Below are positions 1 through 64,000 of a stretch of 64,000 bases of DNA, in pieces. Location: assembly GCA_025765615.1 (NCBI GenBank), contig JAIVFJ010000078.1, positions 186,001 through 250,000 on the forward strand. The letters are read 5' to 3'. Each line of letters starts with the position of its first letter. Within the stretch, counting starts at the first letter, position 1. The notes under the pieces were generated by a model that worked only from the letters and a program-made list of their open reading frames with translations, was not told where the DNA came from and did no database searches. The position numbers and the translations under genes are program-made. The stretch is from Zopfochytrium polystomum (lineage: Eukaryota; Chytridiomycota; Chytridiomycetes; Chytridiales; Chytridiaceae).

Positions 1-472
1 AATGTCGAGGTGGCCTGGGAAAGAGGGACGATTAGCTGCTGGTGATGGTGAGTATTGTTGTTGTTGTTGTTGTTGTGGGTGGTGTGGTGGTAGCTGTGGG
101 CAGTGACGTGGCCGTGGCCGTGGCCGAGGTGGTGGTGGTGCTGTTGCTGGTGGTGGTTGTGGAACGTGTTCATCGTCATCATCGTTCAGTTCGCTCGGGA
201 ATGCTTCGGGGCCGGCGCGCGTCGCTAGGAGTCTTCACTCTACTAGTTTCTCCTTCTTCTCTTCCTTCTTCTTCCTCTTGCAGGGCGCGTGGGAATGCCG
301 AGGACGACGAGGACGTCTGCGAGAGAGAGGAGCAAAGGGACAGAGGGGGAGAGAGAGAGAGAGACAGGGAGAGAGAGAGGTTAACGTAGATATTTGTTTG
401 GTTTTGCTCTCTTCCTCACCCTTTTCAATGTTCCTGTTGCGCTCACTCACTCGCTCGCCCAGTCCACTCTCC

Positions 473-530
473 CTCTCTCTCTCTCTATCTCTCTCTCTCT
501 CTCTCTCGCTGTCTCTGTCTCTGTCTCTCT
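473..530. repeat. (CT)n microsatellite
   Basis: Imperfect CT dinucleotide tract with interspersed CTGTCT. A similar pure CT tract lies at about 909-941. Both fall in sequence with no supported gene. Confidence 0.9.
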
Positions 531-911
531 GTCTCTCCACTCCCGCTTCGTATGAATGCCGATCGGGGGCGAGACCTGCTGCTGGGGCGCGGAGGCGACT
601 GATTGTTGCCGCGCTGCTTGGCTGCTTTCTTTTCTCGTTTGTTTTTTCCTTTTTTTTCTCTCTCTTTTCGTGTTGTTGTTTATTTTCTCTCTTTTTTTCC
701 TTTTCCGTCGTCCATTCTCTCTCTCTTTCTTTCTCTGTCGCTCTCTCTCTCTTTGTTGAGTCAGAGTTAAGCCAGTCAGTCACCCAGCAACAGACAGGCG
801 GTGAGGGAGCGTGTGTCTTTCCCTGGCGAGCTGGAAAATACATTTGTGGACGCTGCTGTGGGCGACGAAAAGCAACCTTCCCAGTGGTTCTTATTTTCTT
901 TGTTCTGTCTA

Positions 912-946
<35 letters not shown>

Positions 947-1620
947 GGTTGCCGACGCAAATGCGCGGGGTGACCAAGCAGCAGCACTTGCGTCATCTCT
1001 CCCGCGCGACAAGGATCAGATTGTTTCAATTGCCACAGTGCGCTGTTTCAACTTTGTTCATCCAAAACATGAACGAAAAGCATCGAAAAGCAGAAAATTT
1101 TGCTGGGTGGAAGTGACTTTTTTGGAGGAAAGCCAGAATGGGGGACAGAGGCCATTGGGGATGACAAGTGGCAGACAGTGTTGGAGACAGGCAACAATAA
1201 GGTTAGCCTCCGGCGGACCGGCAGCGGAGACCTGGTTGCACCGCTACCGGCTCCAAGGCGGACTTTTAAGCTGGCCCTTCAGAACGGTCCATAAACTACT
1301 TCTCTGGAACCGGTCCGTTCCGACTCCAGGCCGAGTTTCCTGAAGTTCTCCGTGCTAAATTCTCTACGTCCAGTTGCCAAACCAGCCTCCAGTAATATAA
1401 TGTGATGGCAGGTTTTGGATCCACTCCAACGGAGCGGGAAATTCCGGAGAATACCAGAGCCCACCGCCACCGCCCTTCTAATGGGATCTTCACACCGCAG
1501 CCGTCGGAGCCAGTCTCCGCCAAAACATAGTCCCGGAGTCTCCGGTATGCAACTAAGGACAAATCTCATTAAGTAGACATAAGTATGCAAATCGAGTGGA
1601 CATCATAAATGTTCTATTGT

Positions 1621-1856
1621 TGTTAGGCGGAACTGACTGGTTGGTTGGCAGCAAGAGGTGCAAGACAGACCTGAACCTATTGTGACTCTCAGATATTTTT
1701 CTCACAATGGCCATGGGAGAGCCTCATCATTATGTATCAATAATTCATAACAGAGTTTTTTCTCTTTCTCCAAGTTGGGGAGAAGGACCACCCACAAACA
1801 CACATCTCCACTTCATTCACTCCTTCCACTCACTCACTCAGAGTAGACTGTTTACA
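1621..1856 (+). mobile_element. LTR-like repeat, copy A (internally deleted)
   Basis: Begins TGTTAGG and ends GACTGTTTACA, so it has the TG...CA termini typical of LTRs. It matches two other copies in this window (30625-30877 and 32879-33290) over the shared blocks 'actgactggttggcagcaag', 'caatggccatgggagag', 'tcaataattcataacagag' and 'cactcagagtagactg'. Compared with the 412-base copy it lacks about 175 bases in the middle. I see no clear target-site duplication (attgt before, tatgt after). No internal coding region adjoins it, so it would be a solo LTR or a small non-autonomous element. Confidence 0.6.
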
Positions 1857-2356
1857 TATGTAGGCTTATTCCAATGCTTGTGTGTAAAAGACAACGGTTG
1901 TTTTATGATTTTACAATCACTGAAACAAATGGCACCACACCATTAAACCAAATGCCAGTAAAACATTGATATCCGCATTTGGGTCAGAGACTTTTTTTTG
2001 ATTCCCTACATTTCGTCGGTATGAGAATCTGGTGCTCTCTCGGCATCTAAAACTGGGCAACTGGAGGGATTTGTGATAGTTGGAGACAGAAGTTAAGTAT
2101 TACCAGCCTTTCCCTTTCTCTTTGCCTCTCGGTGGGATAACCGAATTCTCAGACCTCGACACTTGGAATTCTGTGTAGTAAAGCACAAGGGTTGTGTGTG
2201 AGTAGCGCCTTCGCAGCCTCCTCATCACACCAGCAAGACTGAAGTATCCTCCCTCAGCCCACACCCCACACACCCACACGGACCCACAATTAATCATTCC
2301 TTTTGTTTTCTTTTTTCTTTTTTTCGACACAGTCAGTCCCAAAAAAAGGAAAAACG

Positions 2357-4817
2357 ATGAGCTCGGCGCCATCGACGCCGCAGGAGGACGCCGCCGCCTA
2401 CCAGCAGTATGAGGCGATCCGCCTCTACCTCGACTCGTTCCTACAATCGCAGCGCGGATCGGCGTCCTCGCAGCAGCGCGAAGCCGCAAAGGACAAGATG
2501 ACTAAGCTGTCGAAGCAGCAGTTCTTTGATTTGTCCACGGACGTGTACGACGAGATGAACCGGCGACAGATGAACTCGAACGAAGGTTTGTGCCGAGACC
2601 TTTTCCCCACTGTCACCGGCACCCCGCGACCGGCCCTCCCTGTCGTTGCGCCCCCAACCCGTCCACCCCCCTTGCACTGTTCTATACGGGATAACCTTCT
2701 CGTTCAACACAGTACCGTTCCTGCCGGTTCGCGACGATCTTCACCCTCGACGAAACCAGGCTCGGCAGAAACTAGCCACTCTGCCTTCGACAAAGTTCAA
2801 GGATCTTGCGTGCGATGTATTTTACGAGATCGAGAGGAGGTTCACCTTCGTTGTCAACCAGTTTGAGACTAAGTACCGGGTGCGTTGGCTGCATGATTTG
2901 CGTTCGTTCGCGATGAATCTGAAACTGGACGGTTTCTCTCGTGTGTGTTTTTGATTCCAGCTAAACGAAGATGTGAGCACCGTAAATTCCTCTCCTTTTT
3001 GCGCTCAATTGACCCTTCGCAATGATCCAAAAAGGCACGGTCACTACCTCAAGATCCATCTCTGGGCGCGAGAGAGAATATGTCCCCGGACATGGGATCT
3101 GGCTTGCAGAACGGTCGTGGAGACGTGATGGGAGGAATACCCCCCGTAAGGGATCTGACATTTCTGCAACTGTTTTACACATCTATGACTCCAGGATGCC
3201 GTTGAGAAGCTTCGGCGTGAATATGAAAGCCGCATCGATGGTCTACAAGTGAAACTTCGTAAAGCAGAGCAGGACGTCAAGGCGAAGGCAAGTGAAAGTC
3301 ACCAACTTACTTTCAGCTCACGAACAAGTTTTGAAGGATATGGAAGCAGCCGGACTGAATGAGAAATTAATGGAGCAGCTCGATGCAAGTATTTCTGTGA
3401 CACCTTTACATTCAGCTTATTTTTCAATCCTTCTGCAGATCACAAAAGACTTGAAGTTTCGGCTTGATAACTTGCAAAAAGATTACGATAAGCTGAAGGA
3501 GGATTACGACGGCCTTCAAGACGACTTCAACAATCAGCAGCAGGTGAGGGAATCGTCGCAAACATACAAGCGACCACAGCTCATTTGTGTTGCCCAGATT
3601 GCCAGCGATATACGGGCGGAAGCGACGAACTTGCTGGAAGAGATTAAGTCGCTAACTAGGAAGAACCAGGAGCTCGAGGCAGAGCGGAATCGCTCTTACG
3701 GTGGTGGCGATGTATGATGCCTTTTTTCACTTGCCCGCTGTACTTCCGCTAATTTCAGGCCCTTGGCAGCCTCGAGATGATTACGGCGGTTCAAAACAAT
3801 CCTACGGCAACTCCCTTCAGATTGACGATGATGGCATTATTGATCGGTCGCGCGTGACAGCATACGAGAATGCAATTGATGATCTGCTTAGAGCAACGAG
3901 GTTCGTCGTCGTTTGCGATTGGTGAACTGACATGTTTATCCCCGTTTATGCAGGGAGAGCCCCACAAACATTCTCATCGCTATGAAGGCTATCGTCATCG
4001 CCTGCAAAAACATCACTGAAGACACCGAGGCATTCGAAAGCAGCACGAATTCGCTCCGGATGGAGGACAAGGAGCAACTTGACGAAGTCAAGAATCGACT
4101 ATCGAGCGCCTTGCAGAACCTAATGACTGTAGCAAAGAGCCATGCCACCAACTTCAACTCTTCCCCCGTCGCGCTTTTGGAGAACGCTACTAGCACTTTG
4201 ACGTCCACCATTGTTGAGCTAGTGCGGCTGTTAAAGTACCGGCAGAACGAGCAGTACTCAAGTCAACCCGGCCAGTGGGGCGAAGTGGAGGACTACGAAA
4301 TCGACGAACTGAAGGTTTGGATTTCTTGCGCTTTCGCCGGACAACGGCGTAGCAGTAATTGTCTCCCTCCCCTTTCTCCTTCGAAATTAGGTGTACCTGG
4401 AGCGGCAAACCGACCAAATAGTGCAAGCGATCCAAAGCCTCCTGCTCGCCATGAAATCCAACGCACCCATCGGCCAAGAGTTTGACGACACCGTCCGCAG
4501 CATCACTGATATAGTCTTTAACCTCGTCAAAGTCTCCAACAACACTCTCAACAAGCCGTCCGCGGCGCAGTTCCGAAACAGCGGGGAAGCCATTCTGCAA
4601 GACCTGAGCGCCGCCAACATCAAGTTGGAGGACCTGGGTGTCTCGATGCTCAGCTCACCCCAGTCAAAGTCGCTGAAGCAGAAGCTCGCGAGCTCGTCTT
4701 ATGAGATTGCGAAATATGTCAAGGAGCTGATTAGCTTAATCGGTGAGTACCGGCTCTCGTCGCAGTTTCTTGTTTTTTTTCTTTTCTCGTTAGCTTACGC
4801 ATGTGTGTGCAGAGTAA
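2357..4817 (+). CDS. Spa2/GIT-domain cell-polarity scaffold protein
   Basis: The N-terminus carries two Spa2-homology (GIT_SHD) repeats: residues about 20-70, containing 'KLSKQQFFDLSTDVYDEMNR', and about 85-115, containing 'LATLPSTKFKDLACDVFYEI'. A heptad-rich coiled coil follows, including 'DYDKLKEDYDGLQDDFNNQQ', then a helical C-terminal region. Known Spa2 family proteins are polarisome scaffolds at growing tips and septa. Readable exons: 2357-2585, 2713-2879, a 12-base micro-exon 2961-2972 (LNED), 3195 onward, 3439 to about 3543, further exons to about 4316, 4392-4742, and a final 5-base exon 4813-4817 giving Glu-stop. The introns at 3288 and 3385 use GC donors (gcaagt); the 3288 intron boundary is ambiguous. 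The family call is firm, but exact joints in the middle are less so. Confidence 0.85.
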
Positions 4818-6604
4818 CATTTTCCACAAGAGTGACCACGGAGTTTTGCTGCCAACTGCGAGGAAGAGATGGTTGCGGGGTTGTTGGGGTGAAGTCGCTG
4901 GTTTTTGGGCTTTGGAGCTCCGTTTCCTTTTCGGTCAGCGGGGCAGGGGCAGGTGCTGAATCTTGGGGTGGGGGGTTAGGGTGGTTTAGGCTGCGTGGGG
5001 ACTGGGTTCGAGCATCTCATCAAATATGGCGTACGAAATTCTCCACCTTTCTTTCGCATGTAAATTGAGGCGAACGCGTTTCTTTGGAAGTCCTTGCCAT
5101 TTCATCGTTGGGTCTTTTTTTCTTCCTCTTTCGGTTTCTCTTGGCTGCTGCTGCCCTTTGTTACCTTCACACACTTTGTGCGTTGCTATTTTTTTTTTTT
5201 TTTTTTACTTCTCCCGTTCCGCTTACCTTTACCTTGTTTCGCTCACTCGAGGCCGAGAAGCGGGTTTCTTCTGCACAAAAGCTGGTTTTGTCAACTTTTT
5301 TCTTATCTTCCGTCTGTGTGTGTGCGGGCGACTCTGTCCCTTTTCGCTCGTTATCATCATAGTGATGTCATTCTTGCATTTTTCTGAAAGCTCAAGATCT
5401 CGAACTAGGGCTCATTCATTTGATTTGATGGCAAATGCCGATGGGGGTCTGCAAGGCACTGCTCAACACGTTCCCGCGAGCAACAAGCATTTCACGCGAA
5501 GGCTAGCGTGCTGCGGAAAGTATGCAAGGTGAGTGTTGGATTCAGCAAGAAGGAACTGAGAAAAAAGTTTTTGGAAAAAGGAACCTTGCAAAATCGTGAG
5601 GGGACAGTCTCACAGGAGTGTCGGTTTGCGTCCTTCCCATGCCCAACAGCGACACAGCGCTCCGCCAGCAAGCCTCTTAACGAGATGGCAACCGTATGAA
5701 GGCTCTTGTCGCAAAATTGTGTCGATTTGGACCTTTTATTTGAAAGTCATCATTAATAATGCTGTTTCCACCATAGGATTGTAGAGTAACCTTTGGCCTG
5801 GTCCATGATTGCAATGACTTTTACTATTTTTGGCTGGTGAACAAAGCAGGTGAGAAGTATAGTTACCCACCATAGATGAGGGCACTATCTCGTGGATATA
5901 ATGTAACAAGGTTTGCAACCGTCATGCCAAATAACGGATATCCGCCAGCAAATACAGATTTCCACAAGCAAATACAGATCGTAAAAGGATAGCTACTCTA
6001 TTAATTAATCTGGCCAAACACATGAATACTCGCAGTCATCCTACTATATCTTCGTGCAGGGATACTCATTTTAAAAATACACGAAAAACGAACAGGGATT
6101 CGAATTTGATGCTATCAGCTCCCAGGAAACTCTGAGAGGCCCTTCGCTCATGCCAATGGCAAACTTCCTTCTTTTTTTCACTCCTCCAGGTTCTACAAAG
6201 AAAATGAAAAGCAACGAACGGAAACAGAGAGGTTTTCAACGTTGAAGACAAACTGACATGGATATTCAAATGAATTCCAGTTGATTTTGACAGCTTGATT
6301 TTCACTGTTGTCTGCCTCTTGGGCTGTGAACTCGCATTTTATTTGGTGACAAAATAGCTGGATTTTGACAGTGAAAAAGACAGAAATCTCCAATTTGGAA
6401 ACAGTGAGTTCAACTGCGTCGCCTGTCCAACGGCACTCCCTAGCCACATCACTCAAACTCATTCGTCGGTCCTTGTCAGAAAGATGCAAACTTCACAACC
6501 TTGTCCCCCAATGTGAAAAAAAAAAAAAATGTAGGGTCTAACTCGAAGAGAGTCGGGCTTGCGAAGAATCTTAGGTTGATTCTGAAAACCGCCTGATAAG
6601 GACA

Positions 6605-6653
6605 CCCTGGCCACCAGCTATGGATACCCCCTGGTGGTTAGTCTGGGCCAGGG
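6605..6653 (+). other. Nested perfect hairpin, possible structured RNA
   Basis: CCCTGG (6605-6610) and CCACCAG (6611-6617) pair with CTGGTGG (6631-6637) and CCAGGG (6648-6653), giving a 13-bp stem in two parts with a 13-base apical loop and a 10-base bulge. It sits in a non-simple-sequence block of about 300 bases (6535-6840) with no reading frame. A TGATGA box occurs near 6800. I cannot assign it to an RNA family. Confidence 0.35.
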
Positions 6654-7620
6654 ATTGTTGGTGCACCTAGTCCATGCAAGGTAGCACTAGTAACAGGAAG
6701 GTACCTTGGTGGTACTGGGCTGTCACATGTAAGTTGAGTGATATCCCCAATGACGCTCCCTGAAAGGACAGCTAAGGGAGGCTATGGTGACTTGCTTGAC
6801 TGATGAGAGCGGCTACTGGTGTGCTTTGCATGCTCAAGGTTTCACAACGCCAAGATAATAAGTGTTTGACTCCCTCCTTGGTACAGTTTTTTTTCTTTAA
6901 GTTCCCTTTCATCCTCTCCCCCCGTTCTCTCCATCAAGGGGCACGCATTTGCTTTTCCTTCGTCCTTCGCATTAGGGCCTCGGCCCAGGGCTGGGAAAAC
7001 CCGGTCTGATCCAGGTTTTTGGCGAAAAACCTTTTCGTGGCCTTGATTTGAATCCTTGGTCAGAGAGTGCAATCCAAGTGAAACCAAAATGCAAAGCAAA
7101 CGCTGATGCCGCCACAGATACTGCCGCACCAATCCCCCAAAATGAGACCCACTTCGCGTTTTCATTTGTAAATTTGCACAGTAGCTCATGAACATGAAAC
7201 AATGAAATGGTTTTTAAGAGGATTTGGTTCTCCTTCCAGAACCAAAACTGCATCAAGCTCACCTGGCCAAAATGCAAAGCACCTCCATTTCTATGATATT
7301 CTCAAGCACACTGATGAGCGTGGGGTCACAACAGATCTGGGAGGCTGGGACTGAAATTTTCATCCAAGAGGGGGTACAAGGTGAGTCTGATAGGGTGTAC
7401 ACGCAAGAACATCTCGTTCTGTGTCACTAAAGAAACAAAAATTTTGAGCAAGAAGCTTCTCACTGACTTACACAATTGTGCACTCAATTGTGCAATGAAG
7501 GGGGGTGTGAAGGGACGTGATATGAGAGTTTGTGTGCTGTGGAAAGCATCACGTGTTGGGGCGTTGTGTTGAGACAGATAGCCTGTTTACGTGAGGAGAG
7601 AGAGACAAAGTGGCATAGAC

Positions 7621-7796
7621 AGAGACAGAGACAGAGACAGAGACAGAGACAGAGGGAGAGAGAGAAAGAGCGAGAGAGAGTGATAGAGAGAGTGAGAGTG
7701 AGTGAGAGAGAGAATCCGCTGTATTCTCTGCACCTCGGCCCTTTTTCCTCCCCCCACCTCACTCGTCGCTCACACGCGCGCACGCACGCACGCACA

Positions 7797-7840
<44 letters not shown>

Positions 7841-7890
7841 CAGACACACTCACACACACACACACACACTCTCTCTCTCTCTCTCGCACT
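7621..7890 (+). repeat. (GACAGA)n, (GA)n, (CA)n and (CT)n simple repeats in a 5' leader
   Basis: Consecutive simple repeats: GACAGA hexamers at 7621-7652, GA-rich to 7715, CA repeats about 7795-7868, and CT repeats 7869-7884. They end about ten bases before the ceramide synthase start codon, so at least the CA/CT part is probably transcribed as 5' leader. Confidence 0.85.
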
Positions 7891-7894
7891 CGAG

Positions 7895-9518
7895 ATGGCG
7901 GCGGCGGCGGGGTCTGGCGGCACCGGCAGCGGCGGCAACGTGTTCAGAAACGACGAGATGCGCTACCCAGACGACGCGCTGCTGGCGATCGGGGCGACAC
8001 TGCTCTGGGGCGTGTTCCACTTCGTGGTCGACCGCATCGTGCTGGCGGTGAGTGAGTTGGGTTGAGTGAGTGAGTGAATGATGAGGATGATGACGACGAG
8101 GATGGTGATGATCGGCAGTGAGTGGTCGAGAGAGACAGACGGAGAGAGCTTGGGACTCACGTTCCGACAGGCACCTCTCCCTGCAGTGCTGACTGGGACC
8201 GCGCGAGTGAGTGAGTGAGTGAGCGAGCGAGTTGGCGAAAGTCCGCTGCAAGAACCAACCACGCCCGGTGGACGGACGGTGATGGACCTGACGCGCGAGT
8301 ACGGGCTGTGAAGCACTGGAGCTTCGATTGCGTCAGCATCCCTTTCGCGCATCATCCTCACACACACACACTGCTGACTCTGGCATCCTCTCGCTGTTCA
8401 CAAACTCGCGCATGCACGCACGCTTGATCTGTCGCTCTCACCAACGCACCACACACACAACAGCCGATCGCCAACGCTTTTGTCGCTGAGGATGCTCCGA
8501 AAAGGACCCCCGACTCCACTGATCGCGCGGATGCGCCGGCCAGCGCAAAGACGGACAAGACGGGCGGCTCGCTTCGCAAGCGGACCAACAAGGGAACTAA
8601 TGAAAAGCAGAGCTCACCGGCGACGACAACTGCTGCGGCCGCACCGACAAAGAAAAAGAAGAATAAGCTTCGCATTCGATTCCGCACGGCCGCCTGGCGT
8701 TTCCTGAACTACGCCATCTCCTCAACAATTGGTGTTCTGTGCCTCTACGACAAGGACTGGGTGTGGCAGCCTCGCGAGTACTTCGTAAACTGGCCGCACT
8801 TTCCCCTGGAAGAGAGCACGAGGTTCTACTACGCTGTCGGATTCGGGTCGTACGCCTATGGTTTCATCAGCTTGCTGTTTTTTGAGCCCTGGCAGTCGGA
8901 CTTCCTTGCCATGATCATTCATCACTTTTCAACCCTGACTGTCATTATCGCGTCTTTTCTGTTCAAGCAGACGCGCGTCGGCGTCGTTGTCTTACTGCTT
9001 CACGATGTTTCGGACCCCTTCATGGAGATTGCAAAGTGCTTCCTGTACCTGAAATGGCAAAAGGTATGTTCGTTCTTGCCAGATCGCGCATTCCGGAAAC
9101 GCTAAAAGTTCGTTCGCGCGCGACTGCAATACTTTTAAATCACCCATCTCACTCGCAGTTGGCGGACGCGACTTTCCTCCTCTTCGCCGCTGTGTTCATG
9201 TTTACAAGAAACTACATTTTCCCTGTTTACGTGATCACGGCACCCTTTCTTTATCAAACACGGGGCGACGGGCCTGATGACATACCGTTAGCCATTTTTT
9301 GGCTTTGCGTCGGCTGTCTCATAGTACTGGCGCTTCTTCACGTATATTGGGCGTTCTTGGTAAGCTCACGGCAATCCCTTGTCTGTACTTTCGCCACGAA
9401 TTTCTCACTGACTTACAAACAACCTCCCTTCAAATAGCTAATCAAGATGATTATAAGGGCCATTCGGGCGAAGAGTGTCGAGGGAGATGTACGCGATGTG
9501 GAAAGTGATGACGAGTGA
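7895..9518 (+). CDS. LAG1: Ceramide synthase (Lag1/Lac1 family, TLC domain)
   Basis: Four exons, 7895-8047, 8464-9063, 9159-9359 and 9438-9518, join in phase to 344 residues. Ceramide synthases N-acylate sphingoid bases with acyl-CoA in the ER membrane. The TLC domain is clear: 'FYYAVGFGSYAYGFISLLFF', the Lag1 histidine pair at about 204-205 in 'MIIHHFSTLTVI', then 'LLHDVSDPFMEIAKC' with His-Asp at about 231-232. Several hydrophobic segments flank these. A Lys/Ala/Thr-rich linker in exon 2 ends in a basic KKKKNK patch before the first TLC helix. The tail is acidic (DVESDDE), resembling the casein-kinase-2-type tail of fungal Lag1. Length is slightly below yeast Lag1. The first intron opens with a GTGA repeat. 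The call is secure. Confidence 0.93.
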
Positions 9519-15599
<6,081 letters not shown>

Positions 15600-16333
15600 G
15601 TCATCCCCAACCTTACCGTCCCCGCGAGGGTGTTGGTGGCTGCGCCTGGTGCAGCCCCCGACACCTGAGATTTCGATCTACAAGTGCCTGCCTCAGTCCT
15701 ATTGCTGTGAGAGTGACATGTGTGAGTTCGAGTGCAATGCGATAAAGCCCATTGGTCGAGCGATTGTGCCGACGCAGCCCAGCAGGGTGCGTGTACAATC
15801 GCAGGTGTTTCCGCGTGCGAGTTCCTGCTGGCGACCTTCTGACCCCTACATAGTCGAATCCCTTCTCTCTCCTCCCCCTGTTGCTGGAGACGACGAGGGC
15901 TCCTGCAGCAGCGTCCGCGATGAGGGGCACTAGGTCGAGCCCTGTCCGTCCCATTGCTATTAACCACTCCTGTTGTATTTGAGATTAGGTTCCTGAGATA
16001 AAAACCCCCATTTCCCTCTTCTCTCTCTTTATTCTGCGGTTGTGTTGCTCCCTCGGGAGTGCCCTTCCGTTTCCCCTCGCATCGGCCCACAGCCACACAA
16101 GTAATCAGTGCTCCGGCACCGATCCTTCAGAGGATTGTCCCTCTGAATGTTCATTCTTTGTGTTTGAGACCCCTGTTAGACAGATCAGTTGGGATACTTC
16201 GTGGACTAGGCAAGTAGTAGGGTTGAAACACCCCCTAGACAACAGCCAAATAAAGTTAGTTTTAGCCTATTATTTGCTTTCCCTCACTCTAGGCCCAGAT
16301 CCCAGGGTCAAAGGAGGAGTATAGTCTCACACA
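15600..16333 (-). repeat. Dispersed repeat, copy 1 (minus orientation)
   Basis: On the minus strand this block aligns with 30990-31640 on the plus strand. Shared landmarks, in order, are 'actatac', 'aggctaaa.ctaact', 'gtgtttcaaccct', 'ttcagagggacaat', 'gaaacggaagggcactccc', 'cctaatctcaaatac' and 'actatgtaggggtcagaagg'. The similarity runs for about 600 bases with scattered substitutions. No conserved protein frame is evident, so this is probably an LTR or a non-coding part of an element whose class I cannot name. Confidence 0.65.
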
Positions 16334-17339
16334 AGTCCATGATATCAGGGTGTTTTCTTCTTGGCATGGAGTATGAGATCTTCAATCGAATCTAGCTACA
16401 GTGTCAAGCGCTGGGGGAACGTCCAACTATCAGGCTCACACATAGTGACTACGACCTAATGGGATGGTGGTGGCGCTCACCTCACCATTGCAGAAGAAAT
16501 GTGGCATCTCAATCTCACTCCAACCTCGTCCTACTGTCAACTCTAAGTCATCAGCATCCAGCCTCCCTCCATCATCATCGAAGATGGCACCTGATGGCAT
16601 CCTGATGTCGCTGCATGGCATCGACACTCTATCTTGCCTCTGTTGGTGATGGAGTTCAACCTACGATTGATGTCGCTATATGGCAAAACTATGACCAATA
16701 CCTTATGTGAGATACTTGAGAATGTCATGGTACCTCTTTTTCGGCAATATGCGCACCTTATGTGAGATACTTGAGAATCTCATAAGAGATTGTGGCCTGT
16801 CAACTTGTGCCACTCACTGTTGCCAATATGACTGGCTTGAAGTGGGAAATACAGTCGCAAAAACAGCACTTGCTGTCCTCGCCATGCTCACATGGATGCC
16901 AACCTTTTCACCAAGGCTTCTTGTCTAATTCCCCTGCTATCATCTTTTTTTTTTTTAAAAATTATTCCAGCCCTGGAGGTGCTGGCAGGAAGAGAAAGAG
17001 CCATCAACAGTGAACCATAATGGACTATGTCCAGGTATCACCTCAGCAAACTCACCCCATGTGCTACAGACTTACAGGGTCATCAGGCATCTCCATCGCA
17101 CATAAAGCCACATTGATCAAAGGAGAAGGGAAAAATACAGAATCAAGAAAATAGAGAAGTAAATCGGAAGGAGGTCAGTGTAAGAGAGGGGAACAGCTGT
17201 GAAAAGTCAGAGGGTTGGGATAAGTCAGATTAAGCAACGGCCCATGTCAAGATTGAGAAGGGCAACAGTGGGCTCAGTGAATGTTGGGGGGCTCAGCAGG
17301 AGATGGGTGATGAGTGGCTCTTGCTTGTTGGCATGAGGG
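16334..17339. other. Spacer, nothing recognised
   Basis: Contains a short direct repeat: 'acttatgtgagatacttgag' variants at about 16703-16722 and 16753-16772. No supported gene. It may include the 3' untranslated end of the adjacent retrotransposon relic, which reads on the minus strand. Confidence 0.4.
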
Positions 17340-20300
17340 AAGTAGTATTGTGTGCCAGATAATGCCTGCAACAAGTTTTATGCAGCTGAGGTAGTGGTCA
17401 ATCCATCTGGAAGAAGCCTTGGTGCGCAAAAGCCAGATGCCTGGGCAATTGTCAGTGGAGTGCCAGCGACTTCACATGGTGCAGTGAGGTTGAGTTGTGA
17501 AGCGCTGTTACGAGTTCTGTGGGATGATGGAGTGGGAGGGAGAGAAGAGTTGACGATTGGAGAAGACAGTGAGAGTGAACAGAAAATAGGGGTGGACCAG
17601 AGTATTGGAAGAATGTTTGTTGGTTAAAAAGGAGGGGAATGAGAGACTTGGTGAAGTGTTTTTTTGTCTGGGACACGTGTAAGGGATGTGAGAAAACTGG
17701 AGTTCCAGAGGCCAGGTCAAGTTGGAGGTGGTGCATCATGATACAGCTTATGTGGCCAATGAGAGAGGGGGAGTTCAAGCAAGAGTTGAGGTCAACAATC
17801 ATGTCAGAGCAGTATTTGTTGTAAAGTCAGGGAGGTTATGGGTCATGGGGTGATGGAGGAGAGCATTGGAAAGGAGGTGCAGTAGCCAACCCGGCGTTTG
17901 AAAATTTTGCGACAGAGTGTGGTGAGGTTGTTGAGGAAAGTACGGGGGAGAATGGCAGTTTTCCACAAAAAGCAGACTCGCGGGAGGAGGACATTTTGGA
18001 TGAGGAAAGAAGCAATTTTGTCACCCATCTTTTTGTGTTTGATAATGTTGAGGAAATTGGTAGTGGTGGAAAGGATATGCTGCCTTGTTGCTGAGCTCAT
18101 ACCGTCTGCTGTGAAGTAGTTGCCTAGGTGTCGAAAGGGGGTGTTTGGGGGGTGGATGGGGAGGACTGTGGTGCCCCAGTTGATGGTAGTTGCTGTCGTT
18201 ATGTGACTGGTACTCCAAGAGGAGGTTGGCCTGAAGCTGCAGATCCTCCAAGATGCTAAAGAGGGTGTTGGTGTCGTCGACAAGGGCAAAGCCAGTAACA
18301 GAAACAGGGGGTGGGGGTTGAAGAATTGGACAGGAAAGTTATGAGGGGTGGGAACTGATGAAACGAAATCAGTGGTAAAACAATCAAGAACGCAAAGAAC
18401 AGGGTCCCAAAAGATACGCCAATCAAGGGGTCCCTCAAGGGAGCCTTGCTGAATCATGGTGTCAATGGGGAAGGAAGGGATGGGCCAAAAGCTGTGATGA
18501 CAGAGGGGCGAAAACGACGTTGGGAATTGACACGCATGTGAACATTAGAAGAGGGGAGGTGAAGACGTTCCCAGGAGGCAATGAGGCCAGCAACAGGGGT
18601 GCTGTCAAAAGCTTTCTTCATGTCATTGAGGAGAGGTATAAGGGCTGTTTAGTGGAATGGGCAAGGTCAAGGGCGTAGCGTACAAGGTGGAGAGGCGGGT
18701 CAGGAGAGGAGCCAGGGAGGGCAGAGAAGTTGCGACCAAGGAGTACATTGTGAGAAGAGAGGATGGAAGAGATACAAGAAAGGCGGATGGGCTGAACAAC
18801 TTTGGCAGCAAGTTTGCAGAGGCTGATTGGACGGAGGTTAGTGATGTCACATCCCACGCAGCTTTCTTGGGTATGGGGAAGATGGAGGAAGATGCCCAAG
18901 AGTCTGGGATGTCAAGGAAGAGAAAAGAGCAAATGATGAGGGAGGAGAAGAATGCAAGACCATCAGGACAGCTGTGAGGAGGAGCTCTCTGGAGATTTGC
19001 GAGGGGCCTGGGGCTGTGTTTGAGGCAAGGGATGTGAGAGCGTTTTTGACGTCGTTGGCAGAAGGGGGCAGCATAACCTTGGAGAAAAGATCTGGAGGGA
19101 TGTAGGGATGGGGTTGCATCTCAGAGTGAAATGGAGAGGATGGTGGGAAGGGAGTGAGGGTACGAGGGCGAAACCAGTGTTCAACCTGTTCTTGGCAGAT
19201 ACCAGGGACAAGGTCGGGATCGTGGGTGATTGAGGGACCTTCATCAGTATTGTAGCGAATGTGGTCAATGCTGGAGTTGCTAAGGATGTTGTTGAGGACA
19301 GTCTTTATCTTGCCAGAAGAGAAAAGGTTGTGTCTATGTGTGAGAGCTGTGGCAATGTCCTCCATTTTGTGCTTTTCTGCTGCCTGGCATTGGGCACAGT
19401 AGATGGCCTGGCAATGGCAGTTGAGGGTGGGGAGCAAAACATCACGATAGTCAGTTGTGTCAAAGAAGCGGGCTTTGTACCAAGAGTGGATGTGGGACAA
19501 GAAGGAGTAAGACTGATCAGCACCCCACTCAGATGGGGTCAAAGGAATGGAAGGGAAGATGTTAGCCAGATCATGCGCAGGGTCTTTGGTGAGTGCCCAC
19601 AGTTTCTCTACTTTCCAACGTGCAACAAGAAATGGTTTGGCGCGGCAATCTATCTTTGGCGCTGCTGAGGAGGTTCCCTTGTGAGGAAGGAACTTTTTGC
19701 CAAGCTGAAGCAGCAACTTGTGAAATGATGTGGAGAGTGTGTCAAGGTGGCTGATGTGGAGTGATGCACGTTCTGGGGAGGGGTATTGAAAGGGTAGGGA
19801 TGGAGAATGGAGGAACTCAAGCTCAGAGGGGTGAAGAATGCTGTCCAAGGCTGCAAGGGCTGCTGAGAGGGGGGGAAGCTCAAGTGAGACAGCTGATGTG
19901 TAATTGTCCAGTTGCTCTTCTGAAGCTTCCAAAAGTGTGGAAGGTGGAGGAAGCAAGGATTATGTTGAAGGGGAGGTCTGAAGTGTCAGTGAGATGGGGC
20001 TCTTCAAGTGGAGAAGAAATGTTAGCTTCAGTGACGAAGTCAAGAGCAGGTGGTGAGAGCCAAATGCTGTCCAAACGAGAGGAGTAGGAGCCAGCAGTGT
20101 GTGTGTAAGAGGGTAAGTCTGGGTGCCAGGTCTCAAAAGGAATCAACAAAGCCTTTCAGGGAGAGGGTGGGGAGGAACCTGTGGCGGGAAGGAGGTGTGG
20201 GGGCTCTGGTGGAGTGGTCAAGGGGGCCTGTGATGGCATTCCAGTCACCAGACCAGCAGGCTTGGTGGGGTGAGGTGGAGTCTGATGAAACAAGAGAGTT

Positions 20301-20560
20301 GCACCATTTTTGCAAGTCAGGGAGTTCCTCAGATTGGGGGTCAGCAGGCCAGTAAATATTTCGCAGGAGGATGGAGCATTGAGCAAAAGATAAGGTGAGG
20401 GCAATGGCACAAGTTCCAAAGTGGGAGACGTCAGTGATGTGTGGTGCCAGGGAAGACAAAGTGGGAGATGTGCTATTATCATCCTTGGCTTGCAAGGGGT
20501 CGTCGTCATCCACATCAAACGTGTTGTCGCCAGGTGTTTTCTTCTTCTCCTTGAAAGAAG
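17340..20560 (-). mobile_element. Degenerate non-LTR (LINE-type) retrotransposon
   Basis: Minus-strand frames, interrupted by frameshifts, give an endonuclease followed by a reverse transcriptase. Endonuclease signs: 'WSGDWNAITGPLDHS' (GDWN, about 20240) and 'YSSRLDSIWLSP' (about 20070), followed by a 'SDLPF' version of the terminal SDH box. RT signs: 'SNTAPGPSQISRELL' (about 19010), 'TNLRPISLCKLAAKVV' (about 18810), 'NDMKKAFDSTPVAGL' (catalytic motif A, about 18620), 'MIQQGSLEGPLDW' (motif B, about 18440) and 'FALVDDTNTLF' (motif C with VDD, about 18275). A thumb-like region continues to about 17840. At least two frame changes are needed, so the copy is dead. The start of the endonuclease is missing or unrecognisable. 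Confidence 0.85.
18847..19956 (-). pseudogene. RT N-terminal region of the LINE relic
   Basis: A 369-codon open stretch that is the longest uninterrupted piece of the element. It covers the linker between endonuclease and RT and the start of the RT ('PPSANDVKNALTSLASNTAP'). It lacks the catalytic motifs, which continue in other frames downstream at 18623-18850 and 17843-18650. Its own initiator is unlikely to be real. Confidence 0.75.
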
Positions 20561-21867
20561 TCCTGCTGTCGTCCTCAGCTCAGTCAGCCATGTCATCACC
20601 AGGGGTTTCTCTTACTGCTGCTCTTGGCTTGCATAAAGTCGTCATCATCAGCATCTGCTGTGTTGACCACATCCATAGGTTGTACTGCAGTCTTCCTTGT
20701 TCTTCAAGTCTGCTGGAAGAGCCGCATAAACCACGTTGAATGCCTTTGCCAATGCATTGCATGGGTCAAGAGATGGATCAAAATGACAAATTGGACACTC
20801 TACTGCAGCAAGGCAGTCCTGACTGTCTGAAGCTTGTTCTGGTCAACAGCAGCATCACCACAGCCCAGAGATAACAGCTCCCAGACATTCAGCAGGAGCA
20901 CGTGGAGCACTGCTTTATTTTTCTCATTCCTGTATCGTCCTTCCAGAATGAGCACAAGCAGCCCTGCAAAACAAAATGAATCAATGATGTTCAGATTGTT
21001 TTCACAGGTTGCCAAGTCATTGTCAGGATTTTGGCAAAAGCTGCTTGATTGAGGCAGAAAACTCAATGCATCAGCTGACAGACCTTTTTCCATTGAACAA
21101 GGAAATGTGTGGCAACGTGTAGACTTGCTGAGCTCAGATATTGCCTTGCATTGTAGTTCAATGGGTTCCAATGAAATCCCTCTTTCCAACCATGCTGCTC
21201 CATAAAATCAGGCTCCTCCTCGCTTTGTGGATCCAAGTCCTCAGAGCTTGATGCTGAAGATTGTGAGACAGGTGATTGGAAGGGGGACTTGTGAGGAAGT
21301 AAGCTCTGGAAGATCACTGCTAAAACAAAACTCTTCAGGTGGCAATGCGTCCTGGCGTCGTTTCCTTGCAGCATTCGCCTCTTGTTCGACTCTCCATAGG
21401 TACAGAATAGGGGTCTTGTTGCCCTCAAGGCTACAGGCGTGTGTGTACAGTTCGCTCTTTGGGATCTGAGGGCAATCACTGCTTGTCTTGTCGAAAGTGA
21501 TCTTTCGTGAGGGAGCCCTTTTTCCAGCAAGTTAGGCAATCTGCAGGGACAATTGAGTTGGCTGGTTAAGTGGCTATACTGCTTGGTTGGGAAAAAAGAA
21601 CCAAAAAAAAAACCCTCAGCTACCGTCCGCGCGTCCGCCTCCACCTCAGAGAGCAACCACTCACATTATTTTTCCAATGCGAATGCGAAAACCTCGTTTT
21701 TCTCCCTCGTCACAGCTCACTGCAATCTTTGACAGGTTTCAGCACCCGCAGGGAAGAAAAAAAAAAAAGAAAAAAAAAAAAAAAGACAGTTACGAGGAGC
21801 AGAGTGCCCGCGACGCGTCGTGGTCGCGTTGCCTTTGCGCGTCGTGTGTATTGAGTGCTGTGAGTGT

Positions 21868-21932
<65 letters not shown>

Positions 21933-21955
21933 AGCCAGCAGCGAAATAACGCGCA
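20561..21955. other. Unassigned region with minus-strand frames
   Basis: Minus-strand frames at 21063-21656 (rich in Ser/Glu, 'SSASSSEDLDPQSEEEPDF') and 20800-21189 ('GLLVLILEGRYRNEKNKAVL') could be exons of an unrecognised gene or the 5' part of the LINE. A minus-strand acceptor-like 'ttgttttgcag' precedes the second. Two related blocks, about 20476-20505 and 20625-20665, share a 'GATGTGG..GACGAC...GCAAGCCAAG' core. Poly-A runs lie at 21601-21610 and 21759-21784. I cannot name any product. Confidence 0.3.
21869..21912 (+). repeat. (CAG)n trinucleotide repeat
   Basis: About fourteen tandem CAG units followed by GAG/CAG. In one plus frame it reads polyglutamine. It precedes the more plausible initiator of the low-complexity frame (21956), so it may be 5' leader rather than coding. 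Confidence 0.9.
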
Positions 21956-23796
21956 TGTCTGTGCCGCTACCATCCATACACGCCAATCCTCCGCGAGGCC
22001 ACCACACCACGAACGCAACCCCCTCCGCTGCCGCTGCCGCCACCGCAAAACACGGCACGAACCCGCTCCTTGCCGTCGACGACGATGACGACCCGAGTCA
22101 CGGTCGCGGCGGAGGCGGCGGCCTCCGCGGCAGCAGCGCGCGGCCGCCCGCCAGCTTCCTCGCCGCAAACGCCGACAGCAGTAGTCGCTGCCGCCAAGAG
22201 AGCCGCGGCAGCAGCGGCAGCACCCCATCAGAGAGGCAGCCGCCACAACCACAACCGCCGCCGCCCTACCTAGTCCAGGTCGCGCAGGGCTCGCCCCTCG
22301 CGCACGCCGTGCATCCGCGCCTCCTGAAGCAGCTCGCCCTGCACCACCACCACCACAATCTCCACCAACACCACCACCACCTCCGCCGCCACCACCACGT
22401 CGATAACGCAGCTGCGGACGCGCCCGCACCGACGCCGCCGCCGCACCCGCAGTCCCTCGCCACCGCGTTGCCGCCCCTCGTCGCGCTCCACGCCGTCTCG
22501 CCCGCCGCGAACGCCGTCGCCGCGGCCTTCACCGCCGCGCCACCACCACCACCCGGCCGCGGCGCAGGCGCGACGCACCACCGCGACCCGGCCGCCGCCG
22601 CCGCCGCTCTCGCTAGGTCGACGGCGGCGACCGCAACAACAGCTGCTGTCGGCGACGGCACCGGGCTTCACCTCCTCCGCGAGGCCGTCGCGCGTCTCGC
22701 GCCCGTCGACCTGTCTTGCTGGTCGATCACCGGGGACACCGCCTCGACGGCCGCCGCCGTCGCCGCCGCCGCCGCCGCGGTGGCATTGGACAGCCACCAC
22801 CACCACCACTCTCACCCGTCCGCACCCGTGGCGCGCAGCGGTGGCAGAAGGAGGAGCAGTAGCAGCAGCAGCAGCACCGCCGTCGCCGCCGCCACTGCCG
22901 CCTCGGCCACGGCCGTCGCGCCCAAAACCGCCCTCCCGCCAGTTACCGGCGTGCGTCCACCTCCTCCTCCCGACGAAAACGACAATGACGACAGCGACGA
23001 CAACTACGCGCGATCACCCAACGTAGACTCCACCGCTACGAGCGTTCCCGCGCACCAGCCGCTCCCCCGCCTCCTCCTCCTCCACCCGCGCGGCGCGCTC
23101 GCCGTCGCAGCCGCCGCTGCCGCAGGCGCCCACCGTCTCCAGAACCACGCCGCAACCTCGACCCCGACCTCCTCCTCCGCCCCGTCGTCCGCGCACCAAC
23201 GCAAACCCCGCAACGTCAAACCACCACCACCCACACTACCACCACCGCCCTCCCACCACCACCACCGCCACCACCACCACATCCGCAGCAAGGGCCGCGT
23301 CCGGCCACCGCTCGACCGCAGGGAGCGCAACCCCGCGCGCGCCATCGGCGACCACGACGACGACGACGACGACAACGCCCTCCTCCCCGTGTGCCTCGCC
23401 CGCGCCGCCGTCCGCGCCCTCCTCGGCCGCAACCGCCGCGGCCGCGGCCGCCCCCCCCGCCGGCCCGCGCCGCAGTGGCAGACCCGTCGGCACCACAGCC
23501 ACAGCCGCCGCGGCCGCCGCCAGAAGCGCGCGCCGCCGGCGGAGGCTCGAGCGCCGCGGCGGAGGCGGCGGCCGACACCCCCTCCACCCCCACCACCACC
23601 AAACCCACCAAACAAACCACCAAACCGACCTGCAGCAGCACCAGGCGGTGGGCCTGGTGCTTCCGCCGCTGCTGCCGCTTTTGGGCGCGCAAACGTCGGC
23701 GGCGGGGGATTGCGGGAAGACCGGCGGAGGGGCGGGGCGGGTCGTGCACCTTCCGCGGCTGGACGACGAGCGGGGGTGGAGGGGCGGGGTCTGTGA
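21956..23796 (+). CDS. Low-complexity Ala/Pro/His/Asp-rich hypothetical protein
   Basis: A long plus-strand frame is open from 21820; the first Met giving non-repetitive sequence is at 21956 ('MSVPLPSIHANPPRGHHT'). It would encode about 613 residues made of His runs, Ala runs, Pro runs and short Asp and Ser blocks, with no recognised domain. The codons are GCC, CAC, CCG and GAC, strongly GC-ending, and overlapping frames of up to 239 codons exist on the other strand, so openness alone is weak evidence. From about 23630 a different frame reads a more ordinary sequence, 'AVGLVLPPLLPLLGAQ', ending in an Asp run and stop at 23819. This suggests a frame change or an intron near 23580-23630. It could be a disordered regulatory protein; function is unknown. 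Confidence 0.4.
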
Positions 23797-24360
23797 GGGC
23801 CACGACGACGACGACTGACAGGGGGAGTAACGTCAGACTGTTGTTGAGGATTTTCTTTCCCGTTTCACCTCCAAGACCGGGTTGTGAAGTTTGGGCTGCA
23901 GTTAGCGTTGCGAGGCGCCTATGTCCGAGGTGTATTTCGCGTCTCTCGCTCTGTCACACCCACATACACACTCTCTCGCTCGCGCTCTCTCCCTCTCTGT
24001 TACTCTCTCTTCTCGCTCTCATACTTTCTTCTCCTCTCCCTGTCTACTCTCCGCTCTAAATCTATATTCGTCTCTTGCACTAGCCTGTTTTTTGTTCTGT
24101 CTATTATGGGCGCGAAGACAACAGTGAAACAAAAGAAGAACAAAAGGCCGAACCGTCGCCGTGGGTCGTCCCAGACGCCGCTTGGCCCAGGTATTTTTGT
24201 TGAAGAGAAGAAGCGGGGGTAAAGGAAGTGACTGGAGAAACAACGTCGAACAGAAGAGAGACAGAAGCTCTCACTGATCGGGTCTGCGAATGCAGCCGCC
24301 AAGCAAGTTTGGTCAACCCCTCCCGCCCGTGGGGGCTTGTCCTTTCCTTTCTTTTCGAGC
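23797..24360. other. Spacer between low-complexity frame and prefoldin 3' end
   Basis: CT-rich (23950-24050). A short plus frame starting at 24106 (MGAKTTVKQKKNKRPNRRRG) is basic but has no support. This stretch probably holds the convergent 3' untranslated regions. Confidence 0.45.
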
Positions 24361-25081
24361 TCACTTCTTTGCCCGGGCCTCCGCCAGCCGTGTCTGGATA
24401 AGATCGACGAGTACTAGAGAAATGTATTGGAGGGTTGAGGAGGAGAGGAGAAACAGTGGGTAAGAACATACAAAACTTCCAGTTTCGGCCGACAAAGGTT
24501 GAGTTCAGTTTGGCGCCACGAATGACAGCACATGCTGGATGATCCTCGAGTTCGAGGAGGTGGGGCACCGGGAATGAAAACGAGGTTTTTTTGTTGTTAC
24601 GGGCGTGGTTTGGGACTCACTCTTGTACTGCTGTTCCCGCTGGGTGATGGTTTGCTGAAGCTGCTCAAGGTTTTCTTTCAGAAAAGTGACTTTGCCCTTG
24701 TAAAACTCTTTGGCGTCGGGGATGGACTGAGGGGGAGTGGTACAAGTGAGCAGTTGCGTGTGTGCATTGGCGGGCGAGAAGGACACCGACACGCGACGGC
24801 AACAACTACTACCTTTTCGATAAAGTAGCCGGTGCCAATATCGACAATGACCTTTTCGACGTTGCCGAGCTCGCCGGGCACGTAGAGCGAGCTGGTGAGG
24901 GGCACCAATATTGGCTCTTGTTGGTTGGTCGGTTGCGGGGAATAGAATAGTTAGTTGATTAGTTTGGTTTCAGTCCTTTTTCTTTTTTTTTTTTTTTTTT
25001 TTTTTGTTTCTCTCTTTTGGTGTCGCGCCCGCAGCGACCACCCATGCACCACAGACGTCTCTCTCTCTCTCCCTTCTCACA

Positions 25082-25121
<40 letters not shown>

Positions 25122-25284
25122 ACAGTCACACACTCACTCACACACGCGCACACTCAACTGCTCGCCTGGCCAGATATGCTGTCGAGCGATTCCAGGCTGT
25201 CGCCAAACTTTGCTTGCGCCTGTTTCAGCTGCGCGTACGACGACGTCAGGTGTTGGATGTCCTGGCAATGGGGGGCGTGACGTC

Positions 25285-25325
<41 letters not shown>

Positions 25326-25674
25326 AAGAAGGAGAGAGCGAGGAGTTAGTTGGAGGCGACCCGAAATGCAGGCTGCGTGGGACGACACCCCCCACCCGTG
25401 CATTTGGGTCAAGAATCGTGCATCGTTTTCTCGGAGATCCTCCTCAACCGCGCACGCACATGCTCAGCGCGGCCACCTTGCACGCACGCACTGCCACCAC
25501 TTCTCGGGGACACACGCTGCCGCGACCCCGTCTGCCGATGTACCAGCCCAACCGCGTACCCACCTCCTCCATCTGCTGCTTTACAGCCTGCAGCTGTGGC
25601 AGCGGAAGCTCTGCAATGTTGATGGGGCCGGCCCCGGCGGCCGATGACGAAGACGACGACGACGACGATGCCAT
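24361..25674 (-). CDS. PFD5: Prefoldin subunit 5 (alpha-type)
   Basis: Five exons on the minus strand: 25674 to about 25573; 25261-25159; about 24914-24812; about 24729 to about 24629; 24413-24361. Protein pieces in order: Ser/Ala-rich start then '[20 protein letters not shown]'; '[20 protein letters not shown]'; '[20 protein letters not shown]' with '[13 protein letters not shown]'; '[20 protein letters not shown]'; and a final '[13 protein letters not shown]'. This is the coiled coil / beta-hairpin core / coiled coil plan of the alpha prefoldin subunits, which form a hexamer delivering nascent actin and tubulin to the CCT chaperonin. The last small exon follows a TAG acceptor and completes the second coiled coil. 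Introns 1 and 2 hold long CA/GT repeats, and the intron 2 donor is GTTGAG. It lies 130 bases downstream of CSN1 on the same strand. Confidence 0.92.
25086..25325. repeat. (CA)n and (GT)n tracts inside prefoldin introns
   Basis: CA repeat at about 25083-25146, lying in intron 2 next to its donor when read on the minus strand, and GT repeat at about 25290-25324 in intron 1 near its acceptor. Both are in introns flanking exon 25159-25261. Confidence 0.9.
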
Positions 25675-25803
25675 GTCAAACACAGCAAACAAACACAACC
25701 AACCACGGGAAGCTCGTCGATTTATTGGCCAAAAATTGTCCAAGCAATTCCACTCATCGTCGTGCATGCAAGCAAAGCAAAAAGGCCGCAATGGTGCTTG
25801 CTC

Positions 25804-27615
25804 TTACGCGAGTTCCCGCTCAACCCCGACGTGCAGTTCCTGACGCATGAGGCTGATGCGCAGCATCAGGTGCCTCGCTTGCTTCTGGTGCTCGTGGCCC
25901 ATCTTTATCGTCTTTTCAAAAACAGCCGTCCGCTGATCCGTCCGCTTGATCCGCAACACCTGGAGGAGGAAAAAAAGAAAAAAAAGAAAAAAAAAAGACT
26001 ATCGGTCCCAAAACTCTAGGAAAAACAGCAAAGAGAACCCTTCGTCACGCTTCCTCTACCTTGTTGTGGCTGTCGATCCGCGCGGCGATGGAATTGTTGA
26101 CAATAAGTGCAGCTAGCTCCGCCTCCAGGCTGGCAACGTCCGTATTGAAGGACTTTGCCATTCTCGAGAGATCAACCGAGAGGAAGGGGCTAAAGTATTG
26201 AACGAGCGCTGTTCGGCGTATGTTGCTGTAAATTGCGTCAAGATGTTCTTGCAGGTGGATATCAAGAAGGAAATCATCCTTTTGATTTTTTTTCAAGCAA
26301 GCCGTCAGTTTCATCGGCGCACCACATGCAAAGAAGCGATTCGCGGGCAGAACTTACGCGCATTTTGGCCAACAGCGAAAGGCACTGCCCGTACTTGGAG
26401 CTGTAGAACAGTTCCAGAATTTCTCGAATTTGCGGTTCAAGCTCTAAGTACTGCTTGAACTCGGAGTTGTCAAAGACTTTGTTCTTCAGTTCGGACCGCT
26501 CGAAAGAAGCGAGGGCGCAGAGGCTGCCGTACGTTGCAACGTCGTTCGCTGACAGAACTTCAGAGAAGCCATTGTTCATCTGGAACGACACATCCAGGAA
26601 GCTCCGAGCGGCCGACTTGAACTTGCCGTTCGCAAGGTGAACCAAACCGGAACAGCACTTTAGCTTTGACAGAACGAGGGTGCGGTCGGCAACGTCTGTG
26701 ATGCCTTCGGCCTTTGAAACGTAGCTTTGCACGTTCACGTAATTTTGCGTTTCAAGACTGATCTGGATGACAGAGTAGAGCAGTAATTAAAAGGAGGAGG
26801 GCATTAAGTTTCCAACCAAAAAAAAAAAAACCTTGATGACGTTGAAACACATGTCGATCATGTGCTTAGGGGTTGTGCAGTAGTCACGAGTGCGGGAGTA
26901 GAATCGCAAGGCGCTCGTGTAATCGCCAAAGCTCGCATAATGATCACCAAGATCTTGGTGACCCATCTTGTTGCGCATGCACGATTAGAAGAAAGGCAAA
27001 GTCACTGGTAATGCAATGACTTACCCTAATGCTCTCCTTTATGAGATTCGTCTTGTAATTCCTGAGCTCTGTTTCCAAACGGTCCGTCTTGGCGCGGATC
27101 GACCGCTGCGTCGATTCCATCCATCCAGAGTCCGCAGCAGTCTCAGGCAGCCCGCGCGACCGCAGTTCCTCGTTGAGCTTGGAAAGGATCGAATGGTAAC
27201 GTGGAACGTTCATGGTTGCTTTTAAATCTGCCAAAGCGATGCGCAACGCATCAACGCGAAGTTCCGGGCAGACGGCTGCAATAAACTCTAATCGATTGAT
27301 TCTGCCAACCCCTGGTGGGTGTGTGTGTGTGGGTGTGGACGAAGCGTTAACCAGCGGTGAAACAGCGGGAGACTGACCAGTGTAGTTGGCGATGTACACA
27401 TCCAGGTCGATCGTAGGGGACCGAACAACAATGAGCTGTTTCACTTTTTGCGCAGGAGGGGCCTGAATGGGAAGAGGGAGTGTGTGTGTGAGAGATAGTA
27501 CAAAACTGCCACTGCCCAATCGGGAATGGGATGGATGGAACGCGTACGGCCGGGTCTTGGGCACCGCCACCCGCCGTCGGGTTCGCGACGAGGCCGCCAG
27601 CGCTGGGAATTCTCA

Positions 27616-27646
<31 letters not shown>

Positions 27647-27685
27647 TTGGGACTGAGACCTGCTGGGCGTCGAAGGCGAATCCAT
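25804..27685 (-). CDS. CSN1: COP9 signalosome subunit 1
   Basis: Minus-strand exons run from Met at 27685 to stop at 25804. The N-terminus is Ser/Gln-rich with a polyglutamine run. Then come '[20 protein letters not shown]', '[20 protein letters not shown]', '[20 protein letters not shown]', '[17 protein letters not shown]', '[20 protein letters not shown]', '[20 protein letters not shown]', '[20 protein letters not shown]' and the last exon 25959-25804 beginning '[20 protein letters not shown]'. These match the TPR-like repeats and PCI/winged-helix domain of CSN1. CSN1 is the RPN6-type scaffold subunit of the COP9 signalosome, which removes Nedd8 from cullins. The order and spacing fit the family well. 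Donor and acceptor choices around 27310-27470 and the first intron remain approximate. The gene is divergent from the Tra2-like gene across about 505 bases. Confidence 0.92.
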
Positions 27686-28190
27686 CGTCTCGTCGTAGCC
27701 GTCGCTGTTGTTTGGAAGGGGGGGCAACCCGGTTGGGGTTGAATGCAAGTTGAAGCAGCGGTGGGGAGTGATGGTGTGAGGGGAGTGTGGGGAGGCTGCG
27801 AATACAGCAATTTGAAAACGAGAAAGCGCAAGGTGGTCGTTACCGACAAAGCTCGACCAACCAACTTGATTGTTTGTTGCTGCTGCTCTGCGTGACAAGG
27901 AAGGCGAAAATACAAAAAAAAAAAAAAAAAAAAAGGGAAAAGTAGGAAACAAAATCAGTGGTGGTGGTCATTCTGCACCGAATTAAACCAACGCACAGGT
28001 GAGAAGCCAGGCCACCCAATTCTCCACCACAACCAGCAACGCGCAACCTCCACCCTCCGGACTCGGGCTGACAGTGTCAAATCAATCAAATACTCCCCTT
28101 TACCCGCACCCTTCCCGGCGACGGGCTGTAAAAGCGCACTGTTGAAAAAGCAGGGACACCTTTCTTGAGCAACAGTCTGGAAGAAAAAGG
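27686..28190. promoter_or_regulatory. Shared intergenic region between divergent CSN1 and Tra2-like genes
   Basis: The two start codons face away from each other across 505 bases, so this stretch must hold both promoters and leaders. It contains an A20 run at 27914-27934, just outside a GC-richer core. No TATA box or defined factor site can be assigned by eye. Confidence 0.5.
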
Positions 28191-29688
28191 ATGGCCGCCC
28201 ACGACGATGAGATCGACTTGGAACGTTCGCCGGCTGCCGCCAGCGATGGCGAATATCGGAGGATGTCCACCAGCGAGCAAGGAAACGGCACCGGAGGGGC
28301 CGGCGGGTACGGGGAGTCTTCTTCGGACAACCGCCGCGGCAACGATGACTACAGAGACAGGTTGGTCGAGATCGCGTTTCGTAAAGAGACATGGGCTTGG
28401 AGGTCTCAACAGCAACCCGACTCTCTCCACCCTGCCAATCCGTACACAAAAATAAAAATACAGGGACGACGGCTCAGAGAACAAGGGCAATAACCTGTAC
28501 GTCTCGGGCCTGTCGCACCGCACCCGAGACGAGGATTTGGAGCGTGAGTTCTCCAGGTTTGGCAAGGTTTGTTTACTGGTTTGCTTGTTTCTCGTATTTT
28601 TTTTTTTTTTTTTTTTTTTTTTGTGAGAGGGTGTCCATTTGCGATCTAGGAACCCCTTTCGTATGAGAAACGTGCCTAAGCTGCCACGAAACATGCGGAT
28701 CTGTCGCGTAATAACGCCCCCAACTGCACATAAACTTTCAGCGGCCGCCATTGCATTCACCTGCACCTGCTGCCGTGATTTAGAATTGGGAGAGAGAAGA
28801 TCGCCTCACTTGCAACCAGTTTCATCTGCAACAAACTCCATCCGCATCTGCAACAAAATTCATCTGCAACTGCTGCACAACCACCACACATTCTCCCAAC
28901 AACATTTCCGTCGCGGCTCTGACCTCACCAACTGACGCATCTCCAACCTTCCTCAACTGCCAACAAACTTGTAGATTACAAAATGCGCAGTTGTGTGCGT
29001 ACATTGACATGCTGGTTGATTGCTTTCATATTCTGATTTGCTAACTATCTTTCTGCGGCCCTTCAAAAGTTACGACCCACATACTAAGGAGTCCCGAGGG
29101 TTTGCATTTGTGAGCTTTGAGGACGTTAAATGCGCCGCTGCGGCCCGCGACACTTTGTCTAATTCTTTGGAGTTGCACGGAAAGATTATCCGTGTCGAAC
29201 TGGTAAGCGAGGATATTCTACCCCATCTCGCATTCTTTCTTTATGTGGAACAACATTGATGGCCAACTCAACACTTCAGGCGAAACGTGCCCGAGCACGC
29301 GAACCCACTCCAGGCCAATACAACGGCCCACCGAAGCGGGACGGGAAAAGCGGTAAATACCCCGCTGGTTGTTTGTTTCATGCTCACAAGTCCTTGACAG
29401 CCACTTCTCGCCCCGCAGAATACCGCCGCCGCGATGATCGCGGCGGACGATCCCGATCGCCAATTGACCGCTACCGACGTGAGTGGGGACTGGCAGGCGG
29501 CGTGCTTTCCCACCTCATATAGTAACTTTGTGCTTCGAACCTTTTCTGTTCCTGCAGGTGCGGACAGGTCCCGCTCACCGCGACGCCCGGCCTATTACGA
29601 CAGCCGGGACCGGGAGCGCTACGACCGCGACCGTTACGACGACAGGAGAGACAGGTACAGCAGAGGTTATGATGATCGTAGGCGTTGA
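28191..29688 (+). CDS. TRA2: Tra2-like SR splicing factor (RRM plus RS tail)
   Basis: Clear exons: 28191-28360, 28464-28566, about 29071-29202, 29280-29352, 29419-29478 and 29558-29688. The N-terminus is Gly/Ser/Asp-rich. The RRM begins with RNP2 ('NNLYVSGLSHRTRDEDLERE'); RNP1 is 'SRGFAFVSFEDV', followed by 'LHGKIIRVEL'. The tail is rich in Arg-Ser, Arg-Asp and Arg-Tyr ('ADRSRSPRRPAYYDSRDRER', ending DDRRR). Transformer-2 proteins bind GA-rich exonic enhancers and promote exon inclusion in the nucleus. Between 'FSRFGK' and 'YDPHTKESRG' the second beta-strand of the RRM (about 8 residues) is not visible. It may lie in a small exon within 28567-29070 that I could not identify, or that intron may be retained in some transcripts. 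Confidence 0.88.
28820..28880 (+). repeat. Short tandem 'catctgcaac' repeats in a Tra2 intron
   Basis: Four spaced copies of catctgcaac or close variants (tcatctgcaacaaa, gcatctgcaacaaa, tcatctgcaactgc), rich in CA/CTG, lie inside the long intron 28567-29070. They could be a repeat or an intronic splicing element. Confidence 0.5.
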
Positions 29689-30624
29689 AACGAGACGGAA
29701 TCGGCGGGCGCGTATCTCGCGCCCCCCCTTTCCCCCCTTCGTCCACCCGGCCTCCTTCCCTCTCCTTCCTTCTCCCACATGGAGGCGTTTCACACCAATT
29801 TTTGCTGCTCTCTTCCGATTGCTTCAAACTGACCTTGGCGAATATAATGATGCATTACTCATTTCTCTCGCCTTTTTGGTTAATGTAATTTTGGTTCCGA
29901 GAGACGCCACTCACAGGCAGTGAGAGAGGCAGACAGAACACCACAGGCACGGACATTGAGTTGCGTCAGGCGCGCAGACGCGCCTTGAAGAGAGAGAGAG
30001 GGTAGAGAGAGGGGAGAGTGAGGAGAGCTGCTATTTGCACTTCAGCCTCTACTATCCTCATAGTCAATAATGTTTGCCTGTAGCAGCGCTTTCCACCCAG
30101 AGCCGCAGCAACCGGAGTGGTTTTGCGCCCCATTTCGCTTGGATTACAATAGTCCATCTGTGCAAAAGTCCAGTCGCCCCAAATAAGGTCCTGGTCAGCG
30201 AAACGAATGCCAATACAGCGCAAACCCGAAAAACTTTGTTGATACAGAGAGTCATGATCAATTCACTGCAGAACGGGGGGAGGCAATCCTCACAAAGGAA
30301 AACAAAGCAGTTTTTCTGTTGATATTCAGATGTTGGTCTCCTGCACTTTCTGCTGCATTTGTTTTTGCGTTGATTTTCACTTCAGTTGGTCGCCCAAAGT
30401 TTTCAGGATATCGCTATAATTTACTGCATGCTACATACCAACCAGCCATCAGATCACAGACATCCTCACAACACCACTCTTGCTGTCTCAGCACCAGCAG
30501 CTGACCTCACTACTTGGCCTCTGACCACACTCCGACCTTTTGAAACACTCTTTCAGTTGAAACCTGAGACGCTTATACACACTTTTCATAACAGGTGCTA
30601 CACCCATGGCCATTGTGTGGGGGG
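29689..30624. other. Spacer downstream of Tra2-like gene
   Basis: Contains the 3' end of the Tra2-like transcript, a GA tract at 29990-30030, and AT-rich sequence. No gene is supported; the open frames are short and without domains. Confidence 0.5.
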
Positions 30625-30877
30625 TGTTAGGCAGACTGCTTAGCAGCAAGAGGCACAAGACAGACACGAAACTTATTGTGACTGTAGTTGAGGTCTTACA
30701 ATGCCCATGGTCGCTCTTGCCTTGCACTATTACAGTGTGTTTATCATCATTCTGTTTCAATAAGTCATAACAGACTTTGTCTCTTTCTCTCCAAGTTGTG
30801 GAGAAGGACCACTCACAAATACACCTATCCACCTCATTCACTCCTTCCCCTCCCTCACTCAGAGTAGACTGTTTACA
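30625..30877 (+). mobile_element. LTR-like repeat, copy B (internally deleted)
   Basis: Starts TGTTAGG, ends GACTGTTTACA and follows copies A and C through 'agcagcaagaggcacaagac', 'cttattgtgactgt', 'caatgcccatgg', 'actattacagtgtgt' and the terminal CACTCAGAGTAGACTG block. It lacks most of the middle segment of copy C but with a different deletion boundary from copy A. No convincing target duplication is visible. Confidence 0.6.
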
Positions 30878-30989
30878 AGGGCAAGTCGCGCATATGTCTA
30901 GTTTGTACTTCTGCTAGTTCTGGGCTGTTGTGCGGTGCGCACTGCGCACGCAACCCCAACAAGTTACAACACTCCCCGGCAATAGCGAA

Positions 30990-31640
30990 CGGGTTGTGTG
31001 CGACTATACCCCAAGATTCAGGCCCAAGAGCGAAAGAAAGCAAACAATAGGCTAAAGCTAACTTCTAAGGAGTGTTTCAACCCTTCTACTCCACTTGCCT
31101 AGTCCACGGACCACAAAGTATCCTACTCATCGATCTACCAGGGCTCAGAACACAAAGCATGAAGGTTCAGAGGGACAATGCTCCGAGGATTGGTGCAGGA
31201 GCACCGATAACGAAAGGGCAAACTGTGCGAACTTGTGTGGCCGTAGGCCAGTGTGAGAGGAAACAGAAGGGCACTCCCAACGGTGCAACGCAACTGCAGA
31301 ATAAAAGAGCGAAGAGGGAAACGGGATTCATCAGAGGAACCCAATCTCAAATACACCGAAAGCGATTAGTGGCAGAGTGGGACAAACAGTGCACGACCAA
31401 GTACCCCTCACATTGTGGAGCTGAGTCATCGGCACATGCGATGAGGGGGGAGAGAAGGAAGGGAATTGACTATGTAGGGGTCAGAAGGTTGCCAGCTGGG
31501 AAATCTTACATGGAAGCACCTGCGCCTTGCCACATACGCTCGACCACCCCACCGACAGGCTTTATCACATGCACTTGTGCTCAAACAAATCTCTCTCACG
31601 GCTAAATGGGAGGTCGCTTCGTTCAAGGGAATCTGCGCTC
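30990..31640 (+). repeat. Dispersed repeat, copy 2 (plus orientation)
   Basis: Homologous to the reverse complement of 15600-16333. It opens near 'ttgtgtgcgactatac', continues through 'gtgtttcaaccct', 'agagggacaatgctcc' and 'agaagggcactccc', and fades after 'gcttcaaac'-like sequence. There is no conserved protein frame with the other copy. It starts about 110 bases after LTR-like copy B, so the two could belong to one composite element. Confidence 0.65.
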
Positions 31641-32139
31641 TAAGAATCTGCGGTTACTAGTTGGATAGGATAGGATAAAAACAGCTTTGCCAAAACTGCA
31701 CTTTATCCTGACCATCCTGAACCATAACCTACCCGCAGGTGCTGCGGCTTAACCGTATCTGAACTGTGACAGAAAATATCAAAAACCCCTTTACCGCAAC
31801 ACAGTTTAACTGTTAACTGAGCGGAAACGAACCGTTTACCTAGATTTAATTAGTCAAGTGCCTTAACTGCAAGGCAAACCGCACTCCTGCAAGATAGGCG
31901 ATTTGTTATCCTTGACGACAGCCTAACCGCACGACGGTTAAGCAAATTTTTCTTATCCTTAACCGAGCTGCAGATGGGATTCCGCTGGTCCTTACCGCGC
32001 TCCAAGACAGAGCAGTGCCAAGTCATTGCAGAAGGGGCCAACTCTGCTCCCACCTCAGCACTCCTTAAGAGATGTGAACCGGGCTTGGGGACCAATAACG
32101 TGTTTCTCGTTGTATCGCAAAAATGGTTTATCATAGGCT
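31641..32139. other. Spacer with interspersed short A/C-rich repeats
   Basis: Several short similar phrases with TTAACTG / TAACCG cores recur between 31700 and 31970 ('aaccgtatctgaactg', 'ttaactgttaactgagcgg', 'cctaaccgcac', 'ccttaaccgagctg'). No gene is recognised. Confidence 0.4.
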
Positions 32140-32878
32140 ATGTCAGGGGGCTGGAGCCCCCTGACTCAGAAACATATTCCCCACTGTCTCTCTGTCTCTT
32201 CCCTTATCTCTCCATCTGTTTCTCTGTCTCTTTGTCTCACCCTCTCTCTCTGCAGTCCTTGGTTACCTTCTTGCTTAGCGGGTGGGGCGACATAGACCAT
32301 CTCATAGGAGGCGGGCCAACCCATCTGCCAATGCGGCTGCAAGCAACTCAATGCAACGACAGAAAGGTGTCAAGATAGACAGTGTGTCCAATCATGGAAA
32401 AGCAGTGCCAGTGCCAGTTGCTCAAACGGAGCCACAAGGTGGCCAAAGAAAACCAACAGAAAAAAGGAAAAAAGAGGAGGCAACCAGAACTGGAACAAGT
32501 GAGGAGTCTCTTTCTCTCTCTCAATCTCTCTTGATTGATCGAGCGAGGGTGGAGGGGGGTAGGAGCCCCCTGACTCAAAAACAACCTGTTCAAGTTGCAG
32601 TGTAGAAGGTGACGTTGTGAGTGAAGGTGTTGTTGCAAGAAGGTGGAAGGGTCGAGGCCGCGAAGCAAAGCCAGTGGATGAGATGTAGAAAGAAAGAAGG
32701 ATGCAACTGAGGTTTGAATTGAGGACTTGTACAAGGGAGCAAGCATAGCAAGCGTCCAAGGGCAAGTGGGCAAAGAGAGCTTTTTTTAGACAGGAACTGG
32801 CAAATTGGAGTGAGTGTGTTCTTTTTTTCAATAAGAAAACTCTGCCCAATTTATACTCCTGCAGGGAGGTTGACCAGT

Positions 32879-33290
32879 TGTTAGGTGGAACTGACTGGTT
32901 AGCAGCAAGAGGCACAAGACGGACCCAAACCTATTGTGACTGTCAGTTATCATTCTCACAATGCCCATGGGAGAGCGAGGCACTGCCAATGCAGACCTGG
33001 GCACTGGCTTGCGCTGATGACAAATACTCCGAGTATTAAGTGGAACGGAAACCCAGTGTCAACAGTTTTCCTCCTCCTCTGCTCAAGCAGATAATATAGG
33101 AGAGGTTTTTACCCTGTGCGGGTCACACTTGCGTAGCAACTATTACAGTGTGTATATCATCATTATGTATCAATAATTCATAACAGAGTTTTTCTCTTTC
33201 TCTCCAAGTTGGGGAGAAGGACCACCCACAAACACACATCTCCACTTCATTCACTCCTTCCACTCACTCACTCAGAGTAGACTGTTTACA
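32879..33290 (+). mobile_element. LTR-like repeat, copy C (longest)
   Basis: 412 bases, TGTTAGG to GACTGTTTACA. It includes a central segment absent from copy A, with 'gcactgccaatgcagacctg' and 'gataatataggagaggttt', which may hold promoter-like AT sequence. It lies inside the segment that interrupts the first R1-R2 unit, so it could mark a later insertion. Confidence 0.65.
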
Positions 33291-33533
33291 TCTACATCCT
33301 TCCGTCTTATGAACTGGTGGCATTACGTAAATCTATTTATTATCTTTCATCGATGGTCAAAGTGTGGCTCAGGGAAAGCAAAGCTAGAATCACCGCTGTC
33401 TTCACCTAGCTCTTTTGTTGGATTCAGATTAGGCATTTCAGCTTACCCAGCTTAGTGAAAGTTGCAACAGCGGTGGGAGTGAGGCCACTGTCGACATAGG
33501 AAGCTGACTTCCTAGGCTCAAATCTCAACACAA

Positions 33534-34520
33534 CCCAGCTTCTCTCTCCCTCCCTCTCCCTCCCTCTCCCTCCCTCCCTCTCTCCCTCTCTCTCTTTCTC
33601 TCTTTCTTTTGCATTTCAATGGTGCTGTAAAACTAAAAAAGGAAGTCAACAGGCTGTCTGTCTATTAGAGTGGCAGTCAATGGGTTGTGTGTCTATCTCC
33701 CTGTCTCTGGGAGTGGCAGTCAATGGGCTGTGTGTCTCGCTGTCTATCTGTCTGTCTCTTTGCAGTCTGTGCTTTAAAGGGAGCTGTACAGTGTACTTCT
33801 TCAAAACAATACCTCCATCAAATGAGCTCTACTCAAGCGATCAAAGTTTGCCAGTGTTTCCAACTTTGTGTGAATGTTGCTTTCCCCTACATTGAAGATT
33901 TGCAACCAACCAGATAGGAGAAGCAAGGGGTGGTGGAGGGGAGGCTGCAGACCACCTTCCCTGGGCCACTGGGAGGAGAAGCCAACTAAAATGATATATC
34001 GGTTAATGACTTTGCAAAGTCAACAGGTTGTTGTTTGTCTATCAATCATTGAATATCTCTTTGTTTGAACTAAAGTCAACGGGCTGTTTGTATTTCGCCC
34101 TCTGGGTTTCTGTGAGTACTTTGGAGCCAGTGCCCACCTGTCTGTTGCAGTCAACAGGCTGTCAGTCTTCCTGTTGCAGTCAATGAGTTGCTGCATGAGC
34201 AGCCAAAGCCGCAAGGGCAGCACTCAGTTTGCCTGAGGTTCCAGGTTCACCAGTGTGGCTGTGCTGCAAGACTGCAACTTCTCTCTCCTTCTGTCCTTCT
34301 TTGTCTGCAGTGTGTCAGTGGATTGGGGCAAACACCAAGCTTTGTTGGTCACTCTCCATGTGGCCCGGCGTGTAATGTTCATTGTGGCATGCCACTCACC
34401 TTTCCATCCAGTGGCAGATTGCCTGTGTGTGGGACTACCAATATCCATTGTAGGCTTTGTCTTTAATTTTTTTTTTTCTTCTCCTTTTTTTTTTTTATTG
34501 GGAAGGATTGAAAGCTTGGA
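33534..34520 (+). repeat. CTGT-rich repeat R2, copy 1
   Basis: Shares with 35513-36245 the phrases 'gtcaacaggctgtctgtcta', 'ctgggagtggcag', 'actttggagccagtgccca', 'caggctgtcagtcttcctgt', 'aagggcagcactcagtttg' and 'gtggcatgccactc'. The phrase 'gtcaa(c/t)(a/g)ggctgt' is itself repeated many times within the unit. A third, inverted partial copy is at about 56590-56830. Confidence 0.75.
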
Positions 34521-34689
34521 TGTGCAATTAGATTGCTTTTGGGAAAAATACAATCTATATATATAATTAAAAAAAGCAAGGATTTGCGGCTAAACTGTTT
34601 TCTAATTGCAATTATTGAAGTGGGGGGGGGTCTAACTTTTTGTCTTCGGTGCCCAATCAAAACTCAGCGGAAAAATCAGAAAAGGACGG

Positions 34690-35120
34690 AGCTCAATGCG
34701 TTGTCTGTCTATCAGGTATATCTGTCTATCAGATTGTCTGTCTACCTCCCTGTCTGTAGGACTGGCAGTCAGTGGGCTGTCTGTCTCTCTGTCTGTCTCT
34801 CTATCTCTTCGCTCTGTCTCTCTCTCTGTCTCTCTGCCTCTGTCTCTCCCTGTCTCGCTCTGCCTCTTTCTCCCTCTCTCTCTCCCTGCCTCTCTCCCTC
34901 TCACTCTCTCTCACTCACTCTCGCTCTCTCTCCCTGTTTCTCTCTCTCCCTGTCTGTAGGACTGACAGTCATCAGGCTGTCTGTCTCTTTGTCTGTCTCT
35001 CCATCTCTTTGCTCTGTCGCTCTCTGCCTCTGGCTCTCTCTCCCTGTCCTGCTTTCTCTCGCACTCTCTCTCTCCCTGTCACACACACACACACACTCCC
35101 TCTCTCTCTCTCCTCTCTTT
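34690..35120 (+). repeat. CTGT/CT-rich simple sequence
   Basis: Dense CTGTCTGTCT and CTCTCT repeats separating the two R1-R2 units, with a CA repeat at about 35081-35094. It holds two copies of 'tgtaggactg(g/a)cagtca', which ties it to the R2 family. Confidence 0.85.
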
Positions 35121-35135
35121 CGAGCGGGGGGGTTG

Positions 35136-35216
35136 AGGGGGGCGGCAGCCCCCCCACCGGGGGGCTCAGGGGGCGGCAGCCCCCCCCACCGGGGGGCTCA
35201 GGGGGCGGGAGCCCCC
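35136..35216. repeat. GC-rich tandem palindrome
   Basis: Two head-to-tail copies of a roughly 31-base unit made of G-run, CGGCAG, C-run, ACC, G-run, CTCA. The G6/C7 blocks pair within and between units, so strong hairpins or G-quadruplexes are possible. A third, shorter arm continues into 'gggcgggagccccctgac'. Confidence 0.8.
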
Positions 35217-35512
35217 TGACTCAAAACATATTTCCCTCTGTCTCTCTGTCTCTTCCTTATCTCTCTATCTGTTTCACTGTCTCTGTCTCTGTCCCTCCCT
35301 GCAGTTCTTGGTTCCTTTCTCTCTTGGGGGTGGGTTGACTCTGACCATCTCATTGGAGGCAGACCCATCTGATAAGGCAGCTGCAAGCAACTCGACGCAA
35401 CCACAGGAAGGTGTCAGGATAGACAAGTGAGGAGTCTCTTTCTCTCTCTCTATTTCTCTTGATCGATTGAGCTGGGGTGGAGGGGGGTGGGGAGCCTGAC
35501 TGAAAAAACAAT

Positions 35513-36245
35513 CCAGCTTCTCTCTCCCTCCCTCCCTCCCTCCTAACCTCTCGCTCTCTCACTCTCTCTCTTTTGCATTTCAATCATGCTCTAAAAACTA
35601 AAAATGGAATAAAGTCAACAGGCTGTCTGTCTATAAGAGTGCCAATCAACGGGTTGTCTGTCTATCTCCCTATCTCTGGGAGTGGCAGGCAATGGGCTGT
35701 GTGTCTCGATATCTATCTCTCTGTTTTTTTGCAGTCAACGGGCTGTTGTCTATCTATCAATCAATCAATGACTGCCTCTTTGTTTGAACTAAAGTCAACA
35801 GGCTGTTTGTGTTTCTCCCTCTGGGTTCTGTGAGCACTTTGGAGCCAGTGCCCAGCGAACTGTTGCATTCAACAGGCTGTCAGTCTTCCTGTTGCAGTCA
35901 AATGGGTTGCTGCATGAGCGGCCAAAGGCTGCAAGGGCAGCACTCAGTTTGTTGGAGGTTCCAGGTTTGCGAGTGTGGCTGTCCTGAAAGGCCGCGGCTT
36001 CTCTCTCTTTCTGTCCCCCTTTGTCTGTCAGTGTGTCAGTGGCTTGGGGCTAACACTCCAAGCTTTGTTGGTCACTCTCTGCTTGGCCTGCCACACAATG
36101 TTCATTGTGGCATGCCACTCTCCTTTCAATCCAGGGACAGATTGCCTGTGTGTGGGACAACCAATACCATTGAAGGCTTTGTCTTTAATCATTTTTTCTC
36201 TTCTTTCATTTTTTTTTATGTTTTTTGGCAAGGATTGCTTACAAG
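35513..36245 (+). repeat. CTGT-rich repeat R2, copy 2
   Basis: Second copy of the unit at 33534-34520; directly joined to R1 at its left. It ends with T-rich sequence 'ttttttggcaaggattgctt', which is also recognisable in inverted form at about 56620-56650. Confidence 0.75.
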
Positions 36246-36250
36246 TTGAC

Positions 36251-36953
36251 CCCTAGTAAAAAATCAAAAAAAATAAAGGGAAGGGAAATCCGGAGCGGTT
36301 GGATACCCTGAAATTCTTCCGCAGCAGGTTGCTCGGTTCAGATATTGTCAGTCCATCTGTCTTTGACTTCAGCGACAGACTGCTTGCAGAGCGTCGTGCG
36401 AGTCCCGGTGCGAACCGGACATATTTTTTATATTATTTTCTTATTAATAGTATTTTCCCCTTTTTCTTATTTCTTGGGTTGATATTGGTTTGTTCTTTGA
36501 TGTCTTGCCTGCTGTCTGCTTTCTTTTTGCGTCTTCTCATGAAGCGGGAGTCTGCCAAAAAAGGAATGCAGCGCTGAAGACAGCAAGCGCCCAGGCAAGT
36601 AGGTCACCGCGCGCCGAACGCAGTAAGATTTAGAGACAGAGATTTAGCGTTGAGAACGAGAATCGAGATAGCGGCAAGAGAGAGGGAGTTTGAGAGAGAG
36701 AGAGAGAGAGTGTGTGTGTGTGTGTGTGTGTGTGAGTAAGTGAGAGAGGAAATAGACGTGGAGAGAGAGAGACAGAGAGACATCCATCACACGCACCTTC
36801 AAACAGGCAAATGCTAAAAACGATGGATCGCCCTCGCCCGAGTACAAAAGAGGCGCTTTCGAGATAGCACTCACCCCACTCTCGCACACAAACACAAAAG
36901 CACCCCCCAGAAGGAAACAAAACAAAGGCAACAACAACAAACTAACAACAAAA
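36251..36953. other. Spacer and leader of first six-cysteine gene
   Basis: Contains GA and GT microsatellites at 36687-36733 and an A/C-rich leader ('caacaacaacaaactaacaac') just before the ATG at 36954. A region with weak tRNA-like phrases around 36300-36425 was examined and not accepted. Confidence 0.5.
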
Positions 36954-37488
36954 ATGCAAATCCCCAACCTCGTCTTTGCCGCGCTCCTCGCCGCCACGGC
37001 TACCACCACCGTCGTGCACGCCGCCGACGCCAACGCCTGCATCGCCGCGACCCAAAAGTTCACCAACGAAGTCACACAGTGCGCCACGCAGACCACTTCC
37101 GCCAACATGAGCAAGTGCCTCTGCGGCATCTCCACCCTGGTCGACGACTACAACGCAGTCGTCTCCTCCTGCGGCGCCGTCGGCCTCCCGGCCTCGCCGT
37201 TCTCGTCCGTCGATCAGTTCAAGGCTGACTGCGCGTGAGTGTATTTTTTAAATTTTTTTTTTTCTCCCCGGGTGAACAAAAGGAAGCCAGTCCAAACTCA
37301 TATTCCTATTTTGTACCCCACTTCCTCTTCAACCACAAAAAAAAAGTGCCCAAGGCTACCCTGTCGGCGGCTCGAGCGGAACCACCACGACCACCACGAC
37401 AAAGTCCGGCGCCGCGTCGCTCTACGCCGGAAACACTGTCTTTGCGGCGTCCGTCGTCGCCGTCGCCGCCGCCGCCGCCTTCCTTTGA
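36954..37488 (+). CDS. Small secreted six-cysteine protein with GPI-type tail, paralogue 1
   Basis: Two exons, 36954-37235 and 37347-37488, joined in phase 2 at Ala. The protein has a signal peptide (about residues 1-22, ending VVHA), then a domain with six cysteines in the order C...C...CxC...C...C, including 'SKCLCGISTLVDDYNAVVSS'. A Gly/Thr/Ser linker follows, and then a hydrophobic C-terminus ('AASVVAVAAAAAFL') typical of GPI attachment. Its neighbour at 38268 has the same cysteine order and the same intron position and phase, so they are a tandem duplicate pair. The cysteine plan resembles fungal surface proteins of the CFEM type in general style, but has fewer cysteines; I would not call it CFEM. 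It is probably a cell-surface protein of unknown role. Confidence 0.8.
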
Positions 37489-37540
37489 ATATACGGCCGC
37501 CAAAAGCCTGCCACAACTCTTAGTGGGTCTCTCCGCGTCC

Positions 37541-37571
<31 letters not shown>

Positions 37572-37700
37572 TCTCTCGCTCTCTCTCTCTTTCTATCTCT
37601 CTCTTCCCAGTTATTTCTCTCTCCCTCCCTCTCTCAATAGATGCGATCAAATAAAAGAAAAAGCCGATTGCCTGACCGAACGCTGGCCCATTTGCATTCC

Positions 37701-37749
<49 letters not shown>

Positions 37750-38267
37750 AGGGATGAAACTTGCAGACTCCAAAGTGCCGCGGGGCATAAGTAAGGGAGT
37801 GAGAGAGGTTTGGGCAGTTGCGACTAGTTCAAAGTAAAGTGGGGGAAAAGAGTATTCGGCCGGCGGGAATGTGACAGTGGCTTTTGCTTGGCCTTGATGT
37901 CTCGCTTTGTGTCTCTCCTTCAATCAATCATCTCGCTCTCTGTCTCTCGCGTCTCTCTCTCAATCTCTCTCTCTCTCCTGTCTCTGTCTGTCTCTCTCTC
38001 TACTATCATTTCTGATTTCGGACGGAAAGCCCCCATAAATGGAAGTAATTGTTTTTGCGACTGATGAGGAGGAAAAGAAAGAAAATGCAAGGAACGAATC
38101 ACCTTCTGGCTGCAGAGTAAGCCCAAAAATGGAAAATGCAGTGAAAAAACTAAAATAAAAAAAAAAGAAAAAACAATCAACAATATATTTAGGCCAGCCA
38201 CACGTTCCACACACCAGCCACACCACTCACACTAACTCACTCACAAACTCATCCACAAACACCCTCC
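37489..38267. other. Spacer between the six-cysteine paralogues
   Basis: CT tract (37541-37610), a polyadenylation-like AATAAA at about 37650, a GT microsatellite of about 48 bases at 37700-37749, and CT/TC sequence at 37930-38000. The last 80 bases are A/C-rich leader sequence. No additional gene. Confidence 0.55.
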
Positions 38268-38640
38268 ATGCACGCCCTTTCCGCCCTCGCCGCCGCCGCC
38301 GCCGTCCTCGTCGCCGCTCCGGCCGCCGTTAACGCCCAGTTCGACATCCCGGGCGCCAGCCCCGCGTGCCAGGCGGCCCTCAACACCTACATCGTCGACC
38401 TGACGCCCTGCATCGCCGGTCTCTTCACCGGCACTGCGTTCCCCACGGCCACCGGCCTCACCGGCGCCGACGAGGCCGCCGTCTACAAGTGCGTCTGCGG
38501 CACCCCCAACCTCGTCCCAGACATCCAGAATGTCCTCAACGCCTGCCAGGACGTCCTCAAGGCAGAGCCGTCCCCTTCGCTGGGCCTGTCGAGCCCCAGC
38601 CTCACGTCGTTCGACGACCTGAAGAAACTTTGCGCGTGAG

Positions 38641-38682
<42 letters not shown>

Positions 38683-39266
38683 CAGCGATGGTCGAGTTCG
38701 ATGCACACGGGATCTGCGGAAGCAAGGCTTTTGCAACGAAAGTGTTAGGGGTTTGCACGCAAGAGCCACATGGGTGGTGAGCGAGTCAAATAAGCGAGAG
38801 TGCGAGTGCGTGTTCATTTGTACGAGTGGCATGCCAGCTATTGCGAGAACGACGGCGCACGTTGCTCGGCGATCGATTGACTGCAAAGCCCATCCGGCTG
38901 GTGTCTGCGTCTGTCTTGCCTTGTCTCATCCTTCATCCCCTTTTTACGTGATTCCAACCCACTTCCCCTCTCTCTCCCACACACTACTGGGCCTTCAGTA
39001 CCTACGGCGTCACCCTCACTGGCTCTCTCAGCAACCTGCCCACCGCAACTGGTGGCGGCTCGGGATCGGGCAGCACTACTGGCGGCGCTGTTACCACCAG
39101 CGGCCCAACCACCACTGGCGGCGCTGCTACCACCACCTCCACCCCCACGGGCGCTTCCACAAGCACGAACAACCAGCTCAAGTCTTCGGCCATGTCCGCC
39201 CACGGCGCGCAGAGCCAGCTCGTTGCGGCTGCCTCGCTCTTTGCCGCTGCAGTGCTCGCCATCTAG
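38268..39266 (+). CDS. Small secreted six-cysteine protein with GPI-type tail, paralogue 2
   Basis: Exons 38268-38635 and 38999-39266. It starts with an Ala/Val-rich signal peptide (cleavage likely after VNA, residue about 22), then six cysteines in the same C, C, CxC, C, C order ('AAVYKCVCGTPNLVPDIQNV'). A longer Gly/Ser/Thr linker follows, and then a hydrophobic end ('SQLVAAASLFAAAVLAI') consistent with GPI anchoring. The intron sits after the last cysteine in the same phase as in paralogue 1 and opens with a GT repeat. It has about 29 more residues between the second and third cysteines than paralogue 1. A surface or wall protein is likely; no enzymatic role can be seen. Confidence 0.82.
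38640..38681 (+). repeat. (GT)n at the 5' end of an intron
   Basis: Begins five bases inside the intron that starts at 38636; about 20 GT units. Confidence 0.9.
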
Positions 39267-39557
39267 ACTTGCCCGTCGTCTTCTACTTCTTGTTCTATGT
39301 TTTCTACTTCCCCCTCCCCTCGTTTTTCTTGATTCTATAACAGTGGGCCCCCCGTTCTTTTTTTTCTTTTCCCTGTCCTCGCGCTTGCCGTTTTTCCCTG
39401 TTAGGAGCGAGTGGAACGAAAGAAATGAACCAATACAGCCCCTGGCTGATAGACTTCAGCCTTGTCCAAGATTTATTGTTCGCGTTGGGAAATTGTCTCT
39501 TGCTTTTATCAAGAAAAGCAACAACGGTCAAGAAAAGCAGCAACGCTCACGGTGACG
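39267..39557. other. Short spacer before the Tectonic-family gene
   Basis: T/C-rich 3' flank of the previous gene followed by sequence containing a possible earlier ATG at 39425. The true start of the next gene is not resolved. Confidence 0.4.
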
Positions 39558-40618
39558 ATGCCGCACCCGCAGCCGCAGCAGCAGGCATCACAACAACGAC
39601 GACGACGACGACAACGACGACGACAGCAACCACGACAGTTGTCGCGACGACATCAATGGCGACGCAGCGTTCGTTCACCCACAAAAGCAGCCCAGGCCAC
39701 GACGACGACGACGACGACTACGAAACCCATCGCCGTCGCCGCTTCCGTCATTGCCACCGCCACTTCCACAGCCACCACCAACACTTCTACGACTACCATC
39801 GTCCGCCTCGTCCGACTCCCGCGCCTCGACGGCCCCAAAGTCGCTGCATCCGTCTTCACACTCCTCCTGTCCGCATCCATCCTCGCACCCACCGCCGCGC
39901 CCTGGCTTGCTTGTTTGTGCTTTTTGTGTTCTACAAAGATCCATTTCCTCTTCCACCGACTGATTCCTGGTTTTTTTTCTTTCCCCCTCTCCGCTCTCTC
40001 GCTCTCTCTCTTGCTCTGTCTCTTTCTATCTCTCTCGCTCTCGCGACTGCCTCTCTTTCTTTTTCTGTTTTCTGTTCACGACAATAGTCGCCCAGACCCT
40101 TACACAGGTCAACGTTTCGGTCTACCCGACGCTTCCCCCGGGCGCTGTGCCCATCGACTGGACTCAGGTGAGCGGCTGCGCCCTTGTCTTCGTGCCCACC
40201 GACGTTTTGGGTTTTTTGAGACGGGCAAATTCCCCCCCAAACACCAACAAAAAAAAAAAAAAAAAAAATTTCCAGGCCACGCTCTCCTCGACGTCAACGC
40301 CGACCGCAAACATCGACCTCGCGACCTGCACCTGCGACCTGACCCTCCGCGCCTGCGACCTCAACTGCTGCTGCGACCCGGACTGCGCAGGCATCAGCCC
40401 CGCCGCCGCCGCTCGCGACGGGTGCCTCGACGTCCTCGCCTCCAGGCCGCCCGTCGTGCCCGTCTGCGCCGCGCTGCTGGTCAGAGTCAATGGCGTCGCG
40501 ACGACGGGAGCGGGATCGGGTTCGGGGTCGGGTTCGGCCGCTGCTGGCGTGCTGCAGACCGTTGCGGGCGGCGCCGCCGGCGGGCTGTGCGTGTTCAAGG
40601 ATAACAGTTGAGTATGGG

Positions 40619-40681
<63 letters not shown>

Positions 40682-41914
40682 GGCTTGTTTCGCAACTGAC
40701 GGTCCGAACCCGACCAAACCGAAAATAAAAAAATAAAATAAAAAAACAAAAAAAAACCCAATTCAAGGCCCCATCAAAGGCTTCTTCTACAAAGACCCTG
40801 GCACGACATACCAGTCCGACAACTACTTTTCCGAGATGGAGGCCCTTAACGAGTTCTCGTACAGCGTCACCTCATACGCCGTCGACTCGGTCTACGACAA
40901 GGACACGAGCCTGCAACCCGTCGTGCTCTCGACGCCCTACAAGGTGAGGTCGAGGAACGGAGTCCCACCCAGTTCGTTCGTTTTTCACGTTAAACCGGAA
41001 ACTGACCCAACACAACGCACAAATTTTTTTACAACAACAAAATAAATTGAAATAACTAGATGGGAGACTTTGTGCTTGTACAGTACCCCAACACGGGAAA
41101 GGAAGCCGCCTTCTTGAGCCTGCCGGCTCCGTCCGTCTCCGGCGTCTGCAACGATGGGAACCCCGCGAGTTGAGTGTTTGGAGCAGGAGCCGTTGGGATG
41201 CAACCATTTTCGCGTTGTCCTCACTAGGCTCCATTTCCCTGACTTTTCATCTTTGCCGTGCGCGCTTCCAGAGTCTGCCTTTTCGAACATTCAACTGACA
41301 CAAAATATCGCTTCCAGAGTTTCTCGAGACGGAAACGACTACTTGCACGCGCGACGTGCCCATCAAGGCTGCGTCGAGTTTGTGCCGCGCGGGCTCCGTG
41401 ATAGACGTTGCTCGCTACCTTGACGGCTTTAGCGTCCTGGCGGTAAGGCGAGGGACGGAAGTAGAGCGAGGCGTTTCGTGGGAAGGGGGGTGGCGGCTGA
41501 GCACCGAATGCTCTTATGCGCCCGGAGCAAACCTCAACTTTGACCGTCCTTCACATTTTGACCCCCCCGCACCTGCAATTCACAAAACCCAGGGAGACGG
41601 CAGCTACGTCAGCGCCTCAAAGACTATCTGCGCCGACCCGGCCCCGAACGCCACGCACTCCACCCTCTGCACCAGCCTCCCGCCTCAGTGGGACGCCAAC
41701 ACCGACACGTGCTCCCGCGTCGCCGTCGGTATCTACTACACCTTTACGTACAACGTCGACGCCGGATCCGGCCTCGCCATCATCTCCGCCCTCGACGTCG
41801 CTGTCGTGTTTGGACAGTACCAGATCGGAGACACACCCTCGGGCGTCGTGCAGACCTTTGGCGTCGCCTGGGTTAAGGTGGGTGTGTGAGTGAGTGAGTG
41901 AGTGAGTGAGTTAG

Positions 41915-42012
<98 letters not shown>

Positions 42013-42610
42013 GATGCATTCTTTCGCATTTGCTTAACCCTTCCAACACCATTCTCGCCCGACAGAAAGGCACCCAGCCCCCGCTCACCAAATCCGGCAA
42101 CCCGGGCTACATCACGGGCGCGCCGGTCCTCTTTGGCACAGCGCTGACCTCCCCGGCCCCCGCGATCGCCTACTTCCCCTACGACGCGCAGAGCCCGACG
42201 CTCGGCGGCGGCTTCTCGCTGCCGCGCGACGTGCTGCACGACGGCGGCGTGCTGTCGTGCGTGGACCCCGGCGGCGCGTCCCCGGCCGCGGCCGTCGTCG
42301 CGGCCGCCTCGCGCCTGCCCGTGACCTTTGCCGAAGACGCGGCCGCCGGCTGCACGCTGTACCTCGCGCGCCGCGACCTCGACGCGTCGACGCCCGCCGG
42401 CTGCGCGGCCGTGCGCGCCAGCGCCGAGCGCATCCTCACCGCCGGGGGCAGGGTCGGCGGGTCCGTGAACCGCGTCGGCAAGTTTGGCAGCGCGAGCCCG
42501 ACCGCCGTCGGCGACTGGGTGCCCGTGCTGGTCACCGAGAAGGGGGACAAGGTTTGGTGCTGCAAACACCTGCTCACTCATTCACCCACTGACGCTCACG
42601 AACGCCGAAC

Positions 42611-42648
<38 letters not shown>

Positions 42649-43139
42649 TATATATATATTAGTCGGCCCTGGACGAAGGCACCGGCTCCTGCACGTCGGT
42701 GCTGACGCAGCTGGACGTCCAGTTCCTCACGGCCGACCTCGGCGCGGCCGGCAGCCCGCAGCCCGCGGTCGTCGCCGCCCGCGTCGTCAAGACCTACGCG
42801 ACCCTCCGGTTCCGCTGCCTCGTACCCGACGACTGCCGCCCGGCCGCAGGCCCGCGGTCGTCGTCGACCTCGTCATCCTCGCCGGACCCGGCGCGGCTGC
42901 AGCGCTTCCGTCTGAGGGCGACGGTCGAGTTTGTCGAAGTAGCCGGCGACTACGCGCCGGCCATGTTTGTCCCGTCCCCGCCCGCACTCGTGCCCACGCT
43001 GCCGGACGACTTGTTTTACCCGTTCAAACTGCCCGTCGCTTCCGCCGCCGGCCCGGGACCGGGAAGACGACGCCAATGCGCGGTGGTGGCAGCGGCGGTC
43101 GCTGTCGCGTGCGCGGTGTGGGTGGCGGTGGTAGGCTGA
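39558..43139 (+). CDS. TCTN: Tectonic-family ciliary transition-zone protein
   Basis: The hallmark Tectonic cysteine motif is complete: 'CTCDLTLRACDLNCCCDPDC'. Downstream pieces also fit: 'GLCVFKDN', 'IKGFFYKDPGTTYQSDNYFS', 'CSRVAVGIYYTFTYNVD' and 'VAVVFGQYQIG'. Exons: to 40167, 40276-40606, 40768-40943, 41060-41168, 41318-41442, 41593-41877, 42066-42551 and 42663-43139; all joints after 40167 are in phase. It ends in a hydrophobic segment ('CAVVAAAVAVACAVWVAVVG') likely to be a membrane anchor. Tectonics are secreted or membrane glycoproteins of the transition zone that gate ciliary membrane content. The N-terminus is uncertain: the frame from 39558 is Thr-rich and has a hydrophobic stretch ('VAASVFTLLLSASILAPTAA') but needs an intron and a frame change to reach 40088. 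Introns are loaded with GT and A repeats. Confidence 0.85.
40618..40681 (+). repeat. (GT)n in a Tectonic intron
   Basis: About 30 GT units lying 11 bases downstream of the 5' splice site at 40607. Confidence 0.95.
41879..42012 (+). repeat. (GTGA)n then long (GT)n at the start of a Tectonic intron
   Basis: The intron begins at 41878; GTGA repeats start within ten bases and pass into about 45 GT units, so almost the whole 188-base intron is repeat. Confidence 0.95.
42611..42646 (+). repeat. Poly-A tract inside the last Tectonic intron
   Basis: About 35 consecutive A followed by 'tgtatatatatattag', which serves as the acceptor region for exon 42663. Confidence 0.9.
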
Positions 43140-44292
43140 GAGTGGGCTCCGGGCAGTCGTGAAAAAAAAACAAAAAAAAAAAAAACAAAAAAAACGGATT
43201 TGCTCCGGTGGGGGTTGTTCGCATCGCGCGTTGGCCCGCTCGAATCCTTCCTGTTGATCAAGGTCCATCCGCCTTCCTCCCTCCACGCCTCTTCCCGCTA
43301 CCGAACCGACACTAGCCTCCCCCGAATTCCCCCCGACCCAAACCCGTTCTTTACTTGCTCTCTTCCACGCCCCCTTCATAGACAAAATATAATAACGCTT
43401 ATTGTGAGTCTCGATATGAGTTTTTTGAAAGAGACAGAGAGTGAGCGAGAGAGAGAGAGAGAGAGTGTGTGTGTGTGTGTGTGTGTGTGCAACACCCTGG
43501 AACCCACCCCTCCCCCCACTGTGTTATTTCAACAACAAACACAAACCAATCAATCAAGCAAAATGTCGCGTTCGGAAGGAAAAAAAAAAGAAAAGAAAAA
43601 AATAACGGGCCCTAGCCAAGCTGGTACTTGCATCTGTGAATAAATAGTAGTACTTTCAAACATTAATATATTTCAGTGATCGAGCGAATCACCGTTGCTC
43701 GTAAAATACCCACGACGATCGACTTGTTACGTCTGATTGCGGCTTGCTCGGCACCGCCGCACTCGGACGAGCACGGCGCGCCCCCCCCCCCTGTGTGCCG
43801 GGCGGGCCGGGCGGGCCAAGAACGGTGTGCCGGGCAACCGGGGCACGCGATGAGTTGCTGCTGCTGTGTAAGGGGGTGGAGACAGGGTCAGGGAGACAGA
43901 GCAGAGAGAGAGAGGGTAGAGAGAGAGGGCAGAGAGAGAGAGGGAGAGAGAGAGAGAGAGGGAGAGTGAGTGTGTGAGAGAGTAGACCGCGACATCTTTG
44001 ACAGAATGTGGGCCGCATTCCATGCAAGAAAACAACAACACCCCCCGCTTTATTTGAAAAAATGCTGGAAGCCAAGAGACCCAAAAAAACAAACATACAT
44101 ACACATAAGGAGTAAAGGAAGACAGAGAGACAGAGAGACAGAGAGACAGACAGACAGACAGACAAGGTAGGTCACTTGCACAGTGGGGCGGCCCGCCTCG
44201 GAACTTCGTTGGCCGTCGCGCATATCCTGGGCTGAGTGGCGACCCACCACCCATATGCCGTCTGCGGGAAACAGGGGGAGAGAAAGAGAGAG

Positions 44293-44361
<69 letters not shown>

Positions 44362-44663
44362 TAGATTGATAGGGACACACACACACACGCACACTTTCAC
44401 ACACGCCCGGTGTTCCATCAATTCTCTTCCCGCCCGCCCTCACACACACACATGCAACAAATAAATAAAACATCCGTCCGGCCCAGCGTCGACACCACTC
44501 CACCCCCAGCGCCATTCTACTTCTTCTACTTCTTCTTCTTACCCTACCCCCTACCGCACCGCACCGCACCGCACCCACTCCCCCCCCACCAAGCAGCTCC
44601 CCGCGCAAGGCCCATCCATCCTCGCGGTCAAATAATAAAAAAGAGAGCAAAAACGTTCCCGCT
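43140..44663. other. Spacer with simple repeats, no gene
   Basis: Contains GA/GT microsatellites (43435-43490), GA (43905-43975), GACA (44120-44165), and a pure GA tract at about 44296-44360. A C-rich leader (44480-44600) precedes the protease ATG at 44664. Long frames here follow the repeats and have no domains. Confidence 0.6.
44296..44360. repeat. (GA)n microsatellite
   Basis: About 30 uninterrupted GA units ending in GATAGATAGAT. Confidence 0.95.
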
Positions 44664-44846
44664 ATGCCTTTGGCCGTCGTCTTTGCCGGTGGCGCGGCGC
44701 TCCTCCTGGCCGTCGCCGCGTCGTCGTCGCCGGTTGTCGCCGCTCCGTTCGTGGCCGGCAACGCCAACCTTGCTTCGAGCGCAAGCACGAGCGGAGGCGT
44801 AATGTACCAGGCAAGTACTTTTCTTGTTTTTTATTTTATTTCACTT

Positions 44847-44889
<43 letters not shown>

Positions 44890-46199
44890 GTATGGGAAGC
44901 AGGCGGAAGTAAAAGCCCAACCTCATACCTATTCAATGCCCCTGCCCCCCACCACTCAAAATCCAGGTCGCCATCAGCAAAGTGATGGACCCGTCCGGCC
45001 ACAACTCGTTCCGCGCCATCGACCGCTGGGCCGCCCGCATGTCCGCCGACAACTCGACGCTGCGCCGTCGTGCTACCACGTCGTCGTCCGTGGCGCTCAC
45101 CAACAGCGACAACTTTTTGTACACGGCCCCCGTCACGCTCGGCAACGGACAGGCGTTCACGCTGGACCTCGACACGTTGAGTGTTGTGATTAATTTTTTT
45201 TCTTTGTTTTCTTACTTGCCTCTTTACGGCTGCGGACTAACTATAAATTACAACAGAGGGTCCTCCGACACCTGGTTCCGCGGCGCCGCCTGCCACTCCG
45301 CCGACCAATCCTGCGGCGTCGCCGGCCAACCCGCCGTCGCGACCACCACCGACAACACCCTGGTCGCAACGGGCAAGTCCTGGTCCACCACCTACGGCTC
45401 CGGCATGGTCGTCGGCAACATCTACACGGGGCCCGTCACCATGGCAGGCATGTCCGCCCGCATCCTCCTCGGCGTCACCACCCACGAGACAGGCTTCAAC
45501 ACCGTCGGCGACGGGCTCATGGGCCTCGCGTTCGCCGGGATTTCGAACATTGCGGCGGCGGCTGGGGCGGCCGGGGCGGCCGCGACGACGAGCTCGAATT
45601 GGATCGACGCGCTGGCGTTGCAGAACAACGTGTTTTCGTTCTACCTCTCGGCCGCCGCGAACGGGGACACGGGGGAAATGACCGTCGGCGGGATGGACCC
45701 CGCGCGCTTCACCGGCGCCGTCAACTACCACCCGCTCGTGTCCGAGACGTACTGGCAGCTCTCCTGGGCCGGCGGGACCTGGGCCGTCGGCGCCGCCGCC
45801 GCCGGCGCGCTGGACGGCGCCGTCAACTCGGTGATCGCCGACACCGGCACGTCCCTGGTCATCCTCGACACCGCGGCCGCGGCCGGCGTCAACGCGGCCA
45901 TCGGCGCCAAGTACTCGGCCGCCGTCGGCGCGTACGTGGTGCCCTGCAGCGTCGCGACCACCGGCCCTAACGTGACGCTGACCTTTGGCGGCGCCGCGTA
46001 CGCCATCCCCGCGAGCGTGTACGTGCTGAACGCCGGCACCACCGCGGCGGGGGCGGCGACGTGCATTTCCGGGTTTACGGCGGGCGCGGCGCAGGCGACG
46101 GTCGGGATTCTGGGCGACGTGTTTTTGCGGCAGTATTATAGCGTGTTTGATAAGGCGAACAAGCAGGTCGGGTTCGCGCTGGCGGTGCACCCGCAGTGA
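44664..46199 (+). CDS. Pepsin-type (A1) secreted aspartic protease
   Basis: Exons 44664-44810, 44967-45175 and 45257-46199 join in phase to 432 residues. A signal peptide (to about residue 28, 'VVAAP') and a propeptide precede the mature enzyme. Both active-site aspartates are present: 'LDLDTGSSDTW' (the DTG spans the second intron) and 'SVIADTGTSLVIL'. The flap region reads 'KSWSTTYGSGMVVGNIY', with the usual Tyr. The cysteine pair 'CHSADQSC' follows the first active site, as in pepsins, and 'VGILGDVFLRQYYSVFDKAN' near the end is typical. A secreted endopeptidase is expected, active at acid pH. It lacks a C-terminal GPI-type tail. Intron 1 uses a GC donor (gcaagt, phase 0) and intron 2 a GTTGAG donor. 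Confidence 0.93.
44849..44886 (+). repeat. Poly-T tract in protease intron 1
   Basis: About 37 consecutive T within the 156-base GC-AG intron 44811-44966. Confidence 0.9.
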
Positions 46200-46953
46200 A
46201 TCGAGGAAGGGAAGAATGCGGGACGGTTTCAGTTTTGGTTTTTTTCGCTGTGTGTGTTTTCTTTCCCCGTTTTTCTTTTTGTTGCTGTTGTTGTTGTTCC
46301 TTTCTCTTTTTCTTTCTCTTTCTCGGTATCCGCGCGCGCAGCAGTCTCGCAGTCTCTTTCTCCGGGACACTTATTCTTCTTCCTTGGAGCGAAGTCTCAA
46401 CGCGTCGTGTCTGTATTTTTTTTGTGCCCCTCACTCTTCAAGTTTTGTGAGCAGGACTCAAACTCCGACCCCCCATTGAGGAGAGGAGGCGGGGGCGAAA
46501 AAAGAAAAAGGAGAGCATACGTGAATATCTGAAGTATTTTTCATCAATTTTTTTTTACAAAGAAACTATTTTTCATCATTTTTTTTTTCACAAAGAAACT
46601 CTTTGGAACTTGCGCGTGAGGGAAAAAAAAAGCATTTGAACTTTGAAATAAGAAAGTACGAAAAGTTTCGATCGCTTGCACGGAGGGTGATTTTACAGAA
46701 CTCGACAGATTCAGTGGGGAAATTTGGTGCCAACAACACGGTGTGGTTAAGCCGCAATCAATTAGAAAGAGAGACGGGATCAGGGAGGGAGAGGCAATAC
46801 AGTCAAGTGGTGCGCCGAATCAAGAGAAAGATTAGAATAGCTTTAAAAAACTGGATCAACAAAACGAAAATCACGCAGAATCGAACAGAATCAAGCGTAC
46901 AACAAAGCAACCCAAACAGAGGAAAAAAAACAAATTAAAGAAGCTTCGATGCG
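46200..46953. other. Convergent 3' spacer
   Basis: Lies between the protease (plus) and the phosphoesterase (minus), which converge. T-rich, with GTTGTTGTT and short A/T runs; contains a near repeat of 'tttttcatca.tttttttt.cacaaagaaact' at about 46537-46566 and 46568-46601. No gene. Confidence 0.5.
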
Positions 46954-48043
46954 CTAGGCAACAAACACTTTCGACGCGTCGTACCCTTGGAACCCGACGA
47001 CGCCGTCCCGGTCTTGGTTCTGCGCGTACCCAACCTGGTTCGCGACGACCCTTGTTCCGTGCAGCGTAAAATCGACCGAATAGTGTGTGTGGCCGTAGCA
47101 CCACACGCTCACGCGGTCCCCGCCAAACATCTGGTGCAAGTCCGTGCCAAACGCGTGCTGCATCGGACGCGGCACCGGCGCGCTCTCGAACCGCGGGTGC
47201 GACGTCCACCTCATGAGCGGCGCGTGGTGCGTGATCACCACCACTCGCGGCGGCTCCGCGTGTGGGTGCCCCGGTATCACCCCCGCGTCGCAGTCGTTAG
47301 AAGTCCGGTAGGTCCGCCAAATATCGTCCAGCTCCGCCTCCAGCCACGCACGGTCCCGCCCGTGGAGTTCGTTGTACTCGGAAACCGTCAGCCGGTGGCT
47401 GCCCCGCGCGTTTTGCGGTTGCAGACGGATGTGGTGGAAGTCGCCGGCGTCTTTCAGGTTGTCGTAGACGTGCGCGGCCACCTCGGGGGGGTGGGTCGGG
47501 ATGTCGGACCAGAGGGTGCAGCCGAGGATGATGACGTTGTGCTCGGGGATCAGGTCGTTGATCCGGGTGCGGTTGAGGAAGGTAAAGGGTGTGCTGGTGG
47601 CGGCGGCAGCAGCAGCAACCCGCGCGCGAGGGGCGGCCGCCGAGGCGGCGGTGCACTGGTCCGCGAGGTCCTGCAGCCGTTTTCTCGGTTTGCACGACGG
47701 ACGAGCCGTGGAACTCGTGGTTGCCGGCGATGAAAAACACTCGCCGGAATCGACCGGCGGTCGCGAGTCTTTGCAGCGTCGTCTCGTACAGGGTTCTGCT
47801 CTTCGAGGTGTGCGGCGACCCCATGTCGCCCGCCAGGATGAGGTACTCGGCTCCGCCGGTCGGGTTGACCGTGTGGACGGTCGGGTGGTTGTTGTGGGCG
47901 GCGGTTTCAAATGTTTCCGTGTGCATGTCGGACATGAGGGTGAACCTGAAGGGCCGGGGCGGCGTCGATAGGTTTGCACCAGAGGCGGAGGGAGCCGGGC
48001 TTGGCGGCGCGCCGACCGGCGCGGTGGGTATAGTATTGGTCAA
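46954..48043 (-). CDS. Calcineurin-like metallophosphoesterase, with a one-base frame break
   Basis: On the minus strand the five metallophosphoesterase blocks appear in order: 'FTLMSDMHTE' (DxH), 'YLILAGDMGSPH' (GDxx), 'VFFIAGNHEFHG' (GNHE), 'RVVVITHHAPLMRW' (HH) and 'SVWCYGHTHYSVDF' (GHTH). The first three are in the frame starting at Met 48043; the last two are in the frame ending at 46954. The frames cross at an AAAA run (plus 47680-47683), where one A too many would explain the shift. With no room for an intron there, this is either a sequence error or a real null allele. The family hydrolyses phosphomonoesters or diesters with two metal ions; the substrate is not predictable. An Ala-rich insertion follows the break. 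There is no signal peptide, so it is probably cytosolic. Confidence 0.82.
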
Positions 48044-48852
48044 AGCGTTGGACGGACCCGCCTGAAGCGACGTGTTTTACGCCAATCGTCCTTGTGCGGC
48101 GACGGGGGGGAGCAGGTCTAGTTGCTGCAGGTCTGCGAGCCGCCGTCGGTGGCGAGCGTGACCGGTCCGTTCCCGTCCCCGCCGCCGTCGACGCCCAAGC
48201 GGTCCTCCTCCTCCTGTCGGTGTTTGTGCCGACGGTTCTGCGGCCCCGCGCAGGAGCCGCAGCCGCAGCCGGAGCCGCAGCCGTTGCCACCGGTTGTCGA
48301 CGCCCTCGAGTTGCAGGCGGTAACGGCGGCGGCGTCCCCGGTTCCGCCTCCGTCGATGTGGGCACTGTTCGTTTTGGTGGCATGTTTGTTTGTTTGTTTG
48401 TTAGTTTGTGCCTCGATTTTCAAGGTCCTGCGGCAGAGGGAGTTTGTTCAATCAACCATTTTTGTGTGGACTGCTTGCTGCTGTTGCTATAAATAAATAA
48501 TAATAAATAATAATGATATGTAAAACGTAACTAGCATATGCCGAAGGGGAGGGAGGGGGGGGAGGGAGGGAGGCACACTCTCGGACGCACACGTTAACCA
48601 ATTTCGAGCTGACGTGGCGCAATCGTTTGCGTTTTCTTTTTTTTTTTTCTTTTCTTTTCTTTTCTTTTCTTTTCTTTTCTTTTTTTTCTGGTAGGGAAAG
48701 GCTTTTGACAAACAAAAAAATACAAAAAGAAATACAAACAGAGAGACCACCCACACCCCTCCACACACGATCAACCCCAACACCCACCCACACGATCCAA
48801 GCCTTTCCCACCCGCTCATTCCTTACTACCGCGAAAACAAAGAAAAGAGGGA
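48044..48852. promoter_or_regulatory. Divergent upstream region of phosphoesterase and SurE-type gene
   Basis: Both genes read away from this 809-base stretch. It carries a GC-rich half (48060-48330), in which the minus frame could extend the phosphoesterase upstream ('RRRTRTIGVKHVASGG'), and an AT-rich half with TTTTC pentamer repeats (48640-48690). No defined promoter motif can be assigned. Confidence 0.4.
48638..48689 (+). repeat. (TTTTC)n pentanucleotide repeat
   Basis: About seven TTTTC units flanked by T runs. Confidence 0.85.
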
Positions 48853-50711
48853 ATGCACGTGCTTCTCACCAACGATGACGGACCGCCGGGACCCGACAGC
48901 GTACGTACGGCCAGGTAGACTGACGGGGACGGGCGGCGGGCGGCGGCGGGCGGCGGCGATGCGATCGGGCGACGGTGACACGAAGGAGAGAGCGCGAGAT
49001 AGAGAGGGAGGGAAAGAGCAGGCGTGTACGTGCGTGTGTGAGCTAGGGTGCCGCACGCACTTGCGCAAGGGGTTGGTGGGGGTTGGTGAGGGACGGAGAG
49101 AGGACAGCAACAGCACCACCATGTTCATTGCGCCGATCCGTCTTGCCACAATCGCAATTTTTCCATTTTTCTTAGTCTTTTGAGCCTCCTGACGTTTCCC
49201 AAACAATCGTGCTCCCACTCGAACAAACGCTTAACGTAACCCTTTTCCTCCCCTTCAGCCGTTCCTTCTCCCTTTCGTTAACCTCCTGCGGCAAGCGAAT
49301 CCAACATGGAGAATAAGGTAAATTGTCTTCAAAAAACTCGCTGGTTGTCGCTCGCAAAGGCCCTAACTGGGGGCGATTCCCCCCCATGCCAGCATTGTAA
49401 TTCCAGATTGCCAAAAGTCCTGGATTGGCAAGGGCTTCGACTACCGGTCGAAGCGCATCGGCACCAGCTACTTTCACATCCCGTCTCGGTCCATTCGAAG
49501 CGTGCCACCCCCGCCGGGCGAAGAGGATAACTACATGATACTGCTCGACAGTTGAGTTTGAGTGCTTCTGTCTGTTTGTTCATTTCACTGATACTTCGCT
49601 CAACTCACCACATCGAATGTGTGTTCACAGCAACCCCGGCCGCCTGCGTCAACATCGCGCTCAACCACATCCACCCTGACCCCATTGGGAAACCCAAACC
49701 TGCCGCCGCCACCGCCGGCACCAGCAGCAGCAGCGCGACCGCAGGCTCGTCCGGACCCGCCGTCGCGTCGGCTTCTTCGACCGGCAAGCAGAAAAGTACC
49801 GGCGCCACCGCCGACGACGACGACGACGACGATTTCGAAGAGGACGATCCTATTGACCTCGTCCTATCCGGACCCAACTTTGGCCGCAACTCGTCCGCGG
49901 CGAGCTCGACGAGCAGCGGTACCGTCGGCGCCGCCATCGAGGCGGCTCTGCTCGGCAAGCGGGCGATTGCGTTGAGGTAGGGGGGTTTGGGGGGAAATGG
50001 AGTGAGGCGCGCTCGCCCGAGTGTGTGTTTGATTGTTTCTACTTTGCGTGTGGGAGGAATTGATTTCTGTTTCGTGGCTTCGTGGGCTAACCGTCCTCGT
50101 TCTGACGAAAAACAACAACAAAATTCAAAGCCTTGCCTTCTTTTCCCGCGGCGATCTCACGCACCCGCCCTCGGTCCAGAACGCGTGCGAATCCGCGGTC
50201 CGCATCGTGCAGACGCTGTGGGCGAACTGGCCGACCGACAGCGGCGACCCGCCCGTGGACCTCTTCAACGTCAATATCCCGCTCAAGCCGCCGCCGATGG
50301 CGCCCGTCGTCGTCACGCGCTTCCAGCAGGGAGGGTACAGCTCGCTGTACAAGGTCGTTGACGGCAGCGGCGGCGCGGAGGGCGGCAACGGCGGGGGCTC
50401 CGCGGCGAGTGCCGGCGGTGCTGCGATGGCGACCCCCTCGGGGCCGGTGTACTCTTTCTGGCCGCGGTTCCCGCGGGAGGGGCCGGCGGAGGGGACAGAC
50501 AGCTGGTACGCAGAGTCGTTGGGGTTTTTCGAAACAAAGGGAACGAAACCGCTCACGGCAGTCACTCTCTCTTTCCACACGCGACAGGGCGATATTCAAC
50601 GGCATGTCGAGCGTAACGCCGATGAAGGCGCGGTACCACAGCGCCGAGGGCACCGCGGCGGCGGAAAAGATTAGTCTCGCGCTTGCTTCGATTCCTCATG
50701 CTAGTTTGTGA
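48853..50711 (+). CDS. SurE-like 5'/3'-nucleotidase / acid phosphatase
   Basis: Exon 1 (48853-48900) encodes 'MHVLLTNDDGPPGPDS', the SurE metal-binding start with the NDD triad. Later exons give 'PFLLPFVNLLRQANPTW', 'IVIPDCQKSWIGKGFDYRSK', 'TPAACVNIALNHIHPDPIG', 'LVLSGPNFGRNSSAASSTSS' with 'GTVGAAIEAALLGKRAIAL', 'LFNVNIPLKPPPMAP' and a last exon ending 'LASIPHASL' at 50711. These match the conserved blocks of SurE proteins, metal-dependent phosphatases acting on nucleoside monophosphates; fungal relatives form the N-terminal part of Pby1-type proteins. Here the TTL domain of Pby1 is absent. An Ala/Ser/Asp-rich insertion (49700-49850) with an Asp7 run interrupts the fold between the 'HPDPIG' and 'LVLSGP' blocks. 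The third intron begins with GTTGAG. Confidence 0.88.
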
Positions 50712-51426
50712 TGCCTTTTTTTTTTTTTTTTTCCTCCTTTTTTGTTTCATCCGGACACACTTGTTGAATTTGGGAGACGGAGGTGTTTTTTCTCTTTTTG
50801 ATAGTAAATACTATAAATTGTTCCCGAATTTTGCTGTTGGCCATCGAAAGTGAAAAATTCTTCCCCCATTTCGTTTTCTTGGTCGAATATGCTTACCGAA
50901 ATGTGGCAGATGCGGCAAATTCGTGTAGGGCTGGGAGAGACAGACCGCTAGGTTACCCACTTGCATTTTTCGTCTTCTCCCATAACAAAAACGATCAGAC
51001 AAAAGGCATAGCCACACCAAAATAGGGTGGTCGTTGTGTGGCGGACAGAAGGGAGGAGAGACAGACACAGAAAAAAAAAAGAAAAGAAAATCAATCGCCA
51101 AAGGAGCTGGAATATATAATAAGAAAAGGAAGAAAGAAAGAAAGCGCAAAAAAAAAAAAAAAGAAGAAAAAAAAGCAGGAAGGAGTCGGGAGCGTGGCCA
51201 AAAGAGACGAACAAAAAAGAAAAAACAAAAAAAAAAAACCACAAAGGGGAAATTGGCGGCGGCAGGATACACAGTCAGCATCGATATAGAGACCGCCCCC
51301 CCCTATCCAATCAACCTCAACGGATTGCACAGACAGTGCAGAACAGGACACGACAGGAATAGGACTAGAGAGAGAGAGACAGTGACAGACAGACAGCTGG
51401 GGGAAGGAGGAGACGACGACGAGAAG
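50712..51426. other. Spacer and purine-rich leader
   Basis: Contains T run 50717-50732 and a long A/G-rich stretch (51060-51250) immediately upstream of the glycosyltransferase; GA/GACA repeats at 51365-51400. Frames through the A-rich stretch are not supported as coding. The first Met followed by non-repetitive, in-phase sequence is at 51427. Confidence 0.5.
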
Positions 51427-53237
51427 ATGCACCCACCACCACCCCCAAGCCAAGCAAAACCCGGCGACGGCTGGGTCGACTCCGCATCGGAATCGTCCAA
51501 CATCGGCGGCTCCTACGATGCCCGCCTCCCGCCGCACCAGCAGCAGCACCTCGCAGCCGCCTCAAAGTACCAGCCCCACCCCCTCTCCAACGCCAGCAAG
51601 CCGGACCACACCGAGATCCCCGTCCCCCCACCCCCAGCCCCTTCCGGCGGCGGCGCCGTCTCGTACGCCTTTGCCGACTCCACCACCCTGCAAAAGGGCG
51701 TTCGCTCCCAACGGACGAACCTGGGAAATACCGCCGCCGTCATGGCCATCCTATCCGAGATGTGGCTCTTCAATCTGATATTCATCTTGGGTGGGGTCTA
51801 TCTGATGACTTTCTACCTGGGTGGCCTGCAGGTGTACGACGACTATAACCTGTGGACCACCGGCTGCTGGTGGAAGCTGGGTGAGTTGGTTGACCTGTCC
51901 CCTCCTGTTGTCACCTGTGTACTCCCCCTCGTAAAATTCCTCCTTTTGTACGAGTGCAAGGAAGCGGCGCTTCCACGCTTACCCCCTTGCCATCGGAACC
52001 GTTTGTCTCTCCCATCTCGATCGCTGCTTCCCCTCCCACTCCCCTCCCACTCGTTCTGCTTATTGAAAATTTTCCGTTTCCAACCCCACCAGGATGGCTA
52101 TTCCCTCTTCCGTACTCGCTCATCTGCTTCTTCGGGCTCGTCCTGCCCTTCCGCACTACAAAGTTCCTCGACTACGAACGGGAGGGTGTGAAGAAGCGCC
52201 GTGTGGACAACCTGTACATCCTTACCGTCACCAAGGGCGACAACCGCGAAGCCGTCTACCGGGCCTGGAATGCGCACAAGCACCTTGAGCGGTTGCACCC
52301 CTGCATCCGTGTGCACGTGCTGACGGACGAACCTTACTTTTTCGAAAACATCAACTGCTACACTTGCCCCAAGTCGTTCTCTACCGCCCACTCAAAGTAC
52401 AAGGCACGCGCTCTCGAGTGGTACCGCCAGACAATGCGGTACTCGGAGCACGACTGGATTCTTCACCTGGACGAGGAGTCTGTCATTGACGACGAGTCGA
52501 TCAAGAGGTGCCTGGAGTTTATCTGGTACGAGAAGGACTACCACTTTGGCCAAGGTGTCATCCTGTACAACCAGTACCGGTACTGGAGCAACTGGATCTA
52601 CACTGTTGCAGACGCCATCCGTGTCGGAGACGATCTGTCTCGCTTCCAGCTGCAGTACACTTACTTCCACCGCCCAATTTTCGGAGCGCACGGCTCCTTC
52701 CTGCTCACGAACGGCCTTGTAGAGAACGCCGTCACCTGGGACTTGGGCTCTCTTACAGAGGACTACCAGTTTGCGATGAAGTCGTGGGATCGTGGGTTCC
52801 GCTGCGGCAAAATTTGCGGCATCATTCGCGAGCAGTCGCCCATGGACTTTATAGGCTTTATGAAGCAGCGGCGCCGCTGGTATGTCGGCATCCGCCGCCT
52901 CCCGCAGCTCCTCCCGAAGATTTGGGCTGGTTTCTGGTCTCTTGGCATCGTCTCGCTGTATTGCACGATTGCGGCCATCATCCTAGGCTTCATTGTCCCG
53001 TACTCGACCCCTCGGTGGTTCGGCTTCTTGAAGGACCTTTCGTACGTCACGTTCGTCTACCTGTACCTGGTCGGCGTGTTCATCCAGGACGTCGACAAGG
53101 GCATCAACCCTTTGCTCGCGTTCCTCCGGATCCCGCTGACGTTTCTGGTGCAGTACATTGCCGTCGTCCTCGAGGGTCTTGCCGTCATGTACGGTATTCT
53201 CTTCCCTCCTGCGGACTTTGATGTCATCAAGAAGTAA
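51427..53237 (+). CDS. Egghead-like family 2 glycosyltransferase (beta-mannosyltransferase type)
   Basis: Two exons, 51427-51880 and 52093-53237, join in phase to 532 residues. A Pro/Ser/His-rich cytosolic N-terminus (about 110 residues) precedes two membrane segments ('LFNLIFILGGVYLMTFYLGG' and 'FPLPYSLICFFGLVLPF', the latter starting exon 2). The GT-A catalytic part follows, with 'HDWILHLDEES' (about 271, the acidic metal-binding loop), 'HFGQGVILYNQYRYWSNWIY', 'SLTEDYQFAMKSWDRGF' (TED, about 372) and 'FMKQRRRWYVGIRR' (QRRRW, about 410). Three to four C-terminal membrane spans end the protein. The order and wording match Drosophila egghead (beta-1,4-mannosyltransferase on glucosylceramide) better than chitin synthases, which share QRRRW but are much longer. 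A role in glycosphingolipid or wall glycan synthesis at an inner membrane is likely; the acceptor is unknown. Confidence 0.87.
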
Positions 53238-54649
53238 AATAGAGAGCGGAGGGAGGTGGGAGGGAAAGGTTGGAGGTTGATGTCGTGTTAGGTGGGGTGT
53301 GGGGGGAGGGGTGAATTGGTGCGAGTGGGCGTTTGGGGGGTTACAGTTGGGTTTGTGGACTTTTCCCAAAGCACGAAGTTTTTAGTGTTGACTGGCATTG
53401 ACTGCGTCTTCGCTCTCCCGCCCGTATCCCTTGAGTCCCACTCCCTCCTATTTTTGCTATATCGAATTCTTTATTTTTCGTTTTCTTGCTCTTTTTTCCT
53501 TGTTTTATACCCAATTGTTTGCTTTGGCTCTGCCCTTTCGCAAGTCGCGTACCCCTCCGCTTGCGACGCACTTTACTTGTCTGATAGAGCAAGGGAGGCG
53601 AGGCAGGGTAAAAGTGGAATGGGAGGTGGCGAAGGATCTGGAGGTGAGGCTCTCCTGCTTCTTGTCGTCTCCTTTACTTTTCTTTGCTGTGTCTCGTTCT
53701 TCGCGCTTAATTGGCGGTCACGAATACTTTCCATCTTCCTGTTCTTGTCTTGGCCTATCGTTTCGTCCCAGCTGGATTTTTATATCTCTCTTTTCTTTTT
53801 CTCTCTTTTTCCGGAAAGCTCCCTTCGTCTTCCACCGACGAAGGGGACGTCAACGGCCGAAAAAACATTGCTCAATTCCCAAAAAAACGTTGTTGTCTTT
53901 CCGGTTTTTTTTTGTTTGTTCGTTTCCCCAATATCTCTCTCTCTCCCTCTCTCTCTCCCTCTCTCGCTAGCTTCCTTCCAGTTGGTCCCCTCCTTCTACA
54001 AATGCGCGTGTCGCACGTAGTTCGCTCGCTCTCTCTCCCACTTTCAGGGCGTGGAACTACTTATCAGTCTCTGCCTTGAAGGAGGGGGGAGTTTTTTTTT
54101 AGTTTTCTCTTCCGTTCTACTGTCCTTGGTGGTGGTGGGCTGCGAGGTTTCCCACTGGAAATATTAGCTTTCCCCCCCAACCCCCACGGTCTCCAACCAA
54201 AAGTTAGGTTAGCCCAACTTCTCGGCCAAACACACCCGTCTCCCAAACCTCGTTGGCTTCACTCAACTCGCGGCAACGTCCCCCTCAGCACTCGTTGTTT
54301 GAAGATATGCCCCACACCAAACGCCAAGCTCCCCAAAATAGTCGGGAGCTTAGTGTAAATATACTGTTAAATTTTTGCGAGCTTGAAAGTTCGTTGGCGT
54401 TGGAGGGGTGGATTGCTTCTTTCTTTTTGAGGCGCGTGCCGGAATTGGCGACGGCCAAGAGAAAAAATTTTTTTTTCAAGAGCCCGTTACTATTAATCCA
54501 CAAAAAAGTCATCCAACAATCTAAATTCGAGTCAATGTGTGTGTGTGAGTGTGTGGGAAAAAGTAGGGGAAAAAAACGAGATCCTAAATTTTTTTTTTTT
54601 CTTCTGCCTTGTTGAGCTGCTGGAGACGAAATGGAATCCCGTTCCGGGT

Positions 54650-54696
<47 letters not shown>

Positions 54697-54968
54697 CTCC
54701 TCTCCTCTCTCTCTCTCTCTCTCTGTGTGTGTGTAGCAATCAAAAGTGAGGGTGGAGAAAGAAGTATTGAGAGAGAGACCGGGACGCAAGAAGAAAAAAA
54801 GAAAAAAAGAAGAAAACAGCCACATGACGGCTGGGCCACACCATATAAAACGCACGGACCAGCGTTGCCCACAAGCGTCCCGCCCCAGAAGAAGAAAAGC
54901 ACATACACACTCGCACACAGTCACACACACACACACACTCTATCTCACACACATAAACAGACGCAGCC
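53238..54968. other. Spacer with pyrimidine-rich sequence
   Basis: T/C-rich, with CT tracts at 53935-53970 and 54645-54725 and a CA-rich leader (54900-54960) ending at the ATG at 54969. No gene is supported; frames follow the simple sequence. Confidence 0.55.
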
Positions 54969-56086
54969 ATGGGCCTTTTTGACTTCTTCTCGAACTCCGT
55001 AAACGAGCACCACCAGGTACGGTGCAGGCCCTCTTTCATAATGGATCTGCACACATCCATCCACCGGCTGTGCTGCTCCTCTCGTTTGTCCACCAAACTC
55101 CCCCCTCCAATCATCCACTATCTGGCGTCGCGCTAGTTGTCTCGCCGCCTGGCACCTTGCACCCGTGCCCCACGTTTCAAGGCCAATCGTGGGCTCACAT
55201 TTGCTTTCAACTGCCATAACCCCACGCCTGACGCGCATTGGGCCCGATGCGTATTGCGCCGCATTCATCCTCCCTCTCCCTTCCTCGCCAACCCTGCAAC
55301 CACGCTCGCCTACCACTGCCTTCCCGACCGCGCGCCCAACTCGAAGGGGCGCGCCTCGAGATTTTGTGAGGGGAACTCACTCTTCTGCCCTCTGCATGCT
55401 CAAAACTGACGCGTTGCAAATCGAAAAATCCCTGCTACTAAAACAGATGGTGTACGCCGAGAATGGGAACAAGGGCAACCTCGGGCACGAGATCTTGGCT
55501 GGCGCCGCAGGGTTTGAAGGTATGCGGAGAAGATGGTGCGGAAGACGTGTTCGAAGCAGATGGCGCGCGCTTTTCTTCTAACAGCCCTACGCACACATAC
55601 CCTCGCTCTCTCTCCGTCACCCGCACCTCATACCATCCATCATCCAAAAAAAAAACCCCCACAAAAAAAAAAAAACGCCAAAAAAAAAAAAAACCAACCA
55701 AAACCAAAACCAAAAAAGCGCTCCGAATGCTCGAGCAGCACCAAGCCACTCAGACCGGCCAGCCCGTCAAGCACCACCTCTTCCGCGAGCTGCTCGCCGG
55801 CTTCGCCGCCGCGGAGGTCGAGAAGCTCGTCGAGACCCACTCCCTGCGCGAAAAGGGCTACGACGTTGAACGGCTCAAGGAGGACGCCCGGAGGAACGCC
55901 CTGCAGCAGTGTGAGTGTTTTTTTTTTTCGAATGTGAGAGCGAGTTGGGTGGTTTTTGGTTGTGGCGAGTGTGGGTGCGGTTTCGCTAACCAGTTTTTCA
56001 AAAAAAAAAAAAAAATAACAACGCTCACACTTCACACATGACTCCAAAACAAACTTACAGACGAGTCGCAGTATGGCGGGCAATGA
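54969..56086 (+). CDS. CipC-like protein (DUF3759)
   Basis: Four exons: 54969-55016, 55447-55519, 55719-55910 and 56061-56086. All joints are in phase. Pieces: 'MGLFDFFSNSVNEHHQ', 'GNKGNLGHEILAGAAGFEA', 'KHHLFRELLAGFAAAEVEKL' and the end 'QQYESQYGGQ'. The repeated 'HE(I/L)LAGAA-FEA' and 'ELLAGFAAAEV' helices are the signature of the fungal CipC family, small proteins induced by concanamycin and linked to stress and hyphal growth; molecular function is unknown. The length of 112 residues fits the family. The 5' leader is a (CA)n tract, and introns carry A-runs. Confidence 0.9.
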
Positions 56087-56589
56087 GGGAAGGTCGGGAC
56101 GAAACCGAAAAGGAACGGAAAAGAAAAAATATATTCCGACATGTCCATATTGATATTTTGGCAAAACAAACTCGATCGCAGGACGAGATTCAGCGAGAAA
56201 GCCGGCATTTGTCGTGAACGGCAGCGAGAAGGTTCGGGACAATGAAGATTGGACTTCGGGTTTATGACAGCGAAGGCCCAAGCCCAGAAATATTTTGAAC
56301 TTCGAATAAGTCAGCAGAGGAGACGGGAGGCGAGGTGGGCGAGAAGGGAAATGTGGGAGCTGGAATCACTGAAGTCTTCATCAAACTCTTGTTGGATTAA
56401 CATTAAGCCCTCCAGGTTGCCCAACCCTGTGTGGTTTGCTGTGGCAGCGAGGATGAGGTGGCTGAGGACATGGGAAGTGTGTTGAAATCTCTACACGGGC
56501 TGCCTATCTCCGGAAGACAAAGAAGAAAAAAGACTTTCTTTTTTGTTAGTGGTTCAATACTCTTTTTTTTCCCCTCCTTTTTTCTATCT

Positions 56590-56830
56590 TTCTGACAAGG
56601 GAATGCCTTTTAACTTCCAAGCAATCCTTGCCGACAGAAAAAAGGGTGAAAAAAAAAAAAGATACTGAAGAGTGCAGCAGGCCAAAAAAAGTGACAGGCC
56701 ACAATGCATGCAGTGGCAGGCCATGTAGAGAGTTACCAATGAAGGTTAGTCGCCCTGACTGAAGCATGGTGCTTACACCCCAAGCAACTGACAGGCCGAC
56801 AGAAAAAGAAGGACAGAAAGATAGAGAGAG
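56590..56830 (-). repeat. CTGT-rich repeat R2, partial inverted copy
   Basis: Read on the minus strand it aligns with the right part of R2 (36000-36240): 'ttctgtcggcctgtcagt.gcttgggg', 'taactctctacatggcctgcca', 'cattgtggcctgtcac', then T-rich sequence and 'ggcaaggattgctt'. The left part of R2 is absent. Confidence 0.65.
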
Positions 56831-57254
56831 AGAGTGTGTGTGTGTGTCTGTGTGGGAGTGAGAGAGAGAAAGTGTGTGTGTGTGTGTGTGTGTGTCAACC
56901 CTCCCCCCCCCTGGACCTGTCGGCACTTTGTCTACTGTGTCGTGCAACGGAAAAATTTGATATTGCTAACTTTTTGGTGTCTGGCACTGCATTCTGTCAG
57001 TATGGTATGAAAATATTGATTTGGAACCTTAATGATAGCTTGAAGCATGAAAAATTTTCATTATTCATGACATAGATTTGAGGGCGAGAAGGAGCCAAAT
57101 TATACTTGTCAGTAAACCTCGCTTGGTGGTTAATGGGCCATTGAGCTGTTGAGGTCTCTTTAAAAGCTCTTCCTTGGCTAGTTCATTGGTTTTACCCACA
57201 TATATGTTGTCCCCCCATCAATCACAAACAACCACTCTAGAGAGAGAAGCAGCA

Positions 57255-57585
57255 CTGCTCGAGCGGCCGAAGGCTGCGAGTGTTGTGCGTCAAAATTGGC
57301 TGAGCGGTTGAACTGTCGAAAAATGTCGGATATCCAATTTTTAGCATAGGCAGCATAGAGGGCGGCGGCGAGCGGCCAAAGGCCGCAAGTATGCCGGTCA
57401 AACAAAATGCGGTGGCAAAGTGCACTTGATGGTGGTGTTGCCTCGCCACTATTGCAGCGGCTTTGCCGCCGCAATAGTGGCGAGACCGCAGCCGAAGGCC
57501 GCAAGATTGGTGGAGGTGAGCGGCCGAAGGCCGTGATCACGACAGAATTGGTGAGGCTGAGATCGCGGCCGGAGGCTGCGATGCC
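57255..57585. repeat. Block of repeated short palindromes with a 19-bp hairpin
   Basis: The imperfect palindrome GAGCGGCCRAAGGCYGCRAG occurs at 57261, 57370, 57487, 57517 and, more diverged, 57561. In the middle, 57442-57460 and 57466-57484 form a 19-bp stem with one mismatch and a CTTTG loop. Two related copies of the short palindrome lie in R2 at about 34196 and 35918. Confidence 0.75.
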
Positions 57586-58010
57586 CTTTTTGACACGCCA
57601 GGCGCAATCACCAACACCCAGCAGAGCATCTGGAAAAATGCGGTTCTAGATATCAATTTTTACCATCTGCCTTTTAGGCACGGACACAGAATACACTCCG
57701 AATTCACTGGATGGCAGCCTGGGACGCCTCCTCCCCTGAAAAGAAAGCCAGGAAAGGACTACAGGGGAACCTACAAGTTTGCTTCACCGAAATGACTTTG
57801 AATGGTTTGGATCTTCTTTTGTTCGTATAGTTTTTAAAATGTTAACACTTTAATTTTCATACTAGAGATTTTTCACCAGCCCATGGGGACAACTGATTTC
57901 CACCTTCATAATGAAACAGCAAAACAAAATAATTGTCAAAAAGTCCTAAGAAAGAGAACCATGGAGGACCTAACACACACCACCAGAGAAACTTTTCTCC
58001 AATGAACAGG

Positions 58011-61000
58011 TCAGAAACAAACTAGGGAAGAAAAGCCACGACCCACAACGAAAATGTTTTGCCTTCTGATTAGTGTGAAACCACGTAATTCAGGTGGAAG
58101 CCAGAAACAGACTTTTGTGACATCAAAGATGAACCAAACACCATCCTGCATCACAGATTCAAGGACACCTTCCACATTCTGCAGTCGATGCCCAGACAAA
58201 TTACGCGCACTTATACACTGTGTCAGGCTACTCACAAAGGATGGACTTGTGATGGCATTTTCCTCCTCTGCAGGTAGTCCAGTCCCAAGTATGATTAGCT
58301 TTCTCTTGTCATTTCTGTCCCTTAAAACAACAGACAGCCCATCGGAACTGAATTCAGGAAACAATGTGAATGACAGGCCATCCAGCTTATGCAGCTCCTG
58401 GCCAGTGGATGCATTCCAAATCCTGATTGTTTTGTCATCACTTCCAGACACAACAAACTGGCCATCAGGACTGAATGCTGCAAATTTGACGCTACCAGAG
58501 TGTCCCTTCAGCAAATGCAGCTCCTGGCCAGTGGATGCATTCCAAATCCTGACTGTCTGGTCAGTGCTTCCAGACACAACCAACTGCCCATCAGGACTGA
58601 ATACTGCACAATTGACAAAAGAAGAGTGTCCAAAGAGCTTATGCAGCTCCTGGCCAGTTGATACATTCCAAATCCTGGCTGTCTTGTCATTACTTCCAGA
58701 CACAGCAAACTGCCCATTAGGACTGAATGCTGCAAATTTGACACTACCAGAGTGTCCCTTCAGCTTACGCACCTCCTCCCCAGTGGATGCTTTCCAAATT
58801 CTGATTGTCTGGTCATTGCTTCCAGACACAACAAGCTGCCCATCAGGACTGAATACTGCACAATTGACATAATCAGAGTGTCCTTCCAGCTTAAGCAGCT
58901 CCTGGCCAGTTGATACATTCCAAATCCTGACTGTCCTGTCAAGACTTCCAGACACAACCAACTCCCCATCTGGACTGAATGCTACAGATAAGACAACACC
59001 TGAGTGTCCCTTTGGCTTATGCTGCTCCTTGCCAGTGGATGTATTCCAGATCCTGATTGCCTGGTCATTGCTTCCAGACACAACAAACTGCCCATCAGGA
59101 CTGAATGCTACACAGTTGACATAAGAGGAGTGACCCTCCAGCTTTTGCAGCTCCTTGCCAGTGGATGCATTCCAAATCCTGATTGTCTTGTCATAACTAC
59201 CAGTCGCAATAAACTGCCCATCAGGACTGAATACTACAGATAAGACACCATCTGAATGTCCCTCCAATTGATGCAGCTCCTGGCCAGTAGATGCATTCCA
59301 GATCCGTACTGACTCATCATTACTTCCAGACACAACAAACTGCCCATCTGGACTGAATGCTACCGAATTAACAGCAAAAGAGTGTCCATCCAGCTTTTGC
59401 AGTTCCTGGCCAGTGGATGCATTCCAAATCCTGACAGTCTTGTCACTACTTCCAGACACAATAAACTGCCGATCAGGGCTGAATATAGCAAAATTGACAC
59501 TACCAGAGTGACCCTCCAGCGTATGCAGCTCCTGGCCAGTGCATGCATCCCAAATCCTGACTGTTGTATCTTCACTTCCAGACACAACCAACTCCCCATC
59601 AGAACTAAATGCTGCAAAAATGACAGTGCCAGAGTGTCGCTCCAGCTTTTGCAGTTCCTGGCCAGTGGACGCATTCCAGATCCTGACTGTCTTGTCATTA
59701 CTTCCAGACACAACAAACTGCCCATCAGGACTGAATGCCGCAGAGTTGACCCAAGAAGAGTGTCCCTCCAGCTTCAGCAGCTCCTGGCCAGTCAATGCAT
59801 TCCAAATCCTGATCGTCTGGTCACCACTTCCAGACACAACAAACTGCCCATCTGGACTGAACGCTACAAATTTGACACTACCAGTGTGTCCCTCAAGAAT
59901 GTTTAAACAGGAGGGCCAAGATTTCAGTTGCCCCTTTACAACTTTAGGGCATGACACTCTTCCAGGCACTTTCTGAACAAATGTCTTGAAAAATTCAGAG
60001 TTGCTTGGGGAGAAGGGTACAGCTGTGAAGTAAACTTGCAACGCAGATGCCTTGAGTGGAATGAGAAACTTTTGGACAACCCTTTTCATGTCTTCCATGA
60101 GGGTGTGCAGTCTGTGCTTCTTGTCAGGAACTAGCGTTTGGAGCTTTGTCATGGCAGGAATCACCATGTTGAGGCAGTCTAGCAAGCTGCAGACTTCAAG
60201 GAAATGATGTCCATGTTGCACAAGAAAGTCATGCATTTCACCAAAAAGAGTGTGATCAAGCAAATATGATGGAGTTGTTGAAATGGGCTTCTTGATTGCA
60301 TCTTCTTGCAAATCTTTGTCAGGAATAATTGCCCTGGCCCCTTCAAATATTTGTGGAGCAAGCTTCATAGTTCCTGGTGGAATCAGATTGTCTTCTGCAT
60401 CAAACCACGTTTCACTATCATCACTATCTTCTGGATCATTCTGTCCAGTATCTTGGCTGTGTTTGGGTAGGCCTTTGGCTCCGAGTCCTGACTCAACACA
60501 GTGCTCCCAGAAATGTTTGACTGCATATCTGACATGCTCAGGAATTCCTTTGTGCACCTTATCATCAAAATCAGGAGTTTCAGAGTGGAAATCTGAGAAT
60601 GGCAGATCACAAATATTAAATTTCAGGTTCTTGTCCATGGAACCGATGCACAGCATTGCAACAGCGGAATGACCACTTTTCAGTTCAATCTTAACAGACA
60701 GCTTGCATCTTTCTGCAGTTGTCAGGTAGTCCTTGACAGACTTGTGGAACAGCCTGATTTTCTTCGTTGAACCGTCAAGCACAAGGATGGGATCAAGCAT
60801 GCGGATGCACCTCATCACAGTTTCAGGGTTCTCCTTGTCCAGCAGAGAGACAATGGCTGCTGCAGTCAGAGGCTCATAGACCAGACCAATGATTGATAAC
60901 ACGGCATGAAAAAGTGTTTCCAAATGGCTCTTTTTGATCGATGGAAGTATGCCTTGGAATATCCTATCATACATCGTGTCAATGCTTTCATCCAGCTTGG

Positions 61001-63238
61001 AGCCCTCAGGAAGGTCTTCAATTTGCCCAATGGTGATTTCCTCAGCCTCTAATTTCTGCAAGTAAGTGCAAGCAGTCACAAGCCAGACAAAAATTCCAGC
61101 AGACTTTGATACCAGAATCTTGGATCCCTCATCAACAACAAGTTGCTCAGCATTCAATGACCTGAGGAAATCTCTTGTGAACTCAATCTGGTCCTGAGTG
61201 TTCTCTTCAGTTGTTGGCACAATTTCCTCAAAAGGAATTTTCTCAAAGGCTTTCACAATATCTTCTTCAGGGCGTCCAGTCACCAGCAACTTCACATTGG
61301 CTGGAAGCAGCCTGTTCAGCTCTTGAAACACTGAGAGAATCTCATTCCTCTTGCCAATTGCGCCACACTCGTCGAGGGCATCCACAACCAGTACTACAGG
61401 CACATTCAGCTTCTTGGATTCAAAAACCTCCTCCAATGGCTGAACAAGCAGCACTTTCATCATCTCAAACACAGATCTGGACAGAATATCTGGATTTTCT
61501 TGCTTGAATTGCAGCAGAATCTCTCCATACTGAATATTGAACCTGGCAAGACCAAACACGAGGGTCAAGACCAGGTTGCGTGCACTGCTTCGACCCTCAT
61601 CATCATGCTTGCAGAAGAACAAGCCTCCAAGCATGTTTTTGGCCTGCAGCTCCCTGGAGACCATGGCAGCCATCACAGACTTGCCCACTCCAGCCACTCC
61701 TTTCAACCACATCACCCTGTTGGCACTGGTTTCTGAAGGATTATCTGGAGACAGAAATTGGAACACTTTCTTGACCAGCCACTGCCTGGATCCAGAGAGC
61801 ACATTCTTCAGGAGGGCTTGCCTCGCAACATCCATCTGCTCAGACAGAGGCATCAACCATTTCTCCAATTCAGACAAACTGGACCTGGAAAGTGAAATAT
61901 CTGCGCGTGGACTTGGAATTTTCGTATATGCCTTGCGGCGACTGTACAATTCTCTTGCTTCAGTCACAATCCTTAATATTTTCAAGTTGATCAGAGCTGG
62001 ATAATCAACAGTGTGCAGACACTTACTTCCCAACATCACTCTCGGGATGAGCCTTTGGCCCATTCAGCTCCAGAATCATCTTCACAGTTTCAGACACAGT
62101 TTGCAGGCCAGGGCTCAGCGGGTGTGCATGTGGCCGGTCAGGAAACTTGGCGTGATCAAAAGTGCTAAAGTTTTGCACCAACAAGGCCTTCCTCCCGTCA
62201 TCAAGAGTGGCCATCACTGTGCCTGAAAGAAGAATGGGCAGAATATCATGGCCTTTTTCCTCCTTCATCTGAAGTGCCAGCTCCCACTGAAGTCGTGTGT
62301 CAGATTGGAATGTAGGATGATTTGGGAGTGCTGTTTCTCACCTCCAGCAAACAGTTGTCTGGTTTTTCATCAGCCTCACGCATTCGCCCCATACTTGCAT
62401 CAGAGCAGAGGAGAATAATCACAGTAGAGTGAAAGAGTCCGGACATGAAGTTGACTCCCCACTTCTGGCCAAATGCAAGGCACTTTGCATCCCAAAATGG
62501 GTGCAGACCAAACATTTTGGACTCCTCAGCTCTGAAATCTTTCAACAGAGCTTCGTGTATCTCGTGGAACAGATCCTTGGCAACGACAGTCTCTGACGCC
62601 TGACGGTAGCTACAACAACAGTCAGTTGGAATGGTGGAACTGAAGGAGTATTGGGCAGACCTGATGAAGAAAGGATGTTTCTGAACAGCTGTTTTGCATT
62701 GCCAATCCTCTGGAATCAGTTCAATCCATTTATCTGTGGAACGAGAAGTTAAGCACTGATATGCAAGGATCATTTAAAACAGCTTACCTTTCTTGCACTC
62801 AAGAGTCTCATCATGCTTATTGTCCTCAGCAACATCAGCAGTGGCAGCACTGTCTGCACAGTCAGAATCTTTGTGAGAGGGCCCCGTTACACCAGGAGTA
62901 CTCATGACAGCGGCAGCAGCACCGCTTGCAGTGGAGCTCTGGGAGTTCTCTGCAGCAAGTACCTTCAAAATTGTGAGAATGACAAACACAGATGAGAAGC
63001 AAAATGGCCATACCTTCCACTTGAAATTCTGAGAAAGCAAGCTGGGGAGATCATCATCCACATCAAGGACCATCTCATCACCAGTTGCAGGATCAACATA
63101 CACCAACTCAATGGAAGCAGCAATCTTCCAGCGGGTGGCCACAAGCTGAAGCAAATCATCAAGACAAGTTGTTGCAGGAACAGATATCCTCCTGTTTTTT
63201 CCACCGTACTCAAAAATTGCAGTCCATGCAGTTGCCAT
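58011..63238 (-). CDS. NLR-type receptor: PB1-like, TIR, NACHT and WD40 repeats
   Basis: Five minus-strand exons (63238-63014, 62962-62788, 62733-62342, 62286-62027, 61941-58011) join in phase to about 1660 residues. Residues 4-75 look like a PB1 domain ('YVDPATGDEMVLDVDDDLPS' is an OPCA-like acidic loop). An Ala/Ser/Asp linker follows. Residues about 168-320 form a TIR domain: 'CSYRQASETVVAKDLFHEIH', 'HPFWDAKCLAFGQKWGVNFM', 'STVIILLCSD', and 'DNCLLEWELAL' across the exon 3/4 joint, then 'DILPILLSG'. The NACHT domain has Walker A 'GVAGVGKS' at 432-439 and Walker B 'VVLVVDALDECG' at 533-544. From about 1030 to 1540 there are twelve near-identical 42-residue WD40 repeats and a thirteenth decayed one. 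In known NLRs the repeats sense, NACHT oligomerises and TIR signals or cleaves NAD; whether this TIR is catalytic cannot be read from sequence. It is less GC-rich than neighbouring genes. Confidence 0.9.
58380..59905 (-). repeat. Tandem 126-bp repeats encoding WD40 units
   Basis: Twelve consecutive 126-bp units within the last exon. Blocks such as 'ctcctggccagtggatgc' (plus strand) recur almost unchanged. Encoded consensus: GHS, two or three variable residues, then AFSPDGQFVVSGS, xDxTVRIWNASTGQELxKL. Variation concentrates at a few positions after GHS and after SGS. Confidence 0.92.
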
Positions 63239-64000
63239 GATCCTTGGAAGAACTTTTGACAGATTCTGAAAACAAAGGAGGTGAGCATTTGACCATTGGG
63301 GAAATAGGATGGTAAAATTGGAGAGAGGATTCAAAGGGATAGAGTAAGTTGGTTTCGAAATTGCTTGTTCAACTTGTTCCTGGTTAGTGTATGCTCTACT
63401 GCGTCCATGTTTGCAACATTCAACTTGGCTTCCAACTGTCTGAGCGTGTTGCGCACTGGGCGTTGCGGGGAGAACTGCGCTTTGTGTTCATGGAGCGCAG
63501 TCGATGCATTGGTGTGGCTGCGGGGAACTCAGACACGAGCCAATGTGGGTGCCGCGCGAGGCGCTGTTTCGTAGGCCAGCCATCGCGATCGTTCATCCTC
63601 GCCGTTGGCAGGCAAAGGATTGAAGATACCCTCGTCGTGATCTTGGATCCCTGCTGGGGAGGCGGGGAGGAGCGCAAGGAGGGGGTTGGGGGGGAGGGAC
63701 GCGTGCGCGTCGCCGCGCGTCACACCCGGCAGCCTCCTCACCTTGTCGTTGGAAAATTTTTATGTGAATCCGACCATCGCTCTGTCCACTTGGGTGCGGG
63801 CTGTACCGCGATGGCTGTAGACGTGGACGGACTTAAGCGACGTACTTGCGGGCGGGAGGAGAGGCGAGGGGGGTTGATGGTGCGTCGGGGATTCGGCAGG
63901 ATACCGATTAAAATGCAACGCAATCCAGCGGCACGCACAGACGGCCCGCATTAGCTCTGAGTGTTCCTCGTTCATTGTCCTGAATCGCATCCTGTTCGAG
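63239..64000. other. Upstream region of the NLR-type gene
   Basis: An AT-rich 200 bases next to the gene gives way at about 63440 to GC-rich sequence. A minus-strand in-frame Met lies further upstream at 63334, so the N-terminus could be 32 residues longer, but the PB1-like domain starts just after Met 63238. No other gene is supported up to the window end. Confidence 0.45.

Follow-up and report, generated by a model that had tools for sequence, protein, structure and literature searches.

Does the minus-strand locus at 58011-63238 of the window, that is, the whole 64,000-nucleotide stretch analysed from the chytrid Zopfochytrium polystomum, encode a single NLR-type receptor, and how would such a receptor sense and signal? 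The locus also bears on a question that is open in fungal biology, namely whether allorecognition or immunity was the function for which WD40 arrays of the HET-E kind evolved.

Gene structure and domain content

Splicing of six exons yields a predicted open frame of 1,653 aa with the domain order PB1, TIR, NACHT and twelve 42-aa WD40 units (Table 1), and the five introns, of 51, 54, 51, 55 and 55 nt, are all GT-AG. An earlier sequence-only reading had proposed five minus-strand exons joined in phase; its strand and coordinates were borne out, but the exon count is six. Since intron 1 of the window copy is stop-free and 51 nt long, read-through is possible there. Among 20 paralogs fetched from the genome, however, this intron measures 49-75 nt and is not a multiple of three in 18, in which the five-exon model would shift the frame, and that model was rejected.

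Table 1 Features of the receptor gene in the window
Feature	Position	Strand	Description
Exon 1	63014..63238	-	Start codon and PB1; residues 1-75, Pfam match 9-70
Intron 1	62963..63013	-	51 nt, in-frame open in the window copy
Exon 2	62788..62962	-	Low-complexity linker, about residues 76-134
Exon 3	62661..62733	-	TIR start, first strand HPFFIS
Exon 4	62342..62609	-	TIR core; TIR_2 match spans exons 3-5
Gly209 codon	62456..62458	-	Site of the catalytic Glu in TIR NADases, by family and SARM1 profile alignments
Exon 5	62027..62286	-	TIR end and segment preceding NACHT
Intron 5	61972..62026	-	Joint of the PB1-TIR module with NACHT
Exon 6	58011..61971	-	NACHT, middle part, WD40 array, C-terminus with FWLPPELRG
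NACHT / NPHP3_N NTPase	61254..61790	-	Presumed P-loop GVAGVGKS, presumed Walker B VVLVVDALDE; NPHP3_N 93.3 bits, NACHT 27.5 bits
Twelve 42-aa WD40 units	58386..59897	-	Residues 1026-1529, hypervariable positions 6, 7, 9, 25, 27

The PB1 and TIR exons might belong to a separate gene, and comparison of the paralog sequences instead joins them to the NACHT exon. Specifically, in 19 of the 20 paralogs the exons for PB1 and TIR are present and each of the five introns falls at a corresponding site, a repeated pattern that led us to reject a chance frame or a wrong fusion, while the twentieth lacks the TIR, L023 joining PB1 directly to exon 6. Intron 5 is present in all 19 TIR-bearing copies, and its retention in the window would give an immediate stop (AAG TAA). 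The annotated proteins P0019, P0022 and P0023 cross the joint at intron 5, and P0020 ends at it.

Pfam profiles for the PB1, TIR and NACHT domains called by the earlier reading all score above cut-off in the window product (PB1 24.7 bits, cut-off 23.6; TIR_2 32.1, cut-off 28; NACHT 27.5, cut-off 26.7), as does NPHP3_N (93.3, cut-off 24.8), and WD40 matches cover 12 stretches. The N-terminal pieces matched PB1 and TIR_2, and their matches included no HET model. The P-loop is intact and a Walker B motif is present, both judged by eye in the alignment, as in an HNWD-type NLR. The PB1, TIR_2 and NACHT scores barely exceed their cut-offs, and the PB1 and TIR exons of the window are absent among the 35 PB1 and 85 TIR_2 matches listed in genome-wide Pfam searches; the case therefore rests on the family and fold tests. 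The TIR coding sequence is split over exons. Together, the Pfam domains and the paralogs support a fungal TIR-NACHT-WD40 receptor of NLR type with an N-terminal PB1, encoded by a single chytrid gene.

The PB1 and TIR domains

Both PB1 and TIR_2 are matched in 8/8 family members, the window's included for PB1, at E<=0.1, and the PB1 of Arabidopsis NBR1 is a profile match (E 2.7e-5). The fold predicted for paralog P0019 from a five-row alignment has a mean pLDDT of 49.1 and a poor TIR half, the PB1 alone being usable; its residues 1-80 (block pLDDT 58-87) form a predicted beta-grasp with PB1 topology, whose best structural match, among other ubiquitin-like folds, is the MEKK3 PB1 2c60 (E 3.6e-3), with no match at E<=0.001. 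P0022 was folded next. Type II PB1 domains are recognised by a Lys in strand 1 and type I by an acidic OPCA motif. In the profile alignment other residues stand opposite the NBR1 Lys, while D49 and D63 are invariant in 8/8 copies and the remainder of the OPCA motif is partial.

The predicted TIR fold of a close paralog, used here in place of the window's own protein, is closest to the TIRs of SARM1 and plant TNLs, in agreement with the earlier domain call. A profile of the family TIR alone matched no PDB sequence at E<=1, and with three Glu-bearing relatives added it matched tir-1 and SARM1. At the catalytic Glu position in helix C the window carries Gly209, and the 19 TIR-bearing fetched copies have Gly in 17, Asp in two and Glu in none; the relatives P0006, P0024 and P0025, aligned with the family, have retained Glu. 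The TIR thus appears, from alignments and modelling, to have kept its sequence and fold but to lack the usual catalytic Glu of NADases. The earlier suggestion that it could cleave NAD does not agree with Gly or Asp in 19/19 copies, and its second option, a scaffold, is favoured, although the Asp of two copies could keep weak NADase activity.

The TIR is conserved, with a median dN/dS of 0.16, which argues against a degenerating N-terminus; the exon 2 linker has a median of 0.51, and PB1 reaches 1.31 for single pairs. Median dS is about 0.72-0.75 in the N-terminal exons vs 0.30 in the NACHT part. These domain-wise values come from 11 genes, leaving out L009, L010, L013, L016, L017, L018, L022, L023, L024 and L028.

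The PB1-TIR-NACHT-WD40 arrangement is without a described fungal match in the open-licence literature searched, as the earlier reading had it; for wild peanut, a PB1-TIR-NB-ARC protein, AsTIR19, has been published (PMC9786959). AsTIR19 and AsTIR57 of Arachis stenosperma likewise combine PB1, TIR and a nucleotide-binding domain, the PB1 of AsTIR19 being N-terminal, but they are truncated plant NLRs with NB-ARC, and the text available speaks of a potential integrated domain (PMC9786959). Comparable too are fungal NLRs whose N-termini are listed as Crinkler (ubiquitin-clan) or TIR-like, but this TIR-like cluster comes from Pezizomycotina (PMC9815663). The main text of that survey of fungal NLR N-termini contains no occurrence of PB1, and in the text available TIR in Chytridiomycota NLRs receives one passing sentence (PMC9815663). 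The conserved TIR of this fungal NLR, lacking its catalytic residue, is comparable to those of plant sensor-type TNLs such as RRS1, in which an NLR also carries a TIR without the catalytic Glu (PMC7282519). The RRS1-type TNLs are plant NLRs with a genomically paired, signal-competent partner.

The WD40 array and the paralog family

The sequence-only reading had counted 12-13 WD40 repeats; twelve are regular (period 126, 12.0 copies by a tandem-repeat finder), and the thirteenth, which follows them, is degenerate and discerned by eye. The twelve units share a mean identity of 69% in aa and 81% in nt, and they vary mostly at codons 6, 7, 9, 25 and 27, being otherwise alike within and between genes. 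At codons 7, 9, 25 and 27, pN/pS is 1.65 (1.16-2.68) by simple counting rather than a likelihood test, a rough measure on saturated codons. The repeat pattern fixes positions 4, 13, 14, 16, 22-24 and 30-32, and the comparison covers the remaining 32; the four codons were preset from a paper, while position 6 was added after the data were seen. The repeat analysis left out L010, L016, L022, L024 and L028, which have early stops, L013, in which the pattern picked out 0 units, and L017 and L018, whose models stop short of the end. In het-d and het-e of Podospora, positive selection acts on WD40 codons 7, 9, 25 and 27 (PMC1805685; PMC2873952), and variation at the same codons points to an HNWD-like recognition array, although it could also reflect relaxed constraint and biased exchange between repeats. 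Neither these het-e-like codons nor the family size had been noticed in the earlier reading.

At 92 genomic sites, matches to the PB1, TIR and NACHT exons follow one another in that order on a single strand, and the exon 4 TIR core has 129 matches at E<=0.01; such counts are of matches, some split in two, and are lower bounds, with 150 of 188 candidates scored in one count. By these sequence matches we put the family at about 100 loci, some broken. When modelled from splice patterns, seven of the 20 fetched copies contain premature stops or a frameshift or could not be modelled completely, and another two terminate ahead of or within the repeats, so some loci are presumably non-working. The nearest paralog changes from domain to domain (PB1-mid Spearman 0.04), a pattern compatible with sequence exchange among the copies. 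The public annotation hides the family: its gene models P0001-P0005 and P0019-P0023 are split or truncated, and none of 3,739 candidate proteins gave a full-receptor-length match to residues 1-334 at E<=0.01. With this family, NLRs are abundant in Chytridiomycota, for which a 2014 survey, in the text available, had none (PMC4986451).

Like the HNWD proteins HET-E, HET-D and HET-R of Podospora anserina, the chytrid proteins have a NACHT followed by highly similar WD40 units, variation at codons 7, 9, 25 and 27, and a multigene family with broken members. Unlike them, the N-terminus is PB1-TIR rather than HET, and the chytrid family has no known death phenotype; the Podospora NWD family counts ten members, compared with about 100 loci, and belongs to an ascomycete rather than a chytrid. 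As for placement, 18 of 21 copies (the window's and the 20 fetched, with hand-entered midpoints) lie no more than 35 kb from the end of a contig, and on contigs >200 kb 8/10 lie within 40 kb of an end vs 2.1 expected; repeats also break assemblies, and this is therefore not counted as evidence.

Proposed signalling and its alternatives

We think it probable that the receptor is an oligomerising, hypervariable sensor whose signal runs through PB1/TIR contacts rather than an NADase of its own. The WD40 propeller would bind a changing ligand, either an effector from a microbe or a host protein targeted by such effectors, via residues 6, 7, 9, 25 and 27 of each blade, and binding would free the NACHT for oligomerisation. 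The clustered TIR and PB1 domains would then form a platform, on which PB1 may recruit a PB1 partner or form chains, and the TIR may pair with another TIR protein in the cell that does carry the Glu, for example the TIR-NACHT-WD40 proteins P0006 and P0007. These two share TIR, NACHT and WD40 with the window product (31% identity over half of residues 1-760) but have no PB1 in precomputed domains and keep the Glu (PWEDGF; in P0006 by alignment, in P0007 by motif). The likely outcome is regulated cell death or some other immune response.

An active TIR, cleaving NAD or making nucleotides via another acidic residue and serving as the receptor's own executioner in the manner of plant TNLs, is unlikely. 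Its closest folds are those of NADases (PMC7282519), the domain is under strong constraint and two of 19 copies have Asp at the catalytic position, but Gly fills that position in the other 17 while the relatives named above keep Glu. The decoy reading, by which the PB1 and the TIR lacking Glu would be integrated baits for effectors attacking real PB1 or TIR proteins, agrees with the missing residue and the higher divergence of the N-terminal exons; both domains, however, sit at the usual signalling end and not next to the sensor, TIR dN/dS is low and the hypervariability lies in WD40, and we regard it as the least probable alternative. Hardly more probable are two proteins, whether from adjacent genes or by frequent retention of intron 5, which would give a short PB1-TIR protein and a separate NACHT-WD40 protein. 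The stop right after exon 5 upon retention, P0020 (329 aa) stopping exactly there, P0002-P0005 starting downstream and the lack of a full-receptor-length match to residues 1-334 in the searched set speak for it; against it stand the three annotated proteins crossing the joint, the regular presence of intron 5, the direct junction of PB1 with exon 6 in the TIR-less L023, and good conservation, by eye, of exon 6 ahead of its first Met.

Allorecognition (vegetative incompatibility) like that of het-d/het-e, in place of defence against other organisms, is rather unlikely, though the varying codons are the same and the multigene family is large with broken copies. Vegetative incompatibility requires somatic cell fusion, of which we know no report in chytrids, and about 100 loci far exceed the ten NWD members of Podospora; immunity against other organisms is likelier. 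Diversification of the same four codons in a chytrid family far from Podospora, in a lineage for which we know of no cell fusion, makes the question of what WD40 arrays evolved for testable. Returning to the sensor-platform reading, a broader extension is conceivable but doubtful: about 100 fast-diversifying sensors with a HET-E surface, in an early-branching zoosporic fungus, would converge through a dead TIR and PB1 platform on a small set of TIR executors that retain the Glu, forming a sensor/helper network independent of that of plants, with defence as the original job of WD40 arrays. The P0006 TIR has two strong matches in the genome, the nearest at 94% and not 100% identity.

Gene structure and copy number

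The searched assembly (G000) of Zopfochytrium polystomum (Chytridiomycota, Chytridiales) comprises 80.16 Mb in 761 contigs, with the window at C78:186001-250000. It contains at least 135 PB1-exon, at least 129 TIR-exon and at least 150 NACHT matches, and the three are co-linear on one strand in at least 92 places on 76 contigs, an unusual scale. Among the matches listed, PB1 and NACHT occur without a TIR match in 8 places, PB1 and TIR without NACHT in 10, and TIR and NACHT without PB1 in 13. Short-spaced PB1 and NACHT matches with no TIR match were observed on C9 (copy L023), C79, C63 (at 260126), C257 and C182, of which only L023 was read.

All 20 paralogs fetched with flanks carry the PB1, NACHT and WD40 exons, and 19 carry the TIR exons; each of these 19 has five introns at matching places, with varying lengths. 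The TIR exons are absent from L023, where PB1 is spliced directly to the NACHT exon by a clean join. An open frame of at least 1,431 aa is present in 11 of the 20 paralogs. The frames of L009 (1,298 aa) and L013 (1,035 aa) terminate within or ahead of the WD40 repeats, early stops occur in L010, L016, L022, L024 and L028, L018 carries a frameshift in exon 1, and the L017 model is incomplete at its end.

The sequence-only reading had proposed one spliced gene of five exons; the single gene stands, as 19 of 20 paralogs repeat the pattern, and the exon count is corrected to six. We consider it improbable that PB1-TIR and NACHT-WD40 are separate, or that intron 5, which joins the two parts, is often retained, although retention would yield a short protein and some annotated family proteins break at or past this joint: P0020 terminates at the intron 5 donor, while P0002-P0005 begin within exon 6. 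Because of these very boundaries, we read the annotation pipelines as having split a single gene. Additionally, the first 437 residues of the annotated protein P0019 agree without a difference with those of our own model of copy L012; both lie on C18.

Selection on the WD40 repeats and other domains

The window array consists of twelve 42-aa WD40 units with a mean amino acid identity of 69%. Across 106 units from 13 genes, positions 6, 7, 9, 25 and 27 are the most variable, followed by 5 and 2, while the neighboring positions 8 (Val in 101/106 units) and 26 (Asp in 103/106) are near-invariant. According to Paoletti et al. 2007 (PMC1805685), codons 7, 9, 25 and 27, flanking conserved 8 and 26, are under positive selection in the Podospora family and map to the propeller top. 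These four codons, set beforehand from that paper, all rank among the five highest of the 32 free positions, and their residue combination is distinct in 99 of 106 units; the remaining unit positions are 92% alike within genes and 91% between genes. The pN/pS was 1.65 (1.16-2.68) at the four codons versus 0.54 at other free positions, which, being a simple count with variable codons near saturation, supports diversification of the recognition codons short of a likelihood test.

For the other domains, 54-55 pairs from 11 genes gave median dN/dS values of 0.16 (0.08-0.46) for TIR, 0.36 (0.12-1.31) for PB1 and 0.24 (0.13-0.43) for NACHT; the TIR and PB1 medians thus indicate a mostly constrained N-terminus. 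Among the window gene and the L011-L027 models, the N-terminal exons have a median dS between copies of about 0.72-0.75, compared with 0.30 for the NACHT part. Which paralog is nearest also varies by domain, and the pattern may reflect conversion or module exchange. For 18 of 21 copies (window gene included), a contig end is no more than 35 kb away, either from subtelomeric placement or as an assembly effect.

TIR and PB1 domains

Alignment with relatives that keep the W-E residues, and profile alignment with SARM1, place Gly209 of the window TIR at the catalytic-Glu position, which corresponds to the putative catalytic Glu E642 of SARM1 (PMC7282519 and our alignment). Of the 19 TIR-bearing copies, 17 have Gly at this position and the other 2 have Asp, which speaks against the earlier suggestion of NAD cleavage; by this defining residue, the predicted protein falls outside the TIR NADases. 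The RRS1 TIR similarly lacks the Glu, and plant TIRs of this sort appear to be sensor-type TNLs acting via a competent partner, as described in PMC7282519. A Glu-bearing TIR-NACHT-WD40 protein of the same species, P0006, has two strong TIR matches in the genome, on C32 (94%) and C72 (77%). Given the missing Glu, the plant parallel and these matches to a Glu-bearing TIR, the window TIR is a putative scaffold or sensor. The PB1 domain lacks the strand 1 Lys and has a partial acidic motif; our guess is a type I-like surface.

Classification and other TIR genes

The protein is predicted to work like an NLR of the HNWD type, but is not an HNWD member because it lacks the N-terminal HET domain of that family; it would be a new form within a known NLR kind. 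A 2014 survey reports no NLR matches in chytrids (Dyrka et al. 2014, PMC4986451), and Wojciechowski et al. 2022 (PMC9815663) give TIR in Chytridiomycota NLRs a single sentence, with PB1 nowhere in the main text. In open-licence literature we found no paper on a fungal PB1-TIR-NACHT-WD40 protein or a chytrid TIR-NACHT-WD40 NLR, and none of the Zopfochytrium titles listed concerns NLRs; the one paper found for PB1 together with TIR and NACHT is on wild peanut.

In a second family, a TIR_2 match sits about 0.4 kb upstream of a NACHT match with 43-49% identity, and most of these lie in frames about 400 aa long; by eye the family numbers about 25 copies among the matches listed, none in the PB1-linked set.

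Places of the second TIR_2-NACHT family and other open frames of the window
Feature	Location	Strand	Basis
Second TIR_2-NACHT family	C18 (six or seven places), C57, C436, C325, C16, C19, C88, C398, C67, C11, C570, others		
Pepsin-type aspartic protease-like open frame	window 44982-46199	+	by eye
GT2-type membrane glycosyltransferase-like open frame	window 51954-53237	+	by eye
LINE-type retrotransposon piece-like open frame	window 18847-19956	-	by eye

The highest TIR_2 scores among the matches listed (72-86 bits) belong to another type, at clustered places on C241, C162, C250, C415, C94, C50 and C52, with a MISYxWxD-like start in 5 of the 10 loci read.
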